Source: Candidatus Saccharimonadota bacterium
Lineage (GTDB): Bacteria; Patescibacteriota; Saccharimonadia; Saccharimonadales; JAGQNJ01
Direction of reading: 5' to 3'
Assembly: GCA_020428405.1 (NCBI GenBank)
Contig: JAGQMZ010000001.1
Location: 1 to 41,415 of the forward strand
Length of the DNA: 41,415 nt
Under the pieces are notes generated by a model. The model was not told the origin of the DNA. It saw only the letters and a list, made by a program, of their open reading frames with translations, and did not search any database. This document shows, in pieces, positions 1-41,415 of the stretch; positions within the stretch are counted from its first letter, which is position 1, and each line of letters begins with the position of its first letter. The position numbers were made by a program, and so were the translations under genes.

Positions 1-3000
1 TATTAGGCTGGCTGGTAGCCAGAACCAAGGACTAGATAGGACACTGAGTGGTCTTCTGTTCTTGAGGATGTTGATGTTGGCTTGTTGTTTGCCGGAGAGT
101 GATTGGCCTTCTTCTAGTAGTTCACTTGCATGGGTAGTTAGTTGTTTGACGATACCTTGGGTGGAGTGAATTAGTTCTATAGGGATAGTTAGAGTACTGC
201 TAGCTACGGCTAGGGCTTTGGTGGTGGTGCTGGTACTAGAGCTAGCTGTGGTACTAGTACTACTACCAGTACTGTTAGCTGAGGTGGCAGCTAGGAGTTC
301 TAGACTAGATTGCATCTTAGTTAGTGGGGTCTTGATGTAGTGGGAGGTTAGTTGGAGATAGATGGCTCTAGCTTCTAGGGAAGCTTTAAAGCGTTTGGTT
401 AGTTGTTCAAAGGCTAGACGGCGTTGGTTCTCTTTGTGAGTAGAGTAGGTCATGAGGGCAGCTATAGCTAGTAGTAGAGCTAGGATAGACCAAGGGATGT
501 ATTTGGTGAGTGGGGATGGTGGACGGTCAGTGTCAGTTGGTTGTAAGACTTCACCTAGGGTTTCAACTAGACTTAGGGGTTGAGCTGTAGGGTCTACTGT
601 ATCTCCATTACTTTCTGCTGTAGATGGGGTTGGTGTACTGGAACTATTACCAGAGGAGTTAGTTGAGCCTGGGGTAGTTGTACCTGGAGTGGTGGGATCG
701 TTGGTTGGTGTATTAGGGTCTGTGACACCTGGGGGGTCTACTGGTATACCATTGCCGCCAGGGGGATCATCTTCTGGGGGTTCTTCGGGATCAACTGAAG
801 AGCCAACAAAAGTCGGGTAGGTTGTAGCTTCTGTTTTCCATATAGAATCAAAGTCCCATTGATCTAGAGGAGCATTGGCGGTGTTATTGATGAAGTAGTT
901 GGGATTGGAGCCGTCGGGGTTTACAGAACTACAACCGCTAATCTGCGGAGATTGAATGAATTCAAACTCTGGCTGCACAGCAACGCCTTGTGCATTAGAC
1001 ACAGTGGCAACACTTGCATTAGCTAATGTACTGCAGTATTGGTTGCTTGTTCTAAACTCATCAAAATACGAGTTTTGAACAGAATATTCACCTGCAATAT
1101 GTATTTCCTGGTCGGGTGATGCACTGCCCTGTCTACCCCACTGACTAATAAATTCACCGTTACTATCTAGTTTCTGCACATTATTAGATACATTAGTACC
1201 GCCTAATTGGGTGGTATTGCCTAAAATCAATAAATCATTCCCGAGTGTTGTTATGCTAACGGTGTCAGCAAAATCTCCCTCTCCTTCACTATCAAAACCA
1301 AACTGTGATATATAGTTTCCATCTGTATCAAATTGCTGAACACGTGGGGTGTTATTGTTTTCGATAACGTATACATTATCATTGAATATACCTATTGATG
1401 TCGGGTAATTAAATTGACCCGTGGTATCACCCCATTTCGTGATGTAATCTCCATTTGAGTCAAATTTTTGTACTCGGTTATTATAGCTATCTACTACATA
1501 AACATTGTTCTGCAAGTCAACCGCAATACCTTGTGGTAAGCTAAACTCACCATCTTCACTGCCTGATGACCCCCATTTGGTAATAAAGTTACCGTTACTG
1601 TCAAACTTCTGGATGCGACTATTGTTTGTATCTGAGACATACATATTGTCAGATGAATCAATTGCTATAGCTCTAGGAGAATTAAACTGTCCATCACCAC
1701 TGCCGACAGAACCCTCCTGACAGCCTGAGGTGCAGATTTGAAATTCGTTACTACCGTCATCTACGCCCCAACCATAAGTCATCAGGAAATTACCGTTACT
1801 ATCAAACTTTTGGATGCGACGATTATCAATTTCGGAAACATAAATATTGCCAGAAGAGTCCTGGGCAATTCCGTTAGGATTAGATAATTCCCCTTCACCA
1901 CTACCCCAAGTACCAAACTGCATTAAGTATGTCCCGCTACTATCAAATTTTTGTATGCGGTGATTAGCCGAATCGGCAACGTATGAGTTATTATTTGAAT
2001 CGGCAACAATACCATACGGATAGTCGAACTCTCCATTATTAGAGCCTCTAGTACCCCACCTGGAAATAAAGTTACCGCTACTATCAAATTTTTGTATGCG
2101 GTGATTAGCCGAATAATTTTCATTGTGTTCTGGGATTAATATGTCTCCATTAGAATTAAAAGTTATGGATTGTGGTTTGCTGAATAAGCGAGAGGATTCC
2201 CATACTTGCAAGAAGTTTCCACCGCTATCAAACTTTTGAATGCGGTTATTATATCTATCAACTACATAAACATTACCTTGGCTATCAATAGTTAGACCAT
2301 GTGGATACCATAATTCACCGTTCCCACCGCCCTGACTACCCCACATTGTTATTAATGTACCGCCACTATTAAATTTCTGAATGCGGTGGTTATCCATGTC
2401 TGATACATAAATATTGTCACTAGAGTCTATAGCAATATATACAGGTTTTTCAAACTCATTTTCTTCACTGCCCTGGCTACCCCACGAAGTAATAAATACT
2501 CCATTTGAATCGAATTTCTGGATACGGAAGTTATCTGTATCAGCTACATATACATTATTATTTGAATCTATGGCAATATCACTTGCATTGTTAAATTGCT
2601 CTGTAAGCTGACCATAGCTACCCCACTCGGTAACAAATACTCCGTTTGAGTCAAACTTTTGGATACGGTTGTTGTATTTATCTGTAACATATACATAGCC
2701 TTGTGAATCGATGGCTACCCCACTTGGTGTTTTGAATTGGCCCTGTTCTTCTCCAGTAGATCCCCATTTTGCTATAAAATCACCTTCACTATCAAATTTT
2801 TGGATTCTATTATTACCGCCGTCAGCAACGTAGATATTACCATTAATATCAGTGGCTATTTTTGTAGCCGCACTAAACAAACCGTTTGTGGTAGAGAAAT
2901 AATCAAATACATAATCTGGTGATATGCCTACAACCGCACCTTCTACTCCACTTGCTGACACCTCCCCAGCCACAAAAGTATTTTCTATTTTATAAGCATC

Positions 3001-6000
3001 TGGGTCAGTACTTTCAAGTTCTGTATTTACGCCGATACCAATCAGTCCGCCAGCAGTACCCTTAAAGATATCTCCAGCAAATGTTGATACCCTACTGAAT
3101 AGTAAATCTCTTTGTTCTGATGTATGTCCTGGTATTTCAAGACCCTCCATTAGTGTGTATATCATGTCGCCTATATCTATATCACTTTCTTCTTGTGATG
3201 TGGCTACATTACCAGACACATAGGAATTTAATATGCTTGAATTAACGCCAACGCCAATTAACCCACCAGCAATACCATTAAATGATACCTCTGGGTTTTC
3301 AATCTCTGGGTCAATTTCAATACCATATTCTTCTTGTAAGTTCTCCAACTCTGAGCTTGGAATTTGAACGCTTATTGATTTTGTTGAAACATTACCTGCT
3401 ACATATGAATTGGCAATATTTATAACTCCAGGCTGCACTATACTGTTGTACGATTCAGCCGATAAATCATACAAACCAAGGATAGAATCAAAGTCTATGT
3501 CTATACCAACACTAGCTCCAAACATACCAGATGCAATCAATGGAGAGCTAACGTCACCGGTTACTAGTGTTTTTGATACATTAGCATCACCTGCAGCCAT
3601 TACTCCAACCAAGCCCCCTGTAACTCCCATAGAAAAACCTTCAGTTGGTATAGGTCCAGATTCACCAGGAGAAAAATCTATGCTCGCTACATCTATATCA
3701 CCCGTTACTTCAACTTCGTTGATATTTACTTCGCCACCAAAACCTGCACCTGCAATACCTCCAGCCAAGGACATTCCCCGTAAAGAGCTAATGCTTCCAC
3801 TAAATGAAACATCGTCAGCAACTAGTGAACTGTTAGCGAATGCACCCGCAATGCCTCCGGATATATTTAATAATGAGTCATTGACAGTTATGTCACCAGA
3901 ATACTCCGAATCATATAACGCAACTAAATTACCGAACTCTAATTGATTCTCAATAGCTAAAAATCCTGTTGTGGTACCAATTATTCCTCCTACAGCCGTT
4001 GCAGTGGTTTGGGTAGAGCTTACATTTATGTCCACATCAGATTCTAGCCCATCACCTATAAATTCATCAGTATTTGCAAATCCCACCATACCGCCAGCAG
4101 TATTATAAACTCTCTGTGATGATTCTAAATTTATACTTCCATTAGTATATGAATTTGTTATATGCATGTAATTCTCAATGGTTAATTGAGCACCAACTAA
4201 TCCACCAAGTGCACTTAACCCAACCTCATCTGAGTCATCCAAGCTATATTCATCAGTAATATTTACCGTAGCATTGGAGCCATCAATTTCAACCCCTGTT
4301 CCTGTAGCACCTACTAAGCCACCTCCTACAGATATTGGGGTATTACAATTTAAATTTAGGTTTGCACTTGAGTTAGATATTTCCATAGGTGGCCCGCTTG
4401 CTACTCCAACTAGGCCACCAACAACAAAACACCCTGTTAAACTTACATTTGCCGTCGAATCACTAATTATATATGCAGGAGCGTCAGCTATTTGATAAGG
4501 AAATCCACCAATGCCATCAATCCCAAGTACGGGTATATCATTTAAATACTCTCCATCAATAATAGTCATGCCAACAATTCCTCCACTAAAAGGCAGTTCG
4601 GCTCCACCCGCACCTGCATCAAAAACTCCATTAAATTCAGTATTAATAACTTGTGTATTATTTAAGTTATAGTTTTCCCCACCATCAAATTGCGAAACAT
4701 AATCAAGACTATCATTAAACACTTTCAATACATTTCTGTCTGTACTATCAAGTATCTGAACCCCTGAACTCAATACATTTATATTTGATGCATGATCTAA
4801 TCTGATTAATGGAACAGAATCTAATATGTCGCCTGTGCTACTAAACTTCATTAAGGCACTAGAGTAATCCTCTGAGTAGCTATTGTTATGAGCTCCAACT
4901 AATATCGTATTATCCGATAAAACACTAATAGTTTGGTGATCGCTCTGCACCGTGAATGATCTTACAAATTGGCCACTACTATCAAAGATTTTTACCTTAC
5001 CTTGATCCAAAATATATAGGTTATTACTGCTATCAAAACCAGCTTTTGTAAAATAGCTCTGGTCTACATATGAAAAAAGTTGTTGTTCACCACTGGCGTT
5101 ACCTACAGTGTAAATATATGTGCCATCAGAAGTAAATTTTTGCACCCTTTTATAATTTGTATATGCTACGTCATCTCCATACACATATACACTGTTAGAA
5201 TTATCTATATAAATGTCTTCAGCACCAGAAAGTTGATTATCTTCATAGCCTTCGGCACCCCATTGTGTTATGTAGTTACCACTAGACCCAAATTTTTGAA
5301 CACGGTTATTGCCACCGTCAAGAACATAAAGATTATTAGACGAATCTAGTGCAATACGCAGACTATAAGAGTTAAACTGAGAATTTCCATCACCAGATCC
5401 ATTTAGGGCACTTATACCTGGCCCATCACCACCAATTTTCAGTAAAAACTCCCCATTAGAATTAAATTTTTGGATTCGGCTATTATATGAATCGGTAACG
5501 TAAATATTATTTTGTGAATCTATGACAATTTGCTGATTATTACTATCAGTGTCAAATTTGCCATCTTGTTGATAGTATTCTGGGTCTTGGCTGCCTGTTT
5601 CAATATTTCCCCAATAGTCAACTAGCGCACCCTGGCTATTAAACTTTTGCACTTTTTGCTGACCAGCAACATATGTGTTGCCAAAATTATCAACCTCTAC
5701 ACTTGTAGCGTTAAAAGTACCTAAGCCCTGGTCTCCTACATAGCCAACACCCACAATTCCACCAATACCATTGACCTGACCAGAGTATGAACTATTCATT
5801 ATTCGGATGTTACCAGTAGAGTTTGTTGCACCCACTAAACCACCGCCAGGTTGAGCATTTTCGCCAGTAGACTCAACAGTTATATCTGAATGAACATTAT
5901 CTATTACAGAATCTTCACCAACTAGAGCCGCAACACTGCCTGGTGTTTCTCCGCTAACTGAACCACCAGATAAATTTACATTTTTTATAACTCCTCCGTT

Positions 6001-9000
6001 TAAATGCCCTACAAATCCTGCAAGCTCATCATCGTTTTCCGGTCGTTCAACAAATATATCTGTAATCGTATGGCCATTACCATCAAACGTACCCCTAAAA
6101 GAATTTTCTTGATCTAATTGTCCAAGTGGCAACCAGCCTTCTCCGTCGTTCCAAGCAGTAGTATCGCTACAATCAATATCTTGAACTAATACAACGTTAC
6201 CAAATGGTAACGTAATTTGATCTGTTCCTAAAAACTCAAAACCATCCAGATCATCCGGCAGGGTATACATACTCATTGCAAACTGTAAATCATTACAATC
6301 ATTTGCTGTGATACCTAATTTCAAAGTGGCTGTCTCTGTATAGTCTCCAATACCTGATGCATTTTCTGCAGCCATTCTGAATTCATATTCTTTACCAAAA
6401 TAAATATCCCTAAAGATAATCATCATAGCATCCGCAATAGCTTGCTGTTCCTCCGGAGTTAAACTTTCAATATCGGTTGATATATATTCATCAATACCTA
6501 AAGTTATAAATTGGTTAACTGCTTGCGCATCATTTACCTCAATGCTTTCCCACGACCCTACACCAACTTTTCGGTATTCAATAATATAATTCGTTATCGG
6601 CGCTCCTACGTTTGGTGCAGTCCAAGTTAGATTTGGTAATGCAATATATCCATTTATTGTTTCGTCGTTAATTTCTAAATCTACTTCATAGGCTCCGTGT
6701 TCCACCTCAAAATCATTTGGTGCTGACGGTACACTTGGCATTTCAAAATTTTGAATACCCGCTTCTGAACTCTGCCCAAAAACATTAATGGCGAAAACCC
6801 TGAAATCGTACACCTCACTTGACTCAAGTCCTTCAATAGTGGCATTTGTTTGTGAGCTAACACCGTCTTCAAATGCAGTCCAAGTTCCTGTACTGGATAA
6901 CTTATACTCAACTCGATAGTCAATTATCTCTGCTCCGCCAATAGATAGAGGTTCATTCCAATCAAGATCTACACTTGTAATAGTTTGCGTCGTTGCTGTA
7001 AAATTATTAGGCTCCAATGGTTTTGAAAGATTTGTAATAGTAGAGTGTTCACCTTGCCCAACCGCGTTCATAGCAGCAACACGAACATCGTAAGCGTTTT
7101 CGTTAAAGTCCAGGCCTGTTACTGTGGCAGTTGTGTCTACGCTGACCTCACCACTAAGGATGGTCCAGTTTTCTTCACTACTTAATTTGTATTCAATTAC
7201 ATAATCTGTGATTTCAGAAAATCCATCGAATGGTTCGTCCCATTCGATACCAACTGATGACTCACTACCACTACTTACCGCAAGATTTGACGGCGCACTA
7301 GGCACAATTGGCTCAGGTGGTTCATCACCTAAGAATGTTGGGGGTGTTTCACCGTTAATTCTCCATATTTCCGTAAAATCCCATTGGTCTAACGGAGGGT
7401 TTGCTTGATTAGCAAAAAAGTATTGGCCATCATTGCCATCTGTATTAATAGCTGTACAAGTTATGCCAGCTGGAGTTGATAAAATTGAGTTGTCATTACC
7501 ATTAATAAACCCGCCCAAACACTCAGGCTGACCAGTTGTAGTCTGATCGTAATAATTATTAGTTATTGTAATTTCATTCGGGTTATCTGGCACTGTCATG
7601 ACTCCACCTAAAATGCCCCCCGGCGAAACTAAGCCACCCGCAGATATTGAAACATTACCGATTGCGAATGAATTTGTAATTGCAGAGTCTACCTCTGCCT
7701 GAACCATACCAACTAGAGATCCAGCAAGCATAACTGGAGTAGGAGAGTTAGTTATTGCAACACTACCTGTGGAGTATGATTTATCAACTGTACCGCCATA
7801 CAATATACCAACAACTCCTCCAGCACCGACATATTCATCACCGGCTCCGCCAGTTAGATCAACGCTTACATCTCCTGTAGCAAACGTATCTGAAATTGAA
7901 CCTCCTCCATAGCCCACTATTCCTCCTGCTGCCACCAATCCCCCGCTAGTTGAATATGTCACGTTTATGCTCGTATTACTACTTGACTCAGTAATTATTA
8001 CAGCCGGTTCCGCCATCCCAACTAAGCCACCTGCAACAGCCTGTGAACTAGCAATACTAATATTAAGCTGTGTATTTTCTATATGTACATTATTAATAAC
8101 GCTGTTCCCCATGGCCATTCCTGCCAAACTACCTCCAACAATAGAAGACAATGAGCTATCTGCAAGTGTTAAATTAGAAATTTCAGCACCATTTAGCCCC
8201 CCAAATAGTCCAGCAGCTAACCCACCGAATGATATAAAGTCTTGATGTAAGTTTGAAATCGTATGGCCTTGACCATCAAGCGTACCCGTAAAACCATCAC
8301 CTCCACCCATATCCATAATAGATATGAAACCATATGGCTCTGCACTAGGAGGTAGCATGCCATCCCAAGTCCAGCCCGCACTAGCAGAACAATCAATGTC
8401 ATTGCTTAATGCATAGTCGGCTGTGGTGTCACCTGGAGTAAAGGTTGTGGGGTTAATCATAATACCTTGTAGCTCTTCACAGCTTGTTATTGGTGTTGCG
8501 CCGCTCGGAGTTGATGTTTGTGAGTTAACTATGCTCGACCACTCACTCAATGCAATACCTTGAGATCTAATTTTGAAGTCATATTGCATATCCGGTTCTA
8601 AGTTTTGTATGGTTGTATTTGAATTAAAAATTGTACCATATAAATTATCTATGTGATTAATCCATGATTGATCTTCAGATTTTTTATATTGCACAAAATA
8701 TTCAGTTGCACCTGTTACATCTTCCCAGTCTAAAGTAATTGATGTTGCTCCAGGGCTTGCATTAATACTTTGGGGTGGACTAATAGTCCAGCTACAATCA
8801 GCTGTTGTAAATGTATTGTCATCTCCGTAAGTAGTTCCGCTACTATTTGTTGCATATGTTCTGAAATGATAGGTTGCTTCACAGGTTAACCCAGATATGT
8901 CTTGCCTAATTGCCGGTGAATACACTTCTATTTGATTTAATCCTACATTCGCTCTATATAAATCACCCTGATAAAAATCAAAGCTACTTTGATAACCATT

Positions 9001-10872
9001 ACGTGTCTTTATTCGCTCCATATAAACTAATTCACCTGAAGAATTTAGCTTGTGGAGATCAGTGTAATCATCTGCGTAACCTCCTTCAAAAATTAAATTA
9101 TCATTATTGTCTATAGCAATTGATCGGGCACTATTAAAAATTTCATCATCTGGGTAATTATCTGCTACAAATTCATCAATAAAATTACCATTAAGATCAA
9201 ACTTTTGAATGCGATCATTGCCTTGGTCTAATATATAAACATTATTCTGACTATCAATTGCAATAGGTGAGTCTGAATAGAACATAAATTCACCTTGACC
9301 ACTTCCTTGCGTTCCTTGTTTTGAAACAAAATTACCATCGCTATCAAAAACTTGAACTCTATATAGATTAGGATCCATAACGTATATGTAATCGTTTCCG
9401 TTAATGTCAAAATCTCCCAAACTTTCAAACTGACCATCACCGTTTCCGTAAGATCCAAATTCGGAAATATAAGTTCCATCAGAATCAAACTTCTCTATCT
9501 TATAACCAGTTACACTAACGTATACGTTATCTTCACTATCTACTTGCAGTTTTTGCGGGTTAAATAAATGCTCGCTTGAATAATCTTCCACTGAGTCCCA
9601 AACATCAACTAAATTATTATTGGAATCAAATTTCTTTATGTTTCCATCAACAATATATTTGTTCCCTGCTGAGTCGATAGCTATATCGCGAAGAGAAGTA
9701 AAATCATTGTCACTTACTTGATTCGTAATTCCATATAACTGTGCACCGCTAGAGTCATACTTCCTAACTTTTTCTACTTCATACCCAGATGATGCAATAA
9801 TATTATTACTTCCGTCTACATCGACGGAATTTATTCCATAACTTGTTACGACTTCACTAATAAAATTACCATTGAAATCAAATTTTTGTATGTTATTTCT
9901 ACTCTCATCAGCTACATAAACATTGTTAAAGCTATCGACATATACATCTGCTGGATAGTAAAATTCTCCGTCATTTTCACCATAGGTCCCCCACTTTGTA
10001 ATAAAACTACCAGATGTGTCGAATTTTTGGATACGTTCGTTGCCACTATCAGCAACGTAAATATACCCACTACCGTCGACCGCTATTCCGCTTGCGCCCG
10101 AGAACTGACCATCACCAGAGCCACTTGAGCCCCATTTAGTTATAAAATTACCTGAGGAGTCAAATTTTTTTACCTCATACTGTATACCTCTATCAATCAC
10201 ATAAATATCACCGCTGTTATTATCAATGGCAATGGCTCGAGGTGCCTGCAGCCTACTATTACTTAACCCTATCGAAACAAGCTTAGCTAGAAAATTACCG
10301 TTGTTATCAAACTTGAATAGGCCGGCATTTTCATCTATTACCAATGCGTTATCATCCGCATCAACTGCAACACCATTAGGAGTTTTCAATTTACCTGGGT
10401 GTTCAGCTTGTCCCCATTGAGTTATATAATTTCCACTGGAGTCAAACTTAACAATATGCGCATTGTCTTCATCTGCCACAAAAATGTTACCACTTGAATC
10501 CGTCGCAACATCCGCAGGCCTATTAAGTTTACCGTTTGCCGAACCATTGTTCCCAATATAATGATTAAAATTATAGCCCTGTAAGTCATTCAAACTTGCT
10601 TGCGTAGACGAACCATAATTTGTATCGGTACCGTATTCAAAGCCAATGTCAGAGATATTCTCACCGTTTGCCGAGCCGTTTAATGTTACTGAATCAACAG
10701 AAATACTAGTTGCATCTAGTGTTGTTGCATCCGGTGGCTGTTCGCCTTCACCAAGTATAAAAGAACCAACGTATGCTAATGCAGGTAACGTCATTAATAA
10801 AATGAATGTATAGAAGACTAACCAGAATACAGGTGGCATTCTGGAAATTTGCTTCCTCATATCCTCGTCCAT
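1..10872 (-). CDS. Giant NHL/Fn3/GLUG-repeat envelope protein with C-terminal TM and HisKA-like segment (partial, 3' end outside window)
   Basis: The frame was read codon by codon from ATG 10872 to base 1 with no stop, giving at least 3,624 residues. An in-frame ATG at 10860 is an alternative start. Approximate order: hydrophobic signal/anchor 14-37 with an ALA cleavage-like site at 33; first half of an Ig/Fn3-like domain 46-91; about 11 NHL repeats 105-620; second half of that domain 653-695; Fn3 703-783; GLUG-type repeats 795-1181; three Fn3 1188-1518; GLUG 1525-1711; about six NHL 1720-2041; GLUG 2061-2648; about 12 NHL 2665-3245; GLUG-like tail 3265-3352; Pro/Thr/Ser linker 3357-3453; TM 3458-3475; H-box-like SHYIKTPLT with His3511; start of another hydrophobic segment at the edge. 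NHL blades read FDSxGN, then GIAVD, then NIYVAD. NHL, Fn3 and GLUG modules are common in surface proteins, so I infer a cell-surface binding or adhesion protein with a cytoplasmic signalling-like tail. Ligand and function are unknown. Confidence 0.9.
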   Translation of the reverse strand, partial: MDEDMRKQISRMPPVFWLVFYTFILLMTLPALAYVGSFILGEGEQPPDATTLDATSISVDSVTLNGSANGENISDIGFEYGTDTNYGSSTQASLNDLQGYNFNHYIGNNGSANGKLNRPADVATDSSGNIFVADEDNAHIVKFDSSGNYITQWGQAEHPGKLKTPNGVAVDADDNALVIDENAGLFKFDNNGNFLAKLVSIGLSNSRLQAPRAIAIDNNSGDIYVIDRGIQYEVKKFDSSGNFITKWGSSGSGDGQFSGASGIAVDGSGYIYVADSGNERIQKFDTSGSFITKWGTYGENDGEFYYPADVYVDSFNNVYVADESRNNIQKFDFNGNFISEVVTSYGINSVDVDGSNNIIASSGYEVEKVRKYDSSGAQLYGITNQVSDNDFTSLRDIAIDSAGNKYIVDGNIKKFDSNNNLVDVWDSVEDYSSEHLFNPQKLQVDSEDNVYVSVTGYKIEKFDSDGTYISEFGSYGNGDGQFESLGDFDINGNDYIYVMDPNLYRVQVFDSDGNFVSKQGTQGSGQGEFMFYSDSPIAIDSQNNVYILDQGNDRIQKFDLNGNFIDEFVADNYPDDEIFNSARSIAIDNNDNLIFEGGYADDYTDLHKLNSSGELVYMERIKTRNGYQSSFDFYQGDLYRANVGLNQIEVYSPAIRQDISGLTCEATYHFRTYATNSSGTTYGDDNTFTTADCSWTISPPQSINASPGATSITLDWEDVTGATEYFVQYKKSEDQSWINHIDNLYGTIFNSNTTIQNLEPDMQYDFKIRSQGIALSEWSSIVNSQTSTPSGATPITSCEELQGIMINPTTFTPGDTTADYALSNDIDCSASAGWTWDGMLPPSAEPYGFISIMDMGGGDGFTGTLDGQGHTISNLHQDFISFGGLAAGLFGGLNGAEISNLTLADSSLSSIVGGSLAGMAMGNSVINNVHIENTQLNISIASSQAVAGGLVGMAEPAVIITESSSNTSINVTYSTSGGLVAAGGIVGYGGGSISDTFATGDVSVDLTGGAGDEYVGAGGVVGILYGGTVDKSYSTGSVAITNSPTPVMLAGSLVGMVQAEVDSAITNSFAIGNVSISAGGLVSPGGILGGVMTVPDNPNEITITNNYYDQTTTGQPECLGGFINGNDNSILSTPAGITCTAINTDGNDGQYFFANQANPPLDQWDFTEIWRINGETPPTFLGDEPPEPIVPSAPSNLAVSSGSESSVGIEWDEPFDGFSEITDYVIEYKLSSEENWTILSGEVSVDTTATVTGLDFNENAYDVRVAAMNAVGQGEHSTITNLSKPLEPNNFTATTQTITSVDLDWNEPLSIGGAEIIDYRVEYKLSSTGTWTAFEDGVSSQTNATIEGLESSEVYDFRVFAINVFGQSSEAGIQNFEMPSVPSAPNDFEVEHGAYEVDLEINDETINGYIALPNLTWTAPNVGAPITNYIIEYRKVGVGSWESIEVNDAQAVNQFITLGIDEYISTDIESLTPEEQQAIADAMMIIFRDIYFGKEYEFRMAAENASGIGDYTETATLKLGITANDCNDLQFAMSMYTLPDDLDGFEFLGTDQITLPFGNVVLVQDIDCSDTTAWNDGEGWLPLGQLDQENSFRGTFDGNGHTITDIFVERPENDDELAGFVGHLNGGVIKNVNLSGGSVSGETPGSVAALVGEDSVIDNVHSDITVESTGENAQPGGGLVGATNSTGNIRIMNSSYSGQVNGIGGIVGVGYVGDQGLGTFNATSVEVDNFGNTYVAGQQKVQKFNSQGALVDYWGNIETGSQDPEYYQQDGKFDTDSNNQQIVIDSQNNIYVTDSYNSRIQKFNSNGEFLLKIGGDGPGISALNGSGDGNSQFNSYSLRIALDSSNNLYVLDGGNNRVQKFGSSGNYITQWGAEGYEDNQLSGAEDIYIDNSNSVYVYGDDVAYTNYKRVQKFTSDGTYIYTVGNASGEQQLFSYVDQSYFTKAGFDSSNNLYILDQGKVKIFDSSGQFVRSFTVQSDHQTISVLSDNTILVGAHNNSYSEDYSSALMKFSSTGDILDSVPLIRLDHASNINVLSSGVQILDSTDRNVLKVFNDSLDYVSQFDGGENYNLNNTQVINTEFNGVFDAGAGGAELPFSGGIVGMTIIDGEYLNDIPVLGIDGIGGFPYQIADAPAYIISDSTANVSLTGCFVVGGLVGVASGPPMEISNSSANLNLNCNTPISVGGGLVGATGTGVEIDGSNATVNITDEYSLDDSDEVGLSALGGLVGAQLTIENYMHITNSYTNGSINLESSQRVYNTAGGMVGFANTDEFIGDGLESDVDINVSSTQTTATAVGGIIGTTTGFLAIENQLEFGNLVALYDSEYSGDITVNDSLLNISGGIAGAFANSSLVADDVSFSGSISSLRGMSLAGGIAGAGFGGEVNINEVEVTGDIDVASIDFSPGESGPIPTEGFSMGVTGGLVGVMAAGDANVSKTLVTGDVSSPLIASGMFGASVGIDIDFDSILGLYDLSAESYNSIVQPGVINIANSYVAGNVSTKSISVQIPSSELENLQEEYGIEIDPEIENPEVSFNGIAGGLIGVGVNSSILNSYVSGNVATSQEESDIDIGDMIYTLMEGLEIPGHTSEQRDLLFSRVSTFAGDIFKGTAGGLIGIGVNTELESTDPDAYKIENTFVAGEVSASGVEGAVVGISPDYVFDYFSTTNGLFSAATKIATDINGNIYVADGGNNRIQKFDSEGDFIAKWGSTGEEQGQFKTPSGVAIDSQGYVYVTDKYNNRIQKFDSNGVFVTEWGSYGQLTEQFNNASDIAIDSNNNVYVADTDNFRIQKFDSNGVFITSWGSQGSEENEFEKPVYIAIDSSDNIYVSDMDNHRIQKFNSGGTLITMWGSQGGGNGELWYPHGLTIDSQGNVYVVDRYNNRIQKFDSGGNFLQVWESSRLFSKPQSITFNSNGDILIPEHNENYSANHRIQKFDSSGNFISRWGTRGSNNGEFDYPYGIVADSNNNSYVADSANHRIQKFDSSGTYLMQFGTWGSGEGELSNPNGIAQDSSGNIYVSEIDNRRIQKFDSNGNFLMTYGWGVDDGSNEFQICTSGCQEGSVGSGDGQFNSPRAIAIDSSDNMYVSDTNNSRIQKFDSNGNFITKWGSSGSEDGEFSLPQGIAVDLQNNVYVVDSYNNRVQKFDSNGDYITKWGDTTGQFNYPTSIGIFNDNVYVIENNNTPRVQQFDTDGNYISQFGFDSEGEGDFADTVSITTLGNDLLILGNTTQLGGTNVSNNVQKLDSNGEFISQWGRQGSASPDQEIHIAGEYSVQNSYFDEFRTSNQYCSTLANASVATVSNAQGVAVQPEFEFIQSPQISGCSSVNPDGSNPNYFINNTANAPLDQWDFDSIWKTEATTYPTFVGSSVDPEEPPEDDPPGGNGIPVDPPGVTDPNTPTNDPTTPGTTTPGSTNSSGNSSSTPTPSTAESNGDTVDPTAQPLSLVETLGEVLQPTDTDRPPSPLTKYIPWSILALLLAIAALMTYSTHKENQRRLAFEQLTKRFKASLEARAIYLQLTSHYIKTPLTKMQSSLELLAATSANSTGSSTSTTASSSTSTTTKALAVASSTLTIPIELIHSTQGIVKQLTTHASELLEEGQSLSGKQQANINILKNRRPLSVLSSPWFWLPASLI

Positions 10873-10899
10873 GTTAACCAACTCATAGTACTTATAAAT

Positions 10900-10905
10900 A
10901 TTATA
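10900..10905 (-). promoter_or_regulatory. Candidate -10 box for the giant gene
   Basis: A TATAAT on the minus strand lies 27 nt before ATG 10872, inside the roughly 100-bp gap after the preceding small membrane gene. No clear -35 is visible. It would give a 5' leader of about 20 nt. A GAGG lies just before the alternative ATG at 10860. Confidence 0.4.
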
Positions 10906-10974
10906 CTGTTAATGGTTATATAAATGAAGAGTTTATTCTATATTTACATAACAGCTCAAGAATTTTTTTAAAAT

Positions 10975-11457
10975 TTATTCTTTAATAACAATGCGTGTAG
11001 GTGTAAGTATGTTATCTTTTTTTGTAGAGTAGATAATTACCTCGCTACCCTTTTGAATTTCAATAATAGATAGTTCCTGATCGCCCTTGTTAACCTTTAT
11101 TGATTCGGAAAGTTCTAGTGTTTTATTACCTGAATCTGTCTTAATGGTTATTGAAGTGGAAGATACATCTTCAACCATACCTGATACAGAATTAAAAATA
11201 TTAGGTATATTTTCTAAAAGATTGGGAACGTTAGTCTTTGCACTTGCTACACCATCCTCTTTACCCTTGCTATATCCTGATTTATAGCCTAAGTAATAAG
11301 ACCCACCGACCACACCAGCAATAATCAGTACTATCAGAAAAATTTTTACGAGATTCTTTTGTTTTTTTTGTGACGGTTTTCTTGTTAAAAGTCCACCCGA
11401 AAGCACGCTCGAGTCATCTTTGTTACTTGAATTTTCGCTGGTGTTTTGATCTGCCAT
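10975..11457 (-). CDS. Single-pass membrane protein with small beta-rich extracytoplasmic domain (DUF5666-like)
   Basis: 160 residues. A polar, Ser/Asn-rich N-terminus (1-34) is followed by one TM helix (about 35-58), then a Gly/Lys-rich GYKSGYSKGKEDG stretch, then a compact beta-type domain. The domain runs from a valine-rich strand (MVEDVSSTSITIKT) through a short turn to an IKVNKGD segment and a C-terminal IVIKE strand. The layout resembles DUF5666-type small beta domains. It begins one base from the stop of the upstream gene (11459-11893), which has the same architecture, so they are tandem paralogues. It lies directly upstream of the giant surface-protein gene on the same strand, so a shared envelope role is possible but is only inferred from position. 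Specific function unknown. Confidence 0.8.
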   Translation of the reverse strand: MADQNTSENSSNKDDSSVLSGGLLTRKPSQKKQKNLVKIFLIVLIIAGVVGGSYYLGYKSGYSKGKEDGVASAKTNVPNLLENIPNIFNSVSGMVEDVSSTSITIKTDSGNKTLELSESIKVNKGDQELSIIEIQKGSEVIIYSTKKDNILTPTRIVIKE

Positions 11458-11458
11458 T

Positions 11459-11893
11459 TTATTCCTGGTTCACAATTATTCTAGCCGCAAACTCTCCATC
11501 TTCTTGAGTACTATCAAAGAATATTGATGCTCGTCCGCCTGCCTTAATGTCATTAACTGTAATTAATTTTGATTTATTGGTTATCTTAGTATCTTCTGTT
11601 ATTTTTACAGTTTCTTGTTCGCCAGTTGTAGTCTCTACAGTTATTTCAGACCCATTAACACTCACGACCTTACCGCTAGTTGATTGTGCCGGGTTTGCAA
11701 TACCTCCAAATAAATTACTAATTGCACCCACACTTTCATCCACAACCGCTTGCTTTTTACCAACATCTTTACCAAAATTATAGCCAAGTAAAAACACAGC
11801 TATCAAAAGTGCAATTTCTGCTAAGATAACAGCAGCTACATACAACTTTTTTTTACTTATTACAACCTTATCTGGCTTAGTTTCGTCGCTCAT
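11459..11893 (-). CDS. Single-pass membrane protein, tandem paralogue of the next gene (DUF5666-like)
   Basis: 144 residues: short basic N-terminus (VVISKKK), one TM helix (about 17-41), then LGYNFGKDVGKKQA, the same Gly/Lys linker type as in its neighbour. A linker of about 25 residues leads to a beta domain with the pattern GKVVSVNGSEITVET, ITEDTKI, a Gly-rich turn and a final RIIVNQE strand. This is the usual signature of DUF5666-type small beta domains. The two paralogues differ strongly in sequence, so the duplication is not recent. Upstream AT-rich sequence carries TATACT-like boxes. Function unknown. Confidence 0.8.
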   Translation of the reverse strand: MSDETKPDKVVISKKKLYVAAVILAEIALLIAVFLLGYNFGKDVGKKQAVVDESVGAISNLFGGIANPAQSTSGKVVSVNGSEITVETTTGEQETVKITEDTKITNKSKLITVNDIKAGGRASIFFDSTQEDGEFAARIIVNQE

Positions 11894-11936
11894 AATATCG
11901 TATAAAATTTAGTATACTATTTTTTTTATTATAGTC

Positions 11937-12197
11937 CTAATGTTTATCAAAAAACAATGAGATTCTGTATTTAAATAGCGGTATTGTAACGACTTTTACG
12001 TGATGAATATATGTATAACGAACATTCGGGTCAATTTGCTTTAGCGGTTCTTTGTGCCGTTTAAAATCAAGGCGAGTATACATAGCCAATGACCCAACAA
12101 CAAAAGCTACTATTATAGCCGTAATTAAAATTACACCCCCAGAAACAGAATCAGATTGGTTTTGATTAGACTGAGCAATAATGTTCAGAAATTTCAT
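11937..12197 (-). CDS. Small single-pass membrane protein, unknown function
   Basis: 86 residues. One strong TM helix (about 20-42, SGGVILITAIIVAFVVGSLA) is followed by a basic cytoplasmic-type tail rich in Lys, Arg, His and Tyr (FKRHKEPLKQ, then TYIHHVKVV). No recognised domain. The start is supported by a TAGAAT box 9 nt upstream, matching the short-leader pattern elsewhere in the window. It is the first of three consecutive small membrane genes leading into the giant surface-protein gene. The coding call rests on the coherent TM topology and fit to the gene spacing. Confidence 0.65.
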   Translation of the reverse strand: MKFLNIIAQSNQNQSDSVSGGVILITAIIVAFVVGSLAMYTRLDFKRHKEPLKQIDPNVRYTYIHHVKVVTIPLFKYRISLFFDKH

Positions 12198-12291
12198 ATG
12201 ATTTTTATTCTAGCGTACTTTAGATATGTTAGATAGTACATTACCCCCTACATAACCCACCATGTTGGTAATAATTAACAGATGTAAAATG

Positions 12292-12323
12292 AATTAATAC
12301 TATAATTAATTATAGTATTAATT
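12292..12323. repeat. Perfect 32-nt AT-rich palindrome
   Basis: The 32 bases equal their own reverse complement, with arms AATTAATACTATAATT and its complement. It lies 9 bases beyond the stop of the PNPOx-like gene. It could fold into a long A/T stem-loop in RNA or a cruciform in DNA. No clear U-run follows on the minus strand, so it is not a textbook intrinsic terminator, but ending this operon is the simplest role. Confidence 0.85.
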
Positions 12324-12332
12324 ATATAATTA

Positions 12333-12773
12333 TTATAAAAGCCATTCTTGTTTGGGATTTTTTATGTTGGACACCTCGTCAAATATTGTAAACTTTTTCG
12401 GCATAAGACAGTATAGATTGTGTTTATTAGTGCCGTTAATAAAATTATTGTGAAAATCCCTGCCCTCGTTGTACTTATTTATATATAAATTCATGACGGT
12501 ATTTATATTTTTGTAGTCGCTCACGTTTGAGGCTCTACCCTCAACGCTAATACCAATAACCGGACGCTCGGGTTTTATAACAAATGTGCCTGAAGCCTTT
12601 GGGTTATTTTTAATATTTTGACTGTGTTGTCTATCTGGCCAGCTTAGCCAGTAAACATTTAAGCTACTATCTACTACAAAATATACAGTTACTACCCACG
12701 GCTTATCACCACTAATAGTTGCCAGCTGCATAAGCCTAGCAGAGCTTAGATGCTTTTTTATTGTTTTTTGCAT
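12333..12773 (-). CDS. Pyridoxamine 5'-phosphate oxidase-like FMN-binding protein
   Basis: 146 residues with the split-barrel flavin-reductase layout: N-terminal helix, then LMQLATISGDKPWVVTVYF, where the small-residue/Pro-Trp strand pair is typical of PNPOx-like proteins. Next comes VYWLSWPDRQHSQNIKNNPKASGTF, the conserved stretch before the FMN-phosphate region, followed by an ISVEGRAS strand. Family members bind FMN, F420 or heme and reduce small substrates; the substrate here cannot be told. The ATG overlaps the stop of the preceding gene by one base (TAATG), so the two are translationally coupled. Single domain of usual length. Confidence 0.85.
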   Translation of the reverse strand: MQKTIKKHLSSARLMQLATISGDKPWVVTVYFVVDSSLNVYWLSWPDRQHSQNIKNNPKASGTFVIKPERPVIGISVEGRASNVSDYKNINTVMNLYINKYNEGRDFHNNFINGTNKHNLYCLMPKKFTIFDEVSNIKNPKQEWLL

Positions 12774-13417
12774 TATTTTTTAACGGGTTGGCGCAAGACG
12801 GTTTTTAACTTTTCTGGCGCGGAACGGCGTGGGTCGCCGTAGTAAATTTCATGATGTTTGCCATGCAATTTATAACCTTGTTCTAATGCATATTTATGAA
12901 TAGCCTCGATGTTCGGGCCTTCTGCTGAATATGGACCAACATGCATTATCTGAACAGATTTACCTTCTTTAAAATCCTCTAAGCGGGCTTTTTTATAGAT
13001 ATCTGACTTCTTTTTGATAACTAATTTATCTATAAAGTTTGTAACTATTTTATCAGTTACAAAATCTGGCATACGAAGCATTAACGTCCAACGCCACTTA
13101 TCTGGCTGATTAACGTCAAAATCTGAGTTATCGGTCATCCACCATAAAGCTTCTGGGGGAGGAACTTTAAAGTTTTGGTAACCTGGCAGTTGCTCATCAC
13201 CCCTATAAGACATCTTAATGCTATAAGCTAGACCATATAAAACCTGGAAAGCCTCTTGAAATTCAGTTACATCTTTACTGCTTCCCTCATCAGGGTCTGG
13301 CGCACCTTTGCCGTCTACCATAATGAACTGCATCTTTGGTACATCTATAATCTCTGGCTTTTTACCCGGTTTGTAAAGCTGTTTGTTTTCTTTTACGTAA
13401 TCAATTACATCACTCAT
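12773..13417 (-). CDS. GyrI-like small-molecule-binding domain protein
   Basis: 214 residues resembling stand-alone GyrI-like (SOUL/BacEffector fold) proteins: an N-terminal PEIIDVPKMQFIMVDGKGAPDP segment, an FQEAFQVLYGLAYSIKM helix, PPPEALWW, WTLMLRMPDFV, and the late VQIMHVGPYSAEGPNIEAIHKYALEQG segment diagnostic of the family. C-terminal HEIYYGDPRRS is also typical. No DNA-binding domain is attached, so this is probably a binding or hydrolase-type protein, not a transcription factor. Start is supported by a strong AAGGGGAG Shine-Dalgarno sequence 6-7 nt upstream. It is coupled to the downstream PNPOx-like gene; a shared detoxification-type role is inferred. Confidence 0.85.
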   Translation of the reverse strand: MSDVIDYVKENKQLYKPGKKPEIIDVPKMQFIMVDGKGAPDPDEGSSKDVTEFQEAFQVLYGLAYSIKMSYRGDEQLPGYQNFKVPPPEALWWMTDNSDFDVNQPDKWRWTLMLRMPDFVTDKIVTNFIDKLVIKKKSDIYKKARLEDFKEGKSVQIMHVGPYSAEGPNIEAIHKYALEQGYKLHGKHHEIYYGDPRRSAPEKLKTVLRQPVKK

Positions 13418-13461
13418 AAGTACTCCCCTTTCTATTTATATTTTATCACTAAGAACAAAAC

Positions 13462-14442
13462 TTATAGAGTCGTAAGTATTTTTGAAACCTCATCACCATT
13501 ATGTCTTATTAAGCTACGCTTGCTAGCTATGGCATCATTTTTATCAAATCTTGCTGGCTGCTCATCTATAAGATCTCTACCGATTGATTGATAGTGGGCT
13601 TTTTTAAGAGCCTTTTTATCTACCTCAACAATAAACTCATCATCACTAGCATATTTTTTTAAAATTTCTTGTGTCGGATTGTCCGTATTATAAATAACGT
13701 AATCTAATACTGGCAGCCCAATAAACCGTTCTATTTCAGAAGCATAGTCGTGAACTTTAAAATCATCTGTTTGTTTTGGTTTGGTAACTAGGTTACAAAC
13801 ATAAACAACCTTTGCCTTGGTTTTTGCCAATGCCTCACCTACCCCGTCAACAACAAGCGCCGGGGCTAGGCTACCATATAAATTACCAGGCGCAATAACC
13901 ACTACATCGGCATCTATAATTGCATCTCTTGCTTCTGGCAATATTTTACCTGGCGGATCAAGCGCAATGTTTGGACGTTTTTTACCAGCAAAATCCATAT
14001 TGCCAATTGTGAATTGCTTTTTAGTAATTTTGCCGTCCGTATCAGTCATAACCAGCTCAGATTTTTCAGTTGTTATTGGTAAGACCTGGCCGGTGATTCT
14101 TAGAGTTTCACTCGCTAACTCTACTGCCTCACTAAAGTTATTAGTCATCTTCTCCATAGCGCTGATAAAAAGGTTGCCAAAACTGTGCCCTTTAAAAGAT
14201 CCTTCTCCAAAACGATAGTTAAATAAATCTCTGGTTTTTGATGATTCGCTAAGCGCCACTAGACACTGCCGCACATCACCTGGTGGTAGTACACCTAACT
14301 CATCTCTTAATATGCCTGTCGAACCGCCATCGTCTGCCATATTAACCAGTCCGGTTATGTTTTTTGTATAATTTTTTAAGCTACTTAACAACGCAAAGCT
14401 GCCCGTTCCACCGCCGATTAATACAATTTTTTTATGACTCAT
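13462..14442 (-). CDS. yvcK: YvcK/CofD-like protein (gluconeogenesis factor family)
   Basis: 326 residues, full length for the YvcK branch. Motifs: N-terminal VLIGGGTGSFALLSSL nucleotide-binding loop, NMADDGGSTGILRDELGVLPPGD with the conserved DDGGS signature, FGNLFISAM, and VVIAPGNLYGSLAPAL. In Bacillus and related bacteria YvcK binds UDP-sugars and helps balance carbon flow into cell-wall synthesis. CofD itself transfers a lactyl-phospho group in F420 synthesis, but this length and the DDGGSTG context fit YvcK. The usual neighbours RapZ and WhiA are absent here. No good Shine-Dalgarno is visible. Together with the other wall genes in this window it fits peptidoglycan control. Confidence 0.93.
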   Translation of the reverse strand: MSHKKIVLIGGGTGSFALLSSLKNYTKNITGLVNMADDGGSTGILRDELGVLPPGDVRQCLVALSESSKTRDLFNYRFGEGSFKGHSFGNLFISAMEKMTNNFSEAVELASETLRITGQVLPITTEKSELVMTDTDGKITKKQFTIGNMDFAGKKRPNIALDPPGKILPEARDAIIDADVVVIAPGNLYGSLAPALVVDGVGEALAKTKAKVVYVCNLVTKPKQTDDFKVHDYASEIERFIGLPVLDYVIYNTDNPTQEILKKYASDDEFIVEVDKKALKKAHYQSIGRDLIDEQPARFDKNDAIASKRSLIRHNGDEVSKILTTL

Positions 14443-14456
14443 AATTTAGTTGCTGT

Positions 14457-14849
14457 CTATTTATGTTCAGCCGCTTTTATAGAAATCATATCGTAGTCAT
14501 CTAGTTCTTTGAGCATAAAGTAACCATCTACCATGACTACTTCAGTTTCATCAAATATTTCCGTAACTATACCTTGAACTATGCTAGCTCTTTTTCGCAT
14601 TATTTGCCGATAGTCGTCATCAAGAACGCTTATTTCAACTTCAGTAACACCCCCAAAGTCAAAGCTACCAACCGAAACCACCTCTGTATCAAATATGCCC
14701 ATTCCTATATTATCAGCTTTTTCGTGGGCCCTTAATGATAACGCTAAAGAATATCTGTTCCCTGGTTTTAAGTTGCCTTCGTGAACTTTCTCTAAGTATC
14801 CTTCATTAAACTCTTCTGGCGAAATTTTATGACTACCAAATTGACTCAT
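14457..14849 (-). CDS. Hypothetical cytoplasmic protein
   Basis: 130 residues when started at the ATG giving MSQFGSH. An upstream in-frame ATG at 14864 would place the start beyond a TATAAT box (14856-14861) lying only 6 nt before 14849, so the inner start is preferred. The protein is acidic with alternating beta strands: TEVEISVLDDDYRQIMRKR, IVQGIVTEIFDETEVVMVDGYFMLKEL, ending in an IKAAEH helix. No TM segment, no cysteine cluster and no family recognised. It ends 14 bases before yvcK and is likely co-transcribed with it. Confidence 0.7.
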   Translation of the reverse strand: MSQFGSHKISPEEFNEGYLEKVHEGNLKPGNRYSLALSLRAHEKADNIGMGIFDTEVVSVGSFDFGGVTEVEISVLDDDYRQIMRKRASIVQGIVTEIFDETEVVMVDGYFMLKELDDYDMISIKAAEHK

Positions 14850-14855
14850 AAATAT

Positions 14856-14861
14856 ATTATA
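14856..14861 (-). promoter_or_regulatory. -10 box (TATAAT), 6 nt before ATG 14849
   Basis: TATAAT on the minus strand, then six bases, then ATG. Transcription starting about 7 nt downstream of the box would begin at or next to the start codon, giving a leaderless mRNA. Confidence 0.6.
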
Positions 14862-14909
14862 CAACTTTTTAAGTATTTAGTACATTAGACTCTACAAACA
14901 TTATAATAG

Positions 14910-15242
14910 TTATACAATTTCTGGCCCGCCGTACTGTATATAAAAATAATCTAAGATACCGTGTAAAAATTTATCTTCACTAAACTTGTGCTGTTCAATT
15001 TTTTCATTATCTGCAGGCAAAATCATGTATGACACGCCAATCTGCTCAACCACACCCAACAAAAACTTTCTCTCAGATGGCATACCGCTTACCGTAGATG
15101 TTAAAAAATCACTTGTTACAAGTTCAACTTTAGGCTCAGGCTTGAACTCTACTTTTGTGACTTTTCTATTGCTTATAAGGTTTATAAAATCTGATGCACC
15201 ACCCTCATCAATTAAGGTTTGATCTATGTACCATTCGAGCAC
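14910..15242 (-). CDS. Hypothetical protein, non-ATG start
   Basis: 110 residues from GTG 15242, acidic, mixed alpha/beta. It contains a LEWYIDQTLIDEGG helix, a VTKVEFKPEPKVELV strand region and a C-terminal LHGILDYFYIQYGGPEIV. No recognised family. The frame stays open upstream for 12 more codons to a TGA at 15279-15281, and that stretch (KLPFFN just before the GTG) looks protein-like but contains no ATG. The true start could therefore be a rare codon upstream, or the 5' part may be damaged. Moderate support as a gene. Confidence 0.55.
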   Translation of the reverse strand: MLEWYIDQTLIDEGGASDFINLISNRKVTKVEFKPEPKVELVTSDFLTSTVSGMPSERKFLLGVVEQIGVSYMILPADNEKIEQHKFSEDKFLHGILDYFYIQYGGPEIV

Positions 15243-15392
15243 ATTAAAAAATGGCAGCTTTGCAGTTTGTTTGTGTATTCACTTAGAAAATTCTGCTGAC
15301 ATAATATAAAACTATACTGTTAAGAAAATGATGGCAAGCATTAGCATTCAGATCATTCATACAGCTATTTAAGCTTACTGATAATTTTATAA

Positions 15393-15887
15393 TTATTTTT
15401 CTTTCTTAGCTTGTGAGTATAATGTAGTCCCTATAAGTGCCAATACTCCTGCAGTGGCAAATGGTAAGTATGCAAATATTAACTTTTCATCGAAGTCATA
15501 TTTTTCTGAGTCAATTGCTTTATCATAACTGTTAATTGCTGGAGCAACTTCTGTTTTATAATACAGGCTAGCTTCTTCTGCTAACGATTCTTGTTGTTCT
15601 AGGTCTGGATTTGGACAAGCTTCAACCAATGCATTATAAGTTGTTCCTTTACTTTTTGGTGGCTCATACCATTCGTCATCTATTGTTGATAAAGCCCTAA
15701 GGACTGTTGCCTCACACTCATCGCTTGCCAGAGCAATATAGCCCAAAGCCGCAGATTGTACTGCTTGATCCTTGTCAATACTATTACCTTCTGGACTATC
15801 ATTTAAACTTTCTCCTAGCTGATAGCCGCCAACACCAAGCCCAATAGCTCCGGCAGCTACTAATCCACCCGCAATTAATTTGCGCAT
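15393..15887 (-). CDS. Two-TM membrane protein with small extracytoplasmic loop domain
   Basis: 164 residues. A Gly/Ala-rich TM (about 3-24, LIAGGLVAAGAIGLGVGG) is followed by an acidic extracytoplasmic segment of about 100 residues with two cysteines (DECEATV and VEACPNPDL) that could form a disulfide. A second TM follows (about 135-156, LPFATAGVLALIGTTLY) and then a short basic KKEK tail. Strong AAGGAGAG ribosome-binding site 6 nt before ATG. It starts one base after the stop of the glycyl-tRNA synthetase gene, so it is co-transcribed. No family recognised. Confidence 0.75.
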   Translation of the reverse strand: MRKLIAGGLVAAGAIGLGVGGYQLGESLNDSPEGNSIDKDQAVQSAALGYIALASDECEATVLRALSTIDDEWYEPPKSKGTTYNALVEACPNPDLEQQESLAEEASLYYKTEVAPAINSYDKAIDSEKYDFDEKLIFAYLPFATAGVLALIGTTLYSQAKKEK

Positions 15888-15888
15888 T

Positions 15889-17232
15889 TTAACTCTCCTT
15901 TATATCAGATACCTTAACACGTTTTTGATTTGTTGTGTCACGATCGCGAACTGTAATAGTATCGTCTTCTAAAGTCTGAAAGTCTATAACAATACATTCG
16001 GGTGTGCCAATTTCGTCTTGCCTGCGGTAACGCTTACCAATGTTACCATTATCATCCCAAACAACATTGCCATGCTTTTTCTTAAGTGCTTGGTAGACTT
16101 CCCTAGCTTTTTCAACCAACTCTTGCTTATTTTTTAATAGCGGTGAAACCGCAAAGCGATAAGGAGCAAGCTCTGGTTTAAGTTTTAGTACAACCCGCTT
16201 TTCGCCTTTTATTTCTTCCTCTGTGTAGGCATCAACTAGCACTGCTAACAACATTCTGCCAAGACCCACAGAAGATTCAATAACATAAGGCGTGAGACGC
16301 TCTTTGGTTTGTTCATCAAAATAACGCAAATCTTTACCACTTATTTTTTGATGACTTGAAAGATCATAATCAGTTCTGTTGTGTGTGCCCCACAGCTCCT
16401 TAAAACTTTGTGGGTAATTAAAGTAAATATCGTGGGCAGCAGCCGCATAATGAGCCCGTTCATTCTCTGCATGTTCATGCCACTGCAGATTACTTTCTTT
16501 AATGCCCAAATTTTTTGTTAAAAACTGCCAGGCAAAATCTCGCCACTCTTGATAAGTTGATTCTTGAATATCAGGCTTAATAAAATACTGCATCTCCATT
16601 TGCTCAAGCTCTCGGACCCGGAATATAAAATCTCGCGGACTAATCTCGTTTCGGAATGCTTTACCAATTTGTGCAACACCAAAAGGTAACTTTGCGCGCA
16701 TAGTCTCACGCACGTTTTCGTAGTTCGTAAAAATTGAGCCAGCAGTTTCTGGACGAAGATAGGCCACACTAGATTCGTCCTCTACCGGACCAACCCACGT
16801 TTTCATCATCATATTGTAGGTTCTAGGTTTGGTTAAGTCTTTTTTGCCACATTTTGGGCAAGTTTTATCTTTTAATAATCTAGTTAATTCAACCAAGTCA
16901 GTAGAGTCTGTACCAGCCAAATGGTCGGCCCGATGTCTAGCGCCACAGTTCTTACAATCTACAAGCGGATCAGTAAAACCAGCCACATGGCCACTAGCCT
17001 CCCATAATTTAGGATTTTGAATTACAGCGCCGTCTACTCCAAAAACATTGTCTTTATCAGTTACTATGGCCTTCCACCATTCGGCTTTTAGTTTGTTGGA
17101 AAGCTCAACTCCAAGTGGGCCGTAGTCCCAAAAACCAGCTAAACCACCGTAGATCTCACTTGCCTGAAAAACAAAACCTCGCCTTTTGCATAGCGAGACA
17201 ATATCCTCCATGCTCACTTTTGTATTACTCAT
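15889..17232 (-). CDS. glyQS: Glycyl-tRNA synthetase, class II dimeric type
   Basis: 447 residues, typical of the single-chain alpha2 GlyRS found in archaea, Gram-positives and CPR, not the alpha2beta2 form. N-terminal SEIYGGLAGFWDYGPLGVELSNKL is the family signature. A zinc-binding knuckle CKNC...CPKC lies at about 93-127. Class II motif 2 is FRNEISPRDFIFRVRELEQMEM, and motif 3 is SSVGLGRMLLAVL. The C-terminal anticodon-binding domain starts near LAPYRFAVSPLL. It charges tRNA-Gly in the cytoplasm. A TGATATAAT extended -10 box sits 8 nt before the ATG. No T-box leader is present. Confidence 0.97.
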   Translation of the reverse strand: MSNTKVSMEDIVSLCKRRGFVFQASEIYGGLAGFWDYGPLGVELSNKLKAEWWKAIVTDKDNVFGVDGAVIQNPKLWEASGHVAGFTDPLVDCKNCGARHRADHLAGTDSTDLVELTRLLKDKTCPKCGKKDLTKPRTYNMMMKTWVGPVEDESSVAYLRPETAGSIFTNYENVRETMRAKLPFGVAQIGKAFRNEISPRDFIFRVRELEQMEMQYFIKPDIQESTYQEWRDFAWQFLTKNLGIKESNLQWHEHAENERAHYAAAAHDIYFNYPQSFKELWGTHNRTDYDLSSHQKISGKDLRYFDEQTKERLTPYVIESSVGLGRMLLAVLVDAYTEEEIKGEKRVVLKLKPELAPYRFAVSPLLKNKQELVEKAREVYQALKKKHGNVVWDDNGNIGKRYRRQDEIGTPECIVIDFQTLEDDTITVRDRDTTNQKRVKVSDIKES

Positions 17233-17240
17233 TAAATTAT

Positions 17241-17246
17241 ATTATA
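17241..17246 (-). promoter_or_regulatory. Extended -10 box for glyQS
   Basis: TGATATAAT (TGn extension plus perfect -10) ends 8 nt before the glyQS ATG, so the 5' leader would be only one or two bases. Confidence 0.6.
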
Positions 17247-17264
17247 TCAGATTAGTGCTATGCC

Positions 17265-17519
17265 TTACTGTGTCTTATCGGATTTTTCACTGTTTAGCAT
17301 TGCTATCCCGCCAGTAACCGTGATTGAGGAAATTCCTGCTTCGATTATTGCTATATTACTTTTCATTTCTTGGACGTTTTGAATTGGCTCAACCGGCCAA
17401 GCATTTTGACCAACTTCTATAGCGTGACGAAGTGCCATATAGCCCGTAAATAGACCTAAACCGGTTACTGCAGTACCTAATCCGACTTCTGCAAACCGAC
17501 TTATTCTTTCAGTAGCCAT
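17265..17519 (-). CDS. Small membrane protein, unknown function
   Basis: 84 residues from ATG 17519 (MATERISRF). An in-frame TTG 12 bases earlier lies inside the preceding gene and is less likely. Two hydrophobic segments: AEVGLGTAVTGLGLFTGYMAL (about 10-30) and a weaker ITVTGGIAML (about 66-75), separated by an amphipathic loop with QNAWPVEPIQN. It starts immediately after the stop of the upstream gene and both look like small paired membrane proteins. No family recognised. Confidence 0.65.
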   Translation of the reverse strand: MATERISRFAEVGLGTAVTGLGLFTGYMALRHAIEVGQNAWPVEPIQNVQEMKSNIAIIEAGISSITVTGGIAMLNSEKSDKTQ

Positions 17520-17520
17520 A

Positions 17521-17796
17521 TTATTTAACAATTTTCCTAATTATTCCTGCACTCAATCCAATAGTAAAACCAATCTTACCAGTTGGCAGCTGAGGCGATT
17601 CATCGTATGGAAGTTCTTCATCGATATACGTTGGCGTTGGGTTTTGTAACTGTACATCCTCTGACTGTACCCGGCCAAGCCATGCACCATACGCACAACC
17701 AGCAAGACCAATTAACCCGATACGCATGGCGGCCCAAAACCTTTGTTCGTCTATGGTAAGGTGACCTTGGTAAACTTCATTCTGCTTCTCTACCAT
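17521..17796 (-). CDS. Small membrane protein, unknown function
   Basis: 91 residues from ATG 17796 (MVEKQNE). A longer TTG-start version would cover the TGCTATAAT extended -10 box at 17806-17811, so the ATG is preferred. One hydrophobic helix at about 21-39 (AAMRIGLIGLAGCAYGAWLG), a Pro/Tyr/Asp-rich loop (PTPTYIDEELPYDE), then a second short Gly-rich hydrophobic segment near the C-terminus (IGFTIGLSAGIIRKI). No family recognised. Its stop is followed one base later by the next gene's ATG. Confidence 0.65.
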   Translation of the reverse strand: MVEKQNEVYQGHLTIDEQRFWAAMRIGLIGLAGCAYGAWLGRVQSEDVQLQNPTPTYIDEELPYDESPQLPTGKIGFTIGLSAGIIRKIVK

Positions 17797-17805
17797 CAGG
17801 GGGTA

Positions 17806-17811
17806 ATTATA
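17806..17811 (-). promoter_or_regulatory. Extended -10 box for the small membrane gene pair
   Basis: TGCTATAAT on the minus strand ends 9 nt before ATG 17796. It decides that start over the upstream TTG and predicts a leader of two or three bases. Confidence 0.55.
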
Positions 17812-17837
17812 GCAACTTAACAAAAAAATGATATTGC

Positions 17838-18521
17838 TTACGTAGTAAATCTAATCTGTTGCGTTAATATTTTATCTAGCAATGGTAAAGTCTCGTGAAC
17901 TCCTTTGATTATGTGGATTCTTTGTGGCGACTCATGCATTAACAACTTTAATGTTTTGATATGGTTTGCATCAAAATCACCTTTGCTATTTTCTGAAAAC
18001 GTAGACTCCTGATAATCGTATTGATAGCTCTTATCTAACTCGAAACTTTTTTTGCCTGCAGGTTTTTCAATATTTGGGCTGTGGCCCTCTAGTTGTGTTA
18101 AACGAGCCATAAACCAGCATTTTATAAGTAAGCTATCTATATCTTTATCGTTTAAATATGTTAATGCCTGTAATAATAATCTGTAATGGTCATGGTCAGA
18201 AGACTCTTTTGTAGTGCTACTTAAGTGTTTTAAAATATCGTAGCCAATCATTGTTCTGTCAACGTCGGTAGCAATATTATGAAAATGTGTTTGCAGCCGC
18301 GTAGAAACTAATGTTGAAATATCTCCCCTACCTTTAATAAACGAGATACTGCTAACACTAAAAAGCTCTATGCCACCAGCAAGCTTACTTTTAATCTTGC
18401 GAACACCCCTTGCCATAAGTTTAAGGTTGCCGTTATCGGGGGTTATGGCGGTGATTATTTTATCTGACTCACCAAAATTTATTCTAGATAGAACAATTGC
18501 CGATGTTGTTAATTTATTCAT
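17838..18521 (-). CDS. recO: DNA repair protein RecO
   Basis: 227 residues. The N-terminal OB-fold is clear: SAIVLSRINFGESDKIITAITPDNGNLKLMARGVRKIKSKLAGGIELF matches the RecO signature of a switch-like start, GE-D-K, and a basic loop with G-L. The C-terminal part is helical. RecO loads RecA on SSB-coated DNA together with RecR. The four cysteines that form the zinc finger in many RecO proteins are missing; only one Cys is present (KCWFMARL). The ATG overlaps the TGA of the receiver-like gene (ATGA), so the three genes 19614-17838 form one translationally coupled unit. Length is close to normal. Confidence 0.9.
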   Translation of the reverse strand: MNKLTTSAIVLSRINFGESDKIITAITPDNGNLKLMARGVRKIKSKLAGGIELFSVSSISFIKGRGDISTLVSTRLQTHFHNIATDVDRTMIGYDILKHLSSTTKESSDHDHYRLLLQALTYLNDKDIDSLLIKCWFMARLTQLEGHSPNIEKPAGKKSFELDKSYQYDYQESTFSENSKGDFDANHIKTLKLLMHESPQRIHIIKGVHETLPLLDKILTQQIRFTT

Positions 18522-18919
18522 GCTCTAACTAGGTTTAATTTTTCAAGTTCTACAAGTAACTTTTTTGGTGTTGTTTGAGGTTTATATAGATAGGAGTAGA
18601 TTGATAACTGGTTAAATTGTTCTTCGCTTAAAGATAAATCGTCTTTGCTTAGATAAGAGTTTATAACAACTGGCACATCTTTACTGTCGCTATACGATTG
18701 TAGATCATAAAGAATATCTATTCCATTGTGAAGCGGTAAAAGCATCTCAATAACTATTAAATCCGGCAGCTTATGTGCTAATTCTTCTAGTGTTTCTTCG
18801 GCAGAAAAACAAAACTTAATATCAAATTTTTGTTTAAGTGCTCTTTTATATGATTTACATAAATTTTGATCTGGCTCCACTATAATTAGCTTTGGTTTTT
18901 TTAATGATAAATTGCTCAT
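18518..18919 (-). CDS. Degenerate response-regulator receiver domain (phospho-Asp replaced by Glu)
   Basis: 133 residues, a single REC fold. The beta1 strand KLIIVEPDQN keeps the acidic pocket (E15, D17). The beta3 strand is PDLIVIEMLLPLHNGIDIL, where the phospho-acceptor Asp is Glu58. The beta4 end is VVINSYLS, replacing the usual Thr/Ser-Ala, and the conserved Lys is kept in YLYKPQT. Asp-to-Glu at this site often mimics the phosphorylated state, so it may be locked on or act as a phosphorylation-independent scaffold. No output domain. Coupled by 4-bp overlaps to a kinase-like gene upstream and to recO downstream. Confidence 0.85.
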   Translation of the reverse strand: MSNLSLKKPKLIIVEPDQNLCKSYKRALKQKFDIKFCFSAEETLEELAHKLPDLIVIEMLLPLHNGIDILYDLQSYSDSKDVPVVINSYLSKDDLSLSEEQFNQLSIYSYLYKPQTTPKKLLVELEKLNLVRA

Positions 18920-19614
18920 ATGAATGACAATTGCCTACTCGGTATTAGTGAAATTTCAAATCCACTGTGGTTATTTTGCTTGGTCACCGCCAGGGAAGAA
19001 CCTAATAGTCTAGCAAATACATCGGCTATAACAACACCAGAACTTGTACCAAAAGAAAAACTAGAAGACAAAACACTAGCCCTGCCAGATAATTTCTTAA
19101 TCATATTTAAATCACTTGCCCTAAGATCAGAATTTGATAATATACCCGCCTTGATTTGATCTTTAGTATTTTTAGCTAAAAAACGCACCACCCTATCATC
19201 ATTAATTAAGTTGTTTGTTATACAGCTGTAACCCAAAGAGCCAAGTAGTGAGGATAAAACTTTTCTGTCCGATAAAACTACTAGAGATTTTCTTGGAATC
19301 GAATTCTGAAAGTCAAAACCCCTTCTTTTAGCAAAAGAATATAAACTATGGGCTACTTCATCAAATACAGGTCTTAATGATACTGGTTCAATATTTAGAG
19401 ATTGCTGGCCACTAGCTACTTTAACGCTCAAAATATAAGCATCAATTAAGTTAGTTGCCGACATTGCGATTTTTTGTACATATTCCTTATCATCAGCTTG
19501 ATATATGATATGCGACAATGGAACCTTTAAGTCCTCTGCTAAATTTCTAAGCAAACCAAACTGATCATCAGCTACCACATTTTCAATACTAGCTTTCTGG
19601 CCAGCTACCCTCAT
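18916..19614 (-). CDS. Degenerate histidine-kinase-like protein (no catalytic His)
   Basis: 232 residues without TM segments. The N-terminal helix FGLLRNLAEDLKVPLSHI aligns with a HisKA H-box (SHELRTPLxxI), but the phospho-accepting His is Glu27. The C-terminal half follows a HATPase_c outline: KVLSSLLGSLGYSCI is where the N-box should be, with Ser instead of the key Asn residues. SFGTSSGVVIADVFARLLG resembles the G2 box and following helix, and FEISLIP is the last strand. ATP binding and phosphotransfer are therefore unlikely. It probably works by protein contact with the receiver encoded by the next gene (4-bp overlap). The family assignment is from visible pattern only. Confidence 0.7.
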   Translation of the reverse strand: MRVAGQKASIENVVADDQFGLLRNLAEDLKVPLSHIIYQADDKEYVQKIAMSATNLIDAYILSVKVASGQQSLNIEPVSLRPVFDEVAHSLYSFAKRRGFDFQNSIPRKSLVVLSDRKVLSSLLGSLGYSCITNNLINDDRVVRFLAKNTKDQIKAGILSNSDLRASDLNMIKKLSGRASVLSSSFSFGTSSGVVIADVFARLLGSSLAVTKQNNHSGFEISLIPSRQLSFI

Positions 19615-19634
19615 ATATTAATAGTATCACTTAG

Positions 19635-20309
19635 TTAAGGTATGAAACTAAAGTTGGGTAAAATATTCTTCTCAAAATCGTTGTAGAATTGATCAGATTC
19701 TACAAAAAGCTTAACAGTTTTATCTCTTAAAGGCAGCAAGACCATTATGCCTTGTTGCTGACTACGAATTTCTCCATCAACCCTAACACCGACTACACCG
19801 CTAACATTGACTGGTTGATAGGCACTTGCTGATGATTTTCCGTTCTTAATTGACGAATCATATGCCCTTACTTCATCAGAAAACGAACGTTCGACAACTT
19901 GGACCCTTAAAGAGTAGGCAGTCCCACTATTCGTTCCGGGAACAGTTGTTGGATAAAAATAGCCGTCTAGAGGTGCGCTGCCACGCCCGCTGCTATCAAC
20001 GTAAGAACTCCAGGTTTTTGGATATTTTACTATTATACTTCCAAGATCAGACGGGCCCTGGTAAGTTTTCAACGGATTCTTTTCTTTTTCGGCAAATTCA
20101 TTATCTTTTTCTGTTTGGGTTTCTTTTACTGCTACAGCTACCGCGGCCGCAACTTTTTGATCAGTGTTATCTTTATAATCCTGGCGACTCATAAATGACC
20201 AAATCCCAAAACCAGCCATAGCGAAAAACAATATTATTGAAATTATCAAAGGCACCAGCAACGTATTCATTCCGCGCTCGTCTCTACGCACGGATTGTGT
20301 GTAACTCAT
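19635..20309 (-). CDS. Membrane-anchored extracytoplasmic protein, unknown
   Basis: 224 residues. A basic N-terminus (SVRRDERG) leads into one TM helix (about 16-39, TLLVPLIISIILFFAMAGFG), an Ala/Lys/Glu-rich stalk (about 50-80), then an extracytoplasmic domain beginning near IIVKYPKTWSSYVD. The YPKTW start, a central VVGVRVDGE strand and a late FEKNILPNFSF segment recall PsbP/DcrB-like small lipoprotein domains, but this is only a resemblance. No Cys for lipidation. It lies upstream of the kinase-like/receiver/recO unit on the same strand with a 20-bp gap, so it could be the surface partner of that pair; this is speculative. Confidence 0.75.
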   Translation of the reverse strand: MSYTQSVRRDERGMNTLLVPLIISIILFFAMAGFGIWSFMSRQDYKDNTDQKVAAAVAVAVKETQTEKDNEFAEKEKNPLKTYQGPSDLGSIIVKYPKTWSSYVDSSGRGSAPLDGYFYPTTVPGTNSGTAYSLRVQVVERSFSDEVRAYDSSIKNGKSSASAYQPVNVSGVVGVRVDGEIRSQQQGIMVLLPLRDKTVKLFVESDQFYNDFEKNILPNFSFIP

Positions 20310-20341
20310 ACTGCTTATGTTAACTCAACACTTTTGATTTT

Positions 20342-20854
20342 TCAATCATGGCTTTGCCTATAATTATATAAATAAAGCCCGCTTTTTTCTTTTGTAATTT
20401 TTTTATTTGGAATAGTAAATGCAAAACTAACTAATTTGATTGGTTTATCTTGTTTAATAATCTTTTGATTAAGCTTTGTCATGTATGGCTGAAGCAGAAA
20501 AACAAAAATACCATCTGCCTCAGCCCAGTTTTTATTCCAGTAATTACCCCATTTTATTTTAATTTGTTTTCTATACTTTAAAGTAATTAGCTTTGAATAC
20601 ACTACAAGCAGTGGATTTAATTCGTAACCAACGGCATTTAGATCTCTTTTCGCAGCCTCAATAAGTATTCTTCCATCGCCACTACCAAGCTCTAGTAAAG
20701 TTTGACCTGTTTTTAAATCTATCAAGTCTAGAGCTTCAGGCACTCGCTGCTTTAAAGTAGGTAAAAACGGAGCACCGAAAGCCACAACAAAAGTGAACGC
20801 AATAAAAATGAGTACACATATAACTAAGGCAATGTTCCAAGACATCTCAAGCAT
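20342..20854 (-). CDS. Membrane-tethered class I SAM-dependent methyltransferase
   Basis: 170 residues. One N-terminal TM helix (about 7-31) is followed by a short Rossmann methyltransferase. Motif I is LLELGSGDGRILIEAAKR, with E/GxGxG for S-adenosylmethionine. The next strand AVGYELNPLLV carries the acidic residue that binds the ribose, and a later GIFVFLLQPYM strand takes the place of motif IV. The TM plus compact methyltransferase layout resembles FAM173/ATPSC-KMT-type protein lysine methyltransferases; the substrate here is unknown. Single gene between xseB and the membrane-anchored protein, same strand. Confidence 0.8.
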   Translation of the reverse strand: MLEMSWNIALVICVLIFIAFTFVVAFGAPFLPTLKQRVPEALDLIDLKTGQTLLELGSGDGRILIEAAKRDLNAVGYELNPLLVVYSKLITLKYRKQIKIKWGNYWNKNWAEADGIFVFLLQPYMTKLNQKIIKQDKPIKLVSFAFTIPNKKITKEKSGLYLYNYRQSHD

Positions 20855-20859
20855 AGTGT

Positions 20860-21048
20860 CTACTTAATCGAATCCTCAATTTTAGTAATTTCTAGCTTGG
20901 CCTTATTTAAATGATCTTCCATTTTTTGTATTAGTTCCGTAGCTTGCTTGTACTTTGTTATTGATTCATCAATGTCGCTATCTTCATTTTGAAGTTCGGC
21001 CATTATATTATCTAAGTCTTCGGATAGCTGTTTATATGTCTTACTCAT
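20860..21048 (-). CDS. xseB: Exodeoxyribonuclease VII small subunit
   Basis: 62 residues, usual for XseB. All-helical hairpin: YKQLSEDLDNIMAELQNEDSDIDESITKYKQA, where the D/E-rich turn and the following S/E-x-x-x-K-Y-K/E repeat are the family pattern, ending in LNKAKLEITKIED. It packs several copies onto XseA to make the ATP-independent single-strand exonuclease. A very strong AAAGGAGGAAC ribosome-binding site precedes the ATG. It follows xseA by 11 bases. Confidence 0.93.
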   Translation of the reverse strand: MSKTYKQLSEDLDNIMAELQNEDSDIDESITKYKQATELIQKMEDHLNKAKLEITKIEDSIK

Positions 21049-21059
21049 TAGTTCCTCCT

Positions 21060-22160
21060 TTATATAATTTTTGCAGATTTTACACCGTCTTTAAATTGAA
21101 TATTGATTTCTTGGTCTTCATTCAACTTTTTAGAAGAAGAAACAACTTTTCCAGCCATTCTAATAATCGTATAGCCTCTCTTTAAAATATTGGTTGGATC
21201 AAGTAACTCTGCTTTTTGCCTGTATTCGTTCAAAGCCCGTTCTAGGCTAGCAACCTTATTTGCTATTAAGCTATTTAGTTGAGTTTTATGATGGCCGGTT
21301 TGAGTTATTTCAAACTTAAGACTGTTTTTTACTTTTTGATCGGCCAAGTTTAATAAATGCCTGATGCGTTTAATCTCGTCAATTTTGTTTGGTACTAATA
21401 TTTCTGCAGCATTACTTGGCGTACTAGCTCGCATATCGGCAGCCTTTTCTGATAATGATATATCTCGCTCATGTCCAATCGCCACAAGTGTTGGAATCCT
21501 ACTACCGGCAATTGCTCTAGTAACCGCCTCTGAACTAAAAGCCTGTAAATCATCGGCACTGCCGCCACCTCTAATTATTACTAAAACCTCAGGTGGTTTT
21601 GCTGTACGCGTAAAATAATTTACACCACCAATAATTTGTCTAGCTGCTTCCTCGCCTTGTACCTGTACATCATATGTAAACACACTTAAACCCCAGCGCG
21701 CAGAAACAACTTTTACAAAATCTCCGTAAGCGGCTGACTCTAAAGAAGTAATCAGTCCAACATGTTCTGGTAGTCTTGGCAAGGTACGTTTTCTGTTTTT
21801 GTCAAAAAGGCCTTCTTTTTCGAGCTTTGCTTCCAGCAAATTAGCAGCTTTTTTTATTGTACCTTCACCCTGTAGCTGAATTGACTGAACAGTTATACTA
21901 AAACCGAATCTTGGATGTAAGTTCGGGCTACCAGTGACTACCAGTACCATTCCATCTTCAAGCGGACCAGGAAGAGTATAAACCGAGCAAAAGAACTTAA
22001 CGCTTGAAAAATCGTCTTTTAAATCAAAATAAACCCATCGATTTTTACTAATCCTAAAATTTGCTAATTCCCCAACTATTGTTACAGGACTAAAAGATAC
22101 ATTCAAAATTTGATTGCAAACGGCAACAAAATCACTTACTCCGTACGTCGGTTGTATCAT
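21060..22160 (-). CDS. xseA: Exodeoxyribonuclease VII large subunit
   Basis: 366 residues, shorter than the roughly 400-456 of free-living bacteria because the C-terminal helical arm is reduced. N-terminal OB domain: VTIVGELANFRISKNRWVYFDLKDD. Catalytic core: IIRGGGSADDLQAFSSEAVTRAIAGSRIPTLVAIGHERD and ADMRASTPSNAAE are the XseA signatures. A coiled helix follows, then the C-terminal LLDPTNILKRGYTII segment. It cleaves single-stranded DNA from either end with XseB. The start overlaps the stop of the flippase-like gene (ATGA). Confidence 0.95.
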   Translation of the reverse strand: MIQPTYGVSDFVAVCNQILNVSFSPVTIVGELANFRISKNRWVYFDLKDDFSSVKFFCSVYTLPGPLEDGMVLVVTGSPNLHPRFGFSITVQSIQLQGEGTIKKAANLLEAKLEKEGLFDKNRKRTLPRLPEHVGLITSLESAAYGDFVKVVSARWGLSVFTYDVQVQGEEAARQIIGGVNYFTRTAKPPEVLVIIRGGGSADDLQAFSSEAVTRAIAGSRIPTLVAIGHERDISLSEKAADMRASTPSNAAEILVPNKIDEIKRIRHLLNLADQKVKNSLKFEITQTGHHKTQLNSLIANKVASLERALNEYRQKAELLDPTNILKRGYTIIRMAGKVVSSSKKLNEDQEINIQFKDGVKSAKII

Positions 22161-23197
22161 ATTTTTATATCATTATCTTGCACGGCTTTATGGTATAGCA
22201 CATAACCAGGAGGTAACTGAATGGTCATGTTTAAAATTCTATACATAACTGTAACCGGCAAACTTACACCGGCTGGCACACCAGCTGATGCCAACACCGC
22301 TGTCATTAACGCCTCATAAACCCCTATTCCCCCTGGTAGTACAGAAATAAGCCCAGCAAAGTTTGCAATTGCATAAGCAATTATAACTGCACCTGGGTTA
22401 ACCCATTGGCCAAATGCGATGTATACAACATAGATAGTTATAATCTCTGCGGTATTTGCTAGCAAAGCATACATTAATGGCTTTTTTAAAAGACCGGGCT
22501 TTTTCTTAAATACTAAGTAGTTTTCATGCAGTTCGGTAAATAATTTTTCTACTCTTTTTATATCAATAGTTTCAGGATGTTTTGGTCTAATTATGTTGAT
22601 CAGTTTATTTACCGTTCTAGTAATGTACGTAAAGAAACTGTTGATGCGTTTTTGGCTGCCTACGATAAATGCTGTTCCTACTGTGCCCACCAATAATAGC
22701 GTTGCTAGCGAACCCGCAATCAGTATTACAAGGTTATTTACACTTCCGTTTAAGGCTAAAACCAATAATCCTGAAAACAAAAGTACTTGAAACGATATAA
22801 ATATTAGAATGAAGCGCATCATTTGTACAAGAGTTGCCTTGCCACTAGTAATGCCGACACCCCTCATCCTGATACCAAAGTACGAGAACCCAGAGACTCC
22901 TCCGCTAGGAAATACATTATTTACAAAGTTAAGCTCGCTATTGACCCTAAACATAAATTTAAAGCTTACTTTCTCATTCAAAATTACAAATAAATTTTTA
23001 TACATATTCGAGTAAGAGTAATAATTTAAATACTGGGCTGGCAACATTAATGCTAGTGGCCAAGCATTAACCTCACCTAGCCTAGAAATTGTATTCAAAA
23101 TTTGATCTCTTACTGCATATATAAGAATAACTAGCGCCAATAATGTAAAGACATTAAGAATTAATTTCCATTTTTTTTGACGTTTTTCCTCAGCCAT
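22157..23197 (-). CDS. Flippase-like integral membrane protein (LPG synthase TM region / UPF0104 family)
   Basis: 346 residues from ATG 23197 (MAEEKRQK). A longer upstream version would cross the divergent promoter and overlap the opposite gene, so it is rejected. About eight TM helices. Typical signatures are the NNVFPSGGVSGFSYFGIRMRG segment after TM3 (polar N-x-x-P-GG motif) and the late FAGLISVLPGGIGVYEALMTAVLASAGVP with the conserved LPGGIGxxE. Family members include the flippase half of MprF and YbhN. No catalytic aminoacyl-lipid domain is attached, so a lipid or precursor flippase/transport role is inferred. Its stop overlaps xseA. Confidence 0.88.
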   Translation of the reverse strand: MAEEKRQKKWKLILNVFTLLALVILIYAVRDQILNTISRLGEVNAWPLALMLPAQYLNYYSYSNMYKNLFVILNEKVSFKFMFRVNSELNFVNNVFPSGGVSGFSYFGIRMRGVGITSGKATLVQMMRFILIFISFQVLLFSGLLVLALNGSVNNLVILIAGSLATLLLVGTVGTAFIVGSQKRINSFFTYITRTVNKLINIIRPKHPETIDIKRVEKLFTELHENYLVFKKKPGLLKKPLMYALLANTAEIITIYVVYIAFGQWVNPGAVIIAYAIANFAGLISVLPGGIGVYEALMTAVLASAGVPAGVSLPVTVMYRILNMTIQLPPGYVLYHKAVQDNDIKI

Positions 23198-23210
23198 AAG
23201 TATAAATTGT

Positions 23211-23227
23211 ATTATACCAGGTATAAT
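23211..23227. promoter_or_regulatory. Symmetric divergent promoter (two overlapping -10 boxes)
   Basis: ATTATACC-A-GGTATAAT is a perfect 8-bp inverted repeat around one base. It places TATAAT on the plus strand (23222-23227, 8 nt before ATG 23236) and TATAAT on the minus strand (23216-23211, 13 nt before ATG 23197, preceded by TGG as an extended -10). The two starts are therefore driven by mutually exclusive, back-to-back sites. Confidence 0.7.
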
Positions 23228-23235
23228 GATTGTAT

Positions 23236-24411
23236 ATGTTTGAAACTTTATGTGTACTTGGCAGACAATCTGGGCTGTCATTAGTAGAACTTGAGTCACT
23301 TTTTGGTGACAAGAATATCAAGAAAATCGGCAATGAAGCCGCTTTACTTAATATTAATCATAATCTTGTACCCTTCTCACGACTAGGCGGAACAATTAAG
23401 CTTTGCAAAGTTTTAACAGAAATTAATACAACTAGTTGGGCCAAGTTAACTGAATACTTGGTCGAACACGTACCTAAGCATGTTTGTTGCATAGCACCAG
23501 GTAAAGTAAAATTCGGAATTAGCGTTTATGGATTAAATGCTAACCCAAAAGCAATTAACGTTACAGGCTTAAAGATAAAAAAAGCTAGTAAATCCTTTAA
23601 TAGATCAATGCGAGTAATACCCAATAAATCTAGCGAGCTAAACGCAGCCCAGGTTTTAAATAATAAAATGACTGACGAGCTAGGCATGGAACTCATTCTT
23701 GTAAAAAGCGGCTCAAAAACAATCCTTGCTCAAACCATAAACGTACAAGATATCGATGCTTATGCGGCCAGAGACCAAAATAGACCCAAACGAGACGCAA
23801 AAGTTGGCATGCTGCCCCCTAAACTTGCTCAGATTATTATTAATCTAAGTCAACCAAAGAATGGAGAATCAATACTTGATCCATTCTGTGGCACAGGCGT
23901 AATACTGCAAGAAGCTCTTTTAATGGGTTTTAATGTTTACGGGACCGATTACCAACAACTCATGATTGATTATTCCAACAATAACCTAGAGTGGCTTGAA
24001 TCCAAGTATAAAAATAAATTAGAGGGTCTCAGCTATTTACTAGAGCCCGGAGATGCCACAAGTTTTGAATGGCAAGACTTTGATAAGATTGCCTGTGAGA
24101 CATATTTAGGTCAGCCGTTTTCTGCAGAGCCAAAAACAGACAAGCTTAATCAAGTAATTAGAGATGTAGATATAATTCACAAAAAATTCTTTAAAAATCT
24201 AGCCAGACAAACCAAGCCAGGATTCAAAATGTGCGTTGCTGTACCAGCATGGCATACCAAAAGCGGTATTAAGCATCTACCTATCCTTGACCAATTAACA
24301 GATATGGGGTATACTCGTATGAGTTTTGTTCACGCTAAACAAAAAGAAATGATTTATCACCGCGATGGTCAGTTTGTTGGGCGAGAACTAGTAGTACTAA
24401 TAAGGAAGTAA
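23236..24411 (+). CDS. THUMP/Trm11-like RNA methyltransferase
   Basis: 391 residues from ATG 23236; a TTG two codons earlier is possible. The N-terminal half resembles a ferredoxin-like plus THUMP RNA-binding region. The C-terminal half is a Rossmann methyltransferase: SILDPFCGTGVILQEALLMG is motif I, VYGTDYQQLMI is the acidic ribose-binding strand, and LLEPGDATSFEW is motif III. The layout fits the Trm11/TrmG10 family that makes N2-methylguanosine in tRNA. The usual catalytic D/N-PP-Y at motif IV is replaced by CETYLGQPF, which may be a lineage variant or a changed activity. It is followed one base after its stop by rpmA. Confidence 0.85.
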   Translation: MFETLCVLGRQSGLSLVELESLFGDKNIKKIGNEAALLNINHNLVPFSRLGGTIKLCKVLTEINTTSWAKLTEYLVEHVPKHVCCIAPGKVKFGISVYGLNANPKAINVTGLKIKKASKSFNRSMRVIPNKSSELNAAQVLNNKMTDELGMELILVKSGSKTILAQTINVQDIDAYAARDQNRPKRDAKVGMLPPKLAQIIINLSQPKNGESILDPFCGTGVILQEALLMGFNVYGTDYQQLMIDYSNNNLEWLESKYKNKLEGLSYLLEPGDATSFEWQDFDKIACETYLGQPFSAEPKTDKLNQVIRDVDIIHKKFFKNLARQTKPGFKMCVAVPAWHTKSGIKHLPILDQLTDMGYTRMSFVHAKQKEMIYHRDGQFVGRELVVLIRK

Positions 24412-24412
24412 A

Positions 24413-24685
24413 ATGAGTAAAGTTAAAGCAGGCGGTTCCAGTAAAAACGTTCATGATAGTCCAGGTCAACGGCTTGGAGTTAAACTATTTGGTGGTGAAA
24501 AAGTTAAAACTGGTCAAGTTATTGTACGTCAAGTTGGAATGACTAAACGCCCCGGTAAAGGTACATTTATGAGCCGCAACTTTACGATTCACGCCGCAAA
24601 AGACGGTGTTGTTCGCTTCAATACCAGAAAATTCAAACTTTTTACAGGCAAAACTACCCCTAGAACCGAAGTAACTGTAGAGTAA
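24413..24685 (+). CDS. rpmA: Ribosomal protein bL27
   Basis: 90 residues. The N-terminal KAGGSSKNVHDSPGQRLGVKLFGGEKVKTGQVIVRQ is the bL27 signature; the flexible N-terminus reaches the peptidyl-transferase centre. The middle, GMTKRPGKGTFMSRNFTIHAAKDGVVRF, corresponds to the usual RGTKxxPGxNVGxGxDxTLFA segment but is diverged. There is no cleavable N-terminal extension like that of Firmicutes. bL21 (rplU), the normal neighbour, is not here. ATG is preceded by AAGGAAGT. A stem-loop overlaps the stop codon. Confidence 0.95.
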   Translation: MSKVKAGGSSKNVHDSPGQRLGVKLFGGEKVKTGQVIVRQVGMTKRPGKGTFMSRNFTIHAAKDGVVRFNTRKFKLFTGKTTPRTEVTVE

Positions 24686-24705
24686 GTAAGTCTTTTACTT
24701 ACTCT
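24679..24705. terminator. Stem-loop between convergent genes
   Basis: AGAGTAAG (24679-24686) pairs with CTTACTCT (24698-24705) across an 11-base loop. It overlaps the rpmA stop codon and lies just beyond the stop of the convergent minus-strand gene at 24708, so it could end transcription from both sides. The U-run is weak on the plus strand. Confidence 0.5.
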
Positions 24706-24707
24706 TA

Positions 24708-25448
24708 TTAAAAGAGTTGATCAATGGAGTCCTGGGTTATATCATGTAGTACGGCTTCCCCAACATCATGTCCAACTTCCTGCATATATTGAGCCGATTT
24801 TGCTATTAGATCAACATCAATACCAACGCCTACCGCAATTTTACTAGCATTATTCCATTCAGTTTGTTGTTGTCGCACCCCAGCAACTTCAGACCCTGTA
24901 TTATCTGGAGTTGACCACGCAGGTGACCTACCAGCTATAGTAAGAAAGTCCGATACTTCCTGATATAGTTTTTGCTTCCATGGGCTGGCGGCTTCAATAC
25001 GACCCTTTAATGTATTCTCAGCTTCTGTTTTTGCAAAAATATAGGCATGAACTTGGTCAAGGCTTGATAAAACAAACTTGCCATTATCATCTCTATTAAT
25101 TCGTTGTTCTAGTTTACTTAAGGCAACCTTGCCTTGCGCACTATCATCTGTATCAACAATCGCCCTGCGTAAACCATCTGTCCGAGTAAAAACTTTTTGC
25201 CAGTTATCACCTTCTAAAGATATCCCGATGTTTTTACCGATATCCTCAAGAATCTCTGGTGCTTGATCGGCACCCATTACCCGAACAGAAGCACCGATAA
25301 GTGAGTCCGCAATAACCCTGGTTTTAACATTTTCGGGTAAGTCGCTCTCAATTACTGAATTAATAAGCTCACTTGCACCACCTTCCGGTAAACTATACTT
25401 TTCTTCACTCAGCCCAGGATGTTGCTCACGCACGATGTGCTCCTCCAT
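24708..25448 (-). CDS. Hypothetical cytoplasmic protein
   Basis: 246 residues, acidic, predicted mostly helical with no TM segment or signal peptide. A flexible N-terminus (EQHPGLSEEKYSLPEGG) is followed by helical segments, a Gln/Thr-rich SEVAGVRQQQTEWNN stretch, and a C-terminal His/Asp-rich EVGHDVGEAVLHDITQ. No recognised motif. The ATG lies inside the end of the upstream gene (23-bp overlap), so the two unknown genes are coupled and probably act together. Confidence 0.7.
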   Translation of the reverse strand: MEEHIVREQHPGLSEEKYSLPEGGASELINSVIESDLPENVKTRVIADSLIGASVRVMGADQAPEILEDIGKNIGISLEGDNWQKVFTRTDGLRRAIVDTDDSAQGKVALSKLEQRINRDDNGKFVLSSLDQVHAYIFAKTEAENTLKGRIEAASPWKQKLYQEVSDFLTIAGRSPAWSTPDNTGSEVAGVRQQQTEWNNASKIAVGVGIDVDLIAKSAQYMQEVGHDVGEAVLHDITQDSIDQLF

Positions 25449-26223
25449 TTTCTTTAAATAACTTTGCTACAGAATCTACATTATCTCTTCTGATTTCACC
25501 TTCCGCTACAAGCTCTGTCAGCTTCATTCTATCCATTCCAGTAACAGCTGCCAATTCCGCATATTGACCCTCTGTTAAGTCTTTGATTCCAAAGTCCGCC
25601 GCATCTTCATTTATAAGCTGCAGGCTAAAAGTAGGCTCCGTATCTGTGCCTGTGTTTATTTCGTCATATTGCTCTTCAAAGAATACTTTTTCACCTAGGT
25701 AGTTGCCTTCTCTAATTACAACACCTCTTGATTCCTCATGTTCTATGTCATTGCGAACAAATTTTGCATCGGTAAATTTATACACCTCAGCTAAAAGCAT
25801 TACTACTTGTTCTGGAGGTTCTCCAACTACAATCATGCCATCTTTTGATTTTAAGTACTGCTCTTTTTGTTGTTCAGAAAGACTACTTAACTCTTGCTCT
25901 TGGTGTCGTAAACTAGGCATTAATTGTTGTACGCTAAAATATGAGGGTTCATTACTAAGTTTTAAATAGCCGTTTTCATCAATATTTGGATCTCCAAAAT
26001 CAGGATTATCAACTTTGTACCTTGGGCTTCCAAAGCCTGCGTAGTGTTCTAAATCAACCAGGAGGGCTTGCATTATTCTAGATGCCCCTTCTCCAAAAGC
26101 ATCACTATGCCTTTGTAGCATTTCTTCTCTTGCGTTAATCTGATCAGTAACTTCTGGCAGGGTTTGCATTTTTTCTGCAATTAGTGTTTCGAAATTATTT
26201 TGTGTTGGATATTGTTCTGACAT
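25426..26223 (-). CDS. Hypothetical cytoplasmic protein
   Basis: 265 residues, strongly acidic and glutamate/glutamine-rich. An N-terminal helix (NNFETLIAEKMQTLPEVTDQINA) is followed by helical and beta segments including GMIVVGEPPEQVVMLLAEVYKFTD and GNYLGEKVFFEEQYDEI. The C-terminus has the look of a small helix-turn-helix-like repeat (LTEGQYAELAAVTGMDRMKLTELVAEGEI). No catalytic motif, TM or signal. It overlaps the next unknown gene by 23 bp. An A-rich leader precedes the ATG without a Shine-Dalgarno sequence. Function unknown. Confidence 0.7.
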   Translation of the reverse strand: MSEQYPTQNNFETLIAEKMQTLPEVTDQINAREEMLQRHSDAFGEGASRIMQALLVDLEHYAGFGSPRYKVDNPDFGDPNIDENGYLKLSNEPSYFSVQQLMPSLRHQEQELSSLSEQQKEQYLKSKDGMIVVGEPPEQVVMLLAEVYKFTDAKFVRNDIEHEESRGVVIREGNYLGEKVFFEEQYDEINTGTDTEPTFSLQLINEDAADFGIKDLTEGQYAELAAVTGMDRMKLTELVAEGEIRRDNVDSVAKLFKENGGAHRA

Positions 26224-26303
26224 TTTTTATTTTTTAACTTAACAATAATATATTAGCATAAGAAGTTTATGATGTCAAGGTTACTTTATGGTGTACGTTA
26301 GTT

Positions 26304-26699
26304 CTAGTCGTGAATGCCTAAGTGATGCTTTATACGTTCTATCACATCGGCAATTACTACCTGAGATTTTACCAAGTAATCATCTGCACCTAATTGATCT
26401 GCCCTGGCCTTATCAGTATCTTGACTAAGTGCTGTTAGCATTACTACTTTAAGATTTGCTGTTTCAGGGGTATTTCTGAGTATATCTAGCACGTCAAAGC
26501 CACTTACTTTCGGCATCATGACATCTAAAATTACTAAGTCTGGCTTAAACTCTACAGCCGCGGCAAGCGCGTCTTCACCGTTAGGTACTCGTCTAACCTC
26601 AAAACCTTCAACTTGTAACCTTGAGGTATAAACACTTGCTAGACTATCGTCATCTTCTACTAATAATATTTTCTTTGTTTGTTTATCGTTGGTTTCCAT
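26304..26699 (-). CDS. Stand-alone response-regulator receiver protein
   Basis: 131 residues, a complete CheY-like receiver with nothing attached. The acidic pocket VEDDDS (E15-D17), phospho-acceptor Asp59 in DLVILDVMMPKVSGFD, Thr89 in VVMLTALS and Lys111 in ADDYLVKSQ are all present, so it should be phosphorylated normally. Its C-terminal helix ends with IERIKHHLG. No cognate histidine kinase lies next to it. Possible partners are elsewhere in the genome or, speculatively, the HisKA-like tail of the giant protein. Contrast the degenerate receiver at 18518-18919. Confidence 0.93.
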   Translation of the reverse strand: METNDKQTKKILLVEDDDSLASVYTSRLQVEGFEVRRVPNGEDALAAAVEFKPDLVILDVMMPKVSGFDVLDILRNTPETANLKVVMLTALSQDTDKARADQLGADDYLVKSQVVIADVIERIKHHLGIHD

Positions 26700-26742
26700 A
26701 TAGCTAATGCTACAATAACCCTTCTATAAAATCAATAGTGCT

Positions 26743-28353
26743 TTATTGTATACAGCTGTCAATCAAACCGCGAAATAAAGGATGTGGCCGATTTGGTCTA
26801 GATGTAAACTCGGGGTGAAACTGGCTAGCCACAAAGTAAGGGTGGTTTTTTGCTTCTATTATTTCAACTAAACTTCCGTCAGGTGAAGTCCCGACAGCTT
26901 CAATACCCCATGAGTTATATTGTTTCCTATAGTCATTATTACACTCATAACGATGCCGATGTCTTTCAAGTATATTCTTCTTTTTATAAAGTTTGGCAAC
27001 TTTGCTATTTTTTAGCAATAAACATGGGTAATTACCAAGACGCATACTCCCGCCAGTTCCCTCCTTGCCTTTCTGATCTGCCATTGTACTAATAACTGGG
27101 TCAGGAGAATCAGATTGAATTTCCGCTGAATTTGCATCTTTAACCCCGGCATTTCTGGCTGCTGCTACAACGCCAACCTGTAAACCTAAACACAAACCTA
27201 AATATGGAACTTTATGTTTTAGAGCCCATTGGGCGGCTTTTATTTTTCCTTCAACCCCCCTAGAACCAAAGCCTCCGGGCACAACTATTCCATCTACATT
27301 TTTAAACTTAGCGCCAATGGAACCCCTTGATGATTCAATTTTTTCCGCATCAATCCATTTTATTTCTAAATTTACACCTTGCCACCAAGCAGCACTTTTT
27401 AGTGCCTCAAATACAGACATGTAAGTATCCTGATTGTCCATATATTTTGCAACGACACCAATTGTAGCTTTTTTATCAAATTTAGCGGTTGCTCTTCTTG
27501 ATACTTCATCCCATTTTTTCAAATTTGGTTTTCTACTCTTTAAATCTAAAGTATTTGAAATATAACTACCTATACCCTGCTTTTCTAGTGTTAATGGCAC
27601 CTCATAAACAGTCTTTGCGTTTGGCAATAAAGCAATGCCTTTTTCAGATACACCGCAAAAATCGCTAAGTTTTTTTCTTACATGACCGTTTACTTTTGAT
27701 TCACATCGAGCAACAAGCAGATCTGGCATTATACCAATACTTCTTAGCTCACGAGTTGCATTCTGGGCTGGTTTTGTTTTTATTTCTTGGCTAGTACCTA
27801 GAAATGGCAAATATACAACGTGAACATAAAGGCAATTTTCTCTGCCTACTTTGCTAGCATATTCACGAATTGCTTCAAAAAAGGCCGGACTCTCGTAATC
27901 ACCTACCGTACCACCAATTTCGACTATATGAATATCAAAACCATCTGCTGCTACTTTGATATATTCTTGAATAGCCTCAGTAAAATGCGGTACAACCTGA
28001 ACTGTCTTTCCTAAAAATTTACCAGCTCGTTCGTCATCAATAAGTTTTCTAAGAACACGGCCACTCATTATCGAACTAGCCTGAGTTAATTCTATGTCTA
28101 AAAATCTTTCGTAATGGCCCAAATCAAGATCAGTTTCTGCGCCATCTTTTGTAACAAAACATTCGCCATGCTCTGCTGGGTTAAGTGTACCAGCATCAAC
28201 ATTTAAGTACGGGTCAAGTTTTTGTATGTTTACGCTAAAGCCGCGACTTTTTAAGATGTTTCCGATTGAGGAGGCGGTTATACCTTTGCCGAGCCCTGAT
28301 AATACTCCGCCTGTAACAAATATATACTTTGTTCGCTGTTTTCTCAGCCCCAC
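26743..28353 (-). CDS. pyrG: CTP synthase
   Basis: 536 residues, full length, GTG start. N-terminal amidoligase domain: KYIFVTGGVLSGLGKGITASSIG (P-loop), QKLDPYLNVDAGTLNPAEHGE, and IVEIGGTVGDYES. C-terminal class I glutaminase domain: GGFGSRGVEGK, nucleophile Cys in YLGLCLGLQVG, and the His/Glu of SQFHPEFTSRP. It makes CTP from UTP, ATP and glutamine. A good AAGGGGAGG ribosome-binding site precedes the GTG, and a TATAAT (28427-28432) overlaps the stop of the upstream S41 gene, so it may have its own promoter. Confidence 0.97.
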   Translation of the reverse strand: MGLRKQRTKYIFVTGGVLSGLGKGITASSIGNILKSRGFSVNIQKLDPYLNVDAGTLNPAEHGECFVTKDGAETDLDLGHYERFLDIELTQASSIMSGRVLRKLIDDERAGKFLGKTVQVVPHFTEAIQEYIKVAADGFDIHIVEIGGTVGDYESPAFFEAIREYASKVGRENCLYVHVVYLPFLGTSQEIKTKPAQNATRELRSIGIMPDLLVARCESKVNGHVRKKLSDFCGVSEKGIALLPNAKTVYEVPLTLEKQGIGSYISNTLDLKSRKPNLKKWDEVSRRATAKFDKKATIGVVAKYMDNQDTYMSVFEALKSAAWWQGVNLEIKWIDAEKIESSRGSIGAKFKNVDGIVVPGGFGSRGVEGKIKAAQWALKHKVPYLGLCLGLQVGVVAAARNAGVKDANSAEIQSDSPDPVISTMADQKGKEGTGGSMRLGNYPCLLLKNSKVAKLYKKKNILERHRHRYECNNDYRKQYNSWGIEAVGTSPDGSLVEIIEAKNHPYFVASQFHPEFTSRPNRPHPLFRGLIDSCIQ

Positions 28354-28427
28354 AACCTCCCCTTTTCTTGAATAACTACATATATGATATTAACATACAA
28401 CAGGTGGTGGAAAAACAAAATCTATTA

Positions 28428-29612
28428 TTATAGGCTATCAATTGCTGCTTGTAATTGGCTGTCCACATCTGGATTTTCTGATTGCTCAATGGCAGTATTG
28501 GGCTCTATGCCTTGTTTATCAATATTATTTCCGTTTGGCGTATACCACCTAGCAATCGTTACTTTGAGCGATGAACCGTCAGAAAATCTTTCGATTGTCT
28601 GGACACTACCTTTACCAAAAGATTTTTGTCCGATTAGCGTTGCGGCTCCGTTATCGTTAAGAGCGCCTGCTAAAATCTCACTTGCGCTTGCACTACCTTC
28701 ATTAATCAAAACTACTGTCGGAATACCACCTAGAATCGAGTTGCCATTTGCATTGTATGTTCTAATTGTTTTATCACCAGATTTTTCTTCTAAGACTACG
28801 TCTCCCTTATCTAGCCAAACACTAGAAACATCAACTGCCGCATCTAACAAACCACCAGGATTGCCTCTAACGTCAACAATTACACCTTTAACGTTCTGAC
28901 TTTTAAAATCTTCAGCTGCCGAACGAACTAGCTCAGCCGTATCATCAGAAAATCTACTAATTTCAATATAGCCAATATTTCCATCTATTACCTTGCTCTC
29001 AACACTAGGAATAGTTATGTTTTCCCTGGTTATTGTAAAGCTCTTGTCGCCATCTTCACGTAAAACTTTAAGTTGAACTTGAGTTCCTACCTGTCCTCTA
29101 ATTTTATCAACTGCCTCACTAACAGAAAGTCCGTAAGCACTTTCTCCATCAATTTCTAGTATTACATCGTTTGGCTTAAGCCCCTCTCTTTCTGCTGGAA
29201 AACCATTAATCGGGGATACTATAACTATAGAATCGTCTTTTTTACTTAGTTCAGCACCTATACCACTAAATGTTCCGTTTAAATCCTCATCAAACTCTTG
29301 GGTTTGCTCAGCAGTAAGAAACTCTGTATACGGATCACCAGCCGCTTCAACCAGGCCCTTTTTTAGACCACTTAGTAACGAAATTTCATCCAACTCGCCA
29401 TCATACTGAGTTCTGAGTGAATCATAAACCTCTTCTACAGACTGATAGCTTAAATTCGCTGGCAATTTACCATCTGACGATTTAGTACCGAATTTTATAT
29501 TGCCAGAGCCTAAGCCATAACCAAAAGAAAATATAAGAAAGCTAATAAATACTACCAGACCATACTTCCAGAATCGAGTACTTTTTTCAGTCGTTAATTT
29601 AGAATCCCCCAT
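28428..29612 (-). CDS. S41 family C-terminal processing peptidase
   Basis: 394 residues. N-terminal TM/signal anchor (about 14-33, YGLVVFISFLIFSFGYGLG). An N-terminal helical cap region is followed by a PDZ domain (about 100-180, FSGIGAELSKKDDSIVIVSPINGFPAEREGLKPNDVILEIDG). The protease core contains GYIEISRF, VDVRGNPGGLLDAA, the catalytic Ser in NEGSASASEILAGAL and the catalytic Lys in SFGKGSVQTI. C-terminal processing proteases cleave envelope proteins and often tune cell-wall hydrolases. It is encoded directly after the two coiled-coil hydrolases, which are plausible substrates. An extended -10 box lies 12 nt before the ATG. Confidence 0.95.
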   Translation of the reverse strand: MGDSKLTTEKSTRFWKYGLVVFISFLIFSFGYGLGSGNIKFGTKSSDGKLPANLSYQSVEEVYDSLRTQYDGELDEISLLSGLKKGLVEAAGDPYTEFLTAEQTQEFDEDLNGTFSGIGAELSKKDDSIVIVSPINGFPAEREGLKPNDVILEIDGESAYGLSVSEAVDKIRGQVGTQVQLKVLREDGDKSFTITRENITIPSVESKVIDGNIGYIEISRFSDDTAELVRSAAEDFKSQNVKGVIVDVRGNPGGLLDAAVDVSSVWLDKGDVVLEEKSGDKTIRTYNANGNSILGGIPTVVLINEGSASASEILAGALNDNGAATLIGQKSFGKGSVQTIERFSDGSSLKVTIARWYTPNGNNIDKQGIEPNTAIEQSENPDVDSQLQAAIDSL

Positions 29613-29624
29613 ACAGTGAGTTAT

Positions 29625-29630
29625 ATTATA
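29625..29630 (-). promoter_or_regulatory. Extended -10 box for the S41 peptidase gene
   Basis: TGATATAAT on the minus strand ends 12 nt before ATG 29612, predicting a 5-6-base leader without a Shine-Dalgarno sequence. Confidence 0.5.
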
Positions 29631-29667
29631 TCATTTGCACAGTAATTAACTTAACTATTATTTTTAA

Positions 29668-30813
29668 TTAGTACAGGTTAATCCAGCGGTAATTATAGTG
29701 ACCAGTTAGATTAATATTATATTCTGATACCAGCATTCTTCCGTTTTCTACACTCTCTACATACATAACATGCCCCCATGTACCGCCGGCCACAACAGCA
29801 ATATCACCTGTACGCGGAGCCGAAACCATCCAACTGGCTGGCGCCATATTTACCCAGTTTTTTGCATCGCCCCAACCTCTAGGCGCCGATCTGCCTGAAC
29901 GTTCAATGGCCCATGCGACATAAGAAGTACATTGTCTAGTGCAGTAATACCACCTATCAAGTGAGTCGGCTGTCCGCGGAGGTCCAAAGCAAGGCTCATC
30001 AATCTGGCTATGACCATAACCTTTATATGGATAATCATCTACACTTATATTATGGCCATTAACAGGCCCGGGTATTCTAATAAATTGGAGATTGGCAGCA
30101 GAGTTATTTAATTGTATCTGAGAAGCAATCAGCTCTTCAATTTTCTTTTGATTCTCTTTTGTTTTAGCATTAAAATCCGCTTGTTGATTTTGATTAAAAG
30201 ACAGTAGCCTAGTCTGTTCTTTCCTGCTATCAGCTAAATCTTCTCGCTGATCGGTTTGTTCTTTTAAGAGTTTATCAACTTGCTCTCTCTGGGCACGTAA
30301 TTCATGCTTTAAAGCCGTAATCCTATTAACTGTAGTAGAGATTTCAGTTTTTATAGAGTCTCTGTACTGCTGTTTGTCTACAAACTCACTTAGATCGTTG
30401 CTAGATGCTAACATCTCTATGGTAGATATGTCCCCAGCTATGTACATGGCACGGATATTCTTACCAAGTAGTTGTCTTTTTTCTTCTAGCTCAGCCTCAA
30501 CCTTAGCAATTTCAACTTTAAGCCGATCTTGCTCTTCGGTATTAAGTTGGATCTTGCGCTCGATATCATCAATTTGTGCTTCTAATTTACCAATGGCATC
30601 TTCGTAGCTAGTTGCCTGCTGCTTTAGTTCTTCAACTTTATTTCTGTTGCTTTGGTTTTCAGCTTCCAGAGATTCAATTTGCTCACGAACAGATTGAGCA
30701 TCCACAATCCTATAACCAGCAATCGAAGAAATAACTATAGCTGTTACAGCCACTAAACTTAGAGATGTTCTGGCAAGGTTATTTTTAGTAAATTTAAGTT
30801 TATTTTTAGTCAT
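29668..30813 (-). CDS. PcsB-like secreted hydrolase: coiled coil plus CHAP domain
   Basis: 381 residues. Signal peptide with a VDA-QS cleavage site at about 39. A long coiled coil (about 42-245) includes the PcsB-type hinge MLASSNDLSEFVDKQQYRDS and LKHELRAQREQV. The C-terminal CHAP domain has the catalytic Cys in TRQCTSYVAWAIE and His in TWGHVMYVE, with a following acidic or Asn residue in VSEYNIN. CHAP enzymes cut peptidoglycan peptides or amide bonds. The coiled coil is closely related to that of the adjacent M23 protein, and both lie downstream of ftsE-ftsX, whose product pair activates PcsB in streptococci. Predicted septal hydrolase held inactive until FtsEX acts. Confidence 0.93.
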   Translation of the reverse strand: MTKNKLKFTKNNLARTSLSLVAVTAIVISSIAGYRIVDAQSVREQIESLEAENQSNRNKVEELKQQATSYEDAIGKLEAQIDDIERKIQLNTEEQDRLKVEIAKVEAELEEKRQLLGKNIRAMYIAGDISTIEMLASSNDLSEFVDKQQYRDSIKTEISTTVNRITALKHELRAQREQVDKLLKEQTDQREDLADSRKEQTRLLSFNQNQQADFNAKTKENQKKIEELIASQIQLNNSAANLQFIRIPGPVNGHNISVDDYPYKGYGHSQIDEPCFGPPRTADSLDRWYYCTRQCTSYVAWAIERSGRSAPRGWGDAKNWVNMAPASWMVSAPRTGDIAVVAGGTWGHVMYVESVENGRMLVSEYNINLTGHYNYRWINLY

Positions 30814-30887
30814 TTTTTATTATCTTTAAACACTAGCATAATATCACAAAACTATCGTTTTGTAAATACCCGTCCGTGCATGCTACG

Positions 30888-32024
30888 TTAATTCATGTGA
30901 GCATATAGGCTGTAGAGCCCATTGGAGTGTCTAATCATTACACTGTTACCGTAGCCACCGCAATAGCCACGACAGTTTCTAACTATTTCGCCATCGGCTG
31001 CGGCGTAAATCGGTCTGTTGGTTACACCAGCAAAATCAATGCCTGTATGGTAACCGTTAAGATAGATTGGGTCTGGATTGCCAAATTGCTGGCTAATATA
31101 ACCCCCTTCGACTGGGCGAATCCAGCCATCTGCCCCATTTATATAAGGGTTAGGGCTAATAGCTGTACCACTGCCATTTCTAACCTCGTAATGCAAATGA
31201 GCACCAAATGATAGACCGGTGTTTCCAACCGTACCTACAACTGTTCCTTGTGAAATTGGGCCTAAACTTACCAAGTTACCACCAGCTATTTGCGCCGCCA
31301 ATGCAGCTTGTGTAGCTTGTAACTCTCTAATTTTTGCTTCATTTGCTTGGGTTTTTTGATTATAAGATGATTGTTCTGCTTCATTTAATGATAGTAGTCT
31401 TTTTTGTTCTGATCTGGCAGAAGCTAGTCGTGCCCTGCTGTCATTTTGCTCGGCAATTTCTATCTCAACCTGTTCTTTCTGTGCGCGCAGTTGGTGTTTT
31501 AAATCATTGATGGTTTCTAGAGTAGATGTTATCTTATTTTTTACCGAATCCCTATACTGCTGCTTGTCTACAAACTCGCTTAAATCATTACTTGAAGCCA
31601 ACATCTCTAAAGTTGATATATCACCCTCAATATACATGGCACGGATGTTTATCTTAAGTAAGTCTTTTTGTTTTTCAAGTTCGGCTTCGGCTGCAACAAT
31701 TTGGGCCTCGATATCAGCTTGTCTCTTTTTGCTTACTGATATTGCTTGTTCTGTCTCTTTTATATCATGTTCAAGGGTGTGGATTGCGTCTTCATAGCTC
31801 GTAGCCACATCTTGTAATTTATCAACATTACTTTGGTTGGTCGCGTTCTCACTCCTAAGCTGATCGATCTGTTCTTGTAGAGACTGGGCATTAACGTTTT
31901 TTACAATTCCAAGCGTTGCACCAGATAGAGCTAAAACAACAAATGCCACTAAAAGCGGTTGCTTAAAAAATACTTTGTGTTGACTGTTTTTTTTCATTTC
32001 TTTTTGTCTTTTTTTAACCGACAT
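30888..32024 (-). CDS. PcsB-like coiled-coil protein with circularly permuted M23 (LytM) domain
   Basis: 378 residues from ATG 32024; ATG 31997 (MKKNSQHK) is equally possible. A much longer upstream frame overlaps ftsX and is rejected. Signal peptide with a VNA-QS site, then a coiled coil carrying MLASSNDLSEFVDKQQYRDS as in the CHAP neighbour. The peptidase region is in unusual order: first the normally last part (SQGTVVGTVGNTG, then GAHLHYEVRNG with the HxH pair), then GWIRPVEGGYISQQFG, HTGIDFAG (HxxxD zinc ligands), PIYAAADGEIV, GYGNSVMIRH and finally LYAHMN followed by the stop. All expected zinc and catalytic residues are present, so it may be active as a peptidoglycan endopeptidase. Confidence 0.9.
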   Translation of the reverse strand: MSVKKRQKEMKKNSQHKVFFKQPLLVAFVVLALSGATLGIVKNVNAQSLQEQIDQLRSENATNQSNVDKLQDVATSYEDAIHTLEHDIKETEQAISVSKKRQADIEAQIVAAEAELEKQKDLLKINIRAMYIEGDISTLEMLASSNDLSEFVDKQQYRDSVKNKITSTLETINDLKHQLRAQKEQVEIEIAEQNDSRARLASARSEQKRLLSLNEAEQSSYNQKTQANEAKIRELQATQAALAAQIAGGNLVSLGPISQGTVVGTVGNTGLSFGAHLHYEVRNGSGTAISPNPYINGADGWIRPVEGGYISQQFGNPDPIYLNGYHTGIDFAGVTNRPIYAAADGEIVRNCRGYCGGYGNSVMIRHSNGLYSLYAHMN

Positions 32025-32071
32025 AAACATAGTAACATATACCCCAAAAATTGTTATGCTTTTTACAAAAT

Positions 32072-33016
32072 TTACTTTGGTGTCTTGAACTTTAGATACC
32101 GACGAGTTGCAACAAATGAAGAAACGCCACCAATTAGTATACCAATACCAAGCTGAATTCCTAGTATTATCCAAAAGTTATCAGCAAAATACTGGCTAGC
32201 AAAACTTATATCCAACAGACCTAGACTACTAGCACCGAATGCTGATGAAGAAACAACGAATAAGCTATTGCAAAGTGCCACAGAAACAATTGCAGCAATT
32301 ATGCCATATAGTACAGTTTCTACGACGAATGGACCACGAATATACCAAGTGCTAGCACCAAGCAGCCTCATGATATTTAGTTCCTCACGCCGGTTAAATA
32401 TAGCCATTCTAATTGTGTTAAATATTATAAGCATGGAAATGGCTGCAAAAATAGCCACGCCAATAATTCCAATTCTTCTTAAGAAATAAGTTGCTTGAGC
32501 AATGTTATCAATGGCAGTTTTTCTTTCTTCCTTATAAGAAATATCTAAAATATACTCGTCAATACCTAAATCATTGATATTATTATTCAATTCCTCAAGC
32601 TTATTGGTGTCTACTGGCTTAATCCGAATTGTAGCAGGGATTGGATTATCTCCGGTTTGAGTTATAGAAACTCTTAAGTCAAGGTCATCTGAATTATCAT
32701 TTATGAAGTTTTCTTTAGCTTGTTCTTTTGAAATATATTCAATTTCTTTGACATTTTCTACAGATTCCAGTTTGGAAATTATATTTTCCGTATCTTCATC
32801 CGAGGTATCATCTTTTAAATAAACTGATATATCTATTTTATCGGTAATCTGTTGTATGGTATTTGCAAAAGTAGCGTTAGCAATCACTGAGAATAGGACA
32901 ATTGTTAAGGTTATAACCATTACGGCAATTGCGGCTACTGACAGCCAAGCGTTTCTTATGAAGTTAGTTACCCCGCCCTTTAATATACGGGAAAGTGTAA
33001 TTAGTTTACGCTTCAT
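32072..33016 (-). CDS. ftsX: Cell-division ABC transporter permease FtsX
   Basis: 314 residues. Topology: N-terminal cytoplasmic tail (KRKLITLSRILKGGVTNFIRN), TM1 (about 22-46), an extracellular domain of about 125 residues including ISVYLKDDTSDEDTENIISKL, then three TM helices (about 180-205, 225-255 and 275-300). IFNRREELNIMRLLGAS before TM3 is the FtsX/MacB-type coupling helix signature. It partners with FtsE and couples ATP hydrolysis to the secreted hydrolases encoded next. Start overlaps the ftsE stop by 4 bp. Confidence 0.95.
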   Translation of the reverse strand: MKRKLITLSRILKGGVTNFIRNAWLSVAAIAVMVITLTIVLFSVIANATFANTIQQITDKIDISVYLKDDTSDEDTENIISKLESVENVKEIEYISKEQAKENFINDNSDDLDLRVSITQTGDNPIPATIRIKPVDTNKLEELNNNINDLGIDEYILDISYKEERKTAIDNIAQATYFLRRIGIIGVAIFAAISMLIIFNTIRMAIFNRREELNIMRLLGASTWYIRGPFVVETVLYGIIAAIVSVALCNSLFVVSSSAFGASSLGLLDISFASQYFADNFWIILGIQLGIGILIGGVSSFVATRRYLKFKTPK

Positions 33017-33693
33017 ACTTTATAGCTCCCGCTAACTTTATCACTTACAATTTTGCCTCCGCTAATAGTAATTACGCGTCTTTTAAGTTTATTTACTATG
33101 TCTTGGTTATGAGTTGTTAAAAGCACTGTTGTGCCATATTTATTAATTTTTTCTAGCACCTTAATCACGTCCCAAGCATGCTTGGGATCTAGGTTGCCCG
33201 TAGGTTCATCCGCAATTAGAATTTTTGGCTGTCGAGCAATTGCTCTAGCTATTGCTACACGTTGCATTTCTCCACCAGATAATTCTTTTGGATAATTTTT
33301 CTCTTTGCCGCTTAGCCCTACTATATTCAATACCCTTGGTACTGTGTGTTGAATTTCTTTATTGCCAACGCCAACTATCTCTAAGGCAAAGGCTACATTT
33401 TCGTATACATTCTTAGCTGGCAATAATTTAAAATCTTGGAAAACAACACCAATTTTCCTTCTAAGTAGAGGTATTTTTTTATCCTTTAAATGTTCGTAAT
33501 CAATACCGCCAACGATTATTTTACCGCTGGTTGGTCTTTCTTCCCTTGTTAACAACTTCAAAAAAGTTGATTTACCTGCCCCACTTGGACCAACAATAAT
33601 CACGAATTCTTTTGGCTCAACATGAAGGCTCACTCTATCAAGTGCAGCACTAGTTTTTCCATATACTTTACTAACTCTATCTAATAAAATCAT
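33013..33693 (-). CDS. ftsE: Cell-division ATP-binding protein FtsE
   Basis: 226 residues, standard length. Walker A VGPSGAGKSTFLKLL, Q-loop VFQDFKLLP, ABC signature ELSGGEMQRVAIARAIA, Walker B ILIADEPTGNLDP and the switch His in LLTTHNQD. VYGKTSAALDRVSLHVE at the start is typical of FtsE. It forms the FtsEX complex at the division site; ATP turnover triggers peptidoglycan hydrolases. First gene of the cluster, with a TGCTATAAT extended -10 box 9 nt before its ATG. Confidence 0.97.
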   Translation of the reverse strand: MILLDRVSKVYGKTSAALDRVSLHVEPKEFVIIVGPSGAGKSTFLKLLTREERPTSGKIIVGGIDYEHLKDKKIPLLRRKIGVVFQDFKLLPAKNVYENVAFALEIVGVGNKEIQHTVPRVLNIVGLSGKEKNYPKELSGGEMQRVAIARAIARQPKILIADEPTGNLDPKHAWDVIKVLEKINKYGTTVLLTTHNQDIVNKLKRRVITISGGKIVSDKVSGSYKV

Positions 33694-33702
33694 GCAGACT
33701 TT

Positions 33703-33708
33703 ATTATA
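33703..33708 (-). promoter_or_regulatory. Extended -10 box for the ftsEX-hydrolase cluster
   Basis: TGCTATAAT on the minus strand ends 9 nt before the ftsE ATG in the 47-bp gap after prfB, predicting a leader of two or three bases. Confidence 0.55.
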
Positions 33709-33740
33709 GCAAATAGCTAATGCTTGAGTATATACTATTA

Positions 33741-34832
33741 CTAATTTGTAGACAGTGTTTGCTCTAAATATGCATCTGTAAACATGGCAATACCCCCATC
33801 AAGCACATCATCAACCGAGCTCGTTTCTACTTTTGTCCTTACATCCTTAACCTGCTTATATGGGTGCATTACATAGTTTCTAATCTGGTTACCCCATTCT
33901 GCGGACTGATTCGGACCCTTTATATCACTCAGCTTCTGCTGATGCTGTTCTAGCTGGAGCTGAGCTAGTCTTGATCTTAATATAGTAAGTGCCGTTTCTT
34001 TGTTTTGAATTTGCGAGCGCTCATTTTGAATACTTACAGTTATCCCTGTTGGTATATGAGTAATCCTAACTGCTGAATCAGTTGTGTTAACTGACTGCCC
34101 CCCGTGCCCTCCCGCACGAAACACATCAACTTTAATATCTGTGTCGCTTATTTCAACATCTTTTGGTTCAGTGATTTTAGGCAATACATCAACCTTTGCA
34201 AAACTGGTTTGTCGCAAGTTATCTGCATTAAATGGGCTTTGGCGCACCAACCTATGTACACCGTGTTCGCTTTTTAATTTACCGTACACAAACATACCTT
34301 CTATTTCTAGCGTTGTGCTTTTTAGGCCAGCTTCATCACCTGACGATTGTTCTATTAATTTAACCGTAAAACCATTTTTTTCCGCCCATCTAATATACAT
34401 TCTCTGTAGCATTGATGCCCAGTCCTGAGCGTCAGTTCCACCCGCTCCTGCATGAATTGCTAATATCACGTTGTGAGTATCATATGGTCCAGAAAACTTT
34501 AAATCCTTTTTAAGCTCATTAAATTTCTTTTGAATAATTTCTTTTTGTTCTGTTAATTCATCTATCATAGATTCGTCATTTGCCGCGATTAACTCTAGTA
34601 TATCTTCCACTTCTTTGCTTAACTCCAACCACGGATCGACCGTTGAATGTAATCTTGAAATTTTTCTCATTATCTCTTGTGCAGCACTAGAATCAGACCA
34701 AAAATCTGATCTTTGGGTTTGTTTTTCAAGTTCCTCAAGTTTACTAACAGTTTCATAAACCTTTAGAGTTTTAGTTGTTTCAGAAATTTCATTACTTAAT
34801 TCCTTGGCTAATTTGTTCAACTCCAACGACAT
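33741..34832 (-). CDS. prfB: Peptide chain release factor 2
   Basis: 363 residues in a single frame, the normal RF2 length. An N-terminal helical domain, then the RF2-specific SPF tripeptide in LVRQSPFNADNLRQTSF, which reads UGA and UAA, and the universal GGQ in FRAGGHGGQSVNTTDSA, which triggers peptidyl-tRNA hydrolysis. The autoregulatory UGA frameshift site of many bacteria is absent; the ATG directly follows a TATAAT box and reading is continuous. Its presence shows that UGA is a stop codon in this organism. Confidence 0.97.
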   Translation of the reverse strand: MSLELNKLAKELSNEISETTKTLKVYETVSKLEELEKQTQRSDFWSDSSAAQEIMRKISRLHSTVDPWLELSKEVEDILELIAANDESMIDELTEQKEIIQKKFNELKKDLKFSGPYDTHNVILAIHAGAGGTDAQDWASMLQRMYIRWAEKNGFTVKLIEQSSGDEAGLKSTTLEIEGMFVYGKLKSEHGVHRLVRQSPFNADNLRQTSFAKVDVLPKITEPKDVEISDTDIKVDVFRAGGHGGQSVNTTDSAVRITHIPTGITVSIQNERSQIQNKETALTILRSRLAQLQLEQHQQKLSDIKGPNQSAEWGNQIRNYVMHPYKQVKDVRTKVETSSVDDVLDGGIAMFTDAYLEQTLSTN

Positions 34833-34838
34833 AAAAGA

Positions 34839-34844
34839 ATTATA
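34839..34844 (-). promoter_or_regulatory. Extended -10 box for prfB
   Basis: TGTTATAAT on the minus strand, then six bases, then the prfB ATG. It lies in the 21-bp gap after the M16 peptidase stop and predicts a leaderless transcript. Confidence 0.6.
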
Positions 34845-34853
34845 ACAAGCTCC

Positions 34854-36149
34854 TCAAATTGAGGTCGCCCAAAGTTCATCAAGTGACTTAAATGATTTTT
34901 GGGCAAAGTTATCACCACAACTGCCTAATATACCAAACCCCCTGATATTCTCAGAATAGAGTGCCATAACAATAGCTTGTATTTGTTCTTTTGTAACTGC
35001 CTGTATTTTGTCTGGAATTTGTTCGTAATCCTCGTATTCTTCCTCATAAAAATACCTACCTGTATATAAATTTGCCGTACCAGATACTGTCTGTGCCCCA
35101 CGTTGGTATTTACCTAAAGAGTATAGCTTTGCAGCTTTAATATCGTCCTCTTTTATTTTCCCACTTAGAACATAATGCATTTCTTCCTTAATGATTTTAA
35201 AAAGTTTTTCCGTATTTGTTGTCATTACTTGAGCGCCAATCCAAAAATTTGTCGCATTTAAGTACCTAGTGTAGTTCGAACCAACACCGTATACTAATCC
35301 TTTTTCACGGGCACGACCAAAAATTTTTGAATGTAGTGTTTCTGTTAACATCACATTTAGTAACGAAAGTGCATAAATCTCTGGTTCGGTTGCTCGTCTA
35401 TTCATAAATGTATCTATATAAAAGTAAAGGTTTTCAACTGATTTATTTTCTATATAGAGAGCCTTATCTAGAGATTTTGGTTTTTCTACTGGTAGTGCTG
35501 TTCTAACTCCATTGTTTGGCAAATCTATTACTTCCAATAGCTTTATTAATATTTCTTTACGAGGTTCTGTAATATTACCGGCAATAACAAATCTCATGTT
35601 GGGTGTTCGGTGTGTTTGCTTATAATGTTCTTTAACGTCTTCTAATTTTACATTTTTTAGCCTTTTCAATCTTTGCTGATCTGTTAGAACATGATATCCA
35701 TATTTTTCACGTAATGCTAAATTCAAATGCCTAAAATGATTGTTAGATCTTGAAAACAATTCTTCACGTATATTACCCATCTCGGCTTCAAATTCAGTTT
35801 TCAAAAAAAGTGGTTTTGAAATTGCAGTAAGTAGTAAGGTTAAAATTCTGTCCCATTCAAAGTCCGCACATTCTGCTTCATATGTTATGTCATAACTACC
35901 AGTACTGGCATTTGCGTAGGCACCGTTTTTTTCTAGTTCTGCTTGGAACTCTCTTGAAGTTTTGTATATTTGATTAGCGCCAAGTAACACATGCTCCATT
36001 GCATGCGGTATCTCCCATTTTTGTGGATCTACAAGATAATCACCTGCTCGAAAACTTAGGTCATATGTCATAACTGATGCATCAGGCACATTGACCAATA
36101 AACCTTTGATTCCATTTTTTAGTGTTAACTCTTCAACAGTATGCTTCAT
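34854..36149 (-). CDS. M16 family zinc metallopeptidase (YmfH/PqqL-like)
   Basis: 431 residues, two M16 halves. The active-site inverted motif HAMEH (His49, Glu52, His53; HxxEH) and the downstream zinc-ligand Glu in EMGNIREELF are present, so the enzyme looks competent. The C-terminal half contains the family R/Y region (GRAREKGLVYGVGSNYTRYL). No signal peptide is visible, suggesting a cytoplasmic peptidase. It starts one base after the secA stop, so it is co-transcribed with secA; a role in handling leftover peptides such as cleaved signal peptides can be imagined but is not shown. Confidence 0.92.
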   Translation of the reverse strand: MKHTVEELTLKNGIKGLLVNVPDASVMTYDLSFRAGDYLVDPQKWEIPHAMEHVLLGANQIYKTSREFQAELEKNGAYANASTGSYDITYEAECADFEWDRILTLLLTAISKPLFLKTEFEAEMGNIREELFSRSNNHFRHLNLALREKYGYHVLTDQQRLKRLKNVKLEDVKEHYKQTHRTPNMRFVIAGNITEPRKEILIKLLEVIDLPNNGVRTALPVEKPKSLDKALYIENKSVENLYFYIDTFMNRRATEPEIYALSLLNVMLTETLHSKIFGRAREKGLVYGVGSNYTRYLNATNFWIGAQVMTTNTEKLFKIIKEEMHYVLSGKIKEDDIKAAKLYSLGKYQRGAQTVSGTANLYTGRYFYEEEYEDYEQIPDKIQAVTKEQIQAIVMALYSENIRGFGILGSCGDNFAQKSFKSLDELWATSI

Positions 36150-38768
36150 TTAGCGCTTGCGGCCTTTCGCTCGGCGCTTACGTTCTGCTTTGCGTGATTT
36201 TTTTCTAGTCTTGTTTGAGGTTTTCTTTTGCGTTGCCTTTGGTTTATCCAGATTTGCTGTCATTCTAGAAGAAAAATCTTCTTGGCTTAACTCATCGGCT
36301 TCTATGATTCTGTCTGCATTATCAACAGAACGTTTTGCAGCCCTGGTTAATTCTGTGTCAACGGGTTGATGAACGTCTTCATCTTCAGCTGGAACTGCAG
36401 AGAATAAACTCTTAATTACATCGTGCCTTACTTGTTCTTGCATCACTTCAAACATTTCTTGTGAACGACGGCGATATTCAACAAGTGGATCTTTTTGACC
36501 AACGCTAATCCAATTAATTCCCTCCCTTAGATGAGACATATCTTCAAGGTGTTGCATCCAAAGATTATCAAGCACCTGCAAATAAATTTCTCTTTCTACA
36601 GCACGCATAGTTTCATCACCAAATGCACCTTCGCGCGCTTCGTAAAGCTCGTTAGCCTTTCGATCCAAAACTTTTGCAAAATCTGTTGCCTCGGCTTCAA
36701 ATACTTCATCAAGTGCAGCATCATCAAGTGGAAACACTTCGGTTAATAGACTTTCGTATTCTTCTGAATAAGCTTGTGGTGAATTTGCAATCTGATTTAC
36801 TTCATCTTTTACAAATATCTTAATTCGTTTAGAAACGTTCACATCTTTTAATATTTCTCGACGAATCTTATAAGTAGCCCGCCTGTGACGGTTCATTACA
36901 TCATCGTATTGCACAACATTCTTTCGTCTATCAAAATTAAAGCCTTCTACCTTCTTTTGGGCAGCTTCAAGACTTCTTGAAATTATGCGATTTTCAATCG
37001 GTGTTTCTTCGTCAACATTCATACGCTGCATCATGGCCATAATCCGTTCACCACCAAATACACGCATTAGTTCGTCTTCACAACTAACAAAGAACTGTGT
37101 TGCCCCTGGATCGCCCTGACGACCAGATCGTCCACGTAATTGGTTATCAATTCGCCTGGAATCGTGCCGCTCGCTACCAAGCACAAACAAACCACCAAGT
37201 TTTTTGGTTTCTTCATTTAAAACAATGTCTGTTCCACGGCCTGCAATGTTGGTTGCTAGAGTAACTGCTCCTTTTTCGCCAGCTCTAGCAACAATTGAGG
37301 CTTCTTTTTCGTTATTTTTCGCATTTAAAACACTGTGTTTAATGCCAGCCTTGCCTAGCATTTCACTGAGTAATTCATTTTTTTCAATAGAGACTGTTCC
37401 AATTAAAACAGGCTGGCCTTTTTTGTTAAGCTCTTTGATTTCGCTAATTATGGCGCGGAATTTGCCTTGCTCAGTTCTGTAGATTCTATCTGGTCTATCG
37501 TCACGAATAATTATTCTGTTTGGCGGAATAACCACAACGTCAAGCTCGTAAATTTGATGAAACTCTTCACTTTCTGTTTCTGCAGTACCGGTCATTCCAG
37601 AAAGTTTTTCGTATAACCTAAAGTAATTTTGAAAAGAAATCGTAGCCAAAGTCATCGACTCTTCTTTTACCTCAACGCCTTCTTTGGCCTCAATTGCCTG
37701 GTGTAAACCCTCGTTATAACGGCGGCCTTTTAACAAACGCCCCGTAAACTCATCAACTATTACAATTTCACCGTCACGCGTGACAACGTAGTCTTTATCG
37801 CGTTTATACATGGCTTCTGCCCTAAGAGCTTGCTCAAGATGATAGATTGTTCTAACATTTTCTGTTGCATAAAGGTTGTCCACACCAAGTTTTTTTTCAA
37901 TCTCTTCAACACCCTCGTCTGTCAAAACAACGGCTTTTCTCTTTTCGTCAATCTCGTAGTGTTTTTCATTTTGTAGCGGTCTGACAACCTTTGAGAATTG
38001 CTCATAAGCTGTAGCACTAGCCGCTGCCGGAGCAGAAATAATAAGCGGTGTTCTGGCTTCATCAATCAATATTGAATCTACTTCGTCAACGATTGCATAA
38101 TGCAGTTCGCGCTGACGTAACTGTGATTCTTCCCTAACCATGTTGTCGCGCAAATAGTCAAAACCAAACTCGTTATTCGTGCCATATGTAATGTCTGCCG
38201 CATACGCCTCCTGTCTTGTACAGGGTTTTAAGTGCTTCATCCTTGGATCTTCATGGTTATCATTTTGGAATTCAGGGTCATAAATAAAAGATGCGTCTGG
38301 AATAATTACCGAGACACTTAATCCCATAAAATTATAAACCTGCGCCATCCAACCAGCATCACGCTGCGCCAAATAATCGTTAACCGTAACAACATGAACA
38401 CCTTTACCCGTTAAGCCATTTAAATAAACTGGTAATGTAGCGACCAAAGTTTTACCCTCACCTGTTTTCATTTCAGCTACTTTGCCCTCATGCAAGACCA
38501 TGCCGCCAATTAACTGCACATCAAAATGTCTTTGCTTTAAAGTTCTGCTTGATGCTTCGCGAACAGCCGCGAATGCGTCTGGCAAAATTGCATCTAATGA
38601 CTCTTTTTCTAAGCGTTTTTTAAATTCATCAGTTTGTGTGGCCAGCTTTTTGTCAGACATTTTTTTGTATTTGTCTGCCAAAGCGTTAACTTCCTTAACT
38701 CGCTTCTTCATACGCTTTAAGGTTTTAGCTTGTGGGTCGCCTAAAACACGCTTCAAAACTTTTTTCAT
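36150..38768 (-). CDS. secA: Preprotein translocase ATPase SecA
   Basis: 872 residues. DEAD-like motor: GGMVLHEGKVAEMKTGEGKTLVATLP (Walker A), VDEVDSILIDEARTPLIISAP (Walker B) and TNIAGRGTDIVL (motif V region), plus RGRSGRQGDPG. Preprotein cross-linking, helical wing and scaffold regions follow in normal order. The C-terminal zinc/SecB-binding CxCx8CH motif is missing and replaced by a very basic Lys/Arg-rich tail, likely to bind membrane or ribosome. It drives export of Sec substrates, including the signal-peptide proteins of this window. A GGGA ribosome-binding site lies 13 nt upstream. Confidence 0.98.
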   Translation of the reverse strand: MKKVLKRVLGDPQAKTLKRMKKRVKEVNALADKYKKMSDKKLATQTDEFKKRLEKESLDAILPDAFAAVREASSRTLKQRHFDVQLIGGMVLHEGKVAEMKTGEGKTLVATLPVYLNGLTGKGVHVVTVNDYLAQRDAGWMAQVYNFMGLSVSVIIPDASFIYDPEFQNDNHEDPRMKHLKPCTRQEAYAADITYGTNNEFGFDYLRDNMVREESQLRQRELHYAIVDEVDSILIDEARTPLIISAPAAASATAYEQFSKVVRPLQNEKHYEIDEKRKAVVLTDEGVEEIEKKLGVDNLYATENVRTIYHLEQALRAEAMYKRDKDYVVTRDGEIVIVDEFTGRLLKGRRYNEGLHQAIEAKEGVEVKEESMTLATISFQNYFRLYEKLSGMTGTAETESEEFHQIYELDVVVIPPNRIIIRDDRPDRIYRTEQGKFRAIISEIKELNKKGQPVLIGTVSIEKNELLSEMLGKAGIKHSVLNAKNNEKEASIVARAGEKGAVTLATNIAGRGTDIVLNEETKKLGGLFVLGSERHDSRRIDNQLRGRSGRQGDPGATQFFVSCEDELMRVFGGERIMAMMQRMNVDEETPIENRIISRSLEAAQKKVEGFNFDRRKNVVQYDDVMNRHRRATYKIRREILKDVNVSKRIKIFVKDEVNQIANSPQAYSEEYESLLTEVFPLDDAALDEVFEAEATDFAKVLDRKANELYEAREGAFGDETMRAVEREIYLQVLDNLWMQHLEDMSHLREGINWISVGQKDPLVEYRRRSQEMFEVMQEQVRHDVIKSLFSAVPAEDEDVHQPVDTELTRAAKRSVDNADRIIEADELSQEDFSSRMTANLDKPKATQKKTSNKTRKKSRKAERKRRAKGRKR

Positions 38769-38815
38769 CTATAAATAATCCCTTTTCCCAACCCTGAGGT
38801 TATATTGTAACGTAT

Positions 38816-39184
38816 TTATGCTCCACGACGCGACTGAAATTTATTAATTAGCCTTCTTGTGTGACCGCGCATTACGGAATGCTGTTCTTTATACTTCTTA
38901 AGTTGATTTTTGTACTTGGTTTCAACAATGTCAACTGCAGCAAACATATTCACGGTTGTTTCTTTTACGGTAATTTTATCATGAGATAAATGAAGGATAA
39001 CTTCGCAAGTATATTGTTTTTTCTTTTTGGTGTTAGCTTCTTTAATTTTTACTTCAGCACGAACACTTTCTTTTTCTTTACGTGGCACGTACTTATCTAG
39101 CTTGCCAATTTTTTTATTGATGTATTTCTTAAGATCGTTGTCTATATCTACATTTACACCTGTTATATCTATATTTTGTATCAT
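38816..39184 (-). CDS. hpf: Ribosome hibernation promoting factor, short form
   Basis: 122 residues with one HPF/RaiA (S30AE) fold: IDITGVNVDIDNDLKKYINKKIGKLDKYV, then AEVKIKEAN, YTCEVILHL and the late MFAAVDIVETKYKNQLKKYKEQH helix. The C-terminal dimerisation domain of long HPF is absent. It binds the 30S decoding centre under slow growth. Strong AAGGAGATA ribosome-binding site; its ATG overlaps the serS stop by one base. Confidence 0.93.
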   Translation of the reverse strand: MIQNIDITGVNVDIDNDLKKYINKKIGKLDKYVPRKEKESVRAEVKIKEANTKKKKQYTCEVILHLSHDKITVKETTVNMFAAVDIVETKYKNQLKKYKEQHSVMRGHTRRLINKFQSRRGA

Positions 39185-40479
39185 TATATCTCCTTTTTAC
39201 CGTTCATATATGGTTGCAATACCTCTGGAACAAGTACATCACCATCTTTTGTTTGATAGTTCTCGATGATTGCTATAAGCGGTCTTTGGGCAAAGACTGT
39301 TGCGTCATTAGTGTGTACAAATTTAGTTGTTCCATCCTTTAATTTTAGCTTGGTCTTCATTGCCCTAGACTGATAATCACCGATAAAATCTGCGGTATGA
39401 GTCTCTCGATAAGTTTCTTGGCTCGGCAGCCAAGCCTCAATATCAACACCTTTCGCATTTGGACGACCAATATCAGCTGTACACTTCTCAAGAACATGAT
39501 ATGGAAGACCTAATTGTTGCATTAGATATTCCTGAATGGCAACCATAAATAAATGCTCACTCAAAGATGATTCTGGTGTACAAAAGCTTTCCATCTCTAG
39601 TTTATTAAACTGATGCAATCTGAACATACCTTCAGTATCTTTGCCATATGTACCAGCTTCTTTTCTGAATGCGGTAGTAAAGCCAATGTAACGAATAGGT
39701 AGCTCGTCTTCGTTTAATGTTTCGCTCATATACATTGGAGCCAATGTATGCTCCGCGCTTGCATTAACCCACAAATCCACGTCTTCAAACTTATACGTTT
39801 GCTCTTCTCTATTGAGTCGTCCAGTTGCTTCAAAAACTTCTTTCTTTGCAACAGCAGGAGGCAAAACGGGCACGAAAGCTTTTGAACTAACGTCCAGCTT
39901 GTTTTCTTTTGCAATCTTTTCTAACACATTTGAGTTGCTCAAAACATCCATACCATACCGATTTAAAGCCCATTCTAGTCTAACTAGATCCCCCTTAATA
40001 TACACAAATCTAGCACCAGCAATTTTTACTGCTCTCTCTCTATCAATCCATCCTTTAGCCTCAGCAATACTTGCATGATTCTTGATCTTAAAATCAAAAA
40101 TGGGTTTTTCACCTACGGATTTAATAACAACATTTTCATTTTCTGTTGAGCCAACCGGCACGCTTTTGAGTGGCATATTTGGCACCGCCTTTAATAAGGT
40201 CCAGTATTGAAGATTTAATTTTTCAAGTTCTTCTTCTTTAACCTTTATGTCTGCTTTAATTATCCTAACAACCTCTTTGTCAGCCTCGGAAGGTGGCTTA
40301 CCGGCAAAACCCGCAGTTCGTGAATTTACTTCCGATCTAGCAGTATCAATGTTTACTATTAATGCTCTCCTTTTTTCATCAACTGATAAGAGCTTTTCAA
40401 TATCAACCTGGTAGCCTTTTTGTTTTGACTTTTCCTCGACTAGTTCAGGATTATCACGTATAAACTGAATATCTAACAT
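39184..40479 (-). CDS. serS: Seryl-tRNA synthetase
   Basis: 431 residues, standard. The N-terminal long antiparallel coiled coil (about 1-105, which holds the tRNA variable arm) begins MLDIQFIRDNPELVEEKSKQ. The class II catalytic core includes motif 2 (YIGFTTAFRKEAGTYGKDTEGMFRLHQFNKLE) and the late DIEAWLPSQETYRETHTADFIGDYQSRAM. The late motif 3 region is the PLIAIIENYQ segment. It charges tRNA-Ser. No Shine-Dalgarno is visible; a TATAAT box lies 6 nt before the ATG. Coupled to hpf downstream. Confidence 0.97.
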   Translation of the reverse strand: MLDIQFIRDNPELVEEKSKQKGYQVDIEKLLSVDEKRRALIVNIDTARSEVNSRTAGFAGKPPSEADKEVVRIIKADIKVKEEELEKLNLQYWTLLKAVPNMPLKSVPVGSTENENVVIKSVGEKPIFDFKIKNHASIAEAKGWIDRERAVKIAGARFVYIKGDLVRLEWALNRYGMDVLSNSNVLEKIAKENKLDVSSKAFVPVLPPAVAKKEVFEATGRLNREEQTYKFEDVDLWVNASAEHTLAPMYMSETLNEDELPIRYIGFTTAFRKEAGTYGKDTEGMFRLHQFNKLEMESFCTPESSLSEHLFMVAIQEYLMQQLGLPYHVLEKCTADIGRPNAKGVDIEAWLPSQETYRETHTADFIGDYQSRAMKTKLKLKDGTTKFVHTNDATVFAQRPLIAIIENYQTKDGDVLVPEVLQPYMNGKKEI

Positions 40480-40485
40480 ATTGAT

Positions 40486-40491
40486 ATTATA
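40486..40491 (-). promoter_or_regulatory. -10 box for serS, 6 nt before the ATG
   Basis: TATAAT then ATCAAT then ATG on the minus strand, directly after the stop of the nuclease gene. Predicts a leaderless serS mRNA. Confidence 0.6.
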
Positions 40492-40494
40492 CCG

Positions 40495-41301
40495 CTATTT
40501 ACCACTATTTTTAAGGTGTTTTAAGGTAAACTCTGTTCTAGATTTAGCGTAATCACAAAATTCACAAGGCTTGGTAGGGTTCATTATATTTTTTCCAACC
40601 GGTGGCATTGTTTCACTATCCATTGTTTTCTTCATTTTTTTGATTGTTTTATCTACCCAGTCACTTTTGCCTTTGTGTGGAAACACATGCGTTTCAAAGT
40701 TGACTACATTATCAAACTTGTCATGATCCCAACTGCCAGTTGCATATACAAAATAACCTGTATCACTCACTTTAAAGTCATTTTGTCTAAGTAACCATTG
40801 ATAAATCTCCATTTGGCGACGATACGTATCGTGCCAAGTGCCTTCAGCTCCTAGTGATTTCACTGGCTCAGCCTTGGCGGTCGCCTTGTAATCAACCACG
40901 ATTAGGTTGCCGTTATCATCAACCCAAACGTCATCTACTGCTCCAAATATATGCAAATTTGTTGACTCATGTATTACATCAACACCTGCATCTTTACCTA
41001 GCGCCTGGCGCCATTTATCCATATTTTTGTGCCTAAACGGAACAGCATTGATACCCGTTTCTGTCATAAGTGGGTGCGGCTCACCTTTTGCGCGAAAGTA
41101 ATCAAACTCTTTCTTAAAAAGTTCATCGATTGCCTTGTTTATATTAAATGGTGGACCGCTTGGTCGAGAAATTTTATACCTAACATCTAGCCAAAAACAT
41201 CGAGGGCACTGCATAAACAATTCAATCTTGCTACGACTTATCCTGAATGGTGTTCTTTGGCCCGGTTCATACGGCTTGCTTCTAAACCTCGAATAGCTCA
41301 T
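40495..41301 (-). CDS. PD-(D/E)XK nuclease-family protein with four cysteines (Cas4/RecB-like)
   Basis: 268 residues. The core motif is GAVDDVWVDDNGNLIVVDYKATAK: Asp in the first strand, then D-x-K in VDYK, as in RecB-type nucleases. An N-terminal CPRC (about 31-34) and a C-terminal CEFC (about 243-246) could hold an Fe-S cluster or zinc as in Cas4/AddB relatives, although classic Cas4 has a 1+3 arrangement. The QMEIYQWLL helix after the core is the family Q-x-x-x-Y motif. No cas or recBCD genes are nearby, so a housekeeping DNA-repair role is more likely than CRISPR adaptation. A TATAAT box lies 6 nt before the ATG. Confidence 0.85.
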   Translation of the reverse strand: MSYSRFRSKPYEPGQRTPFRISRSKIELFMQCPRCFWLDVRYKISRPSGPPFNINKAIDELFKKEFDYFRAKGEPHPLMTETGINAVPFRHKNMDKWRQALGKDAGVDVIHESTNLHIFGAVDDVWVDDNGNLIVVDYKATAKAEPVKSLGAEGTWHDTYRRQMEIYQWLLRQNDFKVSDTGYFVYATGSWDHDKFDNVVNFETHVFPHKGKSDWVDKTIKKMKKTMDSETMPPVGKNIMNPTKPCEFCDYAKSRTEFTLKHLKNSGK

Positions 41302-41307
41302 ATATTC

Positions 41308-41313
41308 ATTATA
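41308..41313 (-). promoter_or_regulatory. -10 box for the PD-(D/E)XK gene, 6 nt before the ATG
   Basis: TATAAT, six bases (GAATAT), then ATG on the minus strand. Same spacing as at serS, prfB and 14849. Confidence 0.6.
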
Positions 41314-41344
41314 GCGTTACCAAGCCGCTCAGTCCGTTGTAATA

Positions 41345-41415
41345 TCAATTTTCTAGTTTTTTGATGCTTGCTTCTATGTCGCTTGGTTTTTTGGCAATAA
41401 AGTCTGGGTTATATC
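41345..41415 (-). CDS. C-terminal end of a further gene (partial)
   Basis: A minus-strand frame enters at the right edge and stops at TGA 41347-41345. The visible tail reads YNPDFIAKKPSDIEASIKKL followed by EN. The D-F-I-x-KPSDI-xx-I-KKL pattern resembles the last strand and helix of HAD-superfamily phosphatases, but about 23 residues is too little to be sure. Confidence 0.5.
   Translation of the reverse strand, partial: YNPDFIAKKPSDIEASIKKLEN

Follow-up and report, generated by a model that had tools for sequence, protein, structure and literature searches.

The best overall explanation for P0001, an open reading frame at the end of a contig from a Saccharibacteria-type genome, is that it encodes the first 3,624 residues of a giant histidine kinase that spans the membrane, and we consider this reading probable. 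Most likely, the protein is an adhesin-like contact sensor that signals through orphan receivers. Its architecture is well supported; its ligand, the phosphotransfer route and its own catalytic half are inferred. The frame lies in the window, the whole stretch of 41,415 nucleotides that was analysed (G000:C16:1-41415). As the initial annotation had stated, it is free of stops on the minus strand from the ATG at 10872 to window base 1, and with 26% it indeed fills about a quarter of the window. Base composition predicts around 253 stops over this frame and none was observed, hence a chance origin is excluded. Codon-position composition is coding-like over the entire length. The frame runs off the window only because contig C16 (83,017 bp) ends at window base 1, a contig end that the initial annotation had missed, and the missing sequence is therefore the C-terminal (3') part. 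The cut falls within the second C-terminal transmembrane (TM) helix. The metagenome-assembled genome (MAG) comprises 810,707 bp in 104 contigs and is 92% complete, for which the label "minimal-genome" is fair.

A nested ectodomain on a probable kinase tail

P0001 carries the export or anchor and repeat-module features of an adhesin-like giant: an N-terminal hydrophobic segment, NHL, Fn3 and GLUG. The parts are as follows.

1..10872, minus strand: P0001 open frame, 3,624 aa, cut by the contig end (frame check, contig limits)
10747..10836, minus strand: N-terminal hydrophobic segment, signal anchor or signal peptide, aa 13-42 (hydropathy segment aa 12-42; common to the C35 paralogue)
10597..10731, minus strand: Ig/Fn3-like domain, first half, aa 48-92 (joined-flank match to L043, E 3e-16)
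8917..10575, minus strand: NHL array 1, aa ~100-652, ~12 blades, within the Ig/Fn3-like domain (Pfam, joined flanks)
8788..8907, minus strand: Ig/Fn3-like domain, second half, aa 656-695 (joined-flank match)
8524..8775, minus strand: Fn3 domain, aa 700-783 (Pfam; limits from sequence reading)
7327..8490, minus strand: GLUG solenoid 1 and end cap, aa 795-1182 (sequence motifs)
6298..7305, minus strand: three more Fn3 domains, aa 1190-1525 (Pfam, comparison with relatives)
5719..6285, minus strand: GLUG solenoid 2, first part, aa 1530-1718 (sequence reading)
4687..5715, minus strand: NHL propeller 2, aa ~1720-2062, between GLUG repeats (Pfam; model; Foldseek)
2887..4665, minus strand: GLUG solenoid 2, middle part, aa 2070-2662 (sequence reading)
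1123..2874, minus strand: NHL array 3, aa ~2667-3250, ~12 blades, ahead of the GLUG end cap (Pfam, sequence)
799..1101, minus strand: GLUG end cap, aa 3258-3358 (motif WDFDSIW)
508..798, minus strand: Pro/Thr/Ser-rich stalk, aa 3359-3455 (sequence)
439..504, minus strand: TM1, aa 3457-3478 (hydropathy segment aa 3455-3477; alignment A1)
49..438, minus strand: DHp1, aa 3479-3608, H-box SHYIKTP, with an inserted Ser/Thr-rich loop (HisKA E 0.004; profile A4 E 6e-17)
340-342, minus strand: codon of the H-box His, aa 3511 (within DHp1)
1..36, minus strand: first residues of TM2, SPWFWLPASLI, truncated at the contig edge (alignment with TM2 of relatives)

The mix of NHL, GLUG and Fn3 noted initially is borne out: Pfam finds NHL in 16 stretches (E 1e-112) as well as fn3 (E 6.6e-37), whereas GLUG, which Pfam does not report for P0001, was recognized by sequence reading, both as repeats and as end caps. 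The description as a giant surface repeat protein of a CPR genome also stands with respect to modules and membrane tail, but it had missed that the propellers are nested in other domains. The NHL propellers of P0001 are inserted inside Ig-like and GLUG modules and do not lie side by side with them. The two pieces that flank array 1 (aa 45-96, aa 654-700), once joined, align end to end with three uninterrupted Ig-like copies in L043 (44, 41 and 35% identity, E 3e-16 to 4e-15). Joined, the flanks correspond to a domain that is uninterrupted in a relative, and array 1 is therefore inserted in one Ig-like domain. Other Ig-like copies in the same L043 giant are preceded by NHL-like sequence. Arrays 2 and 3 lie between GLUG repeats, with a similar order in G087 and G080 (L037, L042). 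The second NHL part was modelled as a propeller with pLDDT mostly 75-92, and its top Foldseek matches are NHL propellers (E 3e-18); in the GLUG flanks around it pLDDT is mostly below 50. NHL repeats above the search threshold occur in this genome on contigs C16 and C35 only, that is, in giants. A mobile-element origin of the insertions was considered, however most copies are too diverged at the DNA level (65-80%) for recent movement.

Behind TM1, P0001 carries the H-box sequence LTSHYIKTPLT. The Pfam HisKA match to the tail is weak on its own (E 0.004), and the family profile A4, built from the tails without the ATPase domain, matches over TM1 and DHp1 with E 6e-17. Alignment with the G044 kinase gives 33% identity over the tail. 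TM1, DHp1 with its H-box and the start of TM2 about 80-110 residues further on (A1, A4) are all present, which places P0001 in a split-DHp kinase family of Saccharibacteria that is defined here. Both the membrane tail and the cytoplasmic extension described in the initial annotation exist, but a histidine kinase begins in this extension, so that the term "surface or host attachment protein" covers the outer half only. A Ser/Thr kinase domain of the PknD type had no Pfam match in the 3,624 residues or in the HisKA-like tail. Judging from the relatives, the missing 3' part very probably encodes TM2/TM3, DHp2 and HATPase_c. A search for it in the same genome gave a single match, a fragment on C35 that begins at the contig edge and holds the end of a CA domain (C35:3-239); a link from C16 across a gap to C35 is only a suggestion. 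Since the intracellular part of the relatives is a histidine kinase, P0001 probably senses outside and signals inward, and does not merely stick.

Layout and spread of the split-DHp family

A common layout was found in 38 of 38 relatives: ectodomain, TM1, a DHp with H-box, a two-helix membrane hairpin and a second DHp without the His, followed by a HATPase_c-type domain wherever the contig extends that far. Alignment A1 (16 rows) shows no variation at the H, T and P of the H-box, nor do the residues of the N-box, G1, F and G2 vary among the 15 complete tails. HATPase_c is detected in every one of these 15, and HisKA in 12 of 16. Between H-box and DHp2, every one of the 38 members has two hydrophobic segments (weakest peak 1.38; both above 1.4 in 37), compared with at most 0.99 in the four ordinary kinases of this genome. 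In 26 of the 38, DHp2 follows the His at a distance of 152-154 residues. By sequence reading, the H-box His is kept in 37 members, and no member has a His at the homologous position of DHp2. Of 36 members, 31 have an intact ATPase G1 box; the other five (G193, G279, G341, G126, G687) combine a degenerate G1 box with a kept His, and hence some members may be pseudokinases or phosphotransfer proteins. These cases also hint that DHp1 may be served by the ATPase of another protein. Profile comparison with the ordinary HisKA domains of this genome gave 97.5% for DHp1 and 89% for DHp2. A recent tandem duplication of the two is not claimed, because their mutual match is weak (15%) and each matches ordinary HisKA separately. 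An AlphaFold model of a relative (7-row alignment, mean pLDDT 72.7, pTM 0.52, thus of moderate confidence) shows the helix order TM1-DHp1-TM2-TM3-DHp2-CA, and its top Foldseek match is HK853 (E 2.6e-12). The standard arrangement of a His-bearing DHp directly before the CA domain is not seen in the relatives, where the TM hairpin and the His-less DHp2 lie between. Judged by its motifs, the protein should work as a histidine kinase, with a different layout; it is a variant and not a new kind of molecule. The open-licence literature yielded no description of the family, or of a kinase in which membrane helices lie between phospho-acceptor and catalytic core.

Sensor kinases of the HisKA/HATPase_c type (Thermotoga HK853, WalK/YycG, CpxA) have the H-box and the N, G1, F and G2 boxes in common with the family, and DHp2 plus CA align with HK853 and CpxA as one contiguous core. 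In contrast to this type, the His-bearing DHp of the family is separate, upstream and cut off by the TM hairpin, the canonical DHp position lacks the His, and the ectodomain exceeds the usual size by far. In pseudo-histidine kinases such as DivL, a DHp without the usual His likewise precedes the ATPase domain; DivL, however, is not known to carry an additional DHp with a His. DivL is among the Foldseek structural matches of the relative's model; the pseudo-histidine kinase concept has been described (PMC4211667). PknD of Mycobacterium tuberculosis resembles P0001 in having an NHL propeller outside, one membrane helix and a kinase inside, and its extracellular domain (PDB 1rwi) is among the Foldseek matches of the P0001 NHL part. 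PknD, however, is a Ser/Thr kinase with one propeller, whereas in P0001 a histidine kinase carries several propellers, each placed within Ig-like or GLUG modules. The hybrid two-component systems of Bacteroides also place a propeller ectodomain on a membrane histidine kinase. They differ in their propeller family, in the fused receiver and AraC output, and in a length of about 1,400 aa, and they are not known to have a split DHp. Giant adhesin-like proteins, for example of Apilactobacillus, are similar to P0001 in that several thousand residues are displayed on the surface of a small-genome bacterium; in contrast to P0001, the abstract of that report mentions no kinase (PMC12863079).

Among the 393 genomes sampled from the order, about 28 encode a member of the family, full-length in 26 and partial in this genome and G070 (counted by hand). 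Its spread is patchy, over about nine families of the order, and members occur in a few other Patescibacteria (G414, G516, G536; G687 is of the same class). Short matches confined to model positions ~26-112 in the scans of order and phylum resemble ordinary HisKA domains and were left out of these counts. The named relatives from a tighter-alignment search are Candidatus Saccharibacteria, from which Saccharimonadales is the probable order; the P0001 tail as query against named genomes gave no match. Complete members range from 549 to 6,773 aa, and their ectodomains vary (NHL/GLUG/Fn3, DUF285/Fn3, RCC1/TIG, Big_7, DUF11). The kinase is thus what the members have in common, and the ectodomain is what differs between them. 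The largest member, from G193 (L137-L138, G193:C2, ORF 2950-23268), has a degenerate G1 box and a kept H-box, and its sequence reads as RCC1-like repeats inside IPT/TIG-like modules. The ectodomain of the family kinase L044 (G044:C4, 3301-9987) matches a Mycoplasma DUF285 repeat (E 2e-121).

The genome studied here holds at least two giants. The CA-domain end lies at one edge of C35; at its opposite edge a second giant starts, whose N-terminal part is interrupted by the contig end within an exact NHL repeat of 77 bp. C40 carries a central portion of a giant that extends as far as TM1. On C35, a gene that is sortase-like by eye (L061, G000:C35, 2139-2834) separates the two pieces of giant kinases. 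A short membrane-proximal motif like HHVKVVTIPxxKYR recurs in otherwise unrelated predicted surface proteins (window 11937-12197, minus strand; L036 1036-3105; N-terminus of L142).

Receivers and a possible signalling route

Five receivers were found in this genome, of which three adjoin ordinary kinases and two are orphans, both on C16. The window contains two stand-alone receivers:

26304..26699, minus strand: stand-alone receiver of a response regulator, 131 aa, with an intact phospho-Asp motif (by elimination a possible partner)
18518..18919, minus strand: stand-alone receiver of 133 aa, degenerate, with Glu in place of the phospho-Asp (residue read from sequence)

Directly beside the degenerate receiver, a 232-aa protein (18916-19614, minus strand) without a Pfam match reads as a soluble degenerate histidine kinase core with EDLKVPL at the H-box position. 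In ten further genomes that encode family members there are 5 to 10 receivers each, mostly as short frames of stand-alone size. At the loci examined, no response regulator adjoins a family kinase, with the exception of G059, where a stand-alone receiver lies directly upstream of the family kinase (L045, G059:C4, 2966-8344 and 9044-9421) and the H-box His is changed to Asn.

A signalling route can be proposed from this layout. Outside, a chain of Fn3/Ig-like and GLUG modules with inserted NHL propellers stands on the Pro/Thr-rich stalk. Inside, there would be a three-helix membrane kinase, with the acceptor His on DHp1 between TM1 and the TM2/TM3 hairpin and the ATPase domain after the second, His-less DHp. 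Ligand binding or tension at the ectodomain, most likely at contact with a partner or host cell, would shift TM1 and DHp1 against the catalytic core. The core would then phosphorylate the DHp1 His, perhaps across the dimer, and the phosphoryl group would pass to an orphan receiver such as that at 26304-26699. That the DHp1 His is phosphorylated by its own polypeptide is more likely than not. Host or partner contact as the stimulus is a guess that we make tentatively, and an attachment role of P0001 is plausible.

Rival readings and the biology of small genomes

The ectodomain might instead bind soluble glycans or peptides, as a nutrient or quorum-type sensor whose size gives valency and not reach; this would keep the kinase reading and change the stimulus. 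Beta-propeller kinase ectodomains that sense soluble molecules are indeed known from the Bacteroides hybrid systems, and the modules differ strongly among paralogues (NHL, GLUG, DUF285, RCC1/TIG), but with 2,000 to 6,700 residues of extended modules, predominantly of adhesin type, the family far exceeds known soluble-ligand sensors, and we regard this possibility as rather unlikely. Quite improbable is a mainly structural adhesin, in which a giant ectodomain gluing the epibiont to host or surface suffices and the kinase tail is a vestigial membrane anchor. GLUG, Fn3 and NHL are common in adhesins and several giant relatives have a degenerate G1 box (G193, G279, G341), however the invariant H, T and P, the nearly universal His, ATPase boxes that are intact in most giants and the constant hairpin and spacing would be needless for a mere anchor. 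That the length is an assembly artefact joining the repeat arrays of several genes in frame is highly improbable: the assembly does break at repeats, as on C35, among its many contigs, and continuity of P0001 across repeats rests on the MAG assembly, but the frame is stop-free throughout, its internal repeats are diverged (longest exact match reported 40 bp), the first 150 window bases are unique in the genome, and relatives of several families show similar module orders, with single frames as long as 6,773 aa.

The favoured reading is a histidine kinase that may read contact. Extended to the family, it would describe a new histidine kinase class with a patchy spread in Saccharibacteria and in some further Patescibacteria. 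Here, a core of His-less DHp and ATPase domain would phosphorylate the His of a separate DHp across the hairpin, driven by giant, propeller-studded, contact-reading ectodomains; we put this forward as a speculative proposal. A phospho-acceptor set apart from the catalytic core by membrane helices would be a new build of histidine kinase. The organism probably lives on other microbes, and surface giants wired to a kinase are concrete candidates for contact sensors by which Patescibacteria may recognize host cells and respond to them. Adhesins and pili of Patescibacteria have been described, and the terms histidine kinase and two-component are absent from the main text of both reports (PMC10633639, PMC12206443). 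Giant "adhesins" of small genomes should be read to the last residue.
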